Positions 1 to 64,000 of a stretch of 64,000 nt of DNA are shown piece after piece. The DNA is from Haloprofundus salinisoli. GTDB lineage: Archaea > Halobacteriota > Halobacteria > Halobacteriales > Haloferacaceae. The notes below the pieces were generated by a model, which searched no databases, had not been told where the DNA came from, and saw only the letters and a program-made list of their open reading frames with translations. The position numbers were made by a program, and so were the translations under genes. The DNA is taken from positions 1,860,001 through 1,924,000 of the forward strand of contig NZ_CP083663.1 of NCBI RefSeq assembly GCF_020097815.1, read 5' to 3'. Positions within the stretch are counted from its first letter, which is position 1. Each line of letters begins with the position of its first letter.

Positions 1-1
1 G

Positions 2-334
2 CCGCCGAGCGACGGCGTCCCGGCGCTCGGCCCGTTCGGGCTCGTCGGCGCGGACAAGTGGTTACACGCCGCCGCCTACGCAGTCGTCGCCGGAACGCTC
101 TCGCACGCGCTCTCGACGCGGGTCCAGCGCGCGTCCCTCGGCGGCTTCGTCGGTGGGTCGGTCTACGGACTCGGTATCGAACTCGTGCAGGGGCTCGTCC
201 CCGCTCGCCAGTTCGACCTCCTCGACGCCGTCGCAAACGGTGTGGGTGCGGCGCTCGGGGCCGGACTCTGGGTCGTCTTCGCGTTCGGTCTCGCACTGGT
301 CGTCGGACGCGAGTCGGACTCATCCCGACCCTAA
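2..334 (+). CDS. VanZ-like membrane protein, C-terminal part (5' end outside window)
   Basis: The open frame runs in from the left edge and ends in TAA at 332-334, giving the last 110 residues. They hold about three hydrophobic segments (roughly residues 21-37, 44-65 and 73-101 of the visible part). The spacing of DKWLHAAAY, YGLGIELVQ and FDLLDAVANG is typical of VanZ-like proteins, small membrane proteins of uncertain role outside glycopeptide resistance. No start is visible. The family call rests on these motifs only, and the function in this organism is unknown. Confidence 0.72.
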   Translation, partial: PPSDGVPALGPFGLVGADKWLHAAAYAVVAGTLSHALSTRVQRASLGGFVGGSVYGLGIELVQGLVPARQFDLLDAVANGVGAALGAGLWVVFAFGLALVVGRESDSSRP

Positions 335-374
335 AGGGTCAAGCGTTCTTCTTGAATCTCCGTAACGATGGGGT

Positions 375-1565
375 TTACCGGCGGTCCGACTCCGCCGATC
401 CCGGCGATCCCGGCGATCCCGGCGACCCCGACGGTGGCGGCTGTGACACGCTGACGCGGCCGTCGGCGTCGACGACGACGTACCAGGGGCCGACGGCCGG
501 ACAGGTGAGCCACCCGTACCGCTCGCGCGACCCGTGGTCGGTCTCGACGACCAGCGAGAACGGGCCGAGGCGGGCGAACAGTTCGGCGTCCGTCGCCGTC
601 TCCCCCGGTTCGAGTCGATAGCGACGTTCCGCCGCTCGCGTCCGGTCGGCCAGCGGCTCGATGCGAACTCGCAGGTCGTGTACCTCGTCATCGTCGTTCA
701 CGAGGTGACACCGACTGCTGTCCGAGCCGCACCCGAAGGTGACGGCCTCCTCGTCGACGACGGCCGGGAGGTGTGGAACGACCGTCGGCCACCTCGCCCG
801 TGCGGTCGCGGTTTCGCTGTCGACCCTCACCGAGAGGGTTCGCTCACGCCGACCGACCGGGAGGACGAGGCGAGCGTCGGGAGGGACTCGATACCGCGAG
901 ACGCTGGTCTCGACCGACGAAGCGAACGCGAGATGGACCGTTCGCCACCCGACGCTTCGGTTCTCCAGACGAAAACTCGGGTCGGGTCCGAACGCGGTGG
1001 ACGTCGTGTCGCTCTCGGGGTCGTCTCCGTCGGACTCGGTGCCCGGCGCACCTTCGGGCCGCGGCAGGAGAGAGACGGGCGGACACGCCTGAGCGCAGGT
1101 GACGACCGGCGTGAATCGGATTCCGCTCTCGTCGAGGGCGACGTCGAGGTTGCTCCGCGCGCCCTCGACGACCCAGTCGTAGACGGTTCGCACCCCGTCC
1201 GCCGTTTCGACGAAGAACCGATACGTACCGGCGCTGCCGACCAACCCCGAATAGACGACCGACTCGGCGCGCGTGAGCGTCTCGCTGGTACTGAACACCT
1301 CGGTCGCCTCACCGATGGAACCACTCGCGCTTCGGGTGCGCTCGATAGCGTCGATAGCGACTGTCACGTACCGCTCGTCGACTCCCGCGTTTCGAATCCG
1401 CACGCCATGTGGTTCGGCGAGCATCGGGCCACCGCCCCGATACGAGCCGGCGGTGTGGGCGGGCTGTCGCGCCGGCGTGTCGTCCGAGCGGTGGGCTCTC
1501 TCCCCGCATCCGGGGACGCCGACCGACCCGGCGGCGAGAACTCCGAGCAGTCGACGTCGTCGCAT
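375..1565 (-). CDS. Secreted lipoprotein with three Ig-like repeats
   Basis: A 396-residue protein of no recognised family. The N-terminus is basic, then hydrophobic, and ends in a lipobox-like VPGC with Cys20, so it is probably a lipid-anchored, Tat- or Sec-exported protein. Three related blocks of about 85-100 residues follow (about 53-157, 197-280 and 281-372). Blocks 1 and 3 share a G-x-[YF]-x-x-x-VET-x-x-G pattern (residues 113-124 and 334-345). Cys pairs end each block. The C-terminus is a short Gly-Ser-Pro repeat from a 9-nt DNA repeat. The start is the ATG at 1565 with a weak TATA-like stretch about 25 nt upstream. A broken paralogue lies directly upstream. Confidence 0.75.
   Translation of the reverse strand: MRRRRLLGVLAAGSVGVPGCGERAHRSDDTPARQPAHTAGSYRGGGPMLAEPHGVRIRNAGVDERYVTVAIDAIERTRSASGSIGEATEVFSTSETLTRAESVVYSGLVGSAGTYRFFVETADGVRTVYDWVVEGARSNLDVALDESGIRFTPVVTCAQACPPVSLLPRPEGAPGTESDGDDPESDTTSTAFGPDPSFRLENRSVGWRTVHLAFASSVETSVSRYRVPPDARLVLPVGRRERTLSVRVDSETATARARWPTVVPHLPAVVDEEAVTFGCGSDSSRCHLVNDDDEVHDLRVRIEPLADRTRAAERRYRLEPGETATDAELFARLGPFSLVVETDHGSRERYGWLTCPAVGPWYVVVDADGRVSVSQPPPSGSPGSPGSPGSAESDRR
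396..431 (-). repeat. 9-bp tandem repeat coding a Gly-Ser-Pro tail
   Basis: The unit GATCCCGGC on the plus strand is repeated about three to four times with a slightly diverged last copy. It encodes the GSP repeats at the C-terminus of the lipoprotein. The length is a multiple of three, so copy-number change would keep the reading frame. Confidence 0.8.
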
Positions 1566-1607
1566 ATCTCGGTCTCGGCGGTCGAAGCGTATGAATCTGC
1601 GGTCGAC

Positions 1608-1728
1608 CTACCCGGCGTACAGTTCGTCGTCGACGCGCGCGACTCCGTCTCGACGGTGAGTTCGTACCGTCCGGGGGCGTCCACGGGGCGATCGTGGCGA
1701 CCGCTGCGAGGAGCGCGCGTCGGCGCAT
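1608..1728 (-). pseudogene. Remnant of a paralogue of the neighbouring lipoprotein
   Basis: An ATG at 1728 starts a signal-like sequence (MRRRALLAAVATIA) closely resembling the start of the adjacent lipoprotein. The frame then shifts to read VDAPGRYELTVET and shifts again to read DGVARVDDELYAG followed by TAG at 1608-1610. The spliced reading GRYELTVET-DGV matches the repeat signature of the adjacent protein. I infer a tandem duplicate that lost its middle and picked up two frame changes. No functional product is expected. The frames are seen directly; the common origin is inferred from short similarity. Confidence 0.5.
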
Positions 1729-2069
1729 ACGTCCGGTGAGGGTTCCGCGTGTGAATTGCTCCGGTGGAGGGGGTGCCGGCGGACGGAGCGCGGACGACGT
1801 CTCGGCCGCCGAATCGAGAACTGTGGCCCCTCTCGGTTGCTCGCCGGGAGTGTTCTGCGAGCTGACTCACAGGTGGCGTGTCAATTTAAATACAGTCTCC
1901 GAGCACCTTCGCCATGCCAAGCGTCGAACTCGTCGCCCGCCGGTAGCGCCGCCGGCTCTCCTCCAGCGCTCTCGGACCTCGCGCCGCAGCGGGCGCTCGA
2001 CCGAATCACCACCGTCGACGCTCCGCCCAGACGAAGCCGATATACCCGCGGACGGATTACTCCGGCGCA
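1729..2069. other. Intergenic region, no gene seen
   Basis: This 341-base stretch separates the lipoprotein remnant from the archaeosine gene. I see no convincing open frame. It holds an AT-rich palindrome ATTTAAAT at 1884-1891 that could be a promoter element on either strand, a segment at 1993-2025 resembling one upstream of cofH, and the TATA box of the next gene at 2039-2046. Confidence 0.6.
2039..2046 (+). promoter_or_regulatory. TATA box of the archaeosine radical-SAM gene
   Basis: The sequence GATATACC is centred about 28 nt before the ATG at 2070. That is the spacing expected for a leaderless haloarchaeal transcript, and it supports the chosen start. Confidence 0.6.
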
Positions 2070-3140
2070 ATGAGTGAACCAAGTCCCGACGTGTACGAAC
2101 GGGGACGCGGAATGGACGCGCACAACAAGGTGATGCGCGAGATTCGAGGCCTGAAGGAGAAACACTACGATCCGCACGAACCGACCCGCGTCTGGATCGA
2201 CGAGGACAACACGCCGAGCGGCGTCTACCAGTCGCTCACCATCATCCTCAACACCGGCGGCTGTCGGTGGGCGCGCGCCGGCGGCTGTACGATGTGCGGC
2301 TACGTCGCCGAATCCGTCGAAGGCGGCACCGTCGAACACGAGGCGCTGATGGACCAGATTCAGGTCTGTCTCGACCACGAGGAAGAACGCGCCGACGAGC
2401 AGTCGCCGCTCATCAAAATCTACACCTCCGGGTCGTTCCTCGACGAGCGTGAAGTGCCCGCCGAGACCCGAGACGCCATCGCGGAGACGTTCGCGGACCG
2501 CGAACGCATCGTCGTCGAGTCGCTGCCGGACTTCGTCGACCGCGAGAAACTCGACGACTTCGTCTCGCGGGGACTGGACACCGACGTCGCCGTCGGCCTC
2601 GAAACCGCGACCGACCGCGTCCGCCGCGACTGCGTGAACAAGTACTTCGCCTTCGAGGACTTCGTCGCGGCGAGCGAGGAGGCCGACGCCGCGGGCGCGG
2701 GCATCAAAGCCTACCTCCTGATGAAGCCGCCGTTCCTCTCGGAGTCGGAGGCCATCGAGGACATGAAATCCTCCATCCGGCGCTGCGCGGAGTACGCCCA
2801 CACCGTCTCGATGAACCCCTGCAACGTCCAGCGCTACACGATGGTCGACGAGCTCCACTTCCGCGGCGGCTACCGTCCGCCGTGGCTCTGGTCGGTCGCC
2901 GAGGTGCTGCGCGACACTGCCGACGCCGACGCCATCGTCGTCTCCGACCCCGTCGGCCACGGCTCCGACCGCGGCCCGCACAACTGCGGCGAATGCGACG
3001 ACCTCGTCCAGAAGGCCATCAAGGATTTCGACCTCCGACAGGACCCCTCCGTGTTCGAGCAGGTCGACTGCGACTGCAAGGGGACGTGGCGCGCCGTCGT
3101 CGAAGAGGAGACGAGTTACGCGATGCCGCTGGCGAAGTGA
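2070..3140 (+). CDS. raSEA: Archaeosine biosynthesis radical SAM protein (RaSEA)
   Basis: A 356-residue enzyme matching the archaeal RaSEA family, which with ArcS converts preQ0-modified tRNA (position 15) to archaeosine. The iron-sulfur cluster motif is an unusual Cys65-x7-Cys73-x2-Cys76 (CRWARAGGCTMC) instead of Cx3Cx2C. Extra cysteines near the C-terminus (Cys306, 309, 334, 336) may bind a second metal. The ATG start is supported by a TATA box 28 nt upstream, so the mRNA is probably leaderless. No other tRNA-modification gene is adjacent. Confidence 0.88.
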   Translation: MSEPSPDVYERGRGMDAHNKVMREIRGLKEKHYDPHEPTRVWIDEDNTPSGVYQSLTIILNTGGCRWARAGGCTMCGYVAESVEGGTVEHEALMDQIQVCLDHEEERADEQSPLIKIYTSGSFLDEREVPAETRDAIAETFADRERIVVESLPDFVDREKLDDFVSRGLDTDVAVGLETATDRVRRDCVNKYFAFEDFVAASEEADAAGAGIKAYLLMKPPFLSESEAIEDMKSSIRRCAEYAHTVSMNPCNVQRYTMVDELHFRGGYRPPWLWSVAEVLRDTADADAIVVSDPVGHGSDRGPHNCGECDDLVQKAIKDFDLRQDPSVFEQVDCDCKGTWRAVVEEETSYAMPLAK

Positions 3141-3354
3141 GCGGGCGACTCGCAAACTCAGAAGGCGAGACGGCGTAGCGTTCTGGTCACGTTCTCGACG
3201 GAATGGTAACGACTCGCACACTGTTGTAAGCGGTCGTTTACCCCCGCGTAGGCCGCTCATAGTGATACCGGATATCGTAGTACGCGAACGTAGCAGTCGA
3301 ACGGTTGCGCGGCGGCGACGCGCCGCCTCGGCGGCCGTCTCGACTATCTCGACC

Positions 3355-3477
3355 ATGAAACAGACGCAACGAAGCTACAAGGCGATATACTGCTCCGACG
3401 GCTGGCTGGAGATACGCGAAGAGCAGAACGTCGAAGGCTGGATATCCACCGACTCGCCGGTGCCCGTCACGACGTAG
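3355..3477 (+). CDS. Small haloarchaeal protein, 40 aa (DUF7331-like)
   Basis: A 40-residue acidic protein starting at the ATG at 3355; a longer upstream reading is Arg-rich and unlike a haloarchaeal protein. It contains YKAIYCSDGWLEI in the middle and ends in W-I-S-T-D-S-P-V-P-V. This resembles the short single-domain proteins common in haloarchaea whose C-terminus carries a W-[IL]-x-[ST]-D pattern, such as DUF7331. Function unknown. It stands alone between the archaeosine gene and the convergent purQ. Confidence 0.6.
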   Translation: MKQTQRSYKAIYCSDGWLEIREEQNVEGWISTDSPVPVTT

Positions 3478-3597
3478 GCCTGCAACCGCCGCTGCACTAT
3501 TCGACGGGACAACAGCGCCGCCACACTCGTTCTCTCGGAGTCAGTACGTCGTCCGACGCCCGCTTTTCCGCTGGATTCGAGCGACTGACTCGCTCGC

Positions 3598-4272
3598 TCA
3601 GGCGAACCCTTGGAGGATTCCCGCGCCGTCGGTGCCGCCGACGTCGGCCAGCGTCGCTCGCTCGGGGTGCGGCATCAACACCGCGACGCCGACTCGCTCG
3701 CCCAGAATGCCGGCGACGTTGCCCGTCGACCCGTTGGGATTCGCCTCGTCGGTAACGTTGCCGTCGGCGTCGCAGTAGCGGAACAGCACGCGGTCGGCCG
3801 CTTCGAGCGCCTCGTACTTCTCGGTCGAAATCTCGAAGCGCCCCTCGCCGTGGGCGATGGGGACTTCGATGACCTCGCCCTCGTCGTAGGCGGCGGTCCA
3901 CGGCGTGTCGGCGTTCTCGACCCGCAGGTAGACGCGCTCGCACTGGAAACGGGCGCTCCGGTTCGTCGTGAACGCGCCGTCCGTCAGCCCCGACTCACAG
4001 CCGATCTGTGCGCCGTTGCAGACGCCCAGCACGGGCACGCCGTGTTCGGCGGCGTCGCGGACCTCGTTCATGATCGGCGACTGCGCGGCCATCGCCCCCG
4101 CGCGGAGGTAGTCGCCGTAGGAGAACCCGCCGGGCAGCAGTACGCCCGTCGCGCCCTCGGGCAGCCCGTCCTCGTGCCAGACGCGTTCGGCGTCGATGCC
4201 GAGGTGGGTGAGCGCCGCGACGGCGTCGCGGTCGCAGTTCGACCCGCCGAACTGCACGACTGCGACCGTCAC
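3598..4272 (-). CDS. purQ: Phosphoribosylformylglycinamidine synthase, glutaminase subunit PurQ
   Basis: A 224-residue class I glutamine amidotransferase, the usual PurQ length. It supplies ammonia to PurL for conversion of FGAR to FGAM in purine synthesis. The nucleophile is Cys85 (LGVCNGAQIG), and the catalytic His202 and Glu204 lie in MPHPE. The start is a GTG at 4272 preceded by a good GGAGGTG Shine-Dalgarno sequence; a longer in-frame extension overlaps purS and does not look like PurQ. It lies just downstream of purS on the same strand with a 55-nt gap. purL is not in the window. Confidence 0.93.
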   Translation of the reverse strand: MTVAVVQFGGSNCDRDAVAALTHLGIDAERVWHEDGLPEGATGVLLPGGFSYGDYLRAGAMAAQSPIMNEVRDAAEHGVPVLGVCNGAQIGCESGLTDGAFTTNRSARFQCERVYLRVENADTPWTAAYDEGEVIEVPIAHGEGRFEISTEKYEALEAADRVLFRYCDADGNVTDEANPNGSTGNVAGILGERVGVAVLMPHPERATLADVGGTDGAGILQGFA

Positions 4273-4327
4273 CGTAGGCACCTCCGGTGTGACGAGACGA
4301 CGGTGGTAGTCGCGGAGACTGCGACCG

Positions 4328-4582
4328 TCATTCGGCTTCCTCGACCACCACGTCGTAGTCGTGGATGGTCGGGTTCGCGAGCAGTCGTTCGGCCATCTCG
4401 TCGGCTCGTTCCTCGGCGTCCGCGGCGGAGTCGGCGTCGACGTCCACCTCGAAACGGTCCGCCGAGCGTAGCCCCTCCAGTTCGAAGCCCAGCCGTTCGA
4501 GGGCGCGCTTGGTCGTCTCCGCCTCGGGGTCCAACACGCCACGCTTCAGTCGGACGGTCACCGTCGCGGTGTACGCGGTCAT
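4328..4582 (-). CDS. purS: Phosphoribosylformylglycinamidine synthase subunit PurS
   Basis: An 84-residue protein of the PurS family, the small subunit that bridges PurL and PurQ in the three-part FGAM synthase of archaea and many bacteria. The N-terminus (TATVTVRLKRGVLDPEA) and the RALERLGF segment are characteristic. The ATG at 4582 gives the usual family length; the longer upstream reading is not conserved in style. It is first in a purS-purQ operon. The upstream region has an ACAC-N4-GTGT inverted repeat near 4637-4650. Confidence 0.92.
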   Translation of the reverse strand: MTAYTATVTVRLKRGVLDPEAETTKRALERLGFELEGLRSADRFEVDVDADSAADAEERADEMAERLLANPTIHDYDVVVEEAE

Positions 4583-4876
4583 CGTCCGACTCTGCGCGGT
4601 CGTGGGTAAAATGGCTTTTGGATACTCTCCAATAGACACGTTTGTGTACAATCCGGCGGCCAGAGTGAGCGAGTTTCCCGCAGCGTCGACGCGTTCGATA
4701 GTTCATGACCCTTGACGCGGGAAATCTCCACTTTCGCCGAATTCGAGGGATACGAACCATCTAGGACACGGCAACGGAGTCGAAGACGTTCGGGTTGTTG
4801 CCACGAACGGAAGACGTATCCTCAGTTATGCTCCACATTACCACGTGTTCACTCCCGGTTTTCAGGTGATGAGAGC

Positions 4877-5848
4877 ATGACCCGTGAGTTGACCGAAATT
4901 ACTGTCATCGGCGAGGACAAGACGGGCCTCGTCGCGCGTATTACGTCGCTTCTATTCGACCGCAGCATCAACATCGAAGATATCGACCAGGCCGTCCGCG
5001 AGGGTATCTTCCGGATGACGTTACACGCCGACACCAGCGAGATGGTGTGCACCTCCGAGACGCTACGCTCGACGCTCGACGACCTCGCAACCGAACTCGG
5101 CGTCGAGATTCGAGTCCGGTTCCCCTCCGACCGCGAGACGAAGCGCCTCGCCGTGCTCGTGACGAAGGAATCGCACTGTCTGGAGGCGCTGTTCGAGGCG
5201 TGGGCCAACGACGAACTCGACGCCGAGATCGGCGTCGTCATCGGCAACCACGACGATCTCCAACCGCTGGCGGACCACTACAACGTCCCGTTCCACGACA
5301 TCGGCGACAAGAAAGGCGGGGCCGACGAAGCCGAACTGCTCGACCTGCTCGACGAGTACGACGTGGACCTCATCGTCCTCGCGCGCTACATGCGCATCCT
5401 CTCGCCGAACGTCGTCTTCCGCTACGAGGACCGCATCATCAACATCCACCCGAGTCTCCTCCCGTCGTTCCCCGGCGCGGCCGCCTACCGTCAGGCGAAG
5501 GAAGGCGGCGTCAGAATCGCGGGCGTCACCGCTCACTACGTGACGACGGACCTCGACCAGGGACCCATCATCACCCAGCGGGCGTTCGACGTGCCCGACG
5601 ACGCGTCGGTCGGCGAAATCAAAGCCCGCGGGCAGCCGCTCGAAGCCGACGCGCTGCTCGAAGCGGTGAAGCTGCATCTCGACGGTGCCCTGAGCGTCCA
5701 CCGGGGGCGGACGAGCCTCCGCGACAGCGAGGATATCGACTACCAACTCGGTCTCTCGAAGGAAGCGCAGGCGGCGAACCCCGACCGCCCCGTCGACGGG
5801 AAACTGCCGCAGTCGCTGCAGAAGGCGGTCGAACCGAGCGACGACTGA
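4877..5848 (+). CDS. purU: Formyltetrahydrofolate deformylase PurU-type protein
   Basis: A 323-residue protein with an N-terminal ACT domain (about residues 7-80) and a formyltransferase-fold catalytic domain from about 90. The catalytic Asn189, His191 (IINIHPSLLPSFPGA) and Asp227 (DLDQGP) are all present. The canonical reaction releases formate from 10-formyl-THF. In an archaeon beside purS, purQ and purC it might instead act as a GAR transformylase, which the sequence alone cannot settle. A C-terminal tail of about 50 residues follows the usual domain. The start is the ATG at 4877. Its promoter region is shared with divergent purS. Confidence 0.85.
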   Translation: MTRELTEITVIGEDKTGLVARITSLLFDRSINIEDIDQAVREGIFRMTLHADTSEMVCTSETLRSTLDDLATELGVEIRVRFPSDRETKRLAVLVTKESHCLEALFEAWANDELDAEIGVVIGNHDDLQPLADHYNVPFHDIGDKKGGADEAELLDLLDEYDVDLIVLARYMRILSPNVVFRYEDRIINIHPSLLPSFPGAAAYRQAKEGGVRIAGVTAHYVTTDLDQGPIITQRAFDVPDDASVGEIKARGQPLEADALLEAVKLHLDGALSVHRGRTSLRDSEDIDYQLGLSKEAQAANPDRPVDGKLPQSLQKAVEPSDD

Positions 5849-5882
5849 GCCCCCCGCACCGGTCTCACCGCACGAATCCGCG

Positions 5883-6899
5883 TCAGAGATTCCGAACCGC
5901 GTCGACCGCTTCGTCGAGTTCCGGCGCGTCGAACCAGTCGTAGTTCGTGTACGCGTTCGTCCCCGCGGCGTACATCTCCGAGACGGTCTCGACGACCGAG
6001 TCCGGCAGCGCCGGTGGCTCGGTGTCGCACAGCGCGCGCCAGTCGGGGTCGTCGCGGTGGTCCGCCTCGGCTTTCGCCTCGCTGACTGCGTCGACCCACT
6101 CGGGGCGTTCGCGCTTATAGTACTGGCGGACGACCTCCTTCGACATCTCCTGGCCGTCGTAGCTGAACCGGTTCTCGTCGAACGTGCCGACCACGTCGGC
6201 GACTTTGATGGTTCCGTCGTGGTAGAGACACTCGATTTTGCCGTCCTCGTGGACGAGCCCCGCCCGTTCGGCGCGGTCGGTGAGGATGTGGTTCACCGCG
6301 AGCGCCAGCTCTTCGAGACGGTCGATCCCGGCCGGACCCGAGATCTCGTCGGCCTCGCTCCGCGAGAGGTAGCGGTCGCGCTCTTCGAACTTCGTCGAGA
6401 ACTCGACGACCGGCTGCGGGAGGCCGACGGCTTCGTCGGGCCACGACTCGTAGTCGAGGCCGTAGTCGGCGGGATCGCCGCGCGAACGGAGACTCGATCC
6501 GACGGGAACGGTGTTCCGGAAGACGATTTCGAGCGGTATCAGGTAGTTGTTCCCGACGGCGTCGTAGAACCCGTCGTAGTCGTAGCCGTCGTCGTAGCGG
6601 AGGTTCGGAACCTGTGCGAGGTCGATAGCCATTTCACGGGGGGTCTCGGTCGTCTCGCCGAGTTCGAGTTCCTCGCCGCCCTCGACGATTCCCCGATAGT
6701 GCGTCGGGATGTGGTTGACGTCGAGTAACTCGAAGTTGTACGCGCCCATAGTACAGAGGCTCGCTCCTTTTCCCGGAATCTCGTCGGGCATCTTCCCCCA
6801 ATCGAAGACGGAGTAGTCGTCAGTGAAGACGAAACTGCCCCGCCCGAGCGAGTCGGCTGTCGGTTCCTCGGCCACGCGGAACTCCTTGACGCTCGTCAT
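5883..6899 (-). CDS. purC: SAICAR synthetase PurC
   Basis: A 338-residue phosphoribosylaminoimidazole-succinocarboxamide synthase, making SAICAR from CAIR, aspartate and ATP. The N-terminal SLGRGSFVFTDDYSVFDWGKMPD stretch (phosphate and nucleotide loop) and the later IPLEIVFRN and DGKIECLY motifs fit the family. It is longer than the roughly 240-residue bacterial type, as in haloarchaea. The ATG at 6899 has a TATA-like element 29 nt upstream (6923-6933); the upstream extension has no PurC features. It converges with purU. Confidence 0.92.
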   Translation of the reverse strand: MTSVKEFRVAEEPTADSLGRGSFVFTDDYSVFDWGKMPDEIPGKGASLCTMGAYNFELLDVNHIPTHYRGIVEGGEELELGETTETPREMAIDLAQVPNLRYDDGYDYDGFYDAVGNNYLIPLEIVFRNTVPVGSSLRSRGDPADYGLDYESWPDEAVGLPQPVVEFSTKFEERDRYLSRSEADEISGPAGIDRLEELALAVNHILTDRAERAGLVHEDGKIECLYHDGTIKVADVVGTFDENRFSYDGQEMSKEVVRQYYKRERPEWVDAVSEAKAEADHRDDPDWRALCDTEPPALPDSVVETVSEMYAAGTNAYTNYDWFDAPELDEAVDAVRNL

Positions 6900-6922
6900 A
6901 GGTAGACACGGAGGGGCGCACG

Positions 6923-6933
6923 GTAAGTAACTT
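6923..6933 (-). promoter_or_regulatory. TATA box of purC
   Basis: On the minus strand this reads AAGTTACTTAC, centred 29 nt before the purC ATG at 6899, consistent with a leaderless transcript. Confidence 0.5.
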
Positions 6934-6995
6934 TCACTTCTGTGCGGATTCGGACCAGATACATCCGGGAAATGAACACGTTCGTGGGGTGTTCT

Positions 6996-7015
6996 CGGCG
7001 ACGTGGGTCGCCGAC
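6996..7015. terminator. Perfect 8-bp stem-loop between purC promoter and response regulator
   Basis: TCGGCGAC and GTCGCCGA form a perfect 8-bp stem with a GTGG loop. It lies about 95 nt beyond the response-regulator stop and just upstream of purC. It may end the minus-strand operon transcript or act as a regulatory site; no T-tract follows, so a terminator role is tentative. Confidence 0.4.
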
Positions 7016-7110
7016 TACCGAGAGCCAGAGCGCTCTCGCGTCCGGTTGCGAACAGGCAACCCTGCTCGTCCACGACTGAGCCCGGACGCTCCCGCTGCGG
7101 GCGCGCCGTC

Positions 7111-7524
7111 TCAGGGGCCGGTACTCGTCGAGTGACCGTTGCAGTCCAGTACCCGCTCTTCGACCAGACGGACGACGCGCGCCGCCAAGGCCTCGAACTG
7201 GTCGGGACCGCTCTTTTCGAGGTAATGCTGTCGCGGAATCGGCCGGTCGAGTTCTATGTGAGGCACGTTCGTGAAGAGGAGAAACGGCAGCGTCGGGTGC
7301 GATTCGCAGACCGCGTCGCGCAGTTGGAGCCCGTTCATCGTCGGCATCCGGTAATCGCTTACGAGACAGTCGAACGGGCCGCTCTCGAGGAGCGTCAACG
7401 CGCTCTGAGGGCGTTCGACCGACGTGACAGACAGGTCGTCGCACTTGTGCTCGATGAGGCTCGCCACCACGTCGAGCAGCGCTGGGTCGTCGTCGACGTG
7501 GAGGACGCGAATCCGGTCGGTCAT
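7111..7524 (-). CDS. Single-domain response regulator (CheY-like receiver)
   Basis: A 137-residue receiver domain with no output domain. The acidic cluster Asp11-13, the phospho-acceptor Asp57 (VSDYRMP), Thr85 and Lys104 (EKSG) are all in place, so it should be phosphorylated. The last 25 residues are a short tail. It overlaps the upstream PstS-like gene by 4 nt (ATGA), indicating translational coupling, and a histidine kinase gene lies just before that on the same strand. Its target is unknown; it may act through protein contact. Confidence 0.88.
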   Translation of the reverse strand: MTDRIRVLHVDDDPALLDVVASLIEHKCDDLSVTSVERPQSALTLLESGPFDCLVSDYRMPTMNGLQLRDAVCESHPTLPFLLFTNVPHIELDRPIPRQHYLEKSGPDQFEALAARVVRLVEERVLDCNGHSTSTGP

Positions 7525-8531
7525 CGCTCACCCGCCTCGGCCGCCCCTTCGAGGCGCTCCAGTCCCGTCTCGACGCCCGACTCGGTCAGCGGGACGTACC
7601 CGATGTCGCTGACGAGCGACGACCCCGCCCGTTCGATGTAGTAGGTGACGAACGCGCGGAGTTCCGGGCGCGAGAGTTCGTTCTCGGCGACGTAGATGAA
7701 AAGCGGTCGCGACAGCGGAGTGTACTCGCCGCCTTGCGCCGTCGCCGGCGACGGTTTCACGCAGCCGTCGCCGTCGTCGATGCCGAGCGCTTTCACCGCC
7801 TCCCTGTTCTGGAGGTAGTACGCGTAGCCGAGATAACCGACGGCGTACGTCGACTCGCTGACCGACTGGATTATCGCGTTGTCGTACTCCGTTCCCTCGT
7901 AGTCCGTTCGGTGGTCGTCGACCTCGCCGATCACCGCCTCGGCGAAGTAGTCGAACGTCCCCGAATCCGACGTCGGCCCGTGCAGTTCGACCGGTTCGTC
8001 CGGCCAGTCGGGGTCGACGTCGCTCCACTGCGTCGCCCCGTCGGTCCGCCACATCGCCGCCAGTTGCTCGGTCGTGATGCAGTCGACCCAGTCGGCGTCG
8101 GTGTTGACGACGACGGTCAGCGCGTCCGTCGCGACGCGGAGTTCCAGCGGATCGACCTCGTTGCGGTCGCACTGCCCCGATTCCTCGGACGAAATCGACC
8201 TGCTCGCGTCGTTGATGCTCGCTTTCCCTCGACAGAAGAACTGCTTGAACCCGCCGCCGGTTCCGGTGGGACTCACCGATATCGACACGTCCGGATACTG
8301 TGCGGAGAACTGTTCGCCGACGGCGACCGTCAGCGGATAGACCGTGCTGCTGCCCGAGACGTGAATCGTGCCCGAGAGCGCCGGGTCGCTCGTTGTCGCC
8401 GGCGACGAATCTACCCGATTCCGTTCGCCCCGACCGAGACAGCCGCACACCGCGGCCAGCCCGCCGCCGAGCGCGGCGCCGACGAACCGCCGCCGCCCGG
8501 AACCGTTCATCATATCGTCTTCTTCCCCCAT
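7521..8531 (-). CDS. PstS-like phosphate-binding lipoprotein
   Basis: A 336-residue substrate-binding protein of the PstS family. The N-terminus has a twin-arginine run (GRRRF, residues 12-16), a hydrophobic segment and a Cys-containing lipobox (CGC, 29-31), so it is an exported lipoprotein. The GSSTVYP loop (about 60-66) and SPTGTGGG are the phosphate-loop motifs of the family. Starts at 8531, 8513 or 8510 are all possible; each keeps the RR motif. No pstC, pstA or pstB is nearby. It sits between a kinase and a response regulator and may present a ligand to the kinase. Confidence 0.82.
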   Translation of the reverse strand: MGEEDDMMNGSGRRRFVGAALGGGLAAVCGCLGRGERNRVDSSPATTSDPALSGTIHVSGSSTVYPLTVAVGEQFSAQYPDVSISVSPTGTGGGFKQFFCRGKASINDASRSISSEESGQCDRNEVDPLELRVATDALTVVVNTDADWVDCITTEQLAAMWRTDGATQWSDVDPDWPDEPVELHGPTSDSGTFDYFAEAVIGEVDDHRTDYEGTEYDNAIIQSVSESTYAVGYLGYAYYLQNREAVKALGIDDGDGCVKPSPATAQGGEYTPLSRPLFIYVAENELSRPELRAFVTYYIERAGSSLVSDIGYVPLTESGVETGLERLEGAAEAGER

Positions 8532-8620
8532 CGGCTAGACGTTCCGAAATACCTACTAAAGCGGTTGCTATTGGGCGTATATAGTTCTCAGAACCGGATA
8601 GAGACGACCTCCGCGGCGGT

Positions 8621-8671
8621 CGCTTTCGCCGTTCGCGCCCTCAGCGAGCGCCGCTTTCGCCGTTCGCGCCC
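8621..8671. repeat. 20-bp direct repeat across the 3' end of the kinase gene
   Basis: CGCTTTCGCCGTTCGCGCCC occurs at 8621-8640 and exactly again at 8652-8671, 31 nt apart. The second copy codes near the kinase C-terminus; the first lies beyond its stop. The 31-nt unit is not a multiple of three, so this recent duplication probably changed the original C-terminal frame. Confidence 0.85.
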
Positions 8672-10611
8672 ACGACGTCGGAACACGGCCCACTCTCGGT
8701 GTCGAACTCGAAGCGCGCTCCGCCGGTTTCGCTCTGGCCGACGGAGACGCCCCAACCGTGGGCGTCGACGATTCGCTCGACGATGGTGAGGCCGAACCCG
8801 GTTCCGCCGCCGCCGCGATTCGTCGTGTAGCCGGTCTCGAACACCGCGTCGCGCTCGGCGGGCGGAATCCCCGGCCCGTCGTCCTCGATGGCGAACCCGT
8901 TCTGCGTGTCGCACACCCGGACGGTCACCTCGGGGCCGCCGTGTTCCACGGCGTTTCGGAAGAGGTTCTCGAAGACGTGTGCGAGCAAGTTCGGGTCGGC
9001 GTCGACGTCCCGGTCGGCGTCGACGGCCAGCGTCGCCGCGCCGGTTTCGACCTGCGCCCACGCCCGCCTCGCCTGCGAATCGAGGTCGAGGCGGCAGACC
9101 TCCTCGACGTTGCTGTCGCGGGCCAACACGAGCGCGTCGGCGATGATGTCGCGCATCCGTTCGAGCGAACGCTCCAGCGGTTCGACGTGCGGCGAGTCGG
9201 ACTCCTCGCCCAGCATCTCCGCCCGCCCGAGCGCCACCGTGAGCGGGTTCCGCAGGTCGTGCGAGAGAACCGTCGCGAACGCTTCCATCCGCTCGTTCGC
9301 GGCCTGTACGTCGTCCATCATCTCGTTGAACGACTCGCCGACGGTCACCATCGCGCGGCTCTCGCTCTCGACGTCGACCCGGCGTTCGAGGTCGCCGTCG
9401 GCGCACTGCGCCATCACCTCCCCGTACCGCTCCGCGGTCCGTTCGAGGTGGAGCCGGAGCCGTTCGGACTCCGCGCGTGCCCGTTCGGCGGCCTCTCTCG
9501 CTTCGATGGCGCTCCGCCGCGACGCCCGCGCGTGGTCGATTTCGGCCTTCAGCGAGACGCGCATCTCGTCGAACGCGTGGTAGAGTTCGCCGAGTTCGTC
9601 GACGCGGGCCGTGTCCACCTCGGTGTCGAGGTCACCCTCTCTGAGGGCGCGACTCGACTGCGCCAGGTCGCGTATCGAAACGACGACGTCGCGTCCTATG
9701 GTGAGACCGACCAGTCCCGCGCCGGCGAGGACGACGGCGAGCAGCCAGAGGAACTGTCTCGTGACGGTCGACTGGAGCGCGTAGGCGTCCTGTTGTTTCA
9801 TCCGTGTCGTCACCACCCAGTCTTGGGTTTCCATCGCCGCGTACCCCACGGCGATGGCCTCGCCTTCGTCGTTTTCCGCGTGTACGAAGCCCGAGTCGTT
9901 CTCGAAGCGGGCGCGGTCGATGGAGTCCGCCCGGAGAATCCGACTCCCGTTTTCGGCCATGATGACGGTACCGCTCGTGTTGACGACCGTCGCATACGAC
10001 TCTGTGAGCTGGTGCGCCTGCGACTCCGAGAGGTCGTCGAGGTTGAACGCGGCGACGATGGCGCGCGACTCCCGGTTCGGCACGCCGGTCCGGATGAGAA
10101 CGATGGGAGCCGATCCCTCGAACGGCCGGAACGGCTCCGAGAGCGTCACTTCGTCTCTGAGATGGCCGTCGAGCGTCGCGATGCGGCTCTGTCCCGACCG
10201 CGTGAGGACGCTCTCTGCGGAGACCACCCGCGCGTCGCCGGTGCTTGTGATGACGTCGCCCGTCCCGGTGTCGACGTAGTAGATGGCGGCGACGTCGGGA
10301 TCGCGCTCGGCGATTTCGTACAGGCGCTGGTTTATCTGCCCGCGGTCGTCGCCCTGGAAGGCGGCCGAGTCGGCTATCGCGTCCATCGCGATGATTTTGC
10401 CGGTGAGCCACTCGTCGAGGCGGTCGGCTTCCAGTTCGGCCGTCGAGGTGAGCTTGCTCTCGGTCTCGTCGGCCAGTTCCTCGCCCGTGTAGACGTAGGC
10501 GTAGCCGCCGAAGGAGCCGATGACGGCGGCGACGGCGACGAGAATGAGGACGTACTTCGCGGCGATGCTCCGGCGGAGAAGCTTCGCGAGGGCCGTCCAC
10601 GGGCGGGTCAT
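8641..10611 (-). CDS. Membrane sensor histidine kinase with extracellular Cache domain
   Basis: A 656-residue kinase. There is a transmembrane helix at about 17-38, an extracellular sensor of roughly 230 residues that looks like a double-Cache domain, a second helix at about 285-305, a HAMP linker, a coiled region, then HisKA with His451 (LSHDLRNP) and a HATPase domain with N, G1 (DDGPGI) and G2 (GGTGFGL) boxes. The ATG at 10611 was chosen over a GTG at 10665, which lies 54 nt upstream. It heads a likely operon with the PstS-like lipoprotein and the receiver protein. A palindromic TATA element lies at 10776-10792. Confidence 0.88.
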   Translation of the reverse strand: MTRPWTALAKLLRRSIAAKYVLILVAVAAVIGSFGGYAYVYTGEELADETESKLTSTAELEADRLDEWLTGKIIAMDAIADSAAFQGDDRGQINQRLYEIAERDPDVAAIYYVDTGTGDVITSTGDARVVSAESVLTRSGQSRIATLDGHLRDEVTLSEPFRPFEGSAPIVLIRTGVPNRESRAIVAAFNLDDLSESQAHQLTESYATVVNTSGTVIMAENGSRILRADSIDRARFENDSGFVHAENDEGEAIAVGYAAMETQDWVVTTRMKQQDAYALQSTVTRQFLWLLAVVLAGAGLVGLTIGRDVVVSIRDLAQSSRALREGDLDTEVDTARVDELGELYHAFDEMRVSLKAEIDHARASRRSAIEAREAAERARAESERLRLHLERTAERYGEVMAQCADGDLERRVDVESESRAMVTVGESFNEMMDDVQAANERMEAFATVLSHDLRNPLTVALGRAEMLGEESDSPHVEPLERSLERMRDIIADALVLARDSNVEEVCRLDLDSQARRAWAQVETGAATLAVDADRDVDADPNLLAHVFENLFRNAVEHGGPEVTVRVCDTQNGFAIEDDGPGIPPAERDAVFETGYTTNRGGGGTGFGLTIVERIVDAHGWGVSVGQSETGGARFEFDTESGPCSDVVGANGESGAR

Positions 10612-10775
10612 CCGCGCAGTCGCTCCGACCGCTCGCTCGAACGGCTGCGGTTCGGGACAGTACACTCATCCCGTGTCGCCCCGCCGACGAACAGCGCTGG
10701 TTTCTGTCTCATCGAGTACTCCCCCTCAGCGCGGGTTCTCCCCGGCACTTCTCGCTCGGGGCTCCCCATGCTGGT

Positions 10776-10792
10776 ATATAAAAGCTTTATAT
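10776..10792. promoter_or_regulatory. Palindromic TATA element (ATATAAA-AGC-TTTATAT)
   Basis: Two perfect 7-bp arms flank a 3-nt centre, giving a TATA box readable on both strands. On the minus strand it lies about 165 nt before the kinase ATG; on the plus strand it faces cofH about 185 nt away. It may be a bidirectional promoter or a regulator site overlapping the promoter. Confidence 0.5.
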
Positions 10793-10943
10793 GTGAGAAC
10801 CGTACTGCTCGTGAGACTGTCTCGGAACTACGGAGTACTATATTCCCGTTTCGGCCCGCAGACCTGCTTATGCGGAGGGCAGCTCTCGACCGAGTCACCG
10901 CCGTCGACATCCGGTCGCGTCCCGAGTTGCCGACTACCACCTG

Positions 10944-10951
10944 ACTTTTAC
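10944..10951 (+). promoter_or_regulatory. TATA box of cofH
   Basis: ACTTTTAC is centred about 28 nt before the ATG at 10976, supporting that start and a leaderless transcript. Confidence 0.55.
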
Positions 10952-10975
10952 GCCTCGGCGCTGTGGACCTGTTGT

Positions 10976-12364
10976 ATGCGTGACGCGCCAGCGCCGGACG
11001 CCGGGCGCGGTCCGACCGGGCCGACGGCGTTCGATTTCGAACACGTGCCGGAGACCGACCAGTCGTTCGAGAACGCGCTGGCGAAAGCCCGAGACGGAGA
11101 GCGGCTCACCGTCGACGACGGCGTCGAACTGCTGACGACCGGCACCGACTCGGACGGCATCGACCCCGTGCGTAAGGAACTCGTGCTGGAGGCCGCCGAC
11201 CGCCGCCGCGCCGAGGTCGTCGGCGAGGACGTGACGTTCGTCGCCAATCTCAACAACAACGTGACGACGGCGTGTAACACCGGCTGTCTGTTCTGCAACT
11301 TCAAGAACAGCTCGCACGCGTTCGAGGTCGACTCCGACGCCGACCACGGCGGGTTCACGAAGACGCCCACGGAATCGAGAGCCGTCGTCGAAGACGGCCT
11401 CGAGATGGGCATCTACGAGGTCACCTCCGTCTCCGGCCTCCATCCGGCGTTCGCACTCGACGAGGAGCACCACGAGATCCTCCGCGGCTACGACGACGCC
11501 GCGCGGACGGTGAACTACAAACCGCCCGAGCGCTACGAGACGGACCCCGGGACGTACCTCGAACAGATGGCGGCGATGTCGGTCGGCGGCGTCCACCTCC
11601 ACTCGATGACGCCCGAGGAAGCGTACCACGCCCGCCGCGGCACCGACTGGTCCTACGAGTCAGTGTACAGAAAGCTCCGCGACGCCGGCCTCGACTCCGC
11701 GCCCGGAACGGCGGCCGAGATTCTCGTCGACGAGGTGCGCGAGGTCATCTGTCCCGGCAAAATCGACTCGCAGGGGTGGGTCGACGCGATGGAGGCCGCG
11801 ATTTCGACGGGACTGGACGTGACGGCGACCATCATGTACGGTCACGTCGAGAACGAGATGCACCGCGTCATGCATCTCGAGGAGGTTCGAGATCTGCAGG
11901 ACCGGACCGGCGGCATCACCGAGTTCGTTCCGCTCTCGTTCGTCCACCAGCAGACGCCGCTGTACGAACGCGGCGTCGTCACCGGCGGAGCCTCCGACGA
12001 CGAGGACGAACTGCTCATCGCCGTCTCCCGGCTGTTCCTCGACAACGTCGACAACGTCCAGTCCTCGTGGGTGAAGTACGGCGACGCGAAGGGGCTCAAA
12101 CTGCTCAACTGCGGCGCGAACGACTTCATGGGGACGATTCTCTCCGAGGAGATTACGAAGCGCGCCGGCGGCGAGTACGGCGAGTTCCGTTCGTTCGACG
12201 ACTACGTCGAGATGCTGTCGGCCATCGGCCGCCCCCCGGTCGAACGGTCGACGGACTACCGGACCCGCCGCCGCGTCGACCCCGACGAGGGGCCGCACGG
12301 ACCGATGCTCGGCCCCCGAGCCGACGGGACGCCGATGCTGGACCGACGGGAGCGGAGACAGTGA
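10976..12364 (+). CDS. cofH: FO synthase subunit 2 (CofH), F420 biosynthesis
   Basis: A 462-residue radical SAM enzyme. CofH joins L-tyrosine to 5-amino-6-ribitylaminouracil, and CofG then closes the deazaflavin ring to give FO, the chromophore of coenzyme F420. The cluster cysteines are Cys100, Cys104 and Cys107 (CNTGCLFC). The ATG at 10976 follows a TATA box by 28 nt. The partner cofG is about 1.6 kb further on, on the opposite strand, with cofC next to it. A membrane hydrolase gene follows 13 nt downstream and may be cotranscribed. Confidence 0.93.
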   Translation: MRDAPAPDAGRGPTGPTAFDFEHVPETDQSFENALAKARDGERLTVDDGVELLTTGTDSDGIDPVRKELVLEAADRRRAEVVGEDVTFVANLNNNVTTACNTGCLFCNFKNSSHAFEVDSDADHGGFTKTPTESRAVVEDGLEMGIYEVTSVSGLHPAFALDEEHHEILRGYDDAARTVNYKPPERYETDPGTYLEQMAAMSVGGVHLHSMTPEEAYHARRGTDWSYESVYRKLRDAGLDSAPGTAAEILVDEVREVICPGKIDSQGWVDAMEAAISTGLDVTATIMYGHVENEMHRVMHLEEVRDLQDRTGGITEFVPLSFVHQQTPLYERGVVTGGASDDEDELLIAVSRLFLDNVDNVQSSWVKYGDAKGLKLLNCGANDFMGTILSEEITKRAGGEYGEFRSFDDYVEMLSAIGRPPVERSTDYRTRRRVDPDEGPHGPMLGPRADGTPMLDRRERRQ

Positions 12365-12377
12365 GGGCCACGGTGCG

Positions 12378-12935
12378 ATGATGAGTCCGACTCACATCGC
12401 AATCGGCGTCGTCATCGCCGCCCCGGTCACCGTTTTCGCGCCGGAGCTCGCGCCGCTCGTCGCCCTCGCGGCGATGGCCGGCGGCGTCTTTCCGGATCTC
12501 GACCTGTTCGTCGGCGTTCACCGCAAGACGCTGCACTTTCCGGTCTACTACTGGGGCGTCGTGATTCCGGCGGCCGTGCTCGCCGTCGCCGCCCCGTCGC
12601 CGGTGACGATCGCCGCCTTCTTCTTCTTTCTCTCGGCGGCGGTCCACTCCGTCGCCGACTGGTTCTGCGGCGGCAACGAACTCCGGCCGTGGGAGAAGAC
12701 CTCCGAACACGCGGTGTTCGTCCACCCGCTCGGCCGGTGGCTCCGCCCGAAGCGGCTCGTCCGCTGGGACGGATCGCCGGAGGACCTCCTGTTGACGCTT
12801 CTCTTCTCGCTTCCGGGTCTCGTTCTCTTCGAAGGCCCGGTTCGAGTGCTCACCGCGGCGGTACTCGTCGTCGCCGTCGTCTACGCAGCCGTCAGAAAGC
12901 GGGTACCAGACCTCGCACCGTGGTTGGCCGAGTAA
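12378..12935 (+). CDS. Membrane-bound metal-dependent hydrolase (YdjM/DUF457-like)
   Basis: A 185-residue protein with about four hydrophobic segments. The N-terminal THIAIGVV, the FPDLDLF acidic pair, HRKTLHFP and the internal HSVADWF supply the His and Asp residues of the membrane-associated metal-dependent hydrolase family. Its substrate is unknown. It starts 13 nt after cofH (ATGATG; the second ATG is equally possible) and is probably on the same transcript, though no link to F420 is known. Confidence 0.75.
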   Translation: MMSPTHIAIGVVIAAPVTVFAPELAPLVALAAMAGGVFPDLDLFVGVHRKTLHFPVYYWGVVIPAAVLAVAAPSPVTIAAFFFFLSAAVHSVADWFCGGNELRPWEKTSEHAVFVHPLGRWLRPKRLVRWDGSPEDLLLTLLFSLPGLVLFEGPVRVLTAAVLVVAVVYAAVRKRVPDLAPWLAE

Positions 12936-12971
12936 GTTAGAGAGAACACGAGTCCCGTTCCGTTCTGCCGC

Positions 12972-13883
12972 TCAGTCGTCGGCGGGTGTCTGTGCGTCCT
13001 GCGTCGTTACGCTGCCGTCAACGTCGACGCTGCCGGTGAGTTGGCGGTACGGGTACGGCATGTCGATTCCCTCGGCGTCGAGGCGCTCTTTGACGTTCTG
13101 GACGACGTCGGACTGGACGCGGACGAAGTCCGAGCGGTTCGGGTTGTCGACCCAAAAGCGCGTGTTGAGTCCGACGTAGGAGTCCGCTAGTTCGTTCACG
13201 CGGACGTCGGGTGCGGGGTCGTAGAGCACCTCGGGAACCGCTCCGACCTCGTCGAGAATCGCTTCCTTGGCGTGTTCGATGTCGTCCTCGTAACCGATAC
13301 CGAAGACGAACTGCTGCCGGAGACGGTCGTAGGCGACCGGGTTCTTCAGCGGGTTGTTGGCGAGTTCGCCGTTCGGTACGGTGATGCGCTCGTTGTCGAA
13401 CGTCCTGATGCGGGTGACCCTGAGGTCGATATCCTCGACGCGGCCCGTGATGTCGCCCACTTCGATCCAGTCGCCGACCTCGAACGGCTTGTCCTTGAGG
13501 ATGAAGATTCCGGCGACGAAGTTGCCGAGCAGGTCCTGGGCGGCGAACCCGACGGCGAGTGCGAGCGCCCCGCCGAACACGCCGAGCGCGGCGATGGCGG
13601 TGCCGAACCCGGCCAGCATGAGACCGACGGCGAGCGCGAGCACCCAGACGACCGCCGCCATGATGCTGTCGGAGAGGCTGCGAACCGTCTCGTCGTGGCC
13701 TTGTTGTCTGAGTACCCGGTCGACGAGCGGAACGAGCACGAGTCGGCCCAGTGCGAGCGTCACGGCTACCCCAACGACGAACAGCACAACTGGGATGAGG
13801 TACTGTTGGATGAGTCCACCGAGCGTGAGTCCTTCTATCGATATCGTCTGCAAGGCAACCGAGGCGACAGTCTGAAGCGACAT
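12972..13883 (-). CDS. mscS: MscS-family mechanosensitive channel
   Basis: A 303-residue small-conductance mechanosensitive channel, a pressure valve opened by osmotic downshock. Three hydrophobic helices (about 20-45, 65-85 and 88-115) are followed by the pore-end signature AAQDLLGNFVAGIFI and the beta-domain segment DWIEVGDITGRVEDI. The ATG at 13883 gives a normal MscS length; the longer upstream reading is Arg-rich and unlike a membrane protein start. It is convergent with the hydrolase gene and shares the strand with cofG. Confidence 0.92.
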   Translation of the reverse strand: MSLQTVASVALQTISIEGLTLGGLIQQYLIPVVLFVVGVAVTLALGRLVLVPLVDRVLRQQGHDETVRSLSDSIMAAVVWVLALAVGLMLAGFGTAIAALGVFGGALALAVGFAAQDLLGNFVAGIFILKDKPFEVGDWIEVGDITGRVEDIDLRVTRIRTFDNERITVPNGELANNPLKNPVAYDRLRQQFVFGIGYEDDIEHAKEAILDEVGAVPEVLYDPAPDVRVNELADSYVGLNTRFWVDNPNRSDFVRVQSDVVQNVKERLDAEGIDMPYPYRQLTGSVDVDGSVTTQDAQTPADD

Positions 13884-13996
13884 AGTACGTAGATACCTTC
13901 GCGGGCTCGCGTCATTACTTCTCAGAGGTGACTCTACCGTCGAGGCTCGTCTTGTCGCATCCTGGACGTCGGTCGTGGCTGACGGTCCGAGCTCCG

Positions 13997-15139
13997 TTAC
14001 TGCGAACGGAGCGCTCGGTACCGCCGCCCGGCGTCGTCGTCTGCGCGCATCGCATTCAGGATACGAGGCGAGAGCCACTCGGTTCCCGTCGAGTCAGACT
14101 GCTCTGATTCGTCGCCGACGCTTCGCTCGCCGAGCGTCGAGGGGAGGAACCGGTCGTAGACGGGCAGCCGCTCCCGCAGCGGGACGCCGCCGTCGTCGGC
14201 GATGTCGCGGAGTTCGCGGAGCGCCGGCCACTCGTAGTCGGGATTGATGTAGTCGTCAGTCACCGGCGATACCCCGCCGAGGTCGTCGACGCCGCAGTCG
14301 AGCAGCTCGCGGGCGGGCGAGAGGTTCGGCGGAATCTGCACCGACACCTCTTCGGGGAGTGCCACGCGCGCCATCGAGACGACGCGGCGCATCGTCTCGA
14401 CGCTCGGCGTCTCGAAGTCGGAGCGCTCGTTCGGGACGACGTTCTGGACGATGACCTCCTGGACGTGGCCGTGACGCTCGTGGAGCTCGCGGATAGCGAG
14501 CAGGCTCTCGGCGCGGTCGCGCCACGTCTCGCCGATACCGACGAGCAGTCCGGTGGTGAACGGGACGCCCGCGCGACCGGCGGCGCGAATCGTGTTGAGG
14601 CGCTGCCCGGGCGTCTTCCGCCGGCTTCCCGAGTGCGCGGCCACGTCGGCGGTCGTCTCCAGCATCACGCCCATCGAGGCGTTGACCTCGCGCAGTCGTT
14701 CGAACTCCGACTCGGTGAGGTCGCCGGGGTTCGAGTGCGGCAGCAAGCCTTCTTCGAGTGCGATTTCGCAGGCGCGGTAGAGGTAGTCGAGAACCGAGTC
14801 GTACCCCCACTCGTCGAGCTGGTCGTGAATCGCCTCGTAGCGCGCGTCCGGTTTGTCGCCGAACGTGAACAGCGCCTCCGTACACCCGGCGTCGGCACCC
14901 GTCCGGAGCGTCTCCCGGATCTCCTCGGGCGACATGAGCGTCGCCTGCCCCGGGACGTCGTAGTAGGTGCAGTAGGTGCAGGTGTAGCGGCAGGCCGTCG
15001 TCAACGGGAGAAAGACGTTCCGCGCGTAGGTGAGCGTCGGGGCGGCCTCGACGTCGTCGGGTGTCACCGACAGCAGGCGCTCTACCTCGGCGTCGTCGAC
15101 GGCGATAGCCACGTCGTACTCGTCGGCCGCGGGAAACAC
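13997..15139 (-). CDS. cofG: FO synthase subunit 1 (CofG), F420 biosynthesis
   Basis: A 380-residue radical SAM enzyme that completes 7,8-didemethyl-8-hydroxy-5-deazariboflavin (FO) from the CofH product. The cluster ligands are Cys50, Cys54 and Cys57 (CRYTCTYC). I chose the GTG at 15139 (GTG TTT CCC) because a TATA-like element at 15164-15171 is centred 28 nt upstream; the longer frame is low-complexity. cofC lies 227 nt upstream on the same strand with its own stop, so cofG appears to have its own promoter. Confidence 0.92.
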   Translation of the reverse strand: MFPAADEYDVAIAVDDAEVERLLSVTPDDVEAAPTLTYARNVFLPLTTACRYTCTYCTYYDVPGQATLMSPEEIRETLRTGADAGCTEALFTFGDKPDARYEAIHDQLDEWGYDSVLDYLYRACEIALEEGLLPHSNPGDLTESEFERLREVNASMGVMLETTADVAAHSGSRRKTPGQRLNTIRAAGRAGVPFTTGLLVGIGETWRDRAESLLAIRELHERHGHVQEVIVQNVVPNERSDFETPSVETMRRVVSMARVALPEEVSVQIPPNLSPARELLDCGVDDLGGVSPVTDDYINPDYEWPALRELRDIADDGGVPLRERLPVYDRFLPSTLGERSVGDESEQSDSTGTEWLSPRILNAMRADDDAGRRYRALRSQ

Positions 15140-15163
15140 GTTGGACTGTCGCACGCCGCCGGA

Positions 15164-15171
15164 CAAAAACG
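15164..15171 (-). promoter_or_regulatory. TATA box of cofG
   Basis: The minus strand reads ACGTTTTTG here, centred about 28 nt before the GTG at 15139. It fixes the start of an otherwise over-long open frame. Confidence 0.5.
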
Positions 15172-15366
15172 TACCACTCCCCGGCAACCCGTGGACGACG
15201 CGGGACAGAACCCGCGATGCGGGGCCGACGTCACGGCGCAGAGATGGCGAACAGGCGGCGAGTTCGAGTCGTTGTCGCTCCCGCGGAGGAGTTCGCCGCG
15301 CACCCGCCCAGACGCCCCCGCGACCGTTCGTCAGGTCACGCGCGGAGGTGGTCGCGTTCTCGTACT

Positions 15367-15987
15367 TCAACCCTCGCGCCGAGCGCCGACGCGGCCGTCG
15401 CGCGTCTCTACTTCGAACCCCGCGTCGAGGAGCCACTCGCGCGCCCGGCCGTCGGTGTGAAGTAACACTTCGACGAGGTCCTCGGGTTCGTCGATATCGG
15501 CCGACAACCGCATCGAGTCGAACTCGCGGACGCTCGCACCGACCTCGCGGGCGATTTCGAGGTGGTCGAGATAGGACGTCCCGTGGTAGTCGACGCGGAA
15601 CGCGGGGTGGCGGACGACGAGCGCGTTCGTCCCGCCGCCGCGTCCGGGCGCGACGACGACGTCGCCGCTCGCGTCGAGGAATCGCGAGAGCAAACGCGGC
15701 GTGACGAGGGCGAGGTCGCTCATGACGACGGCCGTGGGCTCACCAGTTTCGGCGAGGCGGTCGTTGACCGCCTTCGAGAGCGGCCGGTCGTCGACGACGA
15801 CGGCCGCCTCGGCGTCGAGTTCGACCGGTTCGGTCGCCACGACCGTCGGTTCACCGCCGGCGTGGACGACGGCGTCGACGACGTCCGCGAGCATCGCCCG
15901 CGAGAACGACTCTCGCTCGACCGGATCGAGCGCGTCGGCGAGGCGCGTCTTCGGACGCGCTGCTGCGTAGGGAACGAGAACGGTCAT
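15367..15987 (-). CDS. cofC: 2-phospho-L-lactate guanylyltransferase CofC
   Basis: A 206-residue nucleotidyltransferase that activates 2-phospholactate with GTP (or phosphoenolpyruvate in related systems) for attachment to FO. The N-terminus VLVPYAAARPKTRL matches the nucleotide-binding loop of the family, and the VVVAPGRGGGTNALVV and SADIDEPEDL motifs are typical. The ATG at 15987 is the natural start; the preceding frame is not conserved in style. It lies 16 nt after the membrane protein gene on the same strand and upstream of cofG. Confidence 0.93.
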   Translation of the reverse strand: MTVLVPYAAARPKTRLADALDPVERESFSRAMLADVVDAVVHAGGEPTVVATEPVELDAEAAVVVDDRPLSKAVNDRLAETGEPTAVVMSDLALVTPRLLSRFLDASGDVVVAPGRGGGTNALVVRHPAFRVDYHGTSYLDHLEIAREVGASVREFDSMRLSADIDEPEDLVEVLLHTDGRAREWLLDAGFEVETRDGRVGARREG

Positions 15988-16003
15988 AGGAGAAGAGAGG
16001 GAG

Positions 16004-16810
16004 CTATCCCAGTTTATCGTAGGTGGTCTGGTTCGAGCGGTACCAGAAGAAGCCACCCGCGACGACGAGCAGCGCGACGAGGCCACCGACGGCGTACATC
16101 GCCATCTGCATCGTCTGACTCGACTGCTGGGCGGAGCCAGCCTGCTCTTCGGCTTCGTTCGCCAGCTCGGTGGCGAGCTCGAAGTCGGGGTTCTCCCCGT
16201 CGAACGCGCGAATCGCCTGCGTCAGCGACTGCTCGGCCTGCTTCGTGTCCGCGCCGCCGGCCTGTTCGATAGCCGCCTCGGCGTCCTCGATGGCCGCGCG
16301 CGCGTCGGCGCTTTCGGTCGTGTAGTGGTGGGTTTCCCACGTGCCGATACCGTTCCTTGCGCCGCCGTTACGCGACTGCGAGAGGCTCATGAGGAGGAAC
16401 GTCTGTTCCTCTTCGTAGCTGTACTCGGTCACTTCCGGCACCGTGCCGGTGACCTTCACGTCGACTTCGCTGATCCCGTCGTCCGAGGAGACGGTCGCAC
16501 CAGAGAAGTTCTGGCCGTCGAACTCGTCGCTGCCGACTTTCGACCCGGTCTGGTCGTAGTAGGTCGCGGTCCACGTCACGTCGGTGAGATCCGTCTCTCC
16601 GGCGACCGACCACGTGTTCCACTGCGGGTTCTGGTACAGTTCGTCGAGCGTCACCGTCGCGCTCACCTGCTCGCCGACCTCACCCTCCGCCGGTACGTCC
16701 TCTTCGGCGACAGAGACGGCGGCCGCCGGGGCGGCGAACGCCGACAGGAGGAGCGCACAGGCGACGAGCGCGACGAGCTTAGAAGAGCGATTCAAGTTCG
16801 TCCTCGTCAT
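16004..16810 (-). CDS. Secreted single-pass membrane protein encoded with CetZ
   Basis: A 268-residue protein of unknown family. It has a cleavable signal (about 1-32, ending AAPAAAVS), a beta-rich extracellular part (33-155), a helical part rich in Ala and Glu (160-225) and a C-terminal membrane helix (about 233-258) with a short cytoplasmic tail. It overlaps the upstream cetZ gene by 32 nt, so the two are almost certainly cotranscribed. That context suggests an envelope anchor or signalling partner for CetZ, which is inference only. Confidence 0.78.
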   Translation of the reverse strand: MTRTNLNRSSKLVALVACALLLSAFAAPAAAVSVAEEDVPAEGEVGEQVSATVTLDELYQNPQWNTWSVAGETDLTDVTWTATYYDQTGSKVGSDEFDGQNFSGATVSSDDGISEVDVKVTGTVPEVTEYSYEEEQTFLLMSLSQSRNGGARNGIGTWETHHYTTESADARAAIEDAEAAIEQAGGADTKQAEQSLTQAIRAFDGENPDFELATELANEAEEQAGSAQQSSQTMQMAMYAVGGLVALLVVAGGFFWYRSNQTTYDKLG

Positions 16811-17960
16811 CGTTGACCAGGTTCTGGAGGTTGGTGTCGCTCTCGCGGTTTATCTCGTCGATGTTGTCCTGCGCCTCGATGGCGACCTGCTGGAGTTCCT
16901 TGATTCGGGGGACGTTCGTCACGCCCGACAGCAGGATGACGCTGGCGACGAAGCCGCTTCCGGTGACGGGATAGTCGCCGCCGCGGACCTCCATGCTACC
17001 GGTCTGCTCCTCGAGCCACTTGCGGCCGCGCTCTATTCCTTTCCGGTTGAGGTGCCGCGGTGGACCGGCCATCACGAGGAGTGCACGTTCGGTTCCCTCG
17101 ATCTCACAGGGGAGCGTCAGTCGTCCGAGCGCCGCCTTGCGAACGAGGCTCGTGATACGGTTCGTCGTATGCGCGGTGTCGAGCGTGTCGTCACCGCCGC
17201 CGTTACCGGTCAGCCGTGAGAGGAGTCCGCCGGACTGCTCTTCCTCGACGGATTCGGAGGCGTAGCCGACCGTGGAGACCCCACCGCCCGAGAGCGTGTT
17301 GATGATCTCGGAGGAGTCGACGACGCTCTCTGCGACTTCCTGACCCGCCTGAACCTCGCCCGCGCCGAAGAGGATGCCGAAGCGGCGGACGATCTCGTCG
17401 TTGATCTCGTCGTAGCCGCCCTGTACGGACTCACCGGTTTTCCGCCAGGCGTCGTTGTCGAAGACGAGCAGGTTGTCGACTTCGCGAACGAACGTCTGGA
17501 ACGAGCGGGCGGCGTTGAGCGTGTAGATACCACCCTCGTCGCTGCCCGGGAGGATGCCGAGACCGTAGACGGGTTCGGTGTAGATGCGCTTGAGATGCTT
17601 CGCGAGCACCGGCGCGCCACCGCTGCCGGTACCGCCGCCGAGACCCGAGACGACGAGGAACGCGTCCACCTCGTGGACCGGAATCCCGTCGATAGCGCCC
17701 TGTACCTCGTCGATGTCCTCCTCGGCGACTTCCGCGCCGAGTTCGTTGTCCGCGCCGACGCCGTGACCCTTGACGCGCGACTGTCCGATGAGCACGCGCT
17801 GTTCCTGCGGGATGTTCGTCAGACCCATCAGGTCCGCCTTCGCGGAGTTGACCGCGACCGCTGCCCGGACGATGTTGCTGCCGTGTCGCTCGTCGTACTC
17901 GACGAACTTGTCGACGATTTTCCCACCGGCTTGCCCGAAGCCGATCATTGCCAATTTCAT
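16779..17960 (-). CDS. cetZ: CetZ tubulin-like cytoskeletal protein (CetZ1 type)
   Basis: A 393-residue member of the archaeal tubulin/FtsZ superfamily. The N-terminal FGQAGGKIVDKF loop and the GTP-binding GGGTGSG (108-114) are intact, as are the tubulin-like NDAWR and NRIT segments. The C-terminus ends in an acidic DDEDELESLF tail like CetZ1. CetZ1 controls rod shape and motility in Haloferax volcanii. The start at 17960 follows TATA-like elements at about 17984-17993 and 18003-18012. A 10-bp palindrome lies further upstream. Confidence 0.95.
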   Translation of the reverse strand: MKLAMIGFGQAGGKIVDKFVEYDERHGSNIVRAAVAVNSAKADLMGLTNIPQEQRVLIGQSRVKGHGVGADNELGAEVAEEDIDEVQGAIDGIPVHEVDAFLVVSGLGGGTGSGGAPVLAKHLKRIYTEPVYGLGILPGSDEGGIYTLNAARSFQTFVREVDNLLVFDNDAWRKTGESVQGGYDEINDEIVRRFGILFGAGEVQAGQEVAESVVDSSEIINTLSGGGVSTVGYASESVEEEQSGGLLSRLTGNGGGDDTLDTAHTTNRITSLVRKAALGRLTLPCEIEGTERALLVMAGPPRHLNRKGIERGRKWLEEQTGSMEVRGGDYPVTGSGFVASVILLSGVTNVPRIKELQQVAIEAQDNIDEINRESDTNLQNLVNDDEDELESLF

Positions 17961-18031
17961 GCTTTCGCTCCCCTCGTCATTGTGTAAAAGCCAATACGAA
18001 TGTCGATATAAGCCTTATGATGGTAGAAAGT

Positions 18032-18041
18032 CAGCTAGCTG
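18032..18041. promoter_or_regulatory. 10-bp palindrome CAGCTAGCTG upstream of cetZ
   Basis: A perfect palindrome 20-30 bp upstream of the outer TATA-like element of cetZ, in a stretch of lower GC. The position suits a regulator-binding site, but no regulator is known to bind this sequence. Confidence 0.35.
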
Positions 18042-18218
18042 TGATGTTCAGGGGTGTCAATCTGTCTCAACGGCTCAGTGGTAATGGGTTCTTACATCGG
18101 ATGAAATGCCCGAAATCGGCGGTGTGAGTGGATTAAATGGATGAGTTAGTGACGAGTGTCGCTCAACGCATACTCGTCTTCTCGCCGACCCAGAACGCGT
18201 AAGATATCGAAAGTAAGC

Positions 18219-18232
18219 CGCCGTTACCGGCG
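18219..18232 (-). terminator. Hairpin directly after the NAD(P)-binding protein gene
   Basis: On the minus strand CGCCG-GTAA-CGGCG forms a 5-bp stem with a GNRA tetraloop right after the stop codon at 18234, followed by GGCTTACTTTCG. It resembles a weak terminator or 3'-end stabilising hairpin. Confidence 0.4.
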
Positions 18233-18233
18233 T

Positions 18234-19127
18234 TTACCGCGACGAATCGCGGAGATAGGCGCCGAGCGTTTTCAGATTTCTGTCACGTGTGCCGAACGCA
18301 CCGACGTCGTTGTCGCTCGTCGAGAGGTCGACCTGCAGCCCCCGGTATTGGTCTGCGCCCATCGGAAAACCCGGTATCTTGCCGCCGACGGTCAGCCCGA
18401 TGCCAGCGAATGCCATGGGGATGGGGACGACGTTCACCGACCGCCCGGAGGCTCCGTGGACTTGCTTCGCTATCTCCGCGAGCGTCAGGGTCTCCGGACC
18501 GCCGATCTGGTAGGTGTGGCCGACGTGTTCGTCGTTCTCGACGGCGTCGGCGAGCACGGAAGCCATGTCGCCGATCCAGATCGGCTGGAACTGGGTCTCC
18601 CCGCCGCCCGGAAGCGGCGTCACGTACGGAAGCGCGACGGTCTTGGTGAACGGGATGAACTCGCCACCGTCACCGAAAACCACCGTCGGACGGAGCATCA
18701 CCCAGTCGAGACCCGAATCCCTGACCACCTGTTCGGCCTCTCCCTTCGCTCGGAGGTACGCCGTCGGTCCGTTCGGGTCCGCGTGTATCGCGCTCATCTG
18801 GACGAGTTTCGGAACGCCGTGCGCCTCGGCGGCTTTCACGACGTTCTCGGTACCGCCGAGGTGGACCTCGAAGTGTTTCTCGTTGCCACCGCTGGGTTTG
18901 AAAAGCGGCGACAGCGCGACGAGGTTGATGACGACATCTTTCCCCTCGAATGCTCCCTGCAGGGAGTCGTAGGCGGTCACGTCGCCGCGGGCGGTTTCGA
19001 CCCCCGGCGGCAGGTCCTCGTCTTCGGGACTCCTCGACAGCACCGTCACCTCGTGGCCGCGGTCGAGCAGTTCCGCCGCGAGGTGCGTTCCGACGAATCC
19101 AGTTCCGCCGACGACGAGCACGTTCAT
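18234..19127 (-). CDS. NAD(P)-binding protein, complex I NDUFA9-like (atypical SDR)
   Basis: A 297-residue Rossmann-fold protein of the atypical short-chain dehydrogenase group that includes the NDUFA9-like and NAD(P)H-binding families. The dinucleotide loop is GGTGFVG (7-13). The catalytic Tyr-x3-Lys has the form YLRAK (about 143-147), so activity is possible but the substrate is unknown. The start at 19127 is well supported. It stands alone between cetZ and thymidylate kinase. Confidence 0.85.
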
Positions 19128-19254
19128 ACGAATACTGTCGGACGGACTGAACGTAAAGCTACCGCGCTATTCTGCCGCAGTTGCCCGTTTTCCCGGTCGA
19201 GGCGGCCGTTTTTCGCCTCAGTCATCCCACTACCGCCGGCGCGGAGAGCTATCA

Positions 19255-19262
19255 ATACTTAA
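19255..19262 (+). promoter_or_regulatory. TATA box of thymidylate kinase
   Basis: ATACTTAA is centred about 29 nt before the ATG at 19288, consistent with a leaderless transcript. Confidence 0.55.
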
Positions 19263-19287
19263 GCGCGGCCACCGACTCCACCCGGAC

Positions 19288-19884
19288 ATGCTCATCACGC
19301 TGGAGGGGCTCGACGGCAGCGGGAAGACGACGGTGTGGGAGGCGTTACACGACTCCCACCCCGACGCCGTCTTCACCCGCGAACCGACGAACTCGTGGTA
19401 CGGCGACGCGGTCAACCGCGCCATCCGCGACGACGACGCCGACCCGCTGGCCTCGCTGTTTCTCTTTACGGCGGACCACGCCGACCACCTCTCGCGGGTG
19501 ATTCGACCCGCGCTGGCCGACGGCGAACTCGTCGTCTCCGACCGCTACTCGGACTCCCGCTACGCCTATCAGGCGGTCGAACTCCAGCAGTCCGAGATAA
19601 ACCGCCCGCTGGAGTATATTCGCGGCATCCACGCCGCCTTCACCCGCCCACCGGACGCGACCATCTACTTCGACGTCGACCCGGAGACGGCGGCGGCGCG
19701 AAGCGGCGCGACCAACAAGTTCGAACAAGTCGAATATCTCGCCTCGGTCCGCGCGAACTACGAGCGACTCCTCGACGCCGAACGGCACCGATTCGTCCGC
19801 GTCGACGCGACGAAATCGCCCGAGGAAGTCATCGACCGGGTCGAAGACGCCGTCGACAGACTCGTCGCCGCCCACGACGACTGA
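19288..19884 (+). CDS. tmk: Thymidylate kinase
   Basis: A 198-residue dTMP kinase making dTDP for DNA synthesis. The P-loop is GLDGSGKT (7-14), the DRY-type motif is [12 protein letters not shown], and TREPT binds dTMP. The LID region is short ([12 protein letters not shown]) with few basic residues. Length and all core motifs are normal for the archaeal enzyme. A TATA box lies 29 nt upstream. Confidence 0.94.
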
Positions 19885-19969
19885 GCGAACCGCCGCGTCG
19901 GGCAAGGAGGTGCCGTCCGACGCGAATGTGGCGACGCGTTGATATACCGCGCATCGGATGTTCACCACG

Positions 19970-20833
19970 ATGCCCTCCAAACTCGCTCCGCTCGCGGTCG
20001 TCGCGCTCCTCCTGCTGTCGGGTTGCGGCGGTTTCCTCGGTGAGTCGACGCCGACCCCGTCGAGCGGGAAGCAGACAGAAGAGCCTGCAAAGTGGCTCGC
20101 GCCCGGACTGACGAGCGACGGCGTCACCGACGCGGAGGCGCTCGCGTCGACGCACCGTCGGTCAGTGGAGTCGCAGTCGCGGACAGCGATTCGGACCCAG
20201 ACGTTCAGCGCAGAGAACGAAACCGTCGTCGCCAATACGACCACTGTCATACGCATGAATGGGGGGCGTGGTCCACAATTCGTCGAAACACGGTCGCACG
20301 GCCCGACAAACGTGACGCACGCTCCGAAACGGAGCATGGTCTGGTACAATCCGAAGACCTCCGAATTCGCCGGGTCCAGCGAATCGAAAGATAGGGCCGT
20401 TCACTATACCTATCATCCGGAACGTGACATAGTACTCGTGGTCAACGGCACGTATTCGGACCGACTCTACAGCCTGTTCACACTCATAAATACCAGTGTC
20501 GACCCTGAGACAGTCAGCAATTCGGTTCACCGTCTCGAAGGTTCGAAACGGCAACTGCGGTTCGAGAGCGAACAGCTCCGAAACGTCACGTTCACGGCCC
20601 GAGTCGACTACACAGGAGTCGTCCGTTCCTACGAACTACGGTACGAGACGGAGCGAGACGGGATGCCAGTGCAAGTAACCGAACGGGTGCGTATCACGAA
20701 CCTCGGGACGACCGAAGTCGAACGCCCTGAGTGGGTCGAGACGGCGAAGAACCAAGAAGGGCAATCGACCAGCGCCGACGAGTTACCGGCCGACCCCAAG
20801 AACAGGTCGGCGGCGAACTCCACCACTTCGTAA
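19970..20833 (+). CDS. Haloarchaeal lipoprotein of unknown function (DUF7537-like)
   Basis: A 287-residue exported protein. The lipobox LLSGC places the lipidated Cys at 19. The mature part begins with a Ser/Thr/Pro linker and continues as a beta-rich domain that may resemble the outer-membrane-carrier-like lipoproteins annotated DUF7537 in haloarchaea. I preferred the ATG at 19970 over 19958 because the signal is then compact. From about 20180 to 20720 the base use is visibly less GC-rich than in neighbouring genes, suggesting relaxed selection or transfer. The function is unknown. Confidence 0.72.
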   Translation: MPSKLAPLAVVALLLLSGCGGFLGESTPTPSSGKQTEEPAKWLAPGLTSDGVTDAEALASTHRRSVESQSRTAIRTQTFSAENETVVANTTTVIRMNGGRGPQFVETRSHGPTNVTHAPKRSMVWYNPKTSEFAGSSESKDRAVHYTYHPERDIVLVVNGTYSDRLYSLFTLINTSVDPETVSNSVHRLEGSKRQLRFESEQLRNVTFTARVDYTGVVRSYELRYETERDGMPVQVTERVRITNLGTTEVERPEWVETAKNQEGQSTSADELPADPKNRSAANSTTS

Positions 20834-20837
20834 CTCC

Positions 20838-21146
20838 TCAGCGGGTGTCGGGAACACTGTACTCGTCGGGCGACGGCATGTAGAGCACGTCGATGGTGAA
20901 ACCGAGCGCCAGCGGCATGCCGACCAGCAGTCCGAGCGTCCCCATCTGGCCGAGCTCGAGCGGGACGAGCTGTCCGGTGACGAGCGTCAGCGCCAACAGC
21001 GCGAGCGGGATGAGGACGACGGCGTACAGCACCGTCCCCCACTGGGTGTTCAGACGCAGCCGAAGAAAGCGCGTCATCACCGCGGCGACGAACGTGTGGG
21101 CGACGAACGCAAGCCCGAGTACGACCACTCCGAGGACCGAGACCAT
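20838..21146 (-). CDS. Small membrane protein, about three helices
   Basis: A 102-residue hydrophobic protein of unknown family with helices at about 4-24, 35-60 and 66-88. The ATG at 21146 starts directly in the first helix; the longer frame upstream is Arg-rich and improbable. It converges on the lipoprotein gene with a 4-nt gap and is divergent from the E1-alpha gene. Confidence 0.65.
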   Translation of the reverse strand: MVSVLGVVVLGLAFVAHTFVAAVMTRFLRLRLNTQWGTVLYAVVLIPLALLALTLVTGQLVPLELGQMGTLGLLVGMPLALGFTIDVLYMPSPDEYSVPDTR

Positions 21147-21277
21147 GACCGACCTACGGACCGCGCGCTCTTTGGACTGTCGGAACCGCGACGAACGTCG
21201 GAACGACCACCGTCGCGTCGACCGTCGCCGCGTTGGACCGACCCACTTTATCACGAATCCTCACCGACACGTGTGTC

Positions 21278-22324
21278 ATGCACCGACTCATCGACGACCG
21301 GTCGCTCTCGGAGTCGTCGCTTTCGGCCGACGACGCCCGAGCGGCGTACGTCGACATGGTTCGAACGCGGCGGTTCGACGAGCGCGCGCTGGCGCTCCAG
21401 CGGCGCGGGTGGATGAGCGGGTATCCCCCGTTTCTCGGCCAGGAGGCGTCGCAGGTCGGCGCGGCGCACGCGATGGCCGACGACGACTGGCTCTTTCCGA
21501 CCTACCGCTCCAACGCCCTCCAGATCGCCCGCGGCGTCCCGATGAGCGACATCCTCCGCTTCCGCCGCGGCTACCCCGAGTACCACTCCGACCACGACGT
21601 GCCGGTGTTCCCGCAGGCGGTTCCCATCGCCAGCCAGATACCGCACGCTGCCGGCGCGGGGATGGCGCGGAACTATCGGGAAAACGACGAAGCGATGCTC
21701 GCCTGCTTCGGCGACGGCGCGACGAGCGAGGGCGACTTCCACGAAGGGCTGAACTTCGCGGGCGTCTTCGACGCGCCGGTCGTCTTCTTCTGCGAGAACA
21801 ACGAGTGGGCCATCTCGCTGCCGCGGGACCGACAGACCGCCAGCGAGTCCATCGCCGTGAAGGCCGAGGCGTACGGTATCGAGGGCGTCCGGGTCGACGG
21901 CAACGACCCGCTCGCGGTCCGCGAGACGGTCGCCGAGGCGCTCGAATCGGCCCGGAGCGGTTCACCCGTGCTGGTCGAGAGCCTCACGTACCGCCGCGGC
22001 GCACACACGACCGCCGACGACCCCTCCGTCTACCGCGACGACGACCCCGACCTCCCCGAGTGGCGCACCCGCGACCCGCTCGAACGGTTCGAGGAGTTCC
22101 TGCGCGCCGAAGGTGTCGTCGACGACGAGTTCGTCGAGGGCGTGTACGAGGACGCCAACGAGGAGCTGTCCGAGGCCGTCGAAGTCGCCGAATCCGGCCC
22201 CCGAGCGGACCCCGACGAGCTGTTCGACTTCGTCTACGAGTCGCTGCCGCCGGAGCTCGAAGTCCAGCGCGAGCGGATGTACCGTTCGATAGCGAACCAC
22301 GACCCGCAGGAACTGGACCGATAG
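21278..22324 (+). CDS. Lone E1 component alpha subunit of a 2-oxoacid dehydrogenase-type enzyme
   Basis: A 348-residue thiamine-diphosphate enzyme subunit. The cofactor motif GDGATSEGDFHEG...ENNEW is complete, as is the RRGAHTTADDPS phosphorylation-loop region. It resembles the alpha subunit at 57647 but has no beta subunit, E2 or E3 beside it. Alpha subunits normally need beta for activity, so it may pair with a beta encoded elsewhere. The ATG at 21278 gives the standard length. Its substrate (pyruvate, branched-chain oxoacid or acetoin) cannot be told from sequence. Confidence 0.85.
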   Translation: MHRLIDDRSLSESSLSADDARAAYVDMVRTRRFDERALALQRRGWMSGYPPFLGQEASQVGAAHAMADDDWLFPTYRSNALQIARGVPMSDILRFRRGYPEYHSDHDVPVFPQAVPIASQIPHAAGAGMARNYRENDEAMLACFGDGATSEGDFHEGLNFAGVFDAPVVFFCENNEWAISLPRDRQTASESIAVKAEAYGIEGVRVDGNDPLAVRETVAEALESARSGSPVLVESLTYRRGAHTTADDPSVYRDDDPDLPEWRTRDPLERFEEFLRAEGVVDDEFVEGVYEDANEELSEAVEVAESGPRADPDELFDFVYESLPPELEVQRERMYRSIANHDPQELDR

Positions 22325-22354
22325 CGCTCGCGCCGACGGCCAGCGGCCACCGAC

Positions 22355-23305
22355 TCACCGAATCGGGATCGACCGCGTCGACGCGTCCCGCTCTTCGGCT
22401 CTCTCGACCAACCGTTCGATACGCGCCTCCAGCGGCGGGTGCGTCGACAGCAGGCGCCCCAGTCGCGTCTCGTCCTCGGGCCTCGATGTCGGCGTCGGGA
22501 GGCCGAAGAAGAGATTCAGCGGCGACTCCGTCGCCTGCTGGAGCTGCTTGAGCGCGCGAGCGAGCGAGAGCGGTCGCCCCGTCACTTCGACGGCTCTGTC
22601 GTCGGCGGCGAACTCCCGACGACGCGAGTACGCGCGGACGAACAGCGTCAGCCCGACCGCGACGAGCGTGACGAGGCCGCCGACGCCGTACTCGCCGTTC
22701 GACAGCGGAGTCGCCGTCGGCGCACCGCGGAGCCACGCAGTCGCCCGGGCGACGCCCTCGAAGAACAGCGCGACGGGTAACAACGCGACCGCGAGTACGC
22801 TGACCACAGTCCGAAGCGCGCTGACGGCGAACGTCTGCACCAGTCCGTCGTACCCCTCCAGATGCGCGAGTTCGTGCACCAACAGTGCCTCGAACTCGTC
22901 GCCCGAGAGCATCCGAAACAGCGAGCGGTCGACGACGACGATGCCGTCTCTCGGGCCGCCGAGGGCGAACGCGTTCGGCGCGACGAGACGCGCGACGTAC
23001 ACCGTCGGCGTCGCAATCTCCATGCACTCACACAGCACGTCGAGTCGGCGATAGAGTCCCGGCGCGCGCTCGGGGACGAGGCGAGTCGCTTCGACGCTCG
23101 CCAACAGTCTCGGGGTCCCGAAGCGGTAGTTGACCCACGCCGTCAGGAAGACGACGCCCGCGACGAGAGTGACGCTCACCGCCGGTTCGGGGCGGACCGA
23201 CCAGAGGAGGACGAGAAACCGGTACGTCAGGAGGGCTAAGACGGCGTAGAGCACGAGAAGCGACAGCCCCACCCCGGCCGCGAACGCGCGGAAGAGAAGT
23301 CGCAT
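22355..23305 (-). CDS. M48-family membrane zinc protease (HtpX-like)
   Basis: A 316-residue membrane peptidase. Helices at about 10-35 and 42-62 precede the catalytic HELAH (His144, Glu145, His148). Two more hydrophobic segments follow, then the third zinc ligand in REFAADDRA. This is the HtpX/Ste24-like layout for quality control of membrane proteins. The C-terminus ends with the THPPLEARIERL segment typical of the family. It stands alone, convergent with the E1-alpha gene. Confidence 0.9.
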   Translation of the reverse strand: MRLLFRAFAAGVGLSLLVLYAVLALLTYRFLVLLWSVRPEPAVSVTLVAGVVFLTAWVNYRFGTPRLLASVEATRLVPERAPGLYRRLDVLCECMEIATPTVYVARLVAPNAFALGGPRDGIVVVDRSLFRMLSGDEFEALLVHELAHLEGYDGLVQTFAVSALRTVVSVLAVALLPVALFFEGVARATAWLRGAPTATPLSNGEYGVGGLVTLVAVGLTLFVRAYSRRREFAADDRAVEVTGRPLSLARALKQLQQATESPLNLFFGLPTPTSRPEDETRLGRLLSTHPPLEARIERLVERAEERDASTRSIPIR

Positions 23306-23371
23306 AGACGAGGTACGTCGGGTTGGTTCAAACAGTTGTTGTCGGTGGGTCTCGCTCTCTCCCGCCGTCGC

Positions 23372-23605
23372 TCAGTCCTCGAGCGAGATGTAGGTTTTCG
23401 TGTCGGTGACGCCCTGCAGCCCCTGAATCCCCGACGAGGCGGTCTTGAGCACGTCGTACACCTCCTCGGCGTCCACCTCCACGATAACGTCGTGCGCGCC
23501 CGCGACGATGTGCGCCTCCGTCACTCGTTCGAGCTCGCGGATGGGCGCAACCAACTGCTCTGACTCACCGGCCCCCGTCTTCACCATGATGAACGCGTGA
23601 ACCAT
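23372..23605 (-). CDS. Stand-alone Lrp/AsnC ligand-binding (RAM) domain protein
   Basis: A 77-residue protein made only of the RAM (ligand-binding) domain of Lrp/AsnC regulators, with no helix-turn-helix. The AFIMVKTGAGE start and GVTDTKTYISLED end match the family. It is divergent from trkA, and a paralogue follows trkA. Such proteins probably bind a small ligand and act by contact with another protein. A GTTAC-N3-GTAAC inverted repeat lies just upstream. Confidence 0.86.
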   Translation of the reverse strand: MVHAFIMVKTGAGESEQLVAPIRELERVTEAHIVAGAHDVIVEVDAEEVYDVLKTASSGIQGLQGVTDTKTYISLED

Positions 23606-23613
23606 CGTGGTGT

Positions 23614-23626
23614 GTTACTCGGTAAC
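23614..23626. promoter_or_regulatory. Inverted repeat GTTAC-TCG-GTAAC between RAM protein and trkA
   Basis: A perfect 5-bp inverted repeat with a 3-nt centre, 9 nt upstream of the RAM-protein ATG in the divergent promoter region. The position suggests an operator for the RAM gene or for both genes; the binding protein is unknown. Confidence 0.4.
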
Positions 23627-23669
23627 GTGGCAAAAAGGTTCCCCCGGAGCGGAATCGACGAACGGGGGT

Positions 23670-23678
23670 AAGGTTATT
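23670..23678 (+). promoter_or_regulatory. TATA box of trkA
   Basis: AAGGTTATT is centred about 29 nt before the ATG at 23704, between G and C runs. Confidence 0.5.
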
Positions 23679-23703
23679 CCCCCCCGACGACGTACGCTGT
23701 TCT

Positions 23704-24390
23704 ATGCGGTTCGTTATCATTGGTGCCGGCCGTGTCGGGCTCCGGACGGCGCGCGTCCTCCGCGAGGAAGGCCACGACGTGACGCTCATCGAACGGGACG
23801 GCGACCACGCCGAACGCGCCCGCGCCAGCGGGTTCGAGGTCGTCGAGGGAGACGGCTCCCGCGAGCCGATACTGGAGTCGGCGGGCGTCGACGAAGCCGA
23901 CGCGCTCGGCGCGCTCACGAGCGACCTGAACGTCAACTTCGCGGCCTGCATGATCGGCAAGCATCACGGTTGCCGGACGGTGATGCGCATCGACGAGGAC
24001 TACCGCGAGGAGATCTACAAGAAGTACGCCGAGGAGGTCGACGAGATCGTCTACCCCGAGCGACTCGGCGCTATCGGCGCGAAGAACGCCTTGCTCGGCG
24101 GTTCGATTCGCGCCATCGCCGACATCGCCCAGAGCCTCCAGGTGCTTCTCATCACGATCACCGACGAGTCGCCGATGAACGGCTACACGATAAGCGAAGT
24201 CGCGCTCCCGTCGGAGTCGCGCATCCTCGCGTTCGGCAAGGACGGCGACGCGATGGGGATTCCGCTCCCCGACGACTCGCTGGAGACGGGCGACCGGGTG
24301 GCCGTGCTCGCGGACTTCTCGGTGCTCGACGAGGTGCGACAGCTACTCGTCGGCGACAGTTCGATGGCCGCCGCCGTGGGGGGTGACTGA
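23704..24390 (+). CDS. trkA: TrkA potassium-uptake regulatory subunit
   Basis: A 228-residue peripheral protein with an N-terminal RCK/TrkA-N domain (GAGRVG at 7-12, binding NAD(H) or ATP) and a C-terminal TrkA-C domain from about 140. It gates a TrkH-type potassium transporter on the inner membrane face, central to salt-in osmoadaptation in haloarchaea. No trkH is in the window. The downstream RAM gene starts 2 nt after the trkA stop, so they form an operon. Confidence 0.93.
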   Translation: MRFVIIGAGRVGLRTARVLREEGHDVTLIERDGDHAERARASGFEVVEGDGSREPILESAGVDEADALGALTSDLNVNFAACMIGKHHGCRTVMRIDEDYREEIYKKYAEEVDEIVYPERLGAIGAKNALLGGSIRAIADIAQSLQVLLITITDESPMNGYTISEVALPSESRILAFGKDGDAMGIPLPDDSLETGDRVAVLADFSVLDEVRQLLVGDSSMAAAVGGD

Positions 24391-24392
24391 GA

Positions 24393-24623
24393 ATGGTCAC
24401 CGCCTACGTGATGGTGAAAGCCAACACCGGCGAAGCCGAACGACTCCGCGAGGAGATCTCGTCGCTCGACGGCGTCGTCGACGCGCACATCGTCGCCGGC
24501 GACGTCGACATCATCGCCAAAGTGACCGTCGACACGCCCGCGGAGGTCAAGAACATCTCCGCGACGCAGATTCAGGGCATCGACGGCGTCGAAGATACGC
24601 AGACGTACATCTCGATGGACTGA
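24393..24623 (+). CDS. Stand-alone RAM-domain protein cotranscribed with trkA
   Basis: A 76-residue RAM (Lrp ligand-binding) domain without DNA-binding domain, a paralogue of the protein at 23372 (both start with a V-x-A-[YF]-[IV]-MVK pattern and end in D-T-[QK]-TYIS). The stop of trkA and this ATG are separated by only 2 nt. The layout suggests the RAM proteins sense a ligand and modulate TrkA or the transporter. That role is an inference from gene order. Confidence 0.86.
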   Translation: MVTAYVMVKANTGEAERLREEISSLDGVVDAHIVAGDVDIIAKVTVDTPAEVKNISATQIQGIDGVEDTQTYISMD

Positions 24624-24659
24624 GCGCGAGCGACTCGCCTCGACAGCCAACTTCGCCCG

Positions 24660-24677
24660 GCCCGGTTTTTTCCGCTT
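24660..24677 (+). terminator. T-tract terminator after the trkA operon
   Basis: A run of six T (24666-24671) and a second TTTT follow a GC-rich stretch between convergent genes. Oligo-T after coding ends is the usual archaeal termination signal. Confidence 0.5.
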
Positions 24678-25178
24678 TTACTCCGCGGGGTCACTGCCGC
24701 CGGCCTGGTACGCCTGCGAGAGCATCGACGACACTGGTTCGGCGTACTCGTAGCCGGGGATGATGCCCTGAGCGTACGTCCCCTCGACGAAGTCGACGAG
24801 CGCACCCGCGTCGTCGACGCCGCGCCGCTCGTTGATGTCCTCGAACGACAGCTCGACGGTCGCGTGCCGGCCCGTCTCCGATACCGTGGGTTCGAGATCG
24901 CGTTCGACGGCGGTGACGCCGCCGACGTCGACGACGCGCAGTTCGAAGGTCTCGTACCACCCCTCTTCGACGACGTCGGCCACTTCGTCGTCGGTCACCT
25001 CGTCGAGCATCGGGACGCGGACGGTCACGTCGTAGGCGATTTTGCCACCTTCTCCGGGCGACACCTCGACGATACCCTCGAAGGGGCTCTTTACGGATTC
25101 GTAGGTCGTCTCGTCCACTCTCTCGAACGACGCGTGGTCGCGGAAGGCGCGGTGCACGCGGTCGGGAACGTCTGTCAT
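24678..25178 (-). CDS. Conserved haloarchaeal protein (DUF5813-like)
   Basis: A 166-residue acidic cytoplasmic protein. The middle (SPFEGIVEVSPGEGGKIAYDVTVRVPMLDEV) and the FVEGTYAQGIIPGYEY segment are distinctive and recall the haloarchaeal DUF5813 family. The function is unknown. The ATG at 25178 is chosen because the upstream frame is basic and unlike the rest. It converges on the trkA operon and diverges from a membrane protein. Confidence 0.7.
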   Translation of the reverse strand: MTDVPDRVHRAFRDHASFERVDETTYESVKSPFEGIVEVSPGEGGKIAYDVTVRVPMLDEVTDDEVADVVEEGWYETFELRVVDVGGVTAVERDLEPTVSETGRHATVELSFEDINERRGVDDAGALVDFVEGTYAQGIIPGYEYAEPVSSMLSQAYQAGGSDPAE

Positions 25179-25292
25179 CGGTGGAGGAAGGCGCTCGCGG
25201 GAGAAAAACGACTCGCGTTTGGCGGCGCGTCGTTTCGGTCCTCGGATCCCGAAGTGGGGTTTCCCCGCCACACCCACCGCGATGACGACAAG

Positions 25293-25300
25293 ATATTTAC
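25293..25300 (+). promoter_or_regulatory. TATA box of the membrane protein at 25329
   Basis: ATATTTAC is centred about 32 nt before the ATG at 25329. Confidence 0.5.
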
Positions 25301-25328
25301 AGATACTCCGAAACTCTGCGCCTGACAG

Positions 25329-25712
25329 ATGTTCGAGTGGCTCTTCCCGGAGTGGTCAAACCCCCTCGGTCTGACGGCGTTCGTCGGCCTGCGAATCCTC
25401 TTCAACGTCGCGCTGACCGCCCTCGCGGCGAGCGCCGTCGGCCGGAGAGCCCCGCTCACCGCGGCGATGGCGGCCGGGACTTTGCTCTCCGCGACGATGG
25501 TGATTCTCCTGCTTCGACGGGGTACGCTCGGGTACACTGCGTCGTTCGTCGAATTCGGGATCCAACTCGCGATAGTCGTCCTCGCGGCGTACGTCGCCTA
25601 CGGCGACCACTCGATGAAGCGGCGAGTGGCCACCGCGACCACTCTCGTCGGCGCGCTCACGCTCCTGCTGTTCACCGTCCCCATCTACGGCGAGGCGTTC
25701 GTCGCGCCGTGA
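25329..25712 (+). CDS. Four-helix membrane protein of unknown function
   Basis: A 127-residue hydrophobic protein with helices at about 14-36, 43-63, 71-91 and 101-121 and short charged loops (GRRAP, RRG, HSMKRR). No family is recognised. The ATG at 25329 lies behind a good TATA box. It stands alone, and the loop charges suggest both ends face outside or that the topology is even-numbered. Confidence 0.68.
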   Translation: MFEWLFPEWSNPLGLTAFVGLRILFNVALTALAASAVGRRAPLTAAMAAGTLLSATMVILLLRRGTLGYTASFVEFGIQLAIVVLAAYVAYGDHSMKRRVATATTLVGALTLLLFTVPIYGEAFVAP

Positions 25713-25795
25713 GACGACCAGCCACATGAGCCCAGATATCGGCCCCGCTGTCCGCTATTGACGGGCTTTTATCGCTCGCACCGAAACGACCGCCC

Positions 25796-27043
25796 ATGGC
25801 AGACCGGTTTCTCGAAACGGACGACTTGCTGGAGGCCGTCGCCGAGGCGGAGTTCGACCGCCCCCCGGCCGTCGTCGCCAACGCGCACATCACGGGGCTG
25901 AGCGTCGCGCGGGCGCTCGACGCCCACGGTGTTCCAGTCATCGCACTCGACCGCTCCGGCGACGGCGTCGCGCCGCCCTCCGACGCCGTCGACTTCGCCG
26001 GGCGCGTCACCTACCCGCTGGACGACAGAGAGGGGTTCAAGAGAGACGTCGAAGCGCTCGCCGACGCCGCCGGCACCGACCTCGTCGCGTTCGGGTGCAT
26101 GGACGAGTGGGTCCACGCGTTCGCCCGGACCGAGCCCGAAGGCGTCCGACGCCCCTTCTCGGATAAGAAGGGAATCGACGCCGTGTTGAACAAGTCGTCG
26201 CTCTACCGCCTCGCCGAGGAGCTAGCGGTCCCGTACCCCGAGACGTATCGGCTCTCCGAGGACGACCCCGACGCCGCCGCGGAGGCGCTCGGCTTCCCGT
26301 TCGTGCTCAAACCCACGCTGAAGCGCGAGGGCGAGGAGGCGCTGGGGACCAACGTTTTGGAAGTCGGCGACCGCGAGGAGCTGTACGAGACGCTCGAAGC
26401 CGCCGACGCGGCCGACGTCGAACTCCTGGCGCAGGAGAAGGTGAACATCGCGCAGGGCCACGACACGTCGCTCGCGTCGTACATCTCGCCCGACGGCGAG
26501 ACGCTGTCAGTCGTCGGCAACGCTCGCGTTCGCTACCCGCTGGCGTTCGGGACGTCCTGCGTAGTCGAAACGACCGACCGGCCAGAAATCCGCGACCGCG
26601 CGCTGTCCGTGCTGGAGCGAACCGGCTACTACGGCATCAGCGAGTCCGAGTTCGTCTACGACATCGACCGAGAGGAGTACGTTCTCCTCGACATCAACAC
26701 GCGCCCGTGGAAGTGGATCTCCATGCCCGTCGCCGCCGGGGCGAACCTCCCCTTGGCCGCGTACTCGTCCGTCGTCGACGGCGTGCAGTACGACGTCGCG
26801 GACGCCGCCCAGTCGGTCGACGACGCGCGCTGGGTTTACCTCCGCGATTACCTGACCCTGCTCTCGACGGACGACTCCTTCCGCGACGTGCTGTCGAGCG
26901 ACGACTGGACGGCGCTCGCCTCGGGGTCGTTCGAGTCGTCCGGGTCGCTGACGACGGGCGTCTACCGGCCGTCGGACCCGAACCCGACAGCCAAACTCCT
27001 CGAAACCGAGTTCAGCCGCCGCGGCTACTACTGCTCCTGCTGA
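25796..27043 (+). CDS. ATP-grasp family carboxylate-amine ligase-like protein
   Basis: A 415-residue ATP-grasp enzyme. An N-terminal Rossmann-like part (GLSVARALDAHGVPV) is followed by the ATP-grasp core (FPFVLKPTLKRE, about 165-176) and the metal-binding segment EFVYD...LLDINTRPWKW near 290-305. Such enzymes join a carboxylate to an amine through an acyl-phosphate. The substrate is unknown. The protein ends in the unusual sequence YYCSC, two cysteines at the extreme C-terminus. The next gene is an HTH protein about 130 nt away, but cotranscription is unlikely given a hairpin and T-run between them. Confidence 0.8.
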   Translation: MADRFLETDDLLEAVAEAEFDRPPAVVANAHITGLSVARALDAHGVPVIALDRSGDGVAPPSDAVDFAGRVTYPLDDREGFKRDVEALADAAGTDLVAFGCMDEWVHAFARTEPEGVRRPFSDKKGIDAVLNKSSLYRLAEELAVPYPETYRLSEDDPDAAAEALGFPFVLKPTLKREGEEALGTNVLEVGDREELYETLEAADAADVELLAQEKVNIAQGHDTSLASYISPDGETLSVVGNARVRYPLAFGTSCVVETTDRPEIRDRALSVLERTGYYGISESEFVYDIDREEYVLLDINTRPWKWISMPVAAGANLPLAAYSSVVDGVQYDVADAAQSVDDARWVYLRDYLTLLSTDDSFRDVLSSDDWTALASGSFESSGSLTTGVYRPSDPNPTAKLLETEFSRRGYYCSC

Positions 27044-27103
27044 GACGCGACCCGGTCTTCACGCGCCGCAGGCGCGCGGCGAGGAAGTGATAGAACTGTC
27101 ACG

Positions 27104-27125
27104 TGCGCGCGTTCGCGCGATTTTT
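27104..27125 (+). terminator. GC hairpin with UUCG loop and T-run after the ATP-grasp gene
   Basis: CGCG-TTCG-CGCG within a longer GC palindrome is followed by TTTTT at 27121-27125. It looks like a bacterial-type terminator and lies 60 nt past the ATP-grasp stop. It could also be part of the upstream region of the HTH gene. Confidence 0.4.
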
Positions 27126-27175
27126 CGGCGGCAACACGCAAGCCATTTCAACTCAGTATGCTGTTTGTTCGATGT

Positions 27176-27463
27176 ATGGCCGAGACTGAGGCTCGAAACA
27201 GCGTCGACCAGCTCGTCGAACTGCTCAACGACCGCCTGAAGCAATCCGAGTGGGAAATTCTCGTCGCGCTCGCCGAGGCGGACGGCCCGCTCACCGAAGA
27301 CGAACTCGCCGAAGCGACCGGCTACACCGAACGCACCGTCTCCAAACGCGCCGACACGCTCGAAGAGCATGTCCACGGCGGCACGCTCGTCCAGCGCGAC
27401 GACGACGGCAACCCGTACCTCCACCCGCAGTTCGCGGCCGCGGTTCGGCAGTACGAGTCGTAG
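27176..27463 (+). CDS. Small winged-helix DNA-binding protein
   Basis: A 95-residue protein made of one winged helix-turn-helix domain. The recognition region reads LTEDELAEATGYTERTVSKRADTLEEH, and a GGTLVQRDDDGNPYLHP wing follows. It resembles short MarR- or TrmB-like HTH regulators of haloarchaea. The ATG at 27176 fits the domain start better than 27158. Its neighbours are an ATP-grasp gene and an LLM monooxygenase gene 86 nt downstream, which it may control. Confidence 0.75.
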   Translation: MAETEARNSVDQLVELLNDRLKQSEWEILVALAEADGPLTEDELAEATGYTERTVSKRADTLEEHVHGGTLVQRDDDGNPYLHPQFAAAVRQYES

Positions 27464-27549
27464 TCGGTTTTCGCCCTTCGTCGCCGCTACCCCACGTGAG
27501 CCGCCGGTATCGCCCACCTATTACTACCTCCCTCCCTTGCTCTCCGCCA

Positions 27550-28905
27550 ATGACCGAGCGGATGCATCTCAACCTCTTTACGATGAACTCGGTGGAGCAC
27601 GTCTCCCCCGGTCGGTGGACCTACCCGGGTGACCAGTCGCACCGCTACACCGACCGCGACTACTGGACCGAGGTCGCCCGAACCGCCGAACGCGGCGGCT
27701 TCGACGCCGTCTTCTTCGCCGACGTACGCGGCATCTACGACGTCTACGGCGGCGACCGGGATTCCGCGATTCGAAACGCCATTCAGACGCCGGCGAACGA
27801 CCCGCAGGCGCTCGTCCCCGCGATGGCCGAAGTCACCGACCATCTCGGGTTCGCCGTCACCCGGTCGACGACGTACACGCATCCGTACCAACTCGCCCGG
27901 GAACTGTCGACGCTCGACCACCTCACCGACGGCCGCATCGCGTTCAACATCGTCACCTCCTACCTCGAAAGCGCCGCCGAGAACCTCGGCCTCGACGAGC
28001 GGATGGACCGCCAGACGCGCTACGACCGCGCCGACGAGTTCATGCGGGTGTGCTACGCGCTCTGGGAGGAGAGTTGGGACGACGACGCCGTGATACAGGA
28101 CCGCGAGCGCGGCATGTACGCCGACCCCGAGAAGGTCCACGCCATCGACTTCGAGGGCGACTTTTTCTCGGTGCCCGGCCCGCACAGCTGCGAACCGTCG
28201 CCGCAGCGGACGCCCGTGCTGTACCAGGCCGGCTCGTCGGACCGCGGCCGCGACTTCGCCGCCGACAACGCCGAGGCGGTGTTCGTCAGCCAACCCACCG
28301 AGGCCGGCACCCGGAGCTACATCGAGGACATGCGCGGACGCGCCGCCGACCGCGGCCGCGACCCCGATTCGCTGCGCTTCTTCCCCGGCATCGTCCCCAT
28401 CGTCGGCGAGACCGAGAGTTTGGCCCGCGAGAAACACGAGAGCTTCCGCGAGCACGTCAGCACCGAGGGGACGCTGACGATGCTCTCGGGCTTTTTGGAC
28501 ATGGACCTCTCGCAACTCGACCCCGACCAGAAGGTCGAACACATCGAGACGGACGCTATTCAGGGCGCGATGAACGCGTTCACGAAGAACGACCCCGACC
28601 GCGAGTGGACCGTCCGCGAGGTCGCGGAGTTCTCCGGACTCGGTTCGACGTCGCCGGTCGTCGTCGGCACGCCCGAACGGGTCGCCGACGAACTGCAGTA
28701 CTGGTTCGAAGAGGTCGGCGTTCACGGCTTCAATATCAAGGAGATTTCGCGCCCCGGCACGCTGAACGACTTCGTGGACCTCGTCGTGCCCGTCCTCCGC
28801 GAACGCGGCCTGCTCCGCGAGGCGTACGAGGGTGAGACGCTCCGCGAGAACGTGCTGGGTGCGGGGCAAAGTCGGCTTCGAGACGACCACCCGGCGAACC
28901 GGTAG
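27550..28905 (+). CDS. NtaA/SnaA/DszA-family flavin-dependent monooxygenase
   Basis: A 451-residue luciferase-like monooxygenase (LLM class) of the NtaA/SnaA/DszA branch, which uses reduced FMN to oxidise substrates such as nitrilotriacetate or sulfones. The N-terminal SPGRWTYPGDQSHRYTD, the LARELSTLDHLTDGRIAFNIVTS core and PVLYQAGSS...GRDFAADNAEAVF are hallmark segments. The substrate here is unknown. F420 use occurs in other LLM branches, but FMN is more likely for this one. The ATG at 27550 is well placed. Confidence 0.9.
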   Translation: MTERMHLNLFTMNSVEHVSPGRWTYPGDQSHRYTDRDYWTEVARTAERGGFDAVFFADVRGIYDVYGGDRDSAIRNAIQTPANDPQALVPAMAEVTDHLGFAVTRSTTYTHPYQLARELSTLDHLTDGRIAFNIVTSYLESAAENLGLDERMDRQTRYDRADEFMRVCYALWEESWDDDAVIQDRERGMYADPEKVHAIDFEGDFFSVPGPHSCEPSPQRTPVLYQAGSSDRGRDFAADNAEAVFVSQPTEAGTRSYIEDMRGRAADRGRDPDSLRFFPGIVPIVGETESLAREKHESFREHVSTEGTLTMLSGFLDMDLSQLDPDQKVEHIETDAIQGAMNAFTKNDPDREWTVREVAEFSGLGSTSPVVVGTPERVADELQYWFEEVGVHGFNIKEISRPGTLNDFVDLVVPVLRERGLLREAYEGETLRENVLGAGQSRLRDDHPANR

Positions 28906-28971
28906 CAGGAAACCCAACCTCCCGCGCCGGTTGCGATGGGATTTTGTCGTCTGCGTGACCCGTAGCGAGTA

Positions 28972-30831
28972 GTGACCGACGCAAACACGTCATTTCAGGC
29001 TCTCGCTGACCAGGTCAAACGCCCGATACAGCGGGTGTTCGACGAGTACGGCAGACCGGAGTTGCGGTGGCTGACCCTCGGCGTCCTGACGAGTTTCCTC
29101 TCCCGCGCGGCGAACCTCGTCCCGCCCCTCCTCCTCGGCGTCACGCTGAACGCCGTCGAGAGCGGTCCCGGCGCGTACAGTCTCCCGCTCGTCCCCGACG
29201 CGTGGCTTCCCTCGACCGTACCTGAGCAACTGACGCTCTCGATAACGCTCATCGCCGCTTCGTTCGTCGTCGCCGCGGTGGCCTCGTGGGGGCGGACGGT
29301 GACGCTGAACCTGTTCGCGCACCGCATCGAACATTTCCTCCGTATCGACACCTACGAGCGGATGCAATCGCTCGACATGGCTTTCTTCGACGACAAACAG
29401 ACCGGCGAGATAATGTCGGTGCTGAACAACGACGTGAACAACCTGGAGGTGTTCTTCGACAACGCGCTGGAGAGCACTATCCGCCTCGTCGTGATGGTCG
29501 TCGGAATCGCGGCCGTGCTGTTCTACCTCAACTGGCAACTCGCCGTCGTCACGCTCGTGTTCGTCCCGCTGCTCGCGGGCTTCACCTACTGGTTCATGAC
29601 TCGCGTCGAACCCGTCTACGCCGCCGTCCGGTCGAGCATCGGCGGCCTCAACACGCGGTTGGAGAACAACCTCTCGGGCATCGACCTCATCAAGACGACG
29701 GCGACCGAGCGCTACGAGGCCGAACGCGTCCGCGGCGCCTCTCAGGAGTACTTCGACCAGATCATGACGGTCATCAAACTCTCGGGCATCTACCAGCCGG
29801 GGATGCAGTTCATCGGCGGGATGACGTTTCTGACGACGTTCGCCGTCGGCGGCTACTGGCTAATCGTCGGCACGCCGCCGCTTTTGACCGGTGCGCTGCA
29901 GGTCGGGACGTTCGTCACGTTCGTCACGCTCGCTCGGGAGTTGGTCGCCCCCGTCAGCGAATCGGGCCGCATCGTCGAGTGGTACGAGAACGCGCTCGCG
30001 TCGACGCGGCGGATCTACGCGCTCCGCGACATGCCCGCGAGCATCGACGACCCGGACGACCCCGTTTCGCTCGACGACGTCTCGGGCCGCGTCGAGTACG
30101 ACTCGGTCTCGTTTTCGTACAGCGACGACGAACAGGTGCTCTCGGACGTGAGCTTCGCCGTCGAACCGGGTGAGACGCTGGCGCTCGTGGGGCCGACGGG
30201 GGCCGGGAAATCGACGATTCTGAAACTGCTTCCCCGGCTGTACGATGTCGACGACGGCTCCGTTCGCGTCGACGGCGTCGACGTGCGCGACGCCTCGCTC
30301 TCGGAGTTGCGCGGCGCGGTCGGCTACGTCGGCCAGGAGACGTTCCTCTTCGACGGCACCGTCGCCGAGAACCTCCGGTACGGGGCGTTCGACGCGACAG
30401 AGGAGGAGATGGTCGAGGCCGCGAAAATTGCGGAGGCTCACGAGTTCATCGAGGAGCTTCCGGAGGGGTACGACACGCGAATCGGCGAACGGGGCGTGAA
30501 ACTCTCCGGCGGTCAACGTCAACGGCTCTCCATCGCGCGGACGGCCTTGGCGGACGCGCCGATTCTCATCCTCGACGAAGCGACGTCGGCGGTCGACACC
30601 GAGACCGAACGCCGCATCCAGCGCGGGCTGGAGCGACTCACCGAGGACCGGACGACGCTCGTCATCGCCCACCGCCTCTCGACGGTGACGAACGCCGACG
30701 AGATTCTCGTGCTCGACGACGGCCGGATCGAAGAGCGCGGGTCTCACAGTGAACTCTACGCCACCGACGGCGAGTACGCCTCGCTGTGGGCCGCACAGGC
30801 GGCGGTCTCGATGGGGTCACGAGACGACTAA
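28972..30831 (+). CDS. ABC exporter, fused membrane and ATPase domains
   Basis: A 619-residue type IV ABC half-transporter. Six hydrophobic helices (about 35-330) are followed by the nucleotide-binding domain with Walker A GPTGAGKS (about 407-414), signature LSGGQRQR (about 510) and Walker B ILILDEATSA (about 530). Two copies would form an exporter of lipid, peptide or drug; the substrate is unknown. It starts with GTG at 28972. It is alone on its strand, with the candidate RNA gene downstream. Confidence 0.92.
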   Translation: MTDANTSFQALADQVKRPIQRVFDEYGRPELRWLTLGVLTSFLSRAANLVPPLLLGVTLNAVESGPGAYSLPLVPDAWLPSTVPEQLTLSITLIAASFVVAAVASWGRTVTLNLFAHRIEHFLRIDTYERMQSLDMAFFDDKQTGEIMSVLNNDVNNLEVFFDNALESTIRLVVMVVGIAAVLFYLNWQLAVVTLVFVPLLAGFTYWFMTRVEPVYAAVRSSIGGLNTRLENNLSGIDLIKTTATERYEAERVRGASQEYFDQIMTVIKLSGIYQPGMQFIGGMTFLTTFAVGGYWLIVGTPPLLTGALQVGTFVTFVTLARELVAPVSESGRIVEWYENALASTRRIYALRDMPASIDDPDDPVSLDDVSGRVEYDSVSFSYSDDEQVLSDVSFAVEPGETLALVGPTGAGKSTILKLLPRLYDVDDGSVRVDGVDVRDASLSELRGAVGYVGQETFLFDGTVAENLRYGAFDATEEEMVEAAKIAEAHEFIEELPEGYDTRIGERGVKLSGGQRQRLSIARTALADAPILILDEATSAVDTETERRIQRGLERLTEDRTTLVIAHRLSTVTNADEILVLDDGRIEERGSHSELYATDGEYASLWAAQAAVSMGSRDD

Positions 30832-30936
30832 ACCCTACGGCCTCAGCGCAAACGACACCGCGTACACGGCCGCGCCTCGACGACTCTCTAACTGACCAAC
30901 CAGTAATGCCCCCCGCCGTCTGCCGTCTGCGCCACG

Positions 30937-30943
30937 CTTAAGT
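30937..30943 (+). promoter_or_regulatory. TATA box of the candidate structured RNA
   Basis: CTTAAGT is centred at about 30940. The expected transcription start 25-27 nt downstream falls at 30965-30968, exactly where the first hairpin begins. Confidence 0.45.
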
Positions 30944-30965
30944 AGACGGGGAGTCTGTGTTCAGG

Positions 30966-31075
30966 TGACGCTTCGCTTTGGAGGGCCGAAGCGTCAGCGG
31001 GGACCAATTCAGGGCGGCAAACGCTGTACCCTTGCTTTTCTCACGGGTGCGGCGTTTACCCCTTTCGCTGAAACA
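30966..31075 (+). ncRNA. Candidate structured non-coding RNA with two strong hairpins
   Basis: The 350-base gap after the ABC exporter has no good open frame. Hairpin 1 pairs TGACGCTTCG (30966-30975) perfectly with CGAAGCGTCA (30987-30996) around an 11-nt loop. Hairpin 2 pairs AAACGCTGTACCC (31019-31031) with GGGTGCGGCGTTT (31045-31057), 13 pairs including two G-U wobbles, around a 13-nt loop. The wobbles are allowed in RNA made from the plus strand. A TATA box sits 25 nt before hairpin 1. I do not recognise SRP RNA, RNase P RNA or a clear C/D or H/ACA guide. The 3' end is arbitrary. It could instead be a 3'-UTR structure of the exporter or of the gene on the other strand. Confidence 0.45.
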
Positions 31076-31181
31076 ACGACCGACGAGCGATAGCCGGCGC
31101 TCGAGACGTACACGCGCTCGGACAATCAGTACTTCACGCTACGCTTTCGGCAGTTTGCGCGACCACCGCAGAATTCGACCG

Positions 31182-31376
31182 TTACGACTCCGTCGGCGGA
31201 TTCCGAGCGAGCGCCTCGAACATCGCCGCCGACGCGACGGCCGTGCCGGCGCCGCCGGCCAGAGAGAGCGGAACGACCGTCAGCGCTCCGAGCGCCCCGC
31301 CGCCGAAGAGCGCGATACCCATGACGAACAGTATCAGGTCGAACCGCGACGGGATCTTCGAAGTGAGGTCGCTCAT
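31182..31376 (-). CDS. Small two-helix membrane protein
   Basis: A 64-residue protein with helices at about 13-34 and 37-57 and a basic N-terminus (KIPSRFD). No family is recognised; similar tiny membrane proteins are common in haloarchaea. The ATG at 31376 has AT-rich promoter-like sequence upstream (TCTAATTA). It lies between the candidate RNA and tRNA-Leu, on the tRNA strand. Confidence 0.6.
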   Translation of the reverse strand: MSDLTSKIPSRFDLILFVMGIALFGGGALGALTVVPLSLAGGAGTAVASAAMFEALARNPPTES

Positions 31377-31499
31377 GGCTCTAATTAGATGTTATTAGCC
31401 AACCTTGTGTAAGTTGGGGTCAGTCGGATCGTTGGCGAATCGGCGAGCCGTCTCGACTCGGAGAGCCGCCGCTCGCGGAGTCGGCGCGGCGAAAATCGA

Positions 31500-31584
31500 T
31501 GCGAGGGACGAGATTTGAACTCGCGAATCCCTACGGAAGCGGGTCTTAAGCCCGCCGCTTTTGGCCTAGCTCAGCCACCCTCGC
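31500..31584 (-). tRNA. tRNA-Leu (anticodon UAA)
   Basis: On the minus strand the sequence folds as a class II tRNA. The acceptor stem is GCGAGGG (5') with CCCTCGC (3') and discriminator A, the anticodon loop is CTTAAGA giving UAA, there is a long variable arm, and the T-loop segment is GTTCAAATC. CCA is not encoded. No intron is seen. A run of T (31494-31497 on the minus strand) follows the 3' end and probably ends transcription. Confidence 0.95.
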
Positions 31585-31679
31585 GCACACTGTCGTACTG
31601 GCGTCCCCCGCAAGTCGGTTTCGGTACGCAGTCGCGCACCGACGGCGAGGAGCCGCCTCTAACCACAAAAACAGTTTCG

Positions 31680-31791
31680 GTGTCCGAGACCGCGTATCCC
31701 CGACCGTGTCTCCGGCTTCGAGGCGCACACAATGCCCTCGCAGAACCCGCGGTTCGTCACCGAAAACGGGACCGTCTCGTTGGGCGAGTAG
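31680..31791 (+). pseudogene. Possible small frameshifted gene (about 36 aa if one C is removed)
   Basis: From the GTG at 31680 the frame reads MSETAYP, then a CCCC run (31698-31701) shifts it. In the next frame the sequence continues DRVSGFEAHT-MPSQNPRFVT-ENGTVSLGE and ends in TAG (789-791 of that line), with typical haloarchaeal codon choice throughout. Removing one C would join both into a 36-residue protein. It may be a decayed gene, a sequencing error, or chance; the second frame also has its own ATG giving 19 residues. Nothing else is seen in the 31585-31866 gap. Confidence 0.35.
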
Positions 31792-31866
31792 CGACCGGTC
31801 GCACCGGGCTCCGGCCGTCGCGGCCGTCTCGGCCGTTCAGGTCTGGTCTGCGCATTCGACCGACGT

Positions 31867-32202
31867 TCACCAGTCGACGCTCAGCGTCCCGTCGCCGTGG
31901 GGGTTCGGCGCAATCTCCTCGTCGGTGCGACGATCGATGACGTGGATGACGCCCTCGCCTTTCTTCGCTGGGCAGACCTCGGCGGCCCGAACGTTCTCGT
32001 CGAGTTCGTCCTCGCCGATGTAGTACGACTTCGCCTTCGCCAGACCGGAGGCGAGGTCCATCTCCCAGTTGTCGGCCACCTCCGCGCAGCGCCCGGCTCC
32101 GAAGCACTTGTTCGCCTCGAAGATTATCTTGTACGGTTTCTCCGCCACGGGGGGACCCTCGCCACCGAACTCGCTCGGCTTCTTGACGCCGTCGTCGCTC
32201 AT
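31867..32202 (-). CDS. Ferredoxin, probably [3Fe-4S] type
   Basis: A 111-residue electron carrier. Cluster ligands appear to be Cys33, Cys39 (C-F-G-A-G-R-C) and Cys77 (VCPAK). Only three cysteines fall in the motif, which points to a [3Fe-4S] cluster as in short bacterial-type ferredoxins. It is not the plant-type [2Fe-2S] halobacterial ferredoxin. It lies downstream of the siroheme decarboxylase and GNAT genes on the same strand and might serve heme synthesis or another redox enzyme. Confidence 0.8.
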   Translation of the reverse strand: MSDDGVKKPSEFGGEGPPVAEKPYKIIFEANKCFGAGRCAEVADNWEMDLASGLAKAKSYYIGEDELDENVRAAEVCPAKKGEGVIHVIDRRTDEEIAPNPHGDGTLSVDW

Positions 32203-32254
32203 CGAGAACAGATAGCGGCAGGTCGAACTTTCGTCTGTCGGTCCCGCGCCGAGC

Positions 32255-32698
32255 TCACGTCACCGATTTTCGCATCTCGACGTGCGGAATCCCCGCCTCC
32301 TCGAACACGTCGCTCGTCGTCTCGTAGCCGAGGTCGCGGTAGAACGTCTCGACGTGGGTCTGTGCGTGCAGTCGCAGTTCCTCGAACCCCGCTTCGCGGG
32401 CGGCGCGCTCTGCGGCCGCGACGAGTCGCGTGCCCCACTCGTCGCCGCGTCTCGGTTCGAGCACCGCGACGCGTTCGAGTTTGCCGACTCCATCGTCGAC
32501 GCGGCGGAGGCGCGCCACGCCGACTGCCGTCTCGCCGTCGTAGGCGACGAAATGCAGCGCCTCGTCGTCGTGCTCGTCCCACTCCAGTTCCTCGGGGACG
32601 TCCTGTTCGTCGACGAACACCGCCTCGCGGACGGCGAAGGCGTCCGCGCGTTCCGCCTCGTTCTCGACCGGTTTCACCCGCTCGTCCGCGTCCGTCAT
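32255..32698 (-). CDS. GNAT-family N-acetyltransferase coupled to ahbAB
   Basis: A 147-residue GNAT enzyme with an ElaA-like layout: AFAVREAVFVDEQDVPEELEWDEHD near the N-terminus, KLERVAVLEPRRGDEWGTRLV as the acetyl-CoA segment, and FYRDLGY near the C-terminus. The substrate is unknown. Its ATG overlaps the stop of the siroheme decarboxylase gene by 4 nt, so translation is coupled. Confidence 0.85.
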   Translation of the reverse strand: MTDADERVKPVENEAERADAFAVREAVFVDEQDVPEELEWDEHDDEALHFVAYDGETAVGVARLRRVDDGVGKLERVAVLEPRRGDEWGTRLVAAAERAAREAGFEELRLHAQTHVETFYRDLGYETTSDVFEEAGIPHVEMRKSVT

Positions 32699-33738
32699 CG
32701 GTCGCCGCCGACCAGTTCGTCGTACTGCGCGCCGGTCTGCTTCAGCGTCTCCGTCGAGTAGAGGCGCTCGTGGTCGAACGGCAGGTGTTCGGCGGCCAGT
32801 TCGTCTATCTTCTCGTCGACGACGTCTGCATCGCGGCCGTGAATCATCGTGAAGAGGCTGTACGGCCAGTCCTGTTCGGGACGGCGCGGGCGGTGATAAC
32901 AGAGCGTCACGTACGGGAGCGACCCGACGCGTTCCCCGCGGGCGTCGAGTTCGTCGTCGGGGACGTCCCAGACGACCATGCAGTTGTTCCGAAACCCGGT
33001 GACGACGTGGTTGACGACGCAGCCGATGCGCTTGATACAGCCGTCGTCGAGCAGTCGTCGAACCGCCGCGAGCACGTCGTCGACGTCGGCGTCGATGGCG
33101 TCGGACACGTCGGTGTACGGTGTCGCCGACAGCGGGAAGCCGTCCTGAATTTCGAGGAGCAGGTCCGCTTCCAGCGCGGAGAGCCCGCCCGTCGCCTCCT
33201 CGCTGATGCGCGTCGCGCTCACCTCCGTCTTGACCAGCGTCTCCCGCGCGAACCGGTCGTCGTTGACGACGGGAAACTCCAGGTCGATGTAGTAGTCGGT
33301 GAGCATCGGGAGGTTCAGTACCTCACGGCCGGTTCGCTCCTCGATTTCGGCGAGAATCCGGTCGCGCGTCTGCCGCGACCCCGCGGTGACGACGAACCAC
33401 ATGTTCCACTCGTGGTCGCGGCGGTAGTTGTGGTTCACCTGTCGGTAGCCGTTGATGACCTCTGCGACCTCGTCGAACCGCTCCTCGGGCGCTTTCACCG
33501 CCGCGAGCGTCGAACTCCCGATAACTGGCGGGTTGAGCACCGCGCCGAACCGTCGAAAGATGCCTCGCTCGCGGAGCCGTTCGACCCGCGCGAGCGCGTC
33601 GCCTTCGGAGATGCCGAGCGCCTCGCCGACGACGCGAAACGGTCGTTCGACGACGGGGAACTCGCTTTGGTACTCGTCGACGAGCGCGGCGTCGACGGCG
33701 TCGAGGTCGGTACGCCAGTCGGCGTCTACGGGACCCAT
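32695..33738 (-). CDS. ahbAB: Siroheme decarboxylase, fused AhbA-AhbB
   Basis: A 347-residue protein with two AsnC-like halves (about 8-160 and 180-340). Each half has a degenerate helix-turn-helix followed by a RAM-like domain. The halves match the two subunits AhbA and AhbB, which decarboxylate siroheme to 12,18-didecarboxysiroheme in the alternative heme pathway of archaea and sulfate reducers. The YRRDHEWNMWFVV and YHRPRRPEQDWPYSLFTMIHG segments carry the conserved active-site residues. It is often mis-annotated as an Lrp regulator. ahbC and ahbD are not in the window. Confidence 0.85.
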   Translation of the reverse strand: MGPVDADWRTDLDAVDAALVDEYQSEFPVVERPFRVVGEALGISEGDALARVERLRERGIFRRFGAVLNPPVIGSSTLAAVKAPEERFDEVAEVINGYRQVNHNYRRDHEWNMWFVVTAGSRQTRDRILAEIEERTGREVLNLPMLTDYYIDLEFPVVNDDRFARETLVKTEVSATRISEEATGGLSALEADLLLEIQDGFPLSATPYTDVSDAIDADVDDVLAAVRRLLDDGCIKRIGCVVNHVVTGFRNNCMVVWDVPDDELDARGERVGSLPYVTLCYHRPRRPEQDWPYSLFTMIHGRDADVVDEKIDELAAEHLPFDHERLYSTETLKQTGAQYDELVGGDR

Positions 33739-33861
33739 CGCCCGGAGTTAGAAGGGAACGAACCTACCAGTTTCGGAGTGTCGTTCACGCCGTTTCCTCG
33801 GTGATCGTCGGAGCGGCCGAGGAACGCCGTCGGTCGGCCGTTGCGGGACTGTCGTCGCTGG

Positions 33862-34473
33862 TCAGTCGCCGCCGGACCGTCTGTGGCCGCCTGTCGCGTC
33901 CGAGACTTCCGTCACCTCGGCTGTCTCGGTCGGTGACGACGCGTCGTCAGTCTGGAGGTCCCGCGCCATCACGATCATCGGGTTGTCGTCGTTCAACTCG
34001 AAGGAGTCGTGAACCGTCTCCCACCCCTCCCGCTCGTACAGTCGCTGGGCGGGTTCGTTGTCGACGCCGGTCGTGAGAACGCTCGTTTCGTGCGAGAGCC
34101 CGCCGAGGACGGTGTCGTGGAGGTTCGTCCCCAGTCCGCGCTGGCGGGCGTCGCCGGCGACGGCCAGTTCGACGAACTCGAAGCAGTTTCGGAGCCACCG
34201 CTCGGTTCGCTCCGGGCCGAGCGCGGTAGCGAGCTGGTCGTGATAGAACTGGCCGGGTTCGGAGGTGTAGCCGTAGACGAAGCCGAGTACCTCGTGGTCT
34301 TCGACGGCTGCAAAGCCCCGGTACCCCGGGTACTCCGCGTGGCGCTCGAACTGCGTCGCCGCCTCGGCGCGACTCTCCCACCCGCGCTCCGAGTCGCTGT
34401 ACAGCTCCCAGTACAGCGAGACGGCGGCATCGAGGGCTGGGCTTCGACGGAAGAGCGGGATGAGGTCTGGCAT
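33862..34473 (-). CDS. GNAT-family N-acetyltransferase
   Basis: A 203-residue acetyltransferase. The acetyl-CoA loop is AGDARQRGLGTNLHD (motif A, Q/R-x-x-G-x-G), followed by VDNEPAQRLYEREGWE, the usual motif B. A disordered Ser/Thr/Glu tail of about 30 residues ends the protein. The substrate is unknown. It is upstream of ahbAB on the same strand but 120 nt away. Confidence 0.82.
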   Translation of the reverse strand: MPDLIPLFRRSPALDAAVSLYWELYSDSERGWESRAEAATQFERHAEYPGYRGFAAVEDHEVLGFVYGYTSEPGQFYHDQLATALGPERTERWLRNCFEFVELAVAGDARQRGLGTNLHDTVLGGLSHETSVLTTGVDNEPAQRLYEREGWETVHDSFELNDDNPMIVMARDLQTDDASSPTETAEVTEVSDATGGHRRSGGD

Positions 34474-34627
34474 CTGCCCTCCCGTTCGGAGTCCTCACAC
34501 ATCAGTCCCGTTCACGTGGCGGCTGGTAATACACGAGTCCGGACTGGTTTCGACGGCTCTCGGCGACTCCGGCGGCTTCGAGGGCGAGAGCGGGACGTTT
34601 TTGCACCACCCGTCCCAAGCCGCGCAC

Positions 34628-35689
34628 ATGGCGAACGCAACACAGGAGTTCGGCGAATGGCCGTTGAAACGGCTGATGACGGAGGTCTGTGGCTCCGGCC
34701 ACAAGTCGGCCGACGACCTCACCTCCGACCAAGCCCGGGAGGCGATGCAGCGCATCTTCGCGGGCGAACCCGACCCGACGACGCTCGGGGCGTTCTGGCT
34801 CGCAAACCGGTGGAAGCGCAACAACCCCGAGGAACTCGCCGCCTACACCGACGAGATGTGCGCCCGCGTCGAGTACGCCGAACCCGACGCCGACCCCGTC
34901 GACTGCGGCGCGAACTACGACGGCAAGGGGAGAACGGCAGTTCTCGGCGTCGCCGCCGGCGTCGTCGCCGCGGCCGCGGGCACGCCCGTCGTCACCCACT
35001 CGGGCGACCGCGTCCCGACGCAGAAGCAGGACGCCTACAAGCACGTCCTCGACGAACTCGGCGTCCGGACCGAACTCCAACCCCAGGAGTCCGCGGACAT
35101 GGTCGACGAGACCGGCTTCGGCTTCTACTACCAACCCGCGTTCAACCCGGCGGTCCACGACCTGTTCGACCGCCGCGACCAGATGGGCGTCCGGACGTTC
35201 GTCAACACCATCGAGACGCTGGCGAACCCCGCCAACGCCGACGTCCACCTCGGCTCGTTCTACCACCTCGCGTTCGCGAAGAAGGTGACCGACACGTTCG
35301 AGGCGAGCGACCACCACGACCTCCGCCGAGTCATCATGTTCCAGGGGATGGAGGGCTACGACGACATCCGCCCCGGCTACACGAAGGTCGCCGAGTGGAC
35401 CGACGGCGAGTTCGACGACTACGAGATCGAGACGCCGAACTACGGGATGGACTTCGACGCCGAGGACCTCGAAGTCGACGATGTGGCCGCCGACTCCGCG
35501 CGCATCACCAAGGAAGTCGTCGCCGGCGACCGAGACGACGAGTTCGCCGACGCCGTCGCGGTGAACGCGGCGTTCCGCATCTTCGCCCGTGAGGACGCAG
35601 ACGACCTCGAAACCGGACTGGAGATGGCCCGCGACGCCATCGCCGACGGCAGCGCCGAAGCGGTGCTCGACGACCTGCGGGCGTTCTGA
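34628..35689 (+). CDS. Anthranilate phosphoribosyltransferase-like protein (TrpD family)
   Basis: A 353-residue glycosyltransferase family 3 protein. The fold is recognisable (N-terminal helical domain, then a glycine-rich loop and HSGDRVPTQKQD), but the loop reads CGANYDGKGRTAVLGVAAG where true TrpD has GTGGDG...NIST. The protein therefore may not use anthranilate. No other tryptophan gene is nearby. The ATG at 34628 has a TTTTTG element about 30 nt upstream. Confidence 0.78.
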   Translation: MANATQEFGEWPLKRLMTEVCGSGHKSADDLTSDQAREAMQRIFAGEPDPTTLGAFWLANRWKRNNPEELAAYTDEMCARVEYAEPDADPVDCGANYDGKGRTAVLGVAAGVVAAAAGTPVVTHSGDRVPTQKQDAYKHVLDELGVRTELQPQESADMVDETGFGFYYQPAFNPAVHDLFDRRDQMGVRTFVNTIETLANPANADVHLGSFYHLAFAKKVTDTFEASDHHDLRRVIMFQGMEGYDDIRPGYTKVAEWTDGEFDDYEIETPNYGMDFDAEDLEVDDVAADSARITKEVVAGDRDDEFADAVAVNAAFRIFAREDADDLETGLEMARDAIADGSAEAVLDDLRAF

Positions 35690-35769
35690 GTTCGTTCTCG
35701 CTCTCGTCTTTTGGGTCGCTCTCTTTCTCTTCTCGCTCGTTTTCGGCGTCGACCGTCGGAAGCGACGGC

Positions 35770-35777
35770 GTTTATAC
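35770..35777 (+). promoter_or_regulatory. TATA box of the M20 amidohydrolase
   Basis: GTTTATAC is centred about 26 nt before the ATG at 35800. Confidence 0.6.
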
Positions 35778-35799
35778 GCTCTCCCGAAACTACTCGCCC

Positions 35800-37065
35800 A
35801 TGAGCATCCGTGATCTGTCGCTCACCGAGATTCGACGCGACCTGCACACCCACCCCGAAGCCGGGTGGAAGGAGTTCCGGACGACTGCGCTCGTCGCCGA
35901 GGAACTCGCCGGTCGCGGCTTCGACCTCCGACTCGGTCCCGAGGCGGTGAACGTCGACGGCCGACTGGGTCTCCCCACCGACGACGAACTCGCCGCGGCC
36001 GAGACGCGCGCCCGCGAACTTGGCGCGCCGGAAGCGTACCTCGACCGACTCGACGGCGTGAGCGGTCTCGTCGCCACCAAGGAGTACGGCGACGGGTCGG
36101 GACCGACCGTCGGCGTCCGCGTCGACATGGACGCGCTCGAACGACAGGAGGCGACCGACGACGACCACCGGCCCGCCCGCGAGGGGTTCGGCTCGAAACA
36201 CCCCGGCGAGATGCACGCCTGCGGCCACGACGGCCACACCGCCATCGGCGTCGGCATCGCCCGCGAGTTGGACGCCGAGGGTGGGTTCGACGGCACGCTC
36301 AAACTGTTCTTCCAACCCGCCGAGGAGGGCGGCCGCGGCGGCAAGCCGATGAGCGAGGCCGACCACTTTTCGGACGTCGACCACATGCTCGCGCTCCACC
36401 TCGGACTCGGTGAAGAGACGGGAACCGTCGTCGCCGGCTACGACAACCCGCTGTCGAACGCGAAACTCGACGTGGCGTTCCTCGGCGAACCCGCCCACGC
36501 CGGCGGCGCGCCGAACGAGGGACGGAACGCCATGCAGGCGCTGGCGACCGCGGTGCAGAACCTCTACGCCATCCCGCGCCACGCCGACGGCGCGACCCGA
36601 ATCAACGTCGGACAGGTCCACTCGCCGAACGCCCAGAACGTCATTAGCGAGGAGGCGCGCCTCCGCGTCGAGGTGCGCGGCGAGACCGCCGAACTGAACG
36701 AGTACATGCTCGACAAGGCGCGGCGCGTCGTCGAACACGCCGCCGCGATGCACGACTGCGAGTTCGAGACGAGTCTCTACGGGAAGACGACGACATTCGA
36801 GAACGACGCGGAGATGGTCGAAGCGGTGATGGAAGCAGCAGAGAGCGTCACGGCGGTCGACGAAATCAAGGAACGAAAACCGTTCGGCGGCAGCGAGGAC
36901 GCCTCGTATCTCATCCGCGAGGTGCAGCGAAACGGCGGGACGGCGTCGTACGTCGGCATCGGCGCGTCGAACCCGGCGGGTCACCACACCGCGTACTTCG
37001 ACATCGAGGAGGAATCGTTAGACATCGGCGTTGACGTGACCTGCGAGACGATTCGCGGGCTCTGA
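35800..37065 (+). CDS. M20-family amidohydrolase (aminobenzoyl-glutamate hydrolase-like)
   Basis: A 421-residue metallohydrolase of the M20D group. Metal ligands lie in VRVDMDAL and HACGHDGHTA (about 138-147), FQPAEEG gives the catalytic Glu pair, and GHHTAYFD supplies the last His. Such enzymes split N-acyl amino acids, hippurate or p-aminobenzoyl-glutamate. The insertion around residues 45-80 is longer than usual. Substrate unknown. Next to it lies a lipoprotein and an AstE-like hydrolase on the other strand. Confidence 0.88.
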   Translation: MSIRDLSLTEIRRDLHTHPEAGWKEFRTTALVAEELAGRGFDLRLGPEAVNVDGRLGLPTDDELAAAETRARELGAPEAYLDRLDGVSGLVATKEYGDGSGPTVGVRVDMDALERQEATDDDHRPAREGFGSKHPGEMHACGHDGHTAIGVGIARELDAEGGFDGTLKLFFQPAEEGGRGGKPMSEADHFSDVDHMLALHLGLGEETGTVVAGYDNPLSNAKLDVAFLGEPAHAGGAPNEGRNAMQALATAVQNLYAIPRHADGATRINVGQVHSPNAQNVISEEARLRVEVRGETAELNEYMLDKARRVVEHAAAMHDCEFETSLYGKTTTFENDAEMVEAVMEAAESVTAVDEIKERKPFGGSEDASYLIREVQRNGGTASYVGIGASNPAGHHTAYFDIEEESLDIGVDVTCETIRGL

Positions 37066-37076
37066 GTCGCGGGACG

Positions 37077-37706
37077 TCAGACGACTTCGAACAGCGCACC
37101 CAACGCCACCCGGTCGGTGTCGACGCCCCACACAGCCCTGCTGGCATCCAGACAGTACCGCCCCGACTCGAACTCGACGCCGACGGCCGCCCGGTCGCTG
37201 TCGTACGTTCGGCCACCTTCGGTGTCGACCGGGACCGTCCACGTCCACGACTCGCCCGAGGGAATCTGGTCGGCCGGTTCCTCGACCATCTCTCTGACGT
37301 CTGCGTTCTCCCACCCGCCGTCGCGTTCGCGCCATATCGTCCACGCGAAGGGGTTGATGGAGACTCGCCCGTCCAGCCGGTTGACCAGCGAGAACTCGAC
37401 TTCGTCGCCTACTTCGAGTTCTTCCGCAGATGGTCGGAGGTAGACCGCCGTCTCGGCGGTCGCCTCGTGGTAACAGCCGTCGACGTCGTCGGGACACGAC
37501 TCGTCGGCAAAGTGTGATTCACCCGGCGAGTCACCGACCAGCGTCGGCTCCGGAGTTTCCGTTTCCGCCTCCGTCTCGGCCGGAGTCATCGTCGACGTTT
37601 CCGGCGGCGTCGACTCCGCGGGGTCTTCGTCGCTCGGAGCGGACTGACAGCCGGCGAGGCCGACGAGCAGTGACGCCGACGAGGCGAGGAGGGCGCGGCG
37701 GTGCAT
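37077..37706 (-). CDS. Lipoprotein of unknown function
   Basis: A 209-residue exported protein with lipobox LAGC (Cys20), an acidic Thr/Glu/Pro linker (24-55) and a beta-rich domain resembling a bacterial immunoglobulin-like or DUF fold (VYLRPSAEELEVGDEVEFSLVN). Two cysteines in SCPDDVDGCYH may form a disulfide. No family is assigned with confidence. It converges on the M20 gene and follows the AstE-like gene on the same strand. Confidence 0.72.
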   Translation of the reverse strand: MHRRALLASSASLLVGLAGCQSAPSDEDPAESTPPETSTMTPAETEAETETPEPTLVGDSPGESHFADESCPDDVDGCYHEATAETAVYLRPSAEELEVGDEVEFSLVNRLDGRVSINPFAWTIWRERDGGWENADVREMVEEPADQIPSGESWTWTVPVDTEGGRTYDSDRAAVGVEFESGRYCLDASRAVWGVDTDRVALGALFEVV

Positions 37707-37763
37707 ACTCGTCGGTCCCCTGCACCCGATAAATGTCTTCTGCCGAGAACAACGAGCGTCGAA

Positions 37764-38732
37764 CTACTCTACGTCCAGCAGCGCCACGCCGACGAGCGTC
37801 TGTCCGGCCGTCACCGTCGACTCCAGCGCGACCGAGTAAAGGATACCGTCGCGGTCGGCTTCGACCTCTTGTAGAACTTCGTACGTCGTCGGGTCGAAAA
37901 CGCGGCCGAGATGGTCGCCCGAGGAGATCGACTGGCCGAGTTCGACGCCGTCGTCGACGAGGAACAGCCCCGAGTCGGCGGCTTTCACGCGGCCGAGGTG
38001 GTTGCGCGCGACGGTGCCGTCCCACTTTTTTCCGTCGCCGTCGCCGGAGTCGAGCATCCCCATATGTTCGAGCACGCCGAACATGCCCTCGACGCCCGTC
38101 TCGATGGCCGGTTCGACCAGTTGCTTGTTGTGCGCGAGTTCCGGCGTGATAGACGGAATCCCCTCGCGCGTGGCGGCGACGCGGAACTTCCCGCCGAAGT
38201 TGCGTTCCGACCACTCGGTGTCGGCGTCGTCGCCGGCGGCCTCCGCGAGAAGCAGATCCGCGCCGAACGCCTCGGCGAGCGCCCGGCACTCCGCGTCGCC
38301 CTTCAGGTAGACGGTGTGCGTGAGCATGTCCGGACTGCCGGTATGCAGGTCGACGATGGCGTCTGCGTCGCCGGCGTACTCCCAGAGGCGGGCGGCGATG
38401 CGCTGGTGCAGCGACCCGTCGGCGTCGCCGGGCCAGACGCGGTTCAGGTTCGGGTTCACGGAGTCGAGAACCTCGGGGGTGGTGTAGGAGACGTGGTCGA
38501 ACGTGAGCGGGTCGGCGACGGGGACGGCGACCACGGTGCCGCGGAGTTCGTCGTGGTCGAGGCGTTCGTGGAAGCGCCGCAGCACTTCGGTGCCGTTGAT
38601 TTCGCGGCCGTGCTGTGCGGCTTGGACGTACAGCGTCGGACCGTCCTCGTCGCCCTCGTACGTGTGAACCGTCGTCTCGACGGGGACGCCGGAGGGGAGT
38701 CGCGTGAGCGTGATTCGCTCTGCGGTGTGCAT
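37764..38732 (-). CDS. Succinylglutamate desuccinylase/aspartoacylase-family metallohydrolase
   Basis: A 322-residue zinc carboxypeptidase-fold protein. Zinc ligands His41 and Glu44 (HGREINGTE) and the later DLHTG His are in place; a Glu in TPELA is the likely base. The C-terminal about 90 residues form a barrel-sandwich-like domain. The family removes acyl groups from N-acyl amino acids, and the neighbouring M20 enzyme could act on related compounds. The ATG at 38732 is chosen since the upstream frame is Arg-rich. Confidence 0.85.
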   Translation of the reverse strand: MHTAERITLTRLPSGVPVETTVHTYEGDEDGPTLYVQAAQHGREINGTEVLRRFHERLDHDELRGTVVAVPVADPLTFDHVSYTTPEVLDSVNPNLNRVWPGDADGSLHQRIAARLWEYAGDADAIVDLHTGSPDMLTHTVYLKGDAECRALAEAFGADLLLAEAAGDDADTEWSERNFGGKFRVAATREGIPSITPELAHNKQLVEPAIETGVEGMFGVLEHMGMLDSGDGDGKKWDGTVARNHLGRVKAADSGLFLVDDGVELGQSISSGDHLGRVFDPTTYEVLQEVEADRDGILYSVALESTVTAGQTLVGVALLDVE

Positions 38733-38942
38733 GATTTTCACTCGGCGTGAGGGGTGATGTATCTGCGGGTGACGGAATCGGAGACGGCGGTCGCTCTCGC
38801 GGGGACGCTCTGGTTCGCGTCGGCGACGAGAGGACGGTCGACGACGTAGCGTCGCTACGACTCGTGAGACACAGCCCGCTCGCCGCCGGCAGACGTTGTG
38901 ACTTACCGAACGACTTTCCTCGCTTCCAATCACCACGTCCTC

Positions 38943-39635
38943 ATGAGACGTTCCCCCGCTCGTCGCCCGGTCCTCCGTGCTGTCGGTCTCTCGCTCGCTG
39001 TCGGTCTCGCCGGCTGCGCCGGTCGAAACCGAAACTCCGGGGGCGATACGGACGACCGCACGTCAACGGGCTTTTTGACCTCCGAAGCCAACGACTCGGA
39101 TATGGCCGACCAGGAGAACCCTGACAATCCGACAGCGGTACTCAAAACCAACCACGGCGACATCACCGTCGAACTCTTCGAAGAGCGCGTCCCGCGCACC
39201 GTCGACAACTTCGTCGGACTGGCGACGGGCCAGAAGGAGTGGACCGACCCCGAAACGGGCGAGACGAAAGACGGAGAACCGCTCTATCAGGACGTGCTGT
39301 TTCACCGAATCATCGAGGGCTTCATGATTCAGGGCGGCGATCCGACTGGAACCGGCCGCGGCGGCCCCGGCTACCAGTTCGACGACGAGTTCCACGACGA
39401 GCTCGGCCACGACGGCCCCGGCGTGCTCTCGATGGCGAACTCCGGGCCGAACACGAACGGGTCGCAGTTCTTCATCACGCTCGACGCCCAACCGCACCTC
39501 GACGGCCGCCACTCGGTGTTCGGCAAGGTCATCGACGGGATGGACGTCGTCCGCGAGATCGGGTCCACCCCGACGGACCGCAACGACAAGCCGACCGAAG
39601 ACGTCGTCCTTGAATCGGTCGCCATCTACCGGTAA
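38943..39635 (+). CDS. Cyclophilin peptidyl-prolyl isomerase with lipoprotein signal
   Basis: A cyclophilin ([54 protein letters not shown]) that helps proline isomerisation. From the ATG at 38943 it is 230 residues and begins with an RR-containing signal and lipobox LAGC (Cys25), so it would be a surface lipoprotein. An internal ATG at 39102 gives a 177-residue cytoplasmic form that matches the usual family start, with its own TATA box. Both products may be made. Confidence 0.88.
39071..39077 (+). promoter_or_regulatory. Internal TATA-like element before the second cyclophilin start
   Basis: CTTTTTG is centred about 28 nt before the internal ATG at 39102, inside the coding region of the long form. 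The spacing matches a leaderless start. Confidence 0.4.
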
Positions 39636-39707
39636 TCGGCGTCCGACGCCCGAATCCACGCAGTTTCTCACGCTTTTTCAACAATCGCCGCAGTACGGTT
39701 GCACGTC

Positions 39708-39737
39708 TATATAAAATCCCGTGGGAATTTTTATATA
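39708..39737. promoter_or_regulatory. Palindromic promoter: back-to-back TATA boxes upstream of DUF5802 gene
   Basis: TATATAAAATCCC and GGGAATTTTTATATA form a near-perfect hyphenated palindrome with two extra bases in the right arm. The right arm is the TATA box of the gene at 39766 (about 32 nt away). The left arm would drive transcription the other way, antisense to the end of the cyclophilin gene, or the whole may be an operator. Confidence 0.6.
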
Positions 39738-39765
39738 CGAGAGTGATAGACAGTCACATGCACAG

Positions 39766-40110
39766 ATGTTCGAACGATTCTCCAGCGGCTACTACCTCGG
39801 TGAACTGTACATCGAACCGATCGACTGCGACCGTCCCGTGATTCACCGAGCAGACCACGAGCGGATGAACGAGCAACTGTACCTCACCGGTGAGGGCGTC
39901 GAACGACTCGACGCACCGCTCGTAATGAAACTCGACACAGCTCACTTCCCCGTTCTCGGCGACGACGACGTGCCGACGGGGACGCTCGCGCTCCCCGAGT
40001 CGATGGCGACCGACGACCTCCCGGACTCCCGCGAAGTGTTGCTCGCGACGGCCGACCGCGCGTCCGAACTGCTCCGCTACGCCGGCTACGAGGCCCCGAC
40101 CGGGACCTGA
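39766..40110 (+). CDS. Conserved haloarchaeal protein (DUF5802)
   Basis: A 114-residue protein whose start MFERFSSGYYLGELYIEP is characteristic of DUF5802, found widely in haloarchaea. The MKLDTAHFPVLGDDDVPTGTLALP segment is also typical. The function is unknown. The ATG at 39766 lies behind a strong TATA box within a palindrome, so expression is probably high or regulated. Confidence 0.85.
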   Translation: MFERFSSGYYLGELYIEPIDCDRPVIHRADHERMNEQLYLTGEGVERLDAPLVMKLDTAHFPVLGDDDVPTGTLALPESMATDDLPDSREVLLATADRASELLRYAGYEAPTGT

Positions 40111-40229
40111 ATCGGCCGCTGCGCCCCCGTCACGACTGACGCGTCGGCCGCCACTGGCACCGACCGCCGCCCACTGAGACCGACCGCCGACCCCCGGAGT
40201 TGAAGTCCCCGGCCGCCACCTCTCGGGGT

Positions 40230-41123
40230 ATGCTCGACGAGCTGCTCGGCCGCGCCGAGTTGAAGCGGCGTATCGAGGAACTGGAGGAGGAAAACCACCA
40301 CCTCGAACGCCGCGCCGCCGCCGAGGAGGAACGCAGAGCCGACGCCGTCACCGCCCGACAGGAGGCCGAAGAGCGCGTCAACCGCCTCGAAGACCGCATC
40401 GCCGAACTCGACGACCGGGTCGACAGACTGCAGGACGACGGGGACGAAGACGTCGACTTCCGCGGGACCGAGACGCTCCGCGGCGCTCGCCTCGACGAGA
40501 TACTCGACCGCCTCGGTTCGTTCGAAACCGGACCGGAGGGCGCGCTCACCGCGATGGTCGACGGCGATTCGCTGCCCGAGGCCGTCGAAGACGCCTTCGG
40601 CGAGCGCGCGGCGCTGGTCCGCCGCGCCGCGCCGTGTCTGATTTACACGGACGATGCCGACCTCGTGAGCGCGGCGCTGTCGCCGCCGCGTCCCCCCGAA
40701 GCGTTCTGCGAGTGGGGCGAGTCGTTACGGGTCGACGAGTCGTGGTTCCGGCCGACGGGTCGCTTCGCGTTCGCCGTCGCCCGCGCGGATCTCTTCGCGC
40801 TCGGCGAGTACGACGGCCGCCAGCGACTCGAAGAACGCGGGTTCGAGAGCGACGTGAAGGAGAAACACTCGAAGGGCGGGTTCTCGCAGGCGCGGTTCGA
40901 GCGCATCCGCGACGGCCAGATCGCGGAGCACGTCGAGAAGTGCCGCGAGGCAATCGAGGACAGCGACGCCGAGACGACGATTCTCGTCGGCGACCGCGAA
41001 GTCGTCCGCGAGCTACGCGACGCGGTGGACGCGACGGCGACGAGCGACGCGGGCGGGTCGCCCGAGGAGGCGCTGGAGGAGGGTTTCCGCGACTTCTGGA
41101 CGACGCGGCTCTCGCTCGTCTGA
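40230..41123 (+). CDS. Vms1/Ankzf1-family (VLRF1-type) release factor or peptidyl-tRNA hydrolase
   Basis: A 297-residue protein. The first 75 residues are a charged coiled coil; the rest is an eRF1-like catalytic fold. The motif KGGFSQARFERIRDGQI (about 213-229) holds a Gln equivalent to the GGQ Gln of release factors, as in VLRF1 and Vms1, which free peptides from stalled ribosome 60S/50S complexes. The C-terminus resembles the eRF1 domain 3-like end. The ATG at 40230 starts the coiled coil directly. Confidence 0.82.
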   Translation: MLDELLGRAELKRRIEELEEENHHLERRAAAEEERRADAVTARQEAEERVNRLEDRIAELDDRVDRLQDDGDEDVDFRGTETLRGARLDEILDRLGSFETGPEGALTAMVDGDSLPEAVEDAFGERAALVRRAAPCLIYTDDADLVSAALSPPRPPEAFCEWGESLRVDESWFRPTGRFAFAVARADLFALGEYDGRQRLEERGFESDVKEKHSKGGFSQARFERIRDGQIAEHVEKCREAIEDSDAETTILVGDREVVRELRDAVDATATSDAGGSPEEALEEGFRDFWTTRLSLV

Positions 41124-41182
41124 GTCTCACTCCCGGCTCTCTGGCCTCCGCCGCATTGCGGCACAACGCACCGCTGGCAACC

Positions 41183-41190
41183 GATTTATG
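41183..41190 (+). promoter_or_regulatory. TATA box of the dgcN-dgcA operon
   Basis: GATTTATG is centred about 29 nt before the ATG at 41215, which supports that start over the upstream ATG at 41188. Confidence 0.55.
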
Positions 41191-41214
41191 GCGTCCTATT
41201 GCGTCCACCCGGGT

Positions 41215-42258
41215 ATGACTGCTACCGGGACCGAGAGTCGTCGTCTCGTCATCCTCGCCCACGAGAAGTTCCCCGACCGCGCGAAGACCGCGACAGGGGT
41301 GATGCGCTACGGAAACGACGAAATCGTCGCTGTCCTCGACCGAGACCGCGCCGGAACGCGAGTCCGCGACCATCGCGCGGACCTTCCCGACGCTCCTATC
41401 GTCGCCTCGTTCGAGGACGTGCCGGACGCCGAGTCGGTCGACGCGCTGCTCGTCGGTATCGCGCCCATCGGCGGCGGGTTCGACGAGACGTGGCGACCCG
41501 ACGTCCGTACCGCCATCGAATCCGGCTGCGACGTCGTCGCGGGACTGCACTACTTCCTCGAAGATGACGAGGAGTTCGCCGCGCTCGCGGCCGACCACGG
41601 CGTCGACCTCGTCGACGTGCGCAAGCCCGACCCCGACCTCACCGTCGCGCAGGGCGTCGCCGACCAGGTGTCGGCCGACGTGGTGCTCACCGTCGGCACC
41701 GACTGCTCCGTCGGGAAGATGACGGCGACGCTCGAACTCGTCGAGGCCGCCCGCGAGGCGGAGATCGACGCGGCGTTCGTCCCCACCGGCCAGACCGGAA
41801 TCATGATCTCGGGGTGGGGCAACCCCATCGACCGCGTGGTGAGCGACTTCACCGCCGGGGCCGTCGAGGAGATGATTCTCGAAATCGGCGACGACCACGA
41901 GATGCTGTTCGTCGAAGGCCAGGGCAGCATCGTCCACCCCGCCTACTCGGCGGTCACCTGCGGCATCCTCCACGGCTCGATGGCCGACAAACTCGTGCTC
42001 TGTCACGAGGCGGGCCGAGAGGAAATCCACGGCTACGAGTCGTTCTCGCTCCCGCCGCTGTCGGAATACGTCGACCTCTACGAGTCGCTCGGGTCGGCGG
42101 TCCACGAAACCGAGGTCGTCGCCGGCGCGCTCAACGCCTCGGCGCTGTCGGACGCCGAAGCCGAGAACGCCGTCGACGCGTACGCGGACGAACTCGGCGT
42201 CCCCGCCAGCGACCCCGTCCGATTCGGATGCGACGAGATTCTGGAGGCGCTTCGGTGA
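41215..42258 (+). CDS. dgcN: DUF1611 protein, DgcN-like N-acetyltransferase
   Basis: A 347-residue protein of the DUF1611 family. A Rossmann-like N-terminal half is followed by a P-loop-like segment TVGTDCSVGKMTATLELV (about 160-177). In Pseudoalteromonas a DUF1611 protein (DgcN) acetylates D-glutamate and the neighbouring enolase-type DgcA racemises the product to the L form. Here the same two families overlap by 4 nt, so a related pathway is likely. The true substrate is not proven. Confidence 0.8.
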   Translation: MTATGTESRRLVILAHEKFPDRAKTATGVMRYGNDEIVAVLDRDRAGTRVRDHRADLPDAPIVASFEDVPDAESVDALLVGIAPIGGGFDETWRPDVRTAIESGCDVVAGLHYFLEDDEEFAALAADHGVDLVDVRKPDPDLTVAQGVADQVSADVVLTVGTDCSVGKMTATLELVEAAREAEIDAAFVPTGQTGIMISGWGNPIDRVVSDFTAGAVEEMILEIGDDHEMLFVEGQGSIVHPAYSAVTCGILHGSMADKLVLCHEAGREEIHGYESFSLPPLSEYVDLYESLGSAVHETEVVAGALNASALSDAEAENAVDAYADELGVPASDPVRFGCDEILEALR

Positions 42259-43298
42259 TTCTCACCTCGGAGTTCGAGCGAGTCGAACTGCCGCTCGAAC
42301 ACCCCTTCACCATCTCGCGCGGCACTCAGGAGACCGCCGAGAACGTCGTCGTCACACTCACCGACGGCGGCGGGATGACAGGCGTCGGCGCGGCCGCGCC
42401 CTCCAGACACTACGGCGAGACGGCCGACACCGTCGAGGCGGTGCTTCCGGACCTGCTCGACGTGGTCGAACGCGTCGGCGACCCCCACGCCTTCGACCGC
42501 ATCGAGCGCCGGATGCGCGAGCGGGTGAACCGGAACCCGGCCGCCCGCTGTGCGGTCAGCATCGCGCTCCACGACCTCGCGGCAAAACGACTGGGCGTCC
42601 CGCTCTACCGGATGTGGGGACTCGACGCCGACGACTGTCCGACCTCCTCCTTTACCATCGGCCTCGACACGACCGAACGCGTCCGCGAGAAGACCGCGGA
42701 GGCCGTCGACGCCGGGTACAGTGTGCTAAAAATTAAACTCGGCACCGACCGCGACGAGGAACTCGTCGAGGCCGTCCGCGACGCCGCGCCCGACGCGACG
42801 CTCCGCGTCGACGCCAACGAGGCGTGGACGCCGCACGAGGCCGTCGAGATGAGCGAGATGCTCGCCGACCACGACGTGGAGTTCGTCGAACAACCCGTTC
42901 CGGCGTCGGACCCCGAGGGGCTGAAGTACGTCTACGAGCGCAGCGCGCTCCCCGTCGCCGCCGACGAGTCCTGCGTCACGCTCGCCGACGTACCGCAGAT
43001 AGCCGACCGCGCGGACATCGCGAACATCAAACTGATGAAGTGCGGGAGCCTGCGCGAGGCCACGCGGATGATTCACACCGCCCGCGCGCACGGCCTCGAA
43101 GTGATGCTCGGGTGTATGGTCGAGACGAACGCGGCTATCGCCGCCGCCTGTCACCTCGCGCCGCTCCTCGACTACGCGGACCTCGACGGGTCACTGTTGC
43201 TCGAATCGGACCCGTACGCGGGCGTCGACCTCTCGGAGGGGACGATTCGACTCGGCGAGTCCGGTCACACCGGCACCGGCGCGCGACGCGCGGAGTGA
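42255..43298 (+). CDS. dgcA: Enolase-superfamily epimerase, DgcA-like
   Basis: A 347-residue enzyme of the muconate-lactonising/dipeptide epimerase group. The KIKLG motif gives the two catalytic lysines' first member, metal ligands lie in RVDANEAW, VEQPV and AADES, and KLMKCG holds the second lysine. It abstracts an alpha proton from an N-acyl amino acid or dipeptide and reprotonates it. It starts with GTG inside the stop codon of dgcN (GTGA). Confidence 0.86.
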   Translation: MILTSEFERVELPLEHPFTISRGTQETAENVVVTLTDGGGMTGVGAAAPSRHYGETADTVEAVLPDLLDVVERVGDPHAFDRIERRMRERVNRNPAARCAVSIALHDLAAKRLGVPLYRMWGLDADDCPTSSFTIGLDTTERVREKTAEAVDAGYSVLKIKLGTDRDEELVEAVRDAAPDATLRVDANEAWTPHEAVEMSEMLADHDVEFVEQPVPASDPEGLKYVYERSALPVAADESCVTLADVPQIADRADIANIKLMKCGSLREATRMIHTARAHGLEVMLGCMVETNAAIAAACHLAPLLDYADLDGSLLLESDPYAGVDLSEGTIRLGESGHTGTGARRAE

Positions 43299-43312
43299 GG
43301 CCGCTCCGTCCG

Positions 43313-44359
43313 TCACTCCCATTCTAGATCCTCGCTCCGGTTGACGCTCCGGAGGATGAACGGACCGATGGAGAGCGTCCGCTTCGCCACGGTTGCGATG
43401 CGGAGGACGTACGACAAGAGCACCATGAACGGGACCAACGCGACGGTCACCGCCGACGAGACGACCCAGACGACGTTGTCGACACCGGCGGTGAATCCCT
43501 GAATCGACCCGGGGTTGTCGGCGTACAGAATCATCGCCGTCGCCACAATCAACGCCGGAACCGACGTGTACAGCATCGTCCGCGAGAGGTTGATGAGTTC
43601 CCACTGGAAGTAGAGCGTCTTGAAATGTTCGCGGGTCGGGCCGAAGAACTTCAGCGTCTCCAGGAGTTCATCGAATTCCTCGCGCGTCCGCTCCGAAAGG
43701 GAGTCGGCGTACTTGTTTCGGATGCGTCGTCCCTCGTATATCTTCCACGAGTAGTTGAAGTTCAACGCGGCGAACAACACGTCGAACGTCCCGAACTGTT
43801 CGTCTTCGAGCTGGTCGGAGACCTCGGTCGCGTTACCGGCGAGGCCGTCGACGTACTCGTGGACGACAGCTTCGGATTCGGTGGTGCTCTCGCCGTTCGT
43901 CTCGTCGACCGTCTCGCTCAACCCGTTGGCACGCTCGCGTATCCCCTCGGTGAACGCGCGGAGAAACGCCGACGGCTCCGGGGGGACCGCCGAGACCCCG
44001 AGAACCTCCTCTACGTCCTCGCGGAACTCCATCGCGCCCGCCATCCGTTCGCGTTGGTCGCCGAGCGGCCCGAGCTCCTGCGAGAGCACGAGTTGGTTGA
44101 TGGTGACGACGAGCGTCACGCCGGTGATGATGGCGGTGAGAAAGCCCTGAAACGCCGTCTCGATGGGGTCCTTCAGGCTCCACGACCCGCGAATCGGTGC
44201 CGGGTCGGCCACCCCGAGAGCGACCAGCGTCACGAACACCAGCGCCAGCGGGAGCGCCGTGGCGAACCATCGGTTCGCATCCATCAACAGCCAGAGTTTG
44301 ACGCGACTCTCTCCCACTCGGTCGCGCATGGTGTTACTCGGCTCGTCGCCGTCGCTCAT
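43313..44359 (-). CDS. Four-helix membrane protein of unknown function
   Basis: A 348-residue protein. Helices lie at about 33-52, 75-95, 264-284 and 296-320, with a large soluble domain (100-260) between the pairs that is rich in charged residues and probably cytoplasmic. The family is conserved in haloarchaea but has no known function to me. It converges on dgcA and sits next to pspA. Confidence 0.75.
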   Translation of the reverse strand: MSDGDEPSNTMRDRVGESRVKLWLLMDANRWFATALPLALVFVTLVALGVADPAPIRGSWSLKDPIETAFQGFLTAIITGVTLVVTINQLVLSQELGPLGDQRERMAGAMEFREDVEEVLGVSAVPPEPSAFLRAFTEGIRERANGLSETVDETNGESTTESEAVVHEYVDGLAGNATEVSDQLEDEQFGTFDVLFAALNFNYSWKIYEGRRIRNKYADSLSERTREEFDELLETLKFFGPTREHFKTLYFQWELINLSRTMLYTSVPALIVATAMILYADNPGSIQGFTAGVDNVVWVVSSAVTVALVPFMVLLSYVLRIATVAKRTLSIGPFILRSVNRSEDLEWE

Positions 44360-44455
44360 GGGCTCGATACGTCGACTCGATACAAAGGGTTCGTGGCGTC
44401 GGCCAGTTGGGCGGGGGAGAAAGCGGGGCTCGGAGTCGGTTACCTCGAGGTGCGA

Positions 44456-45295
44456 TTACTCCGCGCGCGACTCCTCTTCGTTCTCCAGCTCTTCGAGGTC
44501 GGCCTCGGTCTCCTCGGTCGTCTCCGAGGACTCCAGTTCGTCGAGCTGCGCGTCTATCTCCTCGTCGCTCGCGGTGTCGCTCTCGGACCCGCCCGAGGAC
44601 TTGCCCATCTCGGCCATCAGCGTATCGAGCTCGCTGTCGACTTCGCTGCCGCTCCGCATCGAGTCGAGTTCGCGGTCGATGGAGTCTTTGTCCGAGAGCG
44701 CGTCGTCGAACGCACCCGTCTCCTGCAGTTCGTCCATCGCCGCCGAGCGCGCCTCCATCTCGTCGGTGCGCTCCTCGGCGCGTTCGATGGCGCGACCCAC
44801 GTCCTCCATCTCGTCGCCGACGCCGGTCATCGCCTCGGAGACGCGGCTGGACGCTTCCGCCGCCTCGTAGCGCGCCTTCATCGTCTCCTTCTTCGTGCGG
44901 AACTCCTCGATGCGGTTCTCCAGCTGGTTCTTCTTGTCGACCAGCTCGTCCTGGGTGGTCTGCAGCTGCGCGATCTGCCCGTCGAGTTCCTCGATCTGGG
45001 TCATCTTCGACTGCTTCTTCTCGAGGGCTTTCCGCGCGAGGTCCTCGCGGTCCTGTCGCACGGCTTCGCGGGCCTGGTCGTTGTGTTTCTCGACGTTCTC
45101 TTCGAGGCGCCGCTTCTGGATTTCGAGGCGCTTCTTCTGGGTCGTCAGGTCCGCGATTCCCTGCTTGACGTCCTGAAGTTCGTCGCGCATCTGTTCGTAC
45201 GAGTAGTCGAGCGTCTCGGTCGGGTCCTCCGCGCGGTTGAGGAGGGCGTTTATTTTCGACCGCACGACGTACGACATCCGCGAGAGTATTCCCAT
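44456..45295 (-). CDS. pspA: PspA/IM30-family membrane-stress protein
   Basis: A 279-residue coiled-coil protein of the PspA/Vipp1 (ESCRT-III-like) family, which binds and stabilises the membrane under stress. The first 220 residues are long amphipathic helices (MSYVVRSKINALLNRAEDP, then LDYSYEQMRDEL). The last 60 are a disordered Glu/Ser tail not found in bacterial forms. The ATG at 45295 has a strong AAGGAGGG before it. It diverges from a hydrolase gene over a very short shared promoter. Confidence 0.93.
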   Translation of the reverse strand: MGILSRMSYVVRSKINALLNRAEDPTETLDYSYEQMRDELQDVKQGIADLTTQKKRLEIQKRRLEENVEKHNDQAREAVRQDREDLARKALEKKQSKMTQIEELDGQIAQLQTTQDELVDKKNQLENRIEEFRTKKETMKARYEAAEASSRVSEAMTGVGDEMEDVGRAIERAEERTDEMEARSAAMDELQETGAFDDALSDKDSIDRELDSMRSGSEVDSELDTLMAEMGKSSGGSESDTASDEEIDAQLDELESSETTEETEADLEELENEEESRAE

Positions 45296-45317
45296 ACCCC
45301 CTCCTTGTGTACGCTGG

Positions 45318-45326
45318 CCTTAAAAC
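45318..45326. promoter_or_regulatory. Shared TATA element between pspA and the alpha/beta hydrolase
   Basis: CCTTAAAAC on the plus strand, GTTTTAAGG on the minus, is readable as a TATA box both ways. It is centred about 27 nt from the pspA ATG and 26 nt from the hydrolase GTG at 45348. The two transcripts cannot easily start at once from one element, which suggests mutual exclusion. Confidence 0.45.
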
Positions 45327-45347
45327 CTCATGCGAACAAGGAGTCTC

Positions 45348-45968
45348 GTGACTGATTCGGAGACTGTACTGATTCCGGGTGGGAGAGACGTTCGCGCGAC
45401 GCTCGACGGTAGCGACGCCGAGACCGAACACGTCGTCGTCGCCTGCCCGCCACACCCCCAGCACCGCGGCCACCGCGGCGACGAACGCCTCGTCGCCGTC
45501 GCCGACGCGCTCACCGATGCAGAACTCGACTGCCTCCGCTTCGACTACGGCGAGTGGGACGAGGGCCGCGGCGAACGGACCGACGCGTTGAACGCCCTCG
45601 ATTGGGCCGCCGAGCGCTACGACTCCGTGGGCCTCTTCGGGTTCAGTTTCGGCGGCGCGATAGCCCTGCTCACGGCGGCGGCCGCCCGCGACACCGTCGA
45701 CCCGGTGGCCGTCAGCGCGTTGGCTCCGGCTGCGCAAATCGGTGAGAAACACGGACTCGACGCCGCGGGCGCGCTCTACGAGATCCGCACGCCGGTACAG
45801 GTGGTGTACGCCACGCGGGACAGAACGGCCGAGTGGGAACCCGTCGTCGACAGGGGGCGGGAACTCGGCTGCGAAGTCGTCGGAATGGAGGCCGACCACT
45901 TCTTCGTCGGGCAGTCGGCGAAGGTGGCGGAGGTGGTTGGCGGGTTTCTGGTGTCGAAGTTCGACTGA
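45348..45968 (+). CDS. Alpha/beta hydrolase (dienelactone-hydrolase-like)
   Basis: A 206-residue hydrolase. The nucleophile elbow is GFSFGG, the Asp lies in YATRDRTAEW and the His in ADHFFVG, so the triad is complete. The substrate is unknown. I chose the GTG at 45348 because the ATG at 45330 lies only 8 nt from the TATA element and the GTG also has a GGAG sequence 6 nt upstream. It converges on tfs with only 1 nt between. Confidence 0.8.
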   Translation: MTDSETVLIPGGRDVRATLDGSDAETEHVVVACPPHPQHRGHRGDERLVAVADALTDAELDCLRFDYGEWDEGRGERTDALNALDWAAERYDSVGLFGFSFGGAIALLTAAAARDTVDPVAVSALAPAAQIGEKHGLDAAGALYEIRTPVQVVYATRDRTAEWEPVVDRGRELGCEVVGMEADHFFVGQSAKVAEVVGGFLVSKFD

Positions 45969-45969
45969 C

Positions 45970-46293
45970 TCAGTTGTACTCACGCCACCGGTAGCCGCAC
46001 TCCTTACACTTGAAAAAGCGCGTCGGCGGTTCGTCGGCCGACGCCGTCTGCTTGATGGTGTACCACGCCTCGCCGTGGCCGCACTTGTCGCAGGTCACGT
46101 CGTTTGCGGTCGGTTTCCCCTCGAAGTCCGCGCCCTCTTCGGTCTCGATGACCTCGCTGTCGGTCTGCGATTCGGTGGAGACGAACTGCGCGGCGCGCTC
46201 CTCGTCGCGGTCGGCACTCGCGCCGCAGTTCGTACAGACCATCGACCCGTCCCGATTCACCATCATCGAACCGCAGTCGTCGCAAAACTGCAT
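45970..46293 (-). CDS. tfs: Transcription factor S (TFS, archaeal TFIIS/Rpb9-like)
   Basis: A 107-residue two-zinc-ribbon protein. The N-terminal ribbon has CDDCG...CTNCG and the C-terminal ribbon CDKCG...CKECG. The C-terminal part keeps the acidic pair in SADEPPTRFF that enters the RNA polymerase active site to induce transcript cleavage during backtracking. Length and motifs are normal. It follows the Cys/His protein gene on the same strand by 23 nt and may share its transcript. Confidence 0.94.
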   Translation of the reverse strand: MQFCDDCGSMMVNRDGSMVCTNCGASADRDEERAAQFVSTESQTDSEVIETEEGADFEGKPTANDVTCDKCGHGEAWYTIKQTASADEPPTRFFKCKECGYRWREYN

Positions 46294-46316
46294 ACGTTAG
46301 CGTATTCGCTCCGGCC

Positions 46317-46967
46317 TCAAAGGTCAGTCGGAGCCGTTTCGCTCGCCCCGTCGCGGCGAGTTCGTTCGCTTCCGGGGACGTCGGCGACGGCGTGGGCCGC
46401 CCGGCGACTGCTTCCGGCGTCGCCGTCGTCGTCGACCACTGGACAGTTACGAACCCGGAGACGCTCGAACCCGACCGTCTCGACGATGTCCGTCCCCTCG
46501 TGGTCGCATCCGAACTCCGGCGGCGACTCGAAGTGCGGGCAGGTCTGGCAGTAGTGTCGCTTCGAGACGACGTACGTCTTGCCGTCGTCCGTTTCGACGA
46601 CGGTCGCGTCGTCGCCGTTCGGCGCGTCGAGAGCGGCGTCGCCGTCGGCGATCGCGCCGGCCCACTCGTCGACGGCGGAGAAGTCGAAGCCGGCGGTGCT
46701 GGCGTCTCCGTCCCCGAGGTCAAACCCGCCGATGCTGGTGCTTTCGGCCCCGTAGTCGGAGTCGGTCGTCGGTTCGAGTTCGACCCACGGGTCGGACACG
46801 TCGGTGTCGCCGTGGGTCGACAACTGCTGGAACGGGTCGGTGTCGACGGTGCCAGCGGTGTCGGCGGTGTCGGCGGTCTCATCGGTGTCGACGGTATCGG
46901 TGCTGTCTGCGGCGCTGTCGCCGGTACTCCGCGTCTCCTCACCGTCGATGGCGTGTTCCTCAGACAT
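46317..46967 (-). CDS. Acidic protein with a C-terminal Cys/His zinc-binding motif
   Basis: A 216-residue protein of unknown family. The first half is a disordered, acidic Ser/Thr/Asp region with a repeated T-[AV]-D-T-D motif. The second half holds Cys140-x2-Cys143 (YCQTCPHF), Cys154-x-His156 and Cys175, which could bind one zinc. It overlaps the upstream coiled-coil zinc-ribbon gene by 8 nt and precedes tfs. The combination with two other zinc proteins suggests a shared task, not yet defined. Confidence 0.7.
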   Translation of the reverse strand: MSEEHAIDGEETRSTGDSAADSTDTVDTDETADTADTAGTVDTDPFQQLSTHGDTDVSDPWVELEPTTDSDYGAESTSIGGFDLGDGDASTAGFDFSAVDEWAGAIADGDAALDAPNGDDATVVETDDGKTYVVSKRHYCQTCPHFESPPEFGCDHEGTDIVETVGFERLRVRNCPVVDDDGDAGSSRRAAHAVADVPGSERTRRDGASETAPTDL

Positions 46968-47769
46968 CGAAGTTAGTCAACTCCGTGAGGTCGGCGTCCT
47001 CCGCGTCGGTTCCGGTGTCGGTCGTCAGCGTCGCCGACCCGAACGGCCAACTCGGCGGGGTGACGCCGTCGAACGGTGCGCCGCAGTGCGGGCACACCGG
47101 CGACGAGAGCAGTCCGAGGTGAACCGTCTCGCCGCAGTCCACGCAAGCGCCTTTGCTCACGCCGTTTTTGTGCGCCGATTCGAGAAATTCGTCGAGTTCA
47201 CGGTCGGCGGTCACCGCCGACTCCGCTCGCTGCACCCGGTCCCGTAGGTTGACGGTCACCCGGGCGAGCGTAGTCAGCCGTTCTTCCGCCGTCTCGACCC
47301 GCCCGGCCAGTTCCTCGTAGGCCTCCGACCGCTCGGCCAGTTCCGAGTCGAGGTCCGCCGACAGCGACTCGACGCGACGTTCCAGCGCCTCCACGTCGGC
47401 GCTCGCCTCCGCCACCGCCTGTCGAACCTCGGGGTGTTCGTGGTCGAGCGGCGCTTTCGCGTCCGTCTCGCGCTTTACCTCGATGACGCGGCCACGGACG
47501 TCGTCGATTTTCTCGTCGACGTCGGACTGGACGCCGTCGACCCGCTCGTCGAGTCCGTCGAGTCGGCTCGTCAGCGCGTCGAGCGCCGACTCGACCGTCG
47601 AGTCGCCGTCTGCCGATCGCGGGCGGTCCTCGGGGAGGTCGGCGAACACCTCCGAGCCCAGCGCGTCGGGGGCCTCTCCGTTCTGTTCACTGCTCTCGGT
47701 GTGCGACTCGACCGGTGCTGTCGACTCCCACGCCGACTCGCCGTTCGGTTCTACCCGGTCGTCAGCCAT
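46960..47769 (-). CDS. Coiled-coil protein with C-terminal zinc ribbon
   Basis: A 269-residue protein. An acidic N-terminus (1-55) is followed by a long coiled coil (about 60-195) and then a zinc ribbon with CVDCGE and CPHCGAPF (about 213-237). No membrane segment is seen. It could be a scaffold that oligomerises through the coil and binds a partner or nucleic acid through the ribbon. It lies 39 nt after the RecA-like ATPase gene and overlaps the next gene by 8 nt. Confidence 0.75.
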   Translation of the reverse strand: MADDRVEPNGESAWESTAPVESHTESSEQNGEAPDALGSEVFADLPEDRPRSADGDSTVESALDALTSRLDGLDERVDGVQSDVDEKIDDVRGRVIEVKRETDAKAPLDHEHPEVRQAVAEASADVEALERRVESLSADLDSELAERSEAYEELAGRVETAEERLTTLARVTVNLRDRVQRAESAVTADRELDEFLESAHKNGVSKGACVDCGETVHLGLLSSPVCPHCGAPFDGVTPPSWPFGSATLTTDTGTDAEDADLTELTNFDV

Positions 47770-47808
47770 CTGAAGTAGTGCTGTGCGTCTCGTGTCTTAA
47801 ACTTTCGC

Positions 47809-48705
47809 TCACCGTATCTTCCGAACGTCGCTCACGTCGAGTCCCGACTCCTGGATATCGACCTCGAATCGGACGATGTTCTCGCCCTCGATGCGCGAGA
47901 GCACGCCGCGGAACTCCTCGACGACCATCGTTCGAGCGCGCTTCGACCCGCCGGACTCCCACTGGAAGCGGAGCGTCCCGCCGGCGGCGTCGGTCAAAAG
48001 CCCCAGCTCGCGGGGCCCCAACGTCTCCTCGTTGACGAGCAGGATGATGAGTCCGCCCCAGTGGTGAGCGGCCTTCCGGAGCCCTTTCATCACCATCGCG
48101 ATATCGGACCACGCCATCTCGTCGGAGACCGCGCCGACGAGGTCGGTGATGGAGTCGACGAGAACCAAGTTACCAGGTGCGTGCTCGCCGAGATACTCGC
48201 CGAGCGCACTCATCACGTCCTCGCGGCTGTGTCGCGTCCCCAGATCGCGGATGGTCGACGCCTCGCCGACGTACCACTCCCTGGGGATGGGGCTCAGTTG
48301 GAAGTACTCCGGCGAGAAATCGCGGAATCGAATCTCCGAGAGCGCCGCGTCGACGATGTCGTCGGCCAGCGTGTACGCCAGCTCCTGGCCGATGTACTCC
48401 TCGTCGGTCGTAAACGAGAGGTAGTGGACCTCGTCGGGCAGGTGCGTGTTCGCCCCGAGGGAACCGTAGTACAACTCGAACAGGTCGCTGTCGGCGTGTG
48501 CCAGGGCGTTCATCGCGGCGCTCGTCTGCAGAAACTCCCGCGCACCCGCTCCGGATTCGCCCGACAGGAGGACGACGTTGCCCGGCGGCGCGCCCCCGCC
48601 GATGACGGAATCGAAGCGCGAGACGCCGAAGGGGATGTTCTCCATGGCCGCCCGTCGGCGGCCGCCGGGATAGTCGTTACGACGGACAGTCAACTCTTCA
48701 GACAC
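47809..48705 (-). CDS. RecA/KaiC-fold ATPase homologue with degenerate P-loop (HTR-like protein)
   Basis: A 298-residue RecA-superfamily protein of the type annotated HTR-like or RAD55-like in haloarchaea. FDSVIGGGAPPGNVVLLSG leads into the Walker A position, but this reads GESGAGARE where GxxGxGKT is expected, so the key Lys and Thr are missing. The Walker B strand NLVLVDSITDL is kept. It may bind nucleotide weakly or be a regulatory pseudo-ATPase. The start is the GTG at 48705, 3 nt after the previous stop. Confidence 0.8.
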   Translation of the reverse strand: MSEELTVRRNDYPGGRRRAAMENIPFGVSRFDSVIGGGAPPGNVVLLSGESGAGAREFLQTSAAMNALAHADSDLFELYYGSLGANTHLPDEVHYLSFTTDEEYIGQELAYTLADDIVDAALSEIRFRDFSPEYFQLSPIPREWYVGEASTIRDLGTRHSREDVMSALGEYLGEHAPGNLVLVDSITDLVGAVSDEMAWSDIAMVMKGLRKAAHHWGGLIILLVNEETLGPRELGLLTDAAGGTLRFQWESGGSKRARTMVVEEFRGVLSRIEGENIVRFEVDIQESGLDVSDVRKIR

Positions 48706-48708
48706 GTT

Positions 48709-49695
48709 TCACTCGACTCGCGCGCCGACGTTCCGCGGCGCGGAGACGAACGCGTCGCCGTCGATTCCGGCCGCCGCGAGCGCCGCTTCTCCGGCCTCCT
48801 GTGCGGCGTCGGCGTGCGCGGCGTCGGTGACGCCGTACACCGCTGGCCCCCACGACGACTGTCCGGCACCGTACACCGCGGGCACGTCGTCGAGCGAGGC
48901 GACGAGTTCGCCAACCGGCGGCCGGTAGACGCCGCCCTGCTCGTCGGCGTACCACGCGCCGTTGAGACGGCCGATTTCGGCCACCGCCTCGCCAAACCGC
49001 TCGGGAGCGTCGTCGCCGATGGCGGGGAGCACCCGACGGACGACGACGCCCGAGATGCGGTCGGCGATGGCCGGGTCGGCGCGCTCGACGGCGGCGCGCA
49101 TGCTCGCGTCCTCGTCGGCGTCGCTCTTACCGGGTGCAGCGTCGGGCAGGACGACGAGGAACCGCCACTCGTCGGGGATTCGATGCTGGGCGGCCGCCGC
49201 CGGGACGGTCCACGCGCCGTCTTCGGGTCTGTCGACGGTGAAGCGCGCCGTCGGGTGGCCCGCGTCGAGGACGAACCCCCCCGACTCGAAAGCGGCGACG
49301 CCGACACCGGAGCGACCGCCGCGACCCAGCGCCGGTGCCCGCTTTCGCACGTTCGGCGCGCGGTCGTACGCTCCGGCGACGCCCGCGAAGACGGAGAGCG
49401 CCAGTTGCGTGCCGCTGCCGAGACCCACGTGCCGCGGCAGCGACGACTCGACGCGGACGTTCGCGCCGGGGACGCCGAGCAGTTCGGTCGCCCGACCGGC
49501 GTACTCGTGAACCGTCTCGGCCAGTGCGTCGACGCTCTCGGGAAGGTCGACGGTCACCGCGTCGTCGGGCGTCACGTCGACGACGAGTTCGGGCGTGTCG
49601 AGCGCCGCGCCCAGCGCGCCGTACAACCGCTCGTGGGCGAGGCTCAGGTTGCAGAAGCCGAAGTGGAGTCGCCCGGCGGCGGTGACGCGCGTCAT
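48709..49695 (-). CDS. GHMP-kinase-family protein, beta-RFAP synthase-like
   Basis: A 328-residue protein of the beta-ribofuranosylaminobenzene 5'-phosphate synthase type. The GHMP loop is PRHVGLGSGTQLALSV (about 89-104), and the N-terminal GRLHFGFCNLS and late GAGQSSWGPAVYG segments are characteristic. In methanogens this enzyme starts methanopterin synthesis from p-aminobenzoate and PRPP. Haloarchaea lack methanopterin, so it may make another pterin-type one-carbon carrier or have a new role. It heads the four-gene cluster. Confidence 0.8.
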   Translation of the reverse strand: MTRVTAAGRLHFGFCNLSLAHERLYGALGAALDTPELVVDVTPDDAVTVDLPESVDALAETVHEYAGRATELLGVPGANVRVESSLPRHVGLGSGTQLALSVFAGVAGAYDRAPNVRKRAPALGRGGRSGVGVAAFESGGFVLDAGHPTARFTVDRPEDGAWTVPAAAAQHRIPDEWRFLVVLPDAAPGKSDADEDASMRAAVERADPAIADRISGVVVRRVLPAIGDDAPERFGEAVAEIGRLNGAWYADEQGGVYRPPVGELVASLDDVPAVYGAGQSSWGPAVYGVTDAAHADAAQEAGEAALAAAGIDGDAFVSAPRNVGARVE

Positions 49696-49763
49696 AGCAA
49701 GAGGTTGGGAACGTCGCCGTATCGGGATTTCGACGGTGGCAACGCTGGACGGTGTTTTTCCGC

Positions 49764-50081
49764 CTACGACGGTAGCGGACAGAGACTCGCGGTGAAGACG
49801 GCCACTTCGTCGGTGTCGTTGCGCGCGCCGTGGACGACGCCGCGCTCGTGGAGAACGACGCCGGGAGCCTCGATCGCCTCCTCGTCGTCGCCCTGAATCA
49901 CCGTCACCGTGCCGCGAAGCACGTGGAAGACGTTCGTACTGTCGCCGTGCTCGTGCGGCGAGAGTTCCGCATCGGGGCCGAGCGCGAATGCCTTCACGAG
50001 CACGTCGTCGGTGACGACCAGTTCCGCCGTCTCGACTTCTCCATTCGCCGGGTCGAGGTCTTCGAGTCGGTCGAGTGTCAT
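49764..50081 (-). CDS. Small single-domain cupin
   Basis: A 105-residue cupin. Motif 1 reads SPHEHGDSTNVFHVLRGTV, giving two His and a Glu, and motif 2 VVLHERGVVHGARN gives the last His, so a metal site is likely. Small cupins of this type act as sensors, isomerases or dioxygenases. The ATG at 50081 fits the domain; the longer frame upstream is not conserved in style. It lies between the GHMP gene and a divergent hypothetical gene. Confidence 0.78.
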   Translation of the reverse strand: MTLDRLEDLDPANGEVETAELVVTDDVLVKAFALGPDAELSPHEHGDSTNVFHVLRGTVTVIQGDDEEAIEAPGVVLHERGVVHGARNDTDEVAVFTASLCPLPS

Positions 50082-50264
50082 GGCCGTGACGACGGCGGCG
50101 GCTCGAATAAGCGTGGCGTCGACGGCGACGGGAGCGGGTCGCCCGGTTGCGTCTCGGTGTCCGTCTCCGTCCCGTCGCTCAGGGCGGCGGTCGAGTCGCT
50201 CACGACCGGTCGTCGCGTCGCGGGCAACCCGACGCTTACGTCGCTCGCGTCCGTACGCTCCACG

Positions 50265-50630
50265 ATGGACACAGACCGCATCCCCGACGGCTGGTACGAG
50301 GAGTCCGACCCCGAGTTCATCGACCGGAAGTACGACCCGCGCCCGGTCACCGTCTTCCGGCACGTCGACCACGGCGCGACGCTTGTGGCGATGCCGTCGG
50401 AGCCGAACACCGAACACACCGAGACGGACACCTACCGTCTCGCCGTCGCCCGCGAGGAGACCTCGAACTTCGGCGACGTGGAGCCGTTCGCGGAGGTACA
50501 CGGCGACGACGAGGCGCTCGCCGCGGCCGGGACGTTCACGAGAGCGTACAACGCCGAGGGCGGCGGCGACGCGGGTATCGAAGCGGGAAAACGGGCGGTG
50601 GCCGACGAACGAGAGCGGAACTCGGAGTAG
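50265..50630 (+). CDS. Conserved haloarchaeal protein, unknown function
   Basis: A 121-residue acidic cytoplasmic protein starting with MDTDRIPDGWYEESDPEFIDRKYDPRPV; WYEE...RYDP-like starts recur in haloarchaeal hypotheticals. No motif indicates catalysis. The ATG at 50265 is chosen because the longer frame upstream overlaps the divergent cupin gene and has poor codon use. It converges on the DUF7126 gene. Confidence 0.65.
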   Translation: MDTDRIPDGWYEESDPEFIDRKYDPRPVTVFRHVDHGATLVAMPSEPNTEHTETDTYRLAVAREETSNFGDVEPFAEVHGDDEALAAAGTFTRAYNAEGGGDAGIEAGKRAVADERERNSE

Positions 50631-50637
50631 ACGCGAC

Positions 50638-50955
50638 TCAGACGAGTTCTTCGGCGACGACCGACGCCGACAGCAGTTTCGGGTCGACCGCGAGGTCGGC
50701 CTGTCCTTTTGCGAACTCCGGTAGCGACTGGTTCGCGTAGACGACGACCCGAACGCCGGGGTTCAGCTCCTTCGCCAGCGGAATCGCCGTCGCCTCCGCC
50801 ACGTCGGTGAGGACGACGAGGTCCGCACCGTCGATCCCGGCGTCTTCGAGCGCCGGGCGGGTGACGATGTCCTCGATGCGCGTAAGTTCGACACCCTCGT
50901 CGGCGAGGGCGTCGGCCAGTCCGTTCTCGTCGGGGCCGCAGAGTATCGCTTTCAT
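50638..50955 (-). CDS. DUF7126 protein, Rossmann-like, next to guaAb and pyrG
   Basis: A 105-residue protein with an alternating strand-helix pattern (KAILCGPDENGLADALADEGVELTRI, then ADLVVLTDVAEATAIPLAKELNP) like a cut-down TrkA-N/Rossmann domain. The haloarchaeal family DUF7126 is found beside pyrG and is sometimes labelled CTP synthetase, which it is not by length. It follows guaAb by 48 nt in the pyrG-guaAb operon and may bind a nucleotide to tune these enzymes. Confidence 0.72.
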   Translation of the reverse strand: MKAILCGPDENGLADALADEGVELTRIEDIVTRPALEDAGIDGADLVVLTDVAEATAIPLAKELNPGVRVVVYANQSLPEFAKGQADLAVDPKLLSASVVAEELV

Positions 50956-51003
50956 AGATTACGTGAAGTTCGGAGGCTCGCTGATTCGGTGGGGTCCGTC
51001 GAG

Positions 51004-51921
51004 TTACTCGTACTCGATGGTCGCGGGCGGTTTGTGCGTCACGTCGTAGACGACGCGCGCGACGTTGTCGTTCGTTCCGGTGATTCGGCTCTGGATGCGC
51101 TGGAGCGTCTCCCAACTGAGTTCCTGGGCGCGGGCGGTCATTCCGTCGCGGCTCTCGACGGAGCGGACGGCGACGATCCAGCCGTGGACGCGGTTGTCAC
51201 CTTTCACGCCGGTGCCTTTGCCGACGACGGCGGCGAACGCCTGCCACGGGTCGTACTCCTCCAGCTCCTCCTCGACGACGTGACACGCTTCGCGCGCCAC
51301 TTCGACTTTCTCCTGGGTCACCTCGCCGATGACGCGGACCGCGAGGCCCGGGCCGGGGAACGGCATCCGCTCGGCGACGACCTCCTCTAAATCGAGCGCG
51401 CGAGCGACCTCTCGAACTTCGTCCTTGTAGAGGTCACGGACCGGTTCGACGATGCCCTCGAAGTCGACGACGTCCGGCAGACCGCCGACGTTGTGGTGCG
51501 ACTTGATGCCGCCCTCGCTCTCGATGCGGTCGGGGTAGATGGTCCCCTGGACGAGGTAGTCGGCGTCGGTGTCTCTCGCCTCGCGCTCGAACTCGCGGAT
51601 GAACTGCTCGCCGATGACCTCGCGCTTGACTTCGGGGTCGACGACGCCCGAGAGCGCGTCGAAGAACCGCTCGTGGGCGTCGACGACGCGGAGGCTCTCC
51701 ATGAAACTGAACGTCTCGCGGATGCCCTCCGTCTCGCCTTTCCGCATCAGGCCGGTGTCGACGTAGACGGGGGTGAGCTGCTCGCCGATGGCTTCGTAGG
51801 CGAGCGCGGCCGCGACCGAGGAGTCGACGCCGCCCGAGAGCGCGATGATGGCGTGGGCGTCGCCTACTTCGTCTTTAATCTCTGCAACGGCTTCTTCGAT
51901 GAATGAATCAGTGTCGACCAT
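51004..51921 (-). CDS. guaAb: GMP synthase ATP-pyrophosphatase subunit (GuaAb)
   Basis: A 305-residue subunit B of the archaeal two-part GMP synthase, adenylating XMP and receiving ammonia from a separate glutaminase subunit. The PP-loop SGGVDSS (about 30-36), the AVRVIGE segment and the C-terminal [15 protein letters not shown] dimerisation motif are intact. The glutaminase subunit (guaAa) is not in the window. Its ATG overlaps the pyrG stop by one base (TGATG-type), so the two are coupled. Confidence 0.94.
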
Positions 51922-53567
51922 CAGGCTTCGACCTCCTTGGGCTCCTCGTGCTGTTCGAGAATCGATTCGACGAGGCCGACGAACGGCGGACTCGCTCTGT
52001 CGGGACGCGAGCGGTACTCGGGGTGGAACTGCGTCCCCAGGAAGTACGGGTGGTCCGCGAGCTCGACGATCTCCATGCGGTTGCCCGACTTGCCCGAGAA
52101 CGTCAGGGCATCGGCTTCGAGTTCGGAGAAGAACTCGGGGTTCACCTCGTAGCGGTGGCGATGCCGTTCGGTGCAGGTGTCGTCGCCGTAGACGCGGTGG
52201 GCGAGCGTCCCGGCTTCGATGTCGGTGTCGTGCGCGCCGAGGCGCATCGTCCCGCCCATATCCTCCATGTCGTACTGTTCGGGCAGGAGGTCGATGACCG
52301 GGTGTGCGGTCTCGGGGTCCAGTTCCGCCGAGTGGGCGTCTTCCCAGCCGAGGACGTTGCGGGCGTACTCGACGACGGCCATCTGGAAACCGAGACAGAG
52401 GCCGAGGAAGGGCACGTCGTTTTCGCGGGCGTAGCGAATGGCCTCGATCTTCCCCTCGGTCCCGCGGGAGCCGAAGCCGCCGGGGACGACGATACCGTCG
52501 GCGTTCTCCAAGCGTTCGGTGTGGTGGTCGCGCATCTCGTCGGAGTCGACCCAGTGGACGTTCACCTCGACGCCCGTCTCGATACCGGCGTGCTTGAGCG
52601 CCTCGCGGACCGACATGTAGGCGTCTTCGAGGTCGTACTTACCGACGAGCGCGATATCGACGGAACCCTCGCGGTTGCGCGTCACCAGGTCGCGCCAGCG
52701 ACTGTCGCGTTCGCCCTCCGGTAGCGCTTCGCCGTCGAGCGAGAGGCGTTCCATCACGTACTCGTCGAGACCCTCCTCCTCGACCATCAGCGGAACGTGG
52801 TAGATGTCCTCGACGTCGGGGTTCGAGAAGACAGCCTCCGTGGGTACGTCGCAGAACAGCGCGATTTTCTCCCGCGTGTCGATGTCGAGGCGGTTCTGGT
52901 TGCGACCGATGAGGATGTCGGGCTGTAGGCCGATGCTCCGCAGCTCCTTCACGCTGTGCTGGGTCGGCTTGGTTTTCTGCTCGCCGTTCTTCGAGTCGGG
53001 AACGAGCGTGACGTGCATGAACAGGATGTCCTCCTCGGCCTCCTCGTGGGCGAACTGTCGGAGCGCTTCGAGATACGGCATCGACTCGATGTCGCCGACC
53101 GTCCCACCGACTTCGACGATGCAGACGTCGGCGTCCTCGGCGGCCTCGCGGACGCGCCGCTTGATGTCGTCGGTGATGTGCGGGATGATCTGGACCGTCT
53201 TCCCGAGGTAGTCGCCGGCGCGCTCCTTCTCGATGACGTGCTGGTACGTCTTGCCCGTGGTGACGTTGTGGTCGGAGGTCATGTCGACCCCGAGGAACCG
53301 CTCGTAGTTCCCGAGGTCGAGGTCGACCTCGCCGCCGTCTTTCAGCACGTACACCTCGCCGTGCTGGTACGGGTTCATCGTTCCGGCGTCGACGTTCAGG
53401 TACGGGTCGATCTTCACCGCGGTGACGTCGAACCCGGCGTTCGACAGCAGGCGCCCGGTGCTGGCTGCCGTGATTCCCTTGCCGAGTCCGGACATCACAC
53501 CCCCGGTGACGAAAATGAACTTCCTCCCTAGATTCGGGTTGTATCCCGTGTCGGGTTCCGTCGGCAT
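51921..53567 (-). CDS. pyrG: CTP synthase
   Basis: A 548-residue CTP synthase, making CTP from UTP, ATP and glutamine. The synthetase domain begins [15 protein letters not shown] and holds [14 protein letters not shown]. The glutaminase domain from about 295 has the nucleophile in LGLCLGFQM and the His-Glu pair in QFHPEY. Length and motifs are normal. It leads an operon with guaAb and a DUF7126 gene, joining pyrimidine and purine end steps. A 12-bp palindrome lies 43 bp upstream. Confidence 0.96.
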
Positions 53568-53609
53568 ACCGACTGTGCGCGAGGCCCGTTGAAGAACGTT
53601 TCGTCACGT

Positions 53610-53621
53610 GCAAACGTTTGC
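53610..53621. promoter_or_regulatory. Perfect 12-bp palindrome GCAAACGTTTGC upstream of pyrG
   Basis: The palindrome lies 43-54 bp upstream of the pyrG ATG and overlaps a CACGTG hexamer (53605-53610). The position over the expected promoter suggests an operator; the regulator is unknown. Confidence 0.5.
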
Positions 53622-53788
53622 GAGAGGCCCACAAATCCACAGTTCGTGATTGATGCCTCATCTGCCACTTGCGCGGCACCAGAGAGGGGCTTGCCCCGTT
53701 TCTCGCGTCCATCGTGGGTTCGCCCGAACAACCGTTTCCGAGGTCGGCCGGCAGAAACGTCTATCCGCTTGCCCGTCTATGGACGAAC

Positions 53789-54568
53789 GTGCCGCCGACT
53801 CACGACTACCACGTCCATTCGACGTACTCGGACGGCAAGTTCCTCTATCGGATGCTGCGCGCCGCCGAGGAGGCCGGACTCGACGCCGTCGGATTCGCCG
53901 ACCACTGCAACGCCTCCGCCCGCGAGGAGGCCCGCCAGCGGACTTTCGAACTCGGATTCAACCTCGACCAGACGTACCCGCGTCGGCGGGCGGCCATCGA
54001 CTCGCTCCGCGAGCAGTTCGGCGTTCGCATCTTCGACGCCGTCGAGATGGACTACGACCCGCGCGACGAGACGGAGATTCGCACGTTCCTCGACGACGCC
54101 GGGTTCGACTACGCCGTCGGCAGCGTCCACCGCCTCGACGGAACGAACGTCCACACCGAGGGCTTCTTCGCGGCGAAATCCGAGGTCGAACAGCAGGCGT
54201 ACGTCGACGACTACTTCGACAAAGTCGTCTCGCTCGTCGACTCGGAGCTGTTCGAGATTGCCGCCCACGTCGACCTCGTGGAGCGAAACCCCGCGCTCCG
54301 AGGGTACGCCACCGCCGACCACTACGAACGCGTCGCCGACGCGTTCGCGCGCTCCCGAACGGTTCCCGAAATCAACGCCGGGCGCGTCCTCCGGGAGTAC
54401 GGTCAGATTCACCCCTCGCCACCGCTTCTCGAACTGCTACTCGAACGCGGCGTCGGGTTCACCCTCGGCACTGACTCGCACCGCCCGCTCGAACTCAGAG
54501 AGCGGCTGCCGGTCCTCTTGGAGCAGTTCGAGGAGTACGATATCGAACCGGTCCGACTGTTCGACTGA
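53789..54568 (+). CDS. PHP-domain hydrolase (histidinol-phosphatase-like)
   Basis: A 259-residue PHP metal-dependent phosphoesterase. Metal ligands lie in HDYHVHSTYSDG near the N-terminus, FADHCN, AVEMDYD, GSVHRL, AHVDLVERN and GTDSHRP. This resembles the HisK-type histidinol phosphatase group, though no his gene is near. I chose the GTG at 53789; the longer open frame upstream is not PHP-like, and a TATA-like stretch lies around 53758-53766. It diverges from pyrG. Confidence 0.82.
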   Translation: MPPTHDYHVHSTYSDGKFLYRMLRAAEEAGLDAVGFADHCNASAREEARQRTFELGFNLDQTYPRRRAAIDSLREQFGVRIFDAVEMDYDPRDETEIRTFLDDAGFDYAVGSVHRLDGTNVHTEGFFAAKSEVEQQAYVDDYFDKVVSLVDSELFEIAAHVDLVERNPALRGYATADHYERVADAFARSRTVPEINAGRVLREYGQIHPSPPLLELLLERGVGFTLGTDSHRPLELRERLPVLLEQFEEYDIEPVRLFD

Positions 54569-54577
54569 TTCCGCCGG

Positions 54578-55861
54578 TTACTCGTCGCGTCGCGTCGCGG
54601 CGTCGTCCGACTCCTCTCCGTCGTCCCCGTCCGTCACCGCAGCGTCTTCGTCGGCCGCTTCGACGACCTCGCGCTTCTCGATGACCTCGTCGTCGACGTC
54701 CTCCGCCGTGTCGCTATCGACTCCGTCGTCTGCCGTCTCACCCTCGCGCTCGACGTCGCTCGCGTCGCCCTTGCTCTCGTCGACGTCCGCAAATTCGCCG
54801 GGTTCGTCGCCCGCTCGAACGTCGTCGTCGGTTCGCTCGACGCCCGAAACCTCCAGAATCAGGTCGGGGCCGAACGCGCTCGCGGGGGTCTGATACCCGG
54901 TCGGCGCGTCGCCGGCGAGCGTCTTCTCCGCACACAGGACCGCCGTCTCCGCGGTGAGCGCGTAGGTGTTGGGAGTCCGGAGTCGAGAGACGACGCGTTC
55001 GTCGCCGTCGTCGGCCGCTTCGCCCCACACGTACACCGTCGCGTCCGCTCGCTCTCCGGCGCTGGGGTCCTCGGCGTAGCGGTCGGCGACCCGTTTGAGC
55101 AGCCGTTTCGCCGGTTTCGTGTCGAGCAGCGGGGCGAGGTAGCGCTGTGCCTCCATCGCCCGCCGCGTCGACTCCGGGAACGACGCGTACACCTCGATGT
55201 TCGGAATGCCCGTCGACGTGTACGCCGTCGAGACGTCGCCCCAGGGGATGGTGACGGCAGTGCGATACCCACGGCCGAAGTCGATCTCACGCGTCTTCCA
55301 TCCGCTCGGCACTTGGTGGAGCATGCCGTCCTCACGAATCGCGCCGCCCTCGCCGAGGCCCTCGATGGCCGTCTTCAGCGTCCCCGTCGACAGCGACCCC
55401 GAGGTGTCGAAGCCGAGCGCGAGATGCGTCGCCTCCGGCAGTCGGTCGGCGAGGTGAGCGGCGAGACAGTCGGTCGGCACCACGTCGAAGCCGACGCCTG
55501 GCAGCAGGGTGACTCCGACCTCCTCGGCCTCCGGACCGCGGCGCTTCAGACGCTCGAACACCTGAATCTCGCCGGTGATGTCGAGGTAGTTCGCGCCGAC
55601 GTCGAGGCAGGCGTCGACCATGGGTTCGGCCGTCGTCGAGAACGGCCCCGCGCAGTTCAACACGGTGTGGGCGTCGTCGATTCGGTCGGCGACGGTGTCG
55701 AGAGAGGCGACGCGAGCGCGGACGCCGAGTTCGTCGGCTTGGGCGGTCACCTTCTCGGCGTCGCGGCCGACGAGAATCGGGTCGAGACCGCGCTCGACGG
55801 CCTTCTCGGCGACGAGCGACCCCGTGTAGCCGTACGAACCGTAGATGACGAGTTCGGACAT
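54578..55861 (-). CDS. Saccharopine dehydrogenase-family reductase with acidic tail
   Basis: A 427-residue Rossmann-fold protein of the saccharopine dehydrogenase/trans-acting enoyl reductase family. The cofactor loop is GSYGYTGSL (8-16), and CAGPF, LPGVGFDVVPTDCLA and TLKTAIEG are family motifs. The catalytic domain ends near residue 345; the last 80 residues are an acidic disordered tail (D/E-rich), unusual for the family. The substrate may be a lipid or unsaturated thioester. Confidence 0.8.
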   Translation of the reverse strand: MSELVIYGSYGYTGSLVAEKAVERGLDPILVGRDAEKVTAQADELGVRARVASLDTVADRIDDAHTVLNCAGPFSTTAEPMVDACLDVGANYLDITGEIQVFERLKRRGPEAEEVGVTLLPGVGFDVVPTDCLAAHLADRLPEATHLALGFDTSGSLSTGTLKTAIEGLGEGGAIREDGMLHQVPSGWKTREIDFGRGYRTAVTIPWGDVSTAYTSTGIPNIEVYASFPESTRRAMEAQRYLAPLLDTKPAKRLLKRVADRYAEDPSAGERADATVYVWGEAADDGDERVVSRLRTPNTYALTAETAVLCAEKTLAGDAPTGYQTPASAFGPDLILEVSGVERTDDDVRAGDEPGEFADVDESKGDASDVEREGETADDGVDSDTAEDVDDEVIEKREVVEAADEDAAVTDGDDGEESDDAATRRDE

Positions 55862-55980
55862 ACTATCACGGTACGAGACGCTGGCTGTTGGGCGTTGTGG
55901 CGTCTCTCACCCGGCGAGCGCGAAGCAGACGGCTCTGCCGCGACCGGAGGCTTTTGGCGTCGTCTCCGCGAACCCCGCGT

Positions 55981-56781
55981 ATGGACTTCCCACGGCTCGG
56001 ACTCGGAACGTACCAGAACAAGGACCTCGACCAGTGCGCGGCGAGCGTCGAGACGGCTCTGAACGTCGGCTTCCGTCACATCGACACCGCGCAGGGCTAC
56101 GAGAACGAGGAGGCCGTCGGCGACGGCGTCGACGCGGCCGACGTCTCCCGCGACGACCTCTTCGTCGCCACCAAACTCGACACCGGTAACCTCGGCTACG
56201 ACGACGTGCTGGAGACGACCCGCGAGAGCGCCCAGAAACTCGGCGTCGACACCATCGACCTCATGTACGTCCACTGGCCGCTGAACACCTACGACCCCGA
56301 GGAGACGCTTCCGGCACTCGACGAGCTCCGCGACGAGGGTGTCATCGAACACGTCGGCCTGAGCAACTTCCGCCCCGACCAACTCGACGAGGCGAAGGAC
56401 CACCTCGACGCGCCCATCTTCGCCCACCAGGTCGAGATGCACCCGATGCTCCAGCAGGAGGAGCTCCGCGAGTACGCCCGCGAGGACGACCACTGGCTGG
56501 TCGCGTACTGCCCCATCGCCCGCAACGACGTCGCCGACGTCTCCGAGATTCAGGATATCGCCGAAAAACACGACGCGAGCGCCGCGCAGGTCGCGCTCGC
56601 GTGGCTGCTCTCGAAGGACCAGGTCGCTCCCATCCCGAAGGCGACCGGCGAGGAGCACATCCTCCAGAACTTCGGGGCCAAAGACCTCGAACTCGACGAG
56701 GAAGACGTCTCGGCCATCGACGGCCTCGACCGCGAGGAGCGCATCGTCGACTTCGACGACGCGCCGTGGAACCAGGTCTGA
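55981..56781 (+). CDS. Aldo/keto reductase
   Basis: A 266-residue NADPH-dependent oxidoreductase. The catalytic residues are Asp in HIDTAQGYENE, Tyr in the same segment, Lys in VATKLD and His in YVHWPL. The cofactor end IPKATGEEHI is present. It reduces aldehydes or ketones, but the substrate is not evident. The ATG at 55981 is preceded by GC-rich sequence without a strong TATA box. It diverges from the reductase gene at 55861. Confidence 0.9.
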   Translation: MDFPRLGLGTYQNKDLDQCAASVETALNVGFRHIDTAQGYENEEAVGDGVDAADVSRDDLFVATKLDTGNLGYDDVLETTRESAQKLGVDTIDLMYVHWPLNTYDPEETLPALDELRDEGVIEHVGLSNFRPDQLDEAKDHLDAPIFAHQVEMHPMLQQEELREYAREDDHWLVAYCPIARNDVADVSEIQDIAEKHDASAAQVALAWLLSKDQVAPIPKATGEEHILQNFGAKDLELDEEDVSAIDGLDREERIVDFDDAPWNQV

Positions 56782-56946
56782 GCGCCCACAGAGGGTAATT
56801 TCGACGCATCTTCGGTTCTGTAAGTACTTTCACTGCGGTTGGCTCGCGCTTATTGCAGCCAAAGACGTCTGAGTAAAACACGAGCATCAGCAGTGGTCGG
56901 TGGTGGGACACCGACGCGGTGCTCGTTCCCCTTGGGAGGATTGAGC

Positions 56947-57030
56947 ATGAGGAGACAGACGGTTTCACGACATAGGAGTTTCGACGAACAGCACGAGAGA
57001 CCCCGTCGCGTCGCCGGAGGTGCGCGATGA
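56947..57030 (+). CDS. Possible 27-aa upstream peptide coupled to a membrane protein gene
   Basis: An ATG at 56947 follows a strong GGGAGG Shine-Dalgarno sequence and reads 27 codons, ending in TGA that overlaps the next ATG (ATGA at 57027). The peptide is very basic (MRRQTVSRHRS...). Basic charge is unusual for this organism, so it is more likely a translational coupler or leader than a stable protein. Confidence 0.35.
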   Translation: MRRQTVSRHRSFDEQHERPRRVAGGAR

Positions 57031-57320
57031 GCGCCGCCCGGGTTGACGAGCACGCCGAGAGCGACGGCCGCGCGGAAGGCGACGAGAGCGACGAACCCGA
57101 CGGCTGTGCGGCGAGACGTAGACAGACGCGCACCGTCGTCGCCGTCGCGCTCCTCTTCTCGCTGCTCGGCGCGACGCTCCCGCGGTTGGCCAGCGGCGAC
57201 CCGCTCGCAGCGTGGGAGGTGTTCCTGCTTTCGACGCTCGGTCTCGCGGCGGGCATCGCGACGCTCGGCGGCGACTCGGTCAGAACCGCCGCCGCGGTGT
57301 TTCGGGAGAGCGGGCCGTAG
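57027..57320 (+). CDS. Small two-helix membrane protein
   Basis: A 97-residue protein with a charged, acidic N-terminus (1-35), two hydrophobic helices (about 37-53 and 62-80) and a short tail. No family is recognised. The ATG overlaps the stop of a 27-codon upstream frame. It converges on a frameshifted gene. Confidence 0.6.
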   Translation: MSAARVDEHAESDGRAEGDESDEPDGCAARRRQTRTVVAVALLFSLLGATLPRLASGDPLAAWEVFLLSTLGLAAGIATLGGDSVRTAAAVFRESGP

Positions 57321-57338
57321 CGGCCGATGTCTTGGCCG

Positions 57339-57592
57339 TCAGATGACCGGTCGCGCCAGCGCCCCGCCGACGGGGTCGGTGAGCGCGCCGACGGCGAGAC
57401 CGAGGCCCGTCGCGCGAGCCTTGACGGCGGCGAACTCGGCGGTCGCGTCCCGCTCGGCGAGCAGTTCGTAGAGCCGCGTGCCGTCGCTGCCGGAGCGGAA
57501 CGTCTGGCCGACGGCCCACGCGCCGTAGACGAACGCGAACTCCCAGAACGTCGTCGCCCGTCGACGGTTGTCGTTCCCTCGCCGTCGCTCAC
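57339..57592 (-). pseudogene. Frameshifted small gene, about 84 aa
   Basis: From the GTG at 57592 the frame reads MSDGEGTTTVDGR. A shift of one base near 57556 leads into an open frame with excellent haloarchaeal codon use: TTFWEFAFVYGAWAVGQ, then RSGSDGTRLYELLAERDA and a hydrophobic C-terminus ending LARPVI before TGA at 57339-57341. The long frame by itself has no ATG, GTG or TTG start. I infer a single-base frameshift, from mutation or from a sequencing error. A TTTAAA element lies about 20 nt before the GTG. No family recognised. The rest of the 57321-57646 gap holds only promoter sequence. Confidence 0.55.
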
Positions 57593-57607
57593 GCGTCGCT
57601 GAGCCGA

Positions 57608-57616
57608 CTTTAAACT
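57608..57616. promoter_or_regulatory. Palindromic TTTAAA promoter element between pseudogene and E1-alpha
   Basis: CTTTAAACT can serve as TATA box for E1-alpha (GTG at 57647, about 34 nt away) and for the small broken gene on the other strand (GTG at 57592, about 20 nt away). Confidence 0.4.
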
Positions 57617-57646
57617 AAGTAGCTCCTCGCAGACATTCGAACAACC

Positions 57647-58732
57647 GTGCCGCGTGAAACAGCCTACGAACTCTCGATAGACTACGTGCAGGTGCTGGAG
57701 CCCGACGGGAGTGTCGACGCCGAGTTGGAACCTGACCTCTCCGAGGACGACCTGCTCGAGATGTACTGGACGATGAGACGCTCCCGGCGACTCGACGAGC
57801 GCGCCATCGCCCTGCAACGACGGGGCGAACTCGGGACCTACGCGCCCGCCATCGGGCAGGAGGCCGCCCAAGCTGGCAGCGCCCACGCGCTCGCCGACGA
57901 GGACTGGATGGTAACGTCGTTCCGCGAGACGCCTGCCTACCTCGCCCGCGGGACGCCGCCGCAGATGTTACTGTGGTACGCGATGGGGATGGAGGAGGGG
58001 TCGGCGACGACGCGCGAGAGCCGAAACATGCCGCCGTCGATTCCGGTCGGTTCGCAGGCGCTCCACGGGGCCGGTCTCGGATGGGCCCAGGAGATCGCCG
58101 GCGAGGACGCCGCGTCGCTCGTCTACTTCGGCGACGGCGCGACCAGCGAGGGCGACGTCTACGAGGCGACCAACCTCGCGGGCGTCTTCGACGCCCACAC
58201 CGTCTTCCTCTGTCAGAACAACCAGTACGCCATCTCGGTGCCGCGCACGAAACAGACCCGCGCGGAGACGCTGGCGCAGAAGGCCGCCGCCGCCGGTATC
58301 GAGGGCGTGCAGGTCGACGGCAACGATGTGCTCGGCACCTACGCCGTGGTGCGCGACGCGCTGGAGAGCGCCCGCGCCGGCGACCCGGTGTTCGTCGAGG
58401 CGCTGACCTACCGCCGCTCGCTGCACACCACCTCCGACGACCCCTCCGTTTACCGCCACGAAGAGGAGGAAGACGAGTGGGAGACCCGAGACCCCGTTGT
58501 CCGGTTCGAGACGTACCTCCGCGAGCGCGGTGTGCTAGACGACGACCGTATCGTCGACGTGCAGGAGTCCATCGAGGAGGAACTCCGCGAGGAGATTCAA
58601 GCGGCGAACGAGGGCCGTGAGAGCGTCGACGCCGAGGAGATGTTCGACTACGCCTTCGAGACGCCGATTCCGGAGTTGGAACGCCAACGCACCGAGTTCC
58701 GTGACGCCGCATCGGAGGGCGAGAACCGATGA
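57647..58732 (+). CDS. 2-oxoacid dehydrogenase E1 component, alpha subunit
   Basis: A 361-residue thiamine-diphosphate subunit. The cofactor motif GDGATSEGDVYEATNLAGV...QNNQYA is complete, as is the YRRSLHTTSDDPS loop. It pairs with the beta subunit gene that overlaps it by 4 nt. In archaea such complexes may oxidise pyruvate or branched-chain 2-oxoacids. E2 and E3 genes are absent here, so the rest of the complex must be elsewhere. It starts with GTG at 57647. A second alpha gene lies at 21278. Confidence 0.9.
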   Translation: MPRETAYELSIDYVQVLEPDGSVDAELEPDLSEDDLLEMYWTMRRSRRLDERAIALQRRGELGTYAPAIGQEAAQAGSAHALADEDWMVTSFRETPAYLARGTPPQMLLWYAMGMEEGSATTRESRNMPPSIPVGSQALHGAGLGWAQEIAGEDAASLVYFGDGATSEGDVYEATNLAGVFDAHTVFLCQNNQYAISVPRTKQTRAETLAQKAAAAGIEGVQVDGNDVLGTYAVVRDALESARAGDPVFVEALTYRRSLHTTSDDPSVYRHEEEEDEWETRDPVVRFETYLRERGVLDDDRIVDVQESIEEELREEIQAANEGRESVDAEEMFDYAFETPIPELERQRTEFRDAASEGENR

Positions 58733-59697
58733 CGGAACGGCAACGACTCGTTGAGGCGGTCCGCAATACCCTGTTTGAGGAGATGGCACGCGACGACTCC
58801 GTGGTCGTCTACGGACAGGACGTGGGCCGAAACGGCGGCGTCTTCCGGGCGACGCAGGGACTCATCGACGAGTATCCGAACCGCGTCTACGACGCCCCCG
58901 TCGCCGAAGCGGGTATCGTCGGCCTCGGCGTCGGACTGGGGACCTACGGCTTCACGCCCGTCCCCGAGATCGAGTTCTCGGGGTTCATGCACCAGGCGTT
59001 CCACCAGATACAGCAGCACGTCGCCCGTCTCCGCAGTCGGACGCGCGGCGAACTGAACTGCCCGATGACCATCCGCGCGCCCTACGGCGGCGGCATCCGG
59101 GCGCTCGAACACCACTCCGAGAGCTTCGAAGCCGGCTACGCGCACACACCGGGACTGAAAGTCGTCGTTCCCTCGACGCCCGCCGACGCGAAGGGACTGC
59201 TGACGAGCTCCATCCGCGACCCCGACCCAGTCGTCTTCTTCGAGCCGACGCGACTCTACCGGGCGTTCCGCGAGGAGGTTCCCGAGGGCGACTACACCGT
59301 GCCGCTCGGCGAAGCCGACGTGGTGCGGGAGGGCGAGGACGTGACGGTGGTCGCGTGGGGCGCGATGCGCCACCGTGCGTTCGACGCGGCGGAGAGCGTC
59401 GACGCGAGCGTCGAGGTGGTCGACCCGCGTAGCATCGTCCCGTTCGACACGGAGACGGTGCTGGAGTCGGTCCGGAAGACCGGTCGTTGCGTCGTGGTCC
59501 ACGAAGCGCCCAAGACGGGCGGGATGGCCGCCGAGATAACGGCTCGCATCAACGACCGCGCGCTCTACTATCTCGAAGCGCCGGTCCAACGCGTCACCGG
59601 CTACGACGTACCCTACCCGCTGTTCGCCAGAGAGGACGAGTACGTCCCCGACGAGAGCCGGATTCGACGGGGTATCGAGCGGTCGCTGTCGGGGTAA
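58729..59697 (+). CDS. 2-oxoacid dehydrogenase E1 component, beta subunit
   Basis: A 322-residue partner of the preceding alpha subunit (4-nt ATGA overlap). FSGFMHQAFHQIQQHVARLR and MTIRAPYGGGIRALEHHSES are the usual interface and thiamine-binding segments; VHEAPKTGGMAAEI and the C-terminal PYPL segment fit the transketolase C-domain. It supplies the other half of the active site. No E2 or E3 gene follows. Confidence 0.92.
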   Translation: MTERQRLVEAVRNTLFEEMARDDSVVVYGQDVGRNGGVFRATQGLIDEYPNRVYDAPVAEAGIVGLGVGLGTYGFTPVPEIEFSGFMHQAFHQIQQHVARLRSRTRGELNCPMTIRAPYGGGIRALEHHSESFEAGYAHTPGLKVVVPSTPADAKGLLTSSIRDPDPVVFFEPTRLYRAFREEVPEGDYTVPLGEADVVREGEDVTVVAWGAMRHRAFDAAESVDASVEVVDPRSIVPFDTETVLESVRKTGRCVVVHEAPKTGGMAAEITARINDRALYYLEAPVQRVTGYDVPYPLFAREDEYVPDESRIRRGIERSLSG

Positions 59698-59721
59698 TCT
59701 GACTCGCGCGCTTCCGTTCGG

Positions 59722-59985
59722 CTACGCCGCGTCGTCGTTGCGTTCCATGTAGTCGCGCGCCGCCGAGAGCGCGCCGTCGAAGTCGGTCGATTCGTCCGTC
59801 AGCGGCGTCCGGTGCGACGCGCCGAGTTCGCTGCGCGGGACGGCGTACGCGGTCCAGCCGTCGTCTTCGCGGGCGCAGACGACGCGCTCGTCTGCGCCGA
59901 GCCACGAGCGGACGTCGTCGTCGTTCTCCTCGGGCGTCCACCCGGGTGGCGAGTCCTCGTCGGAGTGGTCGGTGGGGGAACTCAT
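59722..59985 (-). CDS. Small acidic haloarchaeal protein
   Basis: An 87-residue acidic protein (MSSPTDHSDEDSPPGWTP...). The VCAREDDGWTAYAVP segment suggests a small beta-sheet domain, and RDYMERND a final helix. No family recognised. The ATG at 59985 is preferred; an ATG at 60015 is also possible. It is divergent from the HTH zinc-ribbon regulator. Confidence 0.55.
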   Translation of the reverse strand: MSSPTDHSDEDSPPGWTPEENDDDVRSWLGADERVVCAREDDGWTAYAVPRSELGASHRTPLTDESTDFDGALSAARDYMERNDDAA

Positions 59986-60085
59986 CGCGGGCGAGTGGGC
60001 AGTCTCCAGATGCATAGCTGTTCGTCGACTGGTCGACGGACGCTCCGCTGAAGCGAACTTCAGTAACGGTTCCGAGGGGCGCAAC

Positions 60086-60092
60086 CGTTTTG
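60086..60092 (+). promoter_or_regulatory. TATA box of the HTH zinc-ribbon gene
   Basis: CGTTTTG is centred about 28 nt before the ATG at 60117, the spacing expected for a leaderless start. Confidence 0.45.
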
Positions 60093-60116
60093 CCCTGGGC
60101 ATCGAAAGAGGTTGAC

Positions 60117-61037
60117 ATGAGTCACCCTGCCGGGAGCGAGTCGGCAGTCCCCGAAAACGACGCCGGTATCACCCCCGCCGAAGCGTTCGCCCTCCTCGGC
60201 AACGACACGCGAATCGAGATTCTCCAGGCGCTCTTAGAGGAGGATGGGTCCGAGGAACCGGTGCCGTTCTCGGAACTGTACGAGCGCGTCGACATCGACG
60301 ACAGCGCCCACTTCAACTACCATCTCAAGAAACTCACCGACCACTTCGTCCGGCGGACCGACGAGGGGTACGCCTTTCGCTACCCCGGTCGGAAGGTCGT
60401 TCGCGCCGTCTTCGCGGGGACGTTCACCGACCGCGCCGAGTTGGATCCGTTCGACGCCGACGGCGACTGTTACGACTGCGGCGGCGACCTCCAGGCGTGG
60501 TACGCCGAGGAACGGCTCGCCATCGCCTGCGGCGACTGCGGGGCGATACACGTCAGCTACCCCTTCCCGCCGGGCGGGCTGGACGACCGGTCGCCCGAGG
60601 AGTTGCTGCAGGCGTTTCACCACCACGTCCGCCACCACTACTGTCTCGCCGCCGACGGCGTCTGCCCCGAGTGCATGGGGAAGATGGAGACGACGCTCTC
60701 GCGGGAGACGGAGTTTCCGGGCCTCGACGTGCAGGTGGCCCACGAGTGCCGCCGGTGTCACAACCGCCTGCGCTCTGCCGTCGGCCTCAACCTGCTCGAC
60801 AACGCCGACGTGATGACGTTCCACGCCGAACGCGGCGTCGATCTGAGCACCCGCCCGTTCTGGACGCTCCCGTGGTGTGTCAGCGACGAGCACACCGAAA
60901 TCGTCTCCTGTGACCCGCTGGAGATTCGCCTCGACGTTCCCTGTGGCGACGATTCGATGTGTATCGTCCTCGACGACTCGCTGAACGTCCTCGACGTCGA
61001 CGGGTGCGCTCGCCCCGTCGGCGTGGTGGAAGAGTAG
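60117..61037 (+). CDS. ArsR-type winged-helix regulator with zinc-binding C-terminal domain
   Basis: A 306-residue DNA-binding protein. An ArsR-like winged helix (about 14-100) reads AFALLGNDTRIEILQALLE and HFNYHLKKLTDHFVRR. It is followed by a zinc region with CYDCGGD, CGDCGA, CPECMG and CRRCHN pairs, then a beta-rich domain. This DUF7351-like architecture is common among haloarchaeal regulators. The ligand is unknown. It diverges from the small acidic protein gene. Confidence 0.83.
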   Translation: MSHPAGSESAVPENDAGITPAEAFALLGNDTRIEILQALLEEDGSEEPVPFSELYERVDIDDSAHFNYHLKKLTDHFVRRTDEGYAFRYPGRKVVRAVFAGTFTDRAELDPFDADGDCYDCGGDLQAWYAEERLAIACGDCGAIHVSYPFPPGGLDDRSPEELLQAFHHHVRHHYCLAADGVCPECMGKMETTLSRETEFPGLDVQVAHECRRCHNRLRSAVGLNLLDNADVMTFHAERGVDLSTRPFWTLPWCVSDEHTEIVSCDPLEIRLDVPCGDDSMCIVLDDSLNVLDVDGCARPVGVVEE

Positions 61038-61157
61038 CCGAGTCGACGGTCCACACCACTCGAAGAGCCGGTATGTGCGCTCCGAGCGTACTCTCGGATA
61101 CGTTCGACGATGGGGCCCGGACCCAATAGCTACGTACGAGGGTCCCGTTCTCTCTGT

Positions 61158-61217
61158 ATGACAGGTTTGTCGGCAACGTTGTTCGTCGCGGCAGAAGGCG
61201 GTCGGTACCGTGGCTGA
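61158..61217 (+). CDS. Possible 19-aa upstream open frame overlapping the FNT start
   Basis: An ATG at 61158 lies about 29 nt after a TATA-like stretch (ATAGCTAC around 61125-61132), so it may be the leaderless start of the mRNA. It reads 19 codons and stops at TGA (61215-61217), 8 nt inside the FNT gene that starts at GTG 61210. It could couple or control translation of the channel. Confidence 0.35.
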   Translation: MTGLSATLFVAAEGGRYRG

Positions 61218-62022
61218 ACCCGACGGCCGCGAGACATCAGTACGATTCTTCGGCGGCCAGACACCGGTGCGAGACATCCTCGAAACGCAGATCGAGGAGG
61301 GGTTACACGAGATCAACCGCGAACCCGACGGTCTCTTCCTCTCGGGGCTGTCGGCGGGGCTTGACATCGGCTTCGGCCCGCTTCTGATGGCCGTCGTGCT
61401 CACGCTCTCGGCGGGTAGCTACGGCGACCTGCCGACCGAGTTGCTGCTCGCTAGCGCGTACTCAATCGGCTTCATCTTCGTCGTCCTCGGCCGGTCGGAG
61501 CTGTTCACCGAACACACGACGCTCGCGGTGCTCCCCGTCATCGACGGACAGGCCTCGTTCGCCGAACTCGGTCGACTCTGGACGGTGATATTCGTGAGCA
61601 ACGTGCTCGGTGGATTGGTGTTCACCGCGTTCGCCGTGACCGTCATCCCCGACATCGGCGTCGCGCGCCCCGAGTCGTTCATCGTCGTCGCGGAGAAACT
61701 CGTCCACCACAGCACTTGGGGGATGTTCCTGTCGGCCGTTCTCGCGGGGTGGCTGATGGGGTTACTCTCGTGGCTCGTCACCGCCGCCCAGAGCACGACG
61801 GGCCGTATCCTCATTATCTGGCTCGTGACGGCCGCTATCGGCATCCTCCACCTGCCGCACTCCATCGCGGGCAACGTCGAAGTGTTGTTTGGCCTGTTTC
61901 TCGGCCCCGAGATAACGCTCGCCGATTACGCGCGGTTCCTCGTCCTTGCGACGGTCGGCAACGTCATCGGCGGGTCCGTGTTCGTCGCGCTGCTCAAGTA
62001 CGGCCACGCCAGCCGAGGATAG
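61210..62022 (+). CDS. Formate/nitrite transporter (FNT) family channel
   Basis: A 270-residue membrane protein with six helices (about 42-62, 78-96, 118-140, 163-184, 199-220 and 238-260). The central KLVHHSTWGMFLSAVLAGWLMGLLSW segment and the FGLFLGPEI helix fit the YfdC-like branch of the FNT family, which carries small monovalent anions such as formate or nitrite. The start is the GTG at 61210, which overlaps a short upstream open frame. No formate or nitrite enzyme gene is near. Confidence 0.87.
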   Translation: MAEPDGRETSVRFFGGQTPVRDILETQIEEGLHEINREPDGLFLSGLSAGLDIGFGPLLMAVVLTLSAGSYGDLPTELLLASAYSIGFIFVVLGRSELFTEHTTLAVLPVIDGQASFAELGRLWTVIFVSNVLGGLVFTAFAVTVIPDIGVARPESFIVVAEKLVHHSTWGMFLSAVLAGWLMGLLSWLVTAAQSTTGRILIIWLVTAAIGILHLPHSIAGNVEVLFGLFLGPEITLADYARFLVLATVGNVIGGSVFVALLKYGHASRG

Positions 62023-62247
62023 GAAAGTCGCGCCGAGAGGGTCGGACGGTGATTCCGGCGTCGCCCGATGAGCGCCCGCGAGAACGGGAGCCGAAGCGTC
62101 TACGGGAACGAGACCGAGACGAGCAGGGCGTACTCGCCTCGGGATGTCAGGCCGCACCTCTCTGGTAGGGAGGCCGAAGAAAGAACGCTGTGGCTCGATA
62201 GTCGAAAAGCAGGAGAGCGTCTCTCTCCCTCGATAGCGGGACCGAGG

Positions 62248-63819
62248 TTATCGACCGTCGAACACCACGTCGCCGTCGACGACGGTCATCGCCACGCCGA
62301 GCTCTCGAATCGCCTCCGACCGCTCCCACGGCGACCCGTCGAGCACGGTCAGGTCGGCGCGTTTGCCGACCTCGACGCTTCCCAGCCGTTCTTCGTCGAA
62401 TCCGGCGTACGCTGCGCCGAGCGTGTACGCCCGAAGCGCCTCGGTGACACTCAGACGCTGGCTCTCGGCGGGCGCGTTGACCGCCCAGTGAACGCCCAAT
62501 AGCGGGTCCAGCGGCATGCAGTCGGAGCCGAACGCAAGCGGCGCGCCCGCGTCGAGCAGCGCCGGGTAGCGGTTCGTCTCCGTCCGCCGGTCGCCCAGCC
62601 GAGCGTCGTACAGCCCGCCTTCGCCGGCCCACTTCAGGAAGTTCGGCTGGACGGAGGCGACGACACCCATCTCGCCGAACCGCTCGATGGCCTCGTCGGA
62701 GGCGAGTTCGACGTGCTCGACGCGGTGGCGCATCGCCCCCGGGTTCTCGGTCGCCGCGTAGGCGTCCAGCACGGCGTCGATAGCCTCGTCGCCGATGGCG
62801 TGGGCGGTCACCTGGAACCCGGCGTCGTCGGCGCGGGCGACGATGTCGCCCAGTTCCTCGGGGTCGACGACCCACTGACCGGTCGCACTCTCGTCGTCGC
62901 TGTACGGTTCGGAGAGTTTCGCGGTTCGACCGCCGAAACTCCCGTCGGTGTAGCTCTTTATCGCGCCCGTCCGGACCATTTCGCTGCCGTGGTTCGTCCG
63001 TAGACCCGTCTCGCAGAGCGCGTCGAGGTGGTCGGCCCAGTAGTTGATTCTGACGCGCAGCGAGAGCTCGGCGGCGAGGTCCATCTCCCGGTACATCTGC
63101 GGCGCGTGCGAGCGCCGGACCATGTCGTGGACGCCCGTGACGCCGAGTTCGTTGGCCCGGCGCTGTGCGGCGTCGAGCAGTTCGCGCATCTCCGCGGCGT
63201 CGGGTTCGACCGCCTCGAACACCGGGTCGACGGCCTCCTCGACGACGACGCCGGTCGGGTCGCCGCCCTCGGTGTGGACGTCACCGTCGGGCATCCGGCC
63301 GCGACAGCGGTCGAGCGCGACGGAGTTCAGCGACGCGACGTGCATGTCCTCGCGGAAGGCGACCACCGGCCGGGAGTCGGAGACGGCGTCGAGGTCCTCG
63401 CGGGTGAGATAGCGCGACTCCGACCACGTGCTCTCGTCGTAGCCGTAGCCTTGAATCCAGTCGTCGCCGCCTCCCTCGGACCCGGCCTCGGCGGCCCGCT
63501 CGCGGAGGCGGTCGACGGCCTCCGCCGGTCCCGACGCCCCCGAGAGGTTCGCGTGGACGAGGTAGCGGCCGGTCATCGAGAGGTGGACGTGCGCGTCGAC
63601 GAAGCCGGGGAGGACGACCCGACCGTCGAGGTCGACGACTTCGGTCTCGGCTCCGGCGAGGAACTCCACGTCGTACGTGGAGCCGAGTCGGACGAGCTCG
63701 CCGTCTCGGACGGCGAGCGCTTCGTACACCTCGTCGGCGTCGCCGGCGGCGGCTCCGTCGGCACCGACGAGGCTGTGGACCTCCGCGTTCACGAGGAGGA
63801 GGTCTGCTGCTTCGGTCAT
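62248..63819 (-). CDS. YtcJ-like amidohydrolase (metal-dependent)
   Basis: A 523-residue amidohydrolase of the YtcJ/amidohydrolase-3 family. DAHVHLSMTG holds the first metal ligands, then HAIGDEAI and HRVEHVE, and FGSDCMPL the catalytic Asp. The N- and C-terminal strands form the usual composite beta-domain (LPGFVDAH and VGKRADLTVLD). The substrate is unknown (imidohydrolase or exoamidase). The ATG at 63819 is a natural start. The 225-nt gap before FNT holds no gene that I can see. Confidence 0.9.
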   Translation of the reverse strand: MTEAADLLLVNAEVHSLVGADGAAAGDADEVYEALAVRDGELVRLGSTYDVEFLAGAETEVVDLDGRVVLPGFVDAHVHLSMTGRYLVHANLSGASGPAEAVDRLRERAAEAGSEGGGDDWIQGYGYDESTWSESRYLTREDLDAVSDSRPVVAFREDMHVASLNSVALDRCRGRMPDGDVHTEGGDPTGVVVEEAVDPVFEAVEPDAAEMRELLDAAQRRANELGVTGVHDMVRRSHAPQMYREMDLAAELSLRVRINYWADHLDALCETGLRTNHGSEMVRTGAIKSYTDGSFGGRTAKLSEPYSDDESATGQWVVDPEELGDIVARADDAGFQVTAHAIGDEAIDAVLDAYAATENPGAMRHRVEHVELASDEAIERFGEMGVVASVQPNFLKWAGEGGLYDARLGDRRTETNRYPALLDAGAPLAFGSDCMPLDPLLGVHWAVNAPAESQRLSVTEALRAYTLGAAYAGFDEERLGSVEVGKRADLTVLDGSPWERSEAIRELGVAMTVVDGDVVFDGR

Positions 63820-63935
63820 GGTGGTCGTGGGGCGGGCGAACGGCAAAATCGTTCGGGAAGCGGGCGTTGGGTCGAGCGACGGCGCTCCGTTCTACTGTGC
63901 CGACGCTGATGGACGGCCAGCGATAGACGAGACCG

Positions 63936-64000
63936 TCACACGCCGCTCGGTGTACGCGCTCCGGCGTCGCCCACCCACTCGTATCCCTCGGAACGCTCCC
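63936..64000 (-). CDS. Possible C-terminal end of a gene entering from the right
   Basis: On the minus strand the last 65 bases read as 20 residues, ERSEGYEWVGDAGARTPSGV, then TGA at 63936-63938, with haloarchaeal codon use. That is too short to identify. It would be the end of a gene upstream of the amidohydrolase on the same strand. Confidence 0.35.
   Translation of the reverse strand, partial: ERSEGYEWVGDAGARTPSGV

Follow-up and report, generated by a model that had tools for sequence, protein, structure and literature searches.

A near-universal small non-coding RNA gene with its own promoter in Halobacteria

Positions 30965-31066 (plus strand) of the window, by which we mean the entire 64,000-nucleotide stretch of Haloprofundus salinisoli DNA analyzed here, almost certainly contain a real gene for a small non-coding RNA of ~100 nt that represents one copy of an RNA family found in nearly all haloarchaea. 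We accept this gene as real because it is conserved, homologs being found in all genomes of the same taxonomic family (148/148; blastn, query 30925-31100) and in 240/242 sampled genomes of the class, and not because of the strength of its stems. A regulatory role for the RNA is plausible.

Results

The original prediction described two unusually strong stems in a gene-free gap of 350 bases. The gap is present and extends over 350 nt, from the end of an ABC-transporter ORF at 30831 to an ORF on the minus strand (31182-31376); past it lie a tRNA-Leu(TAA) gene (31500-31584, minus strand) and then a ferredoxin-like gene. The minus-strand ORF, which adjoins the RNA gene, is hydrophobic, 64 aa long and without a Pfam match. 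Both stems were also located. Stem 1 consists of 10 perfect pairs (30966-30975 with 30987-30996) with 11 nt between the arms and builds a 5' hairpin (30966-30996) with the apical region CTTTGGAGGGC (30976-30986), in which GGA is exposed in most predicted folds. The hairpin is followed by the linker GCGGGGACCAATTC (30997-31010), of which the first 8 letters, GCGGGGAC, are near-invariant in alignments across the class. Stem 2 comprises 13 pairs including two G-U pairs (31019-31031 with 31045-31057) and is the core of a terminator-like 3' hairpin (31011-31064) with a loop at 31032-31044. On the opposite strand the G-U pairs become C-A, and this stem thus forms in plus-strand RNA only, as had been proposed. 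The hairpin exceeds the earlier description in that AGGG (31011) pairs into CCCCTT (31059-31064) at its base. The tract CCCCTTT (31059-31065) is the likely 3' end or termination site.

That the RNA has a promoter of its own is borne out by an alignment of 107 copies. In the window, a BRE-like CG(R)YA element stands upstream of a TTTAAG-type TATA box (CTTAAGT, 30937-30943), with the two elements covering 30930-30943 on the plus strand. From the T of TTAA (30938) to the first paired base the distance is 28 nt, which confirms the TATA-to-stem geometry originally suggested. With the first T of stem 1 as reference, the TATA T is at -28 in all but at most one of the 107 copies. No variation is seen at two of the four TATA letters, with T(-28) and T(-27) at 100% and A(-26) at 99%, and the BRE-like CG(R)YA upstream of TATA in the collected copies is marked by C(-36), G(-35) and A(-32) at 93%, 94% and 97%, respectively. 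From the promoter spacing we predict a 5' end at 30965/30966, i.e. the G or T before GACGCTTCG, and from the T-rich tail a 3' end near CCCCTTT.

Over a shared core of about 55-60 nt, the best blastn matches are 95-100% identical, and the host genome holds a second copy of the RNA. The class-wide count was obtained with a covariance model built from 22 copies and run on sampled Halobacteria, and the genomes in which it finds the RNA represent 72/74 genera. Copy number is typically one outside the family of the window and about two inside it; in four genomes (G245, G247, G043 and G104) at least three copies each are present, some having an extended 3' hairpin that is fused to the linker. G159 and G285 are the only class genomes among the 242 without the RNA, the chance-level matches there lacking the core. 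These two genomes have sizes of about 1.9 and 2.1 Mb. A second covariance model, representing the core only and applied to 393 phylum genomes, matches 80 of the sampled Halobacteria and gave no convincing match outside Halobacteria. Weak matches outside the class in G446 and G547 (E 0.003-0.006, ~310 genomes) were read by eye, found to lack the core and discarded. A viral or phage origin was rejected on the basis that viral contigs and phage records gave no match.

Although the two stems exist, their proposed unusual strength did not hold up. Perfect 10-bp stems with loops of <=15 nt occur 8 times in the window versus 2-11 times in Markov controls, positions with 13 pairs including G-U occur 11 times versus 0-6 times, and the fold has a z-score of just about -1.75. 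Stem strength, which is not beyond chance for a G+C-rich window, was dropped as evidence.

The relatives were searched for compensatory changes, whose absence would, according to the original prediction, have refuted it; such changes were found and the proposal of a structured RNA stands. Hairpin 2 covaries strongly. Its 103 different tails fold with a mean of -29.3 kcal/mol versus -15.9 kcal/mol for mononucleotide shuffles, and its arms, of which there are 76 distinct 5' and 73 distinct 3' sequences, pair with an average of -23.2 kcal/mol within the same copy versus -10.7 kcal/mol when swapped between copies. In ordinary copies of stem 1, 7/10 pairs are invariant and no pair covaries. In divergent copies, stem 1 pairs are altered and the loop and linker are unchanged. 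These changes are UA to CG in three cases and CG to UA in one, so that two pairs contribute four cells. The observed number of compensatory cells is reached in 0/500 shuffles, and sliding the register yields 0 or 1. As they represent few events in related mobile copies, they lend support to stem 1 rather than proof. Since compensation in stem 1 leaves the loop and linker unchanged, the unpaired motifs are indicated as constrained sites. Two of the divergent copies (L138 and L139) are on the Halorubrum lacusprofundi plasmid pHLAC01; together with three others (L140, L141 and L157), they form a group that is altered in stem pairs and 3' parts and is found on a plasmid or in more than one genome. 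These copies may represent decoys or versions of the RNA carried by mobile elements.

The copy set was gathered with a pattern requiring a GGAGGGC...CGGGGAC core, while the blastn and covariance-model searches behind it did not require this core. Invariance of the core letters in the 104-copy set is therefore partly a consequence of the collection pattern, and the presence of the UGGAGGG tip and the GCGGGGAC linker in all collected copies is a count that is not independent of it. The 5' hairpin of the family is TGACGCTTCG / CGAAGCGTCA with an apical region ending in TGGAGGGC; 3' of this hairpin comes GCGGGGAC(C), followed by AATTCAGGGCGGC in most copies. The 5' hairpin and the GCGGGGAC(C) linker are almost letter-for-letter fixed across copies. 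The sequence of the 3' hairpin varies freely among the copies compared and its pairing is kept, and a T/pyrimidine tract lies 3' of it in 101/104 copies. The spacing between stem arms differs by 1-3 nt among copies.

The copies occupy two distinct genomic settings. The copy in the window (copy A) is near a ferredoxin gene, as it is in several other genera of the family, and is an extra copy typical of this family. The class-wide copy lies between a DUF7117 gene (upstream) and a gene for a PadR regulator (downstream), and a small ORF ending in RALGWVLEEEHI lies upstream of it. In many genera this ORF is ~48 aa, without a Pfam match, and 115-270 nt upstream of the RNA. At the class-wide copy of the host (L032/L130), the genus of the window has two flanking PadR-family genes and an Amphi-Trp gene on the opposite strand. 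The existence of two settings implies that the RNA is not tied to a single downstream gene.

In searches with 4227 Rfam models (including SRP, RNase P, sot RNAs and riboswitches), none matched the locus at the gathering threshold, the only match being the tRNA-Leu at 31500-31584, and a permissive search gave one chance match on the minus strand, to s2m (18.5 bits versus a threshold of 50). These Rfam and tRNA searches agree with the initial view that this is not an SRP RNA, RNase P RNA or tRNA. The further suggestion of an unusual guide RNA, in the sense of a modification guide, is not supported. For an H/ACA guide, stem 1 is a continuous 10-bp helix without an internal pocket, and ACA follows it in 1/104 copies; for a C/D guide, defined by C box RUGAUGA and D box CUGA, the C box is found in 0/104 copies and CTGA within the first 60 nt in 8/104.

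Discussion

We suggest, at about even probability and reasoning from sequence features, that this is a stand-alone trans-acting RNA whose two fixed, unpaired G-rich motifs bind a single conserved partner, the RNA serving as sponge or scaffold. In this model, (i) an independent non-coding transcript of ~100 nt would be made from its own promoter, as the fixed promoter suggests, (ii) the ultraconserved 5' half would present a hairpin with a TGGA-type tip together with the unpaired GCGGGGACC, (iii) the 3' hairpin, variable in sequence and conserved in structure, would by its look serve as a terminator or stabilizer, (iv) the two motifs would act in trans by binding the same conserved partner, most likely an RNA-binding protein, and (v) the RNA would act in post-transcriptional control by a CsrB/RsmZ-like display of GGA. 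In favor of this model, the RNA is near-universal in Halobacteria and absent elsewhere in the phylum, promoter spacing is fixed, hairpin 2 covaries, stem 1 compensation spares the loop and linker, the RNA does not code for a protein and occurs in two genomic settings, an Lsm protein is encoded, and sRNAhts10 of H. volcanii, located at the matching place, is a sequenced transcript with a deletion phenotype.

In CsrB/RsmZ, GGA is displayed in hairpin tips and single-stranded linkers. The RNA described here similarly has GGA in a hairpin tip and a single-stranded linker; however, it has only two motifs per RNA and no sequence match in Rfam. Moreover, CsrA (PF02599) was found in 0/78 haloarchaeal genomes, with control genomes positive, and the RNA may thus work like a CsrB/RsmZ sponge but cannot be one.

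Pairing with other RNAs bears on the nature of the partner. The best duplexes of the loop and linker with 16S and 23S rRNA are no better than those of shuffled sequences; a 10-letter match to an rRNA-operon locus was set aside, being outside 23S. Among the matches listed, the exact linker complement TGGTCCCCGCTG is at copies of the RNA gene except for two sites in one genome (G022), and near-matches to it in 12 genomes are no commoner than in a reversed-pattern control. Since neither rRNA complementarity nor an overrepresentation of linker complements was found, the options left are a protein partner or short seeds. Short seeds would be used if the RNA were an antisense-type sRNA that pairs by its GGAGGG tip and/or GCGGGGACC linker to C-rich mRNA stretches with the aid of Lsm and alters translation or stability. 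We regard this possibility as less probable than the model above: Fixed unpaired G-rich motifs beside structured parts are the usual sRNA layout, the genome encodes an Lsm protein, and Lsm of H. volcanii co-purifies small RNAs (PMC3432209), but long sites complementary to the linker are not in excess over the control and changing mRNA targets are not expected to fix ~40 letters, helix included, throughout the class. The fixed helix letters also speak against the trans-acting model that we favor, as a partner binding the loop alone does not explain them. They would be accounted for if the RNA were part of a ribonucleoprotein, and a housekeeping RNA of a new functional kind, forming part of a new ribonucleoprotein that is essential or near-essential throughout Halobacteria, is conceivable but rather unlikely.

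An association with the ribosome, in which the loop GGAGG would dock on the anti-Shine-Dalgarno CCUCC at the 16S rRNA terminus, or the RNA would bind elsewhere on the ribosome, to tune translation, appears unlikely. The host has the 16S 3' end to which GGAGG is complementary, and sRNA_61 of H. volcanii, a candidate identity only, is a comparable RNA: It is a very abundant chromosomal RNA of 111 nt with high ribosome occupancy, no stop codon within the RNA and no detectable protein (PMC12482152), and the Haloferax copies similarly are without a stop in at least one frame. Nevertheless, only 5 pairs can form with 16S and, as described above, rRNA pairing does not exceed that of shuffled controls. 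It is improbable to a much higher degree that the inverted repeat functions at the DNA level as an operator, or as the leader or attenuator of a neighboring gene. The class-wide copy does lie 0.2-0.8 kb upstream of the PadR gene on the same strand, but a gene on the opposite strand intervenes in several genomes, no PadR gene is near the window copy, arm spacing varies by 1-3 nt, G-U pairs are tolerated and the RNA has its own promoter and a terminator-like 3' end. Finally, a leaderless small protein gene starting from GTG at 30965 is barely credible: The transcript would start at this GTG, a valid leaderless start that is overlapped by a 136-aa frame from the ORF tool, but one-letter loop changes shift the frame (61 copies have GGAGGG in frame 0 and 43 have it in frame 2), the first base and T of the would-be start vary so that it is CTG, CCG or TCG in some copies, and hairpin 2 is free to change. 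The coding reading is mainly refuted by this frame test on the collected copies, 99/104 of which have stops in one of three frames.

The locus was initially considered the best candidate in the window for something undescribed, which appears to hold for the family but probably not for each of its members. In Haloferax (H. sulfurifontis and H. larsenii), copy A has a 165-aa ORF on one side and a large opposite-strand ORF on the other, and 5' of it are genes that we name from sequence reading as oadhA-like, lrp, trkA and a 78-aa lrp gene. The large ORF is read as a putative chemotaxis transducer, which we take to be HVO_2214. In H. volcanii, HVO_2209 is oadhA4 (PMC8305020), HVO_2212 is 78 aa (PMC12850539), and sRNAhts10 (HVO_2213s) is a forward-strand RNA of 161 nt that is conserved in 18 other haloarchaea and whose deletion causes mild growth differences on acetate and at low salt (PMC3956466); it was seen by RNA sequencing according to Heyer 2012 as cited in PMC3956466. 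Copy A of Haloferax is likewise between the positions of HVO_2213 and HVO_2214, downstream of HVO_2209/HVO_2212 and on the forward strand, although sRNAhts10 was catalogued as a single sRNA longer than the ~100 nt predicted here. Based on gene order and strand, the Haloferax ortholog of the window copy is probably sRNAhts10, and because it is exactly at the reported place, its transcription has very probably already been seen.

sRNA conservation in haloarchaea is described as very low, with 22/27 of those tested confined to H. volcanii (PMC3956466). In about 99% of the haloarchaeal genomes sampled, the RNA described here is kept almost unchanged to the letter, and it has no Rfam family; this makes it a strong candidate for a core role in an archaeal model amenable to genetics. 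The alignment shows which letters of the RNA merit mutation, and an sRNAhts10 deletion strain exists, in which a second RNA copy would mask the effect of the deletion.

Other catalogued transcripts invite comparison. Ribosome-associated ncRNAs of H. volcanii such as rancRNA_s194 (PMC6104027) are likewise haloarchaeal, intergenic and about 100 nt, but rancRNA_s194 occurs only in H. volcanii (PMC3956466 Table 5) whereas the RNA here is class-wide. The comparative-genomics prediction sRNAH225.2R (HVO_1727s2) has a similar length of 96 nt and is conserved in 19 haloarchaea (PMC3956466); that it is one of our copies is only a possibility, and H225.2R, HVO_2908s and sRNA_61 are candidates for the class-wide copy. 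A text search of papers for the core string gave none, and in the open papers searched we found no description of the paralogs, the promoter geometry, the covarying structure or the range across the class. These four features may therefore be new, while one member of the family was probably catalogued as sRNAhts10.
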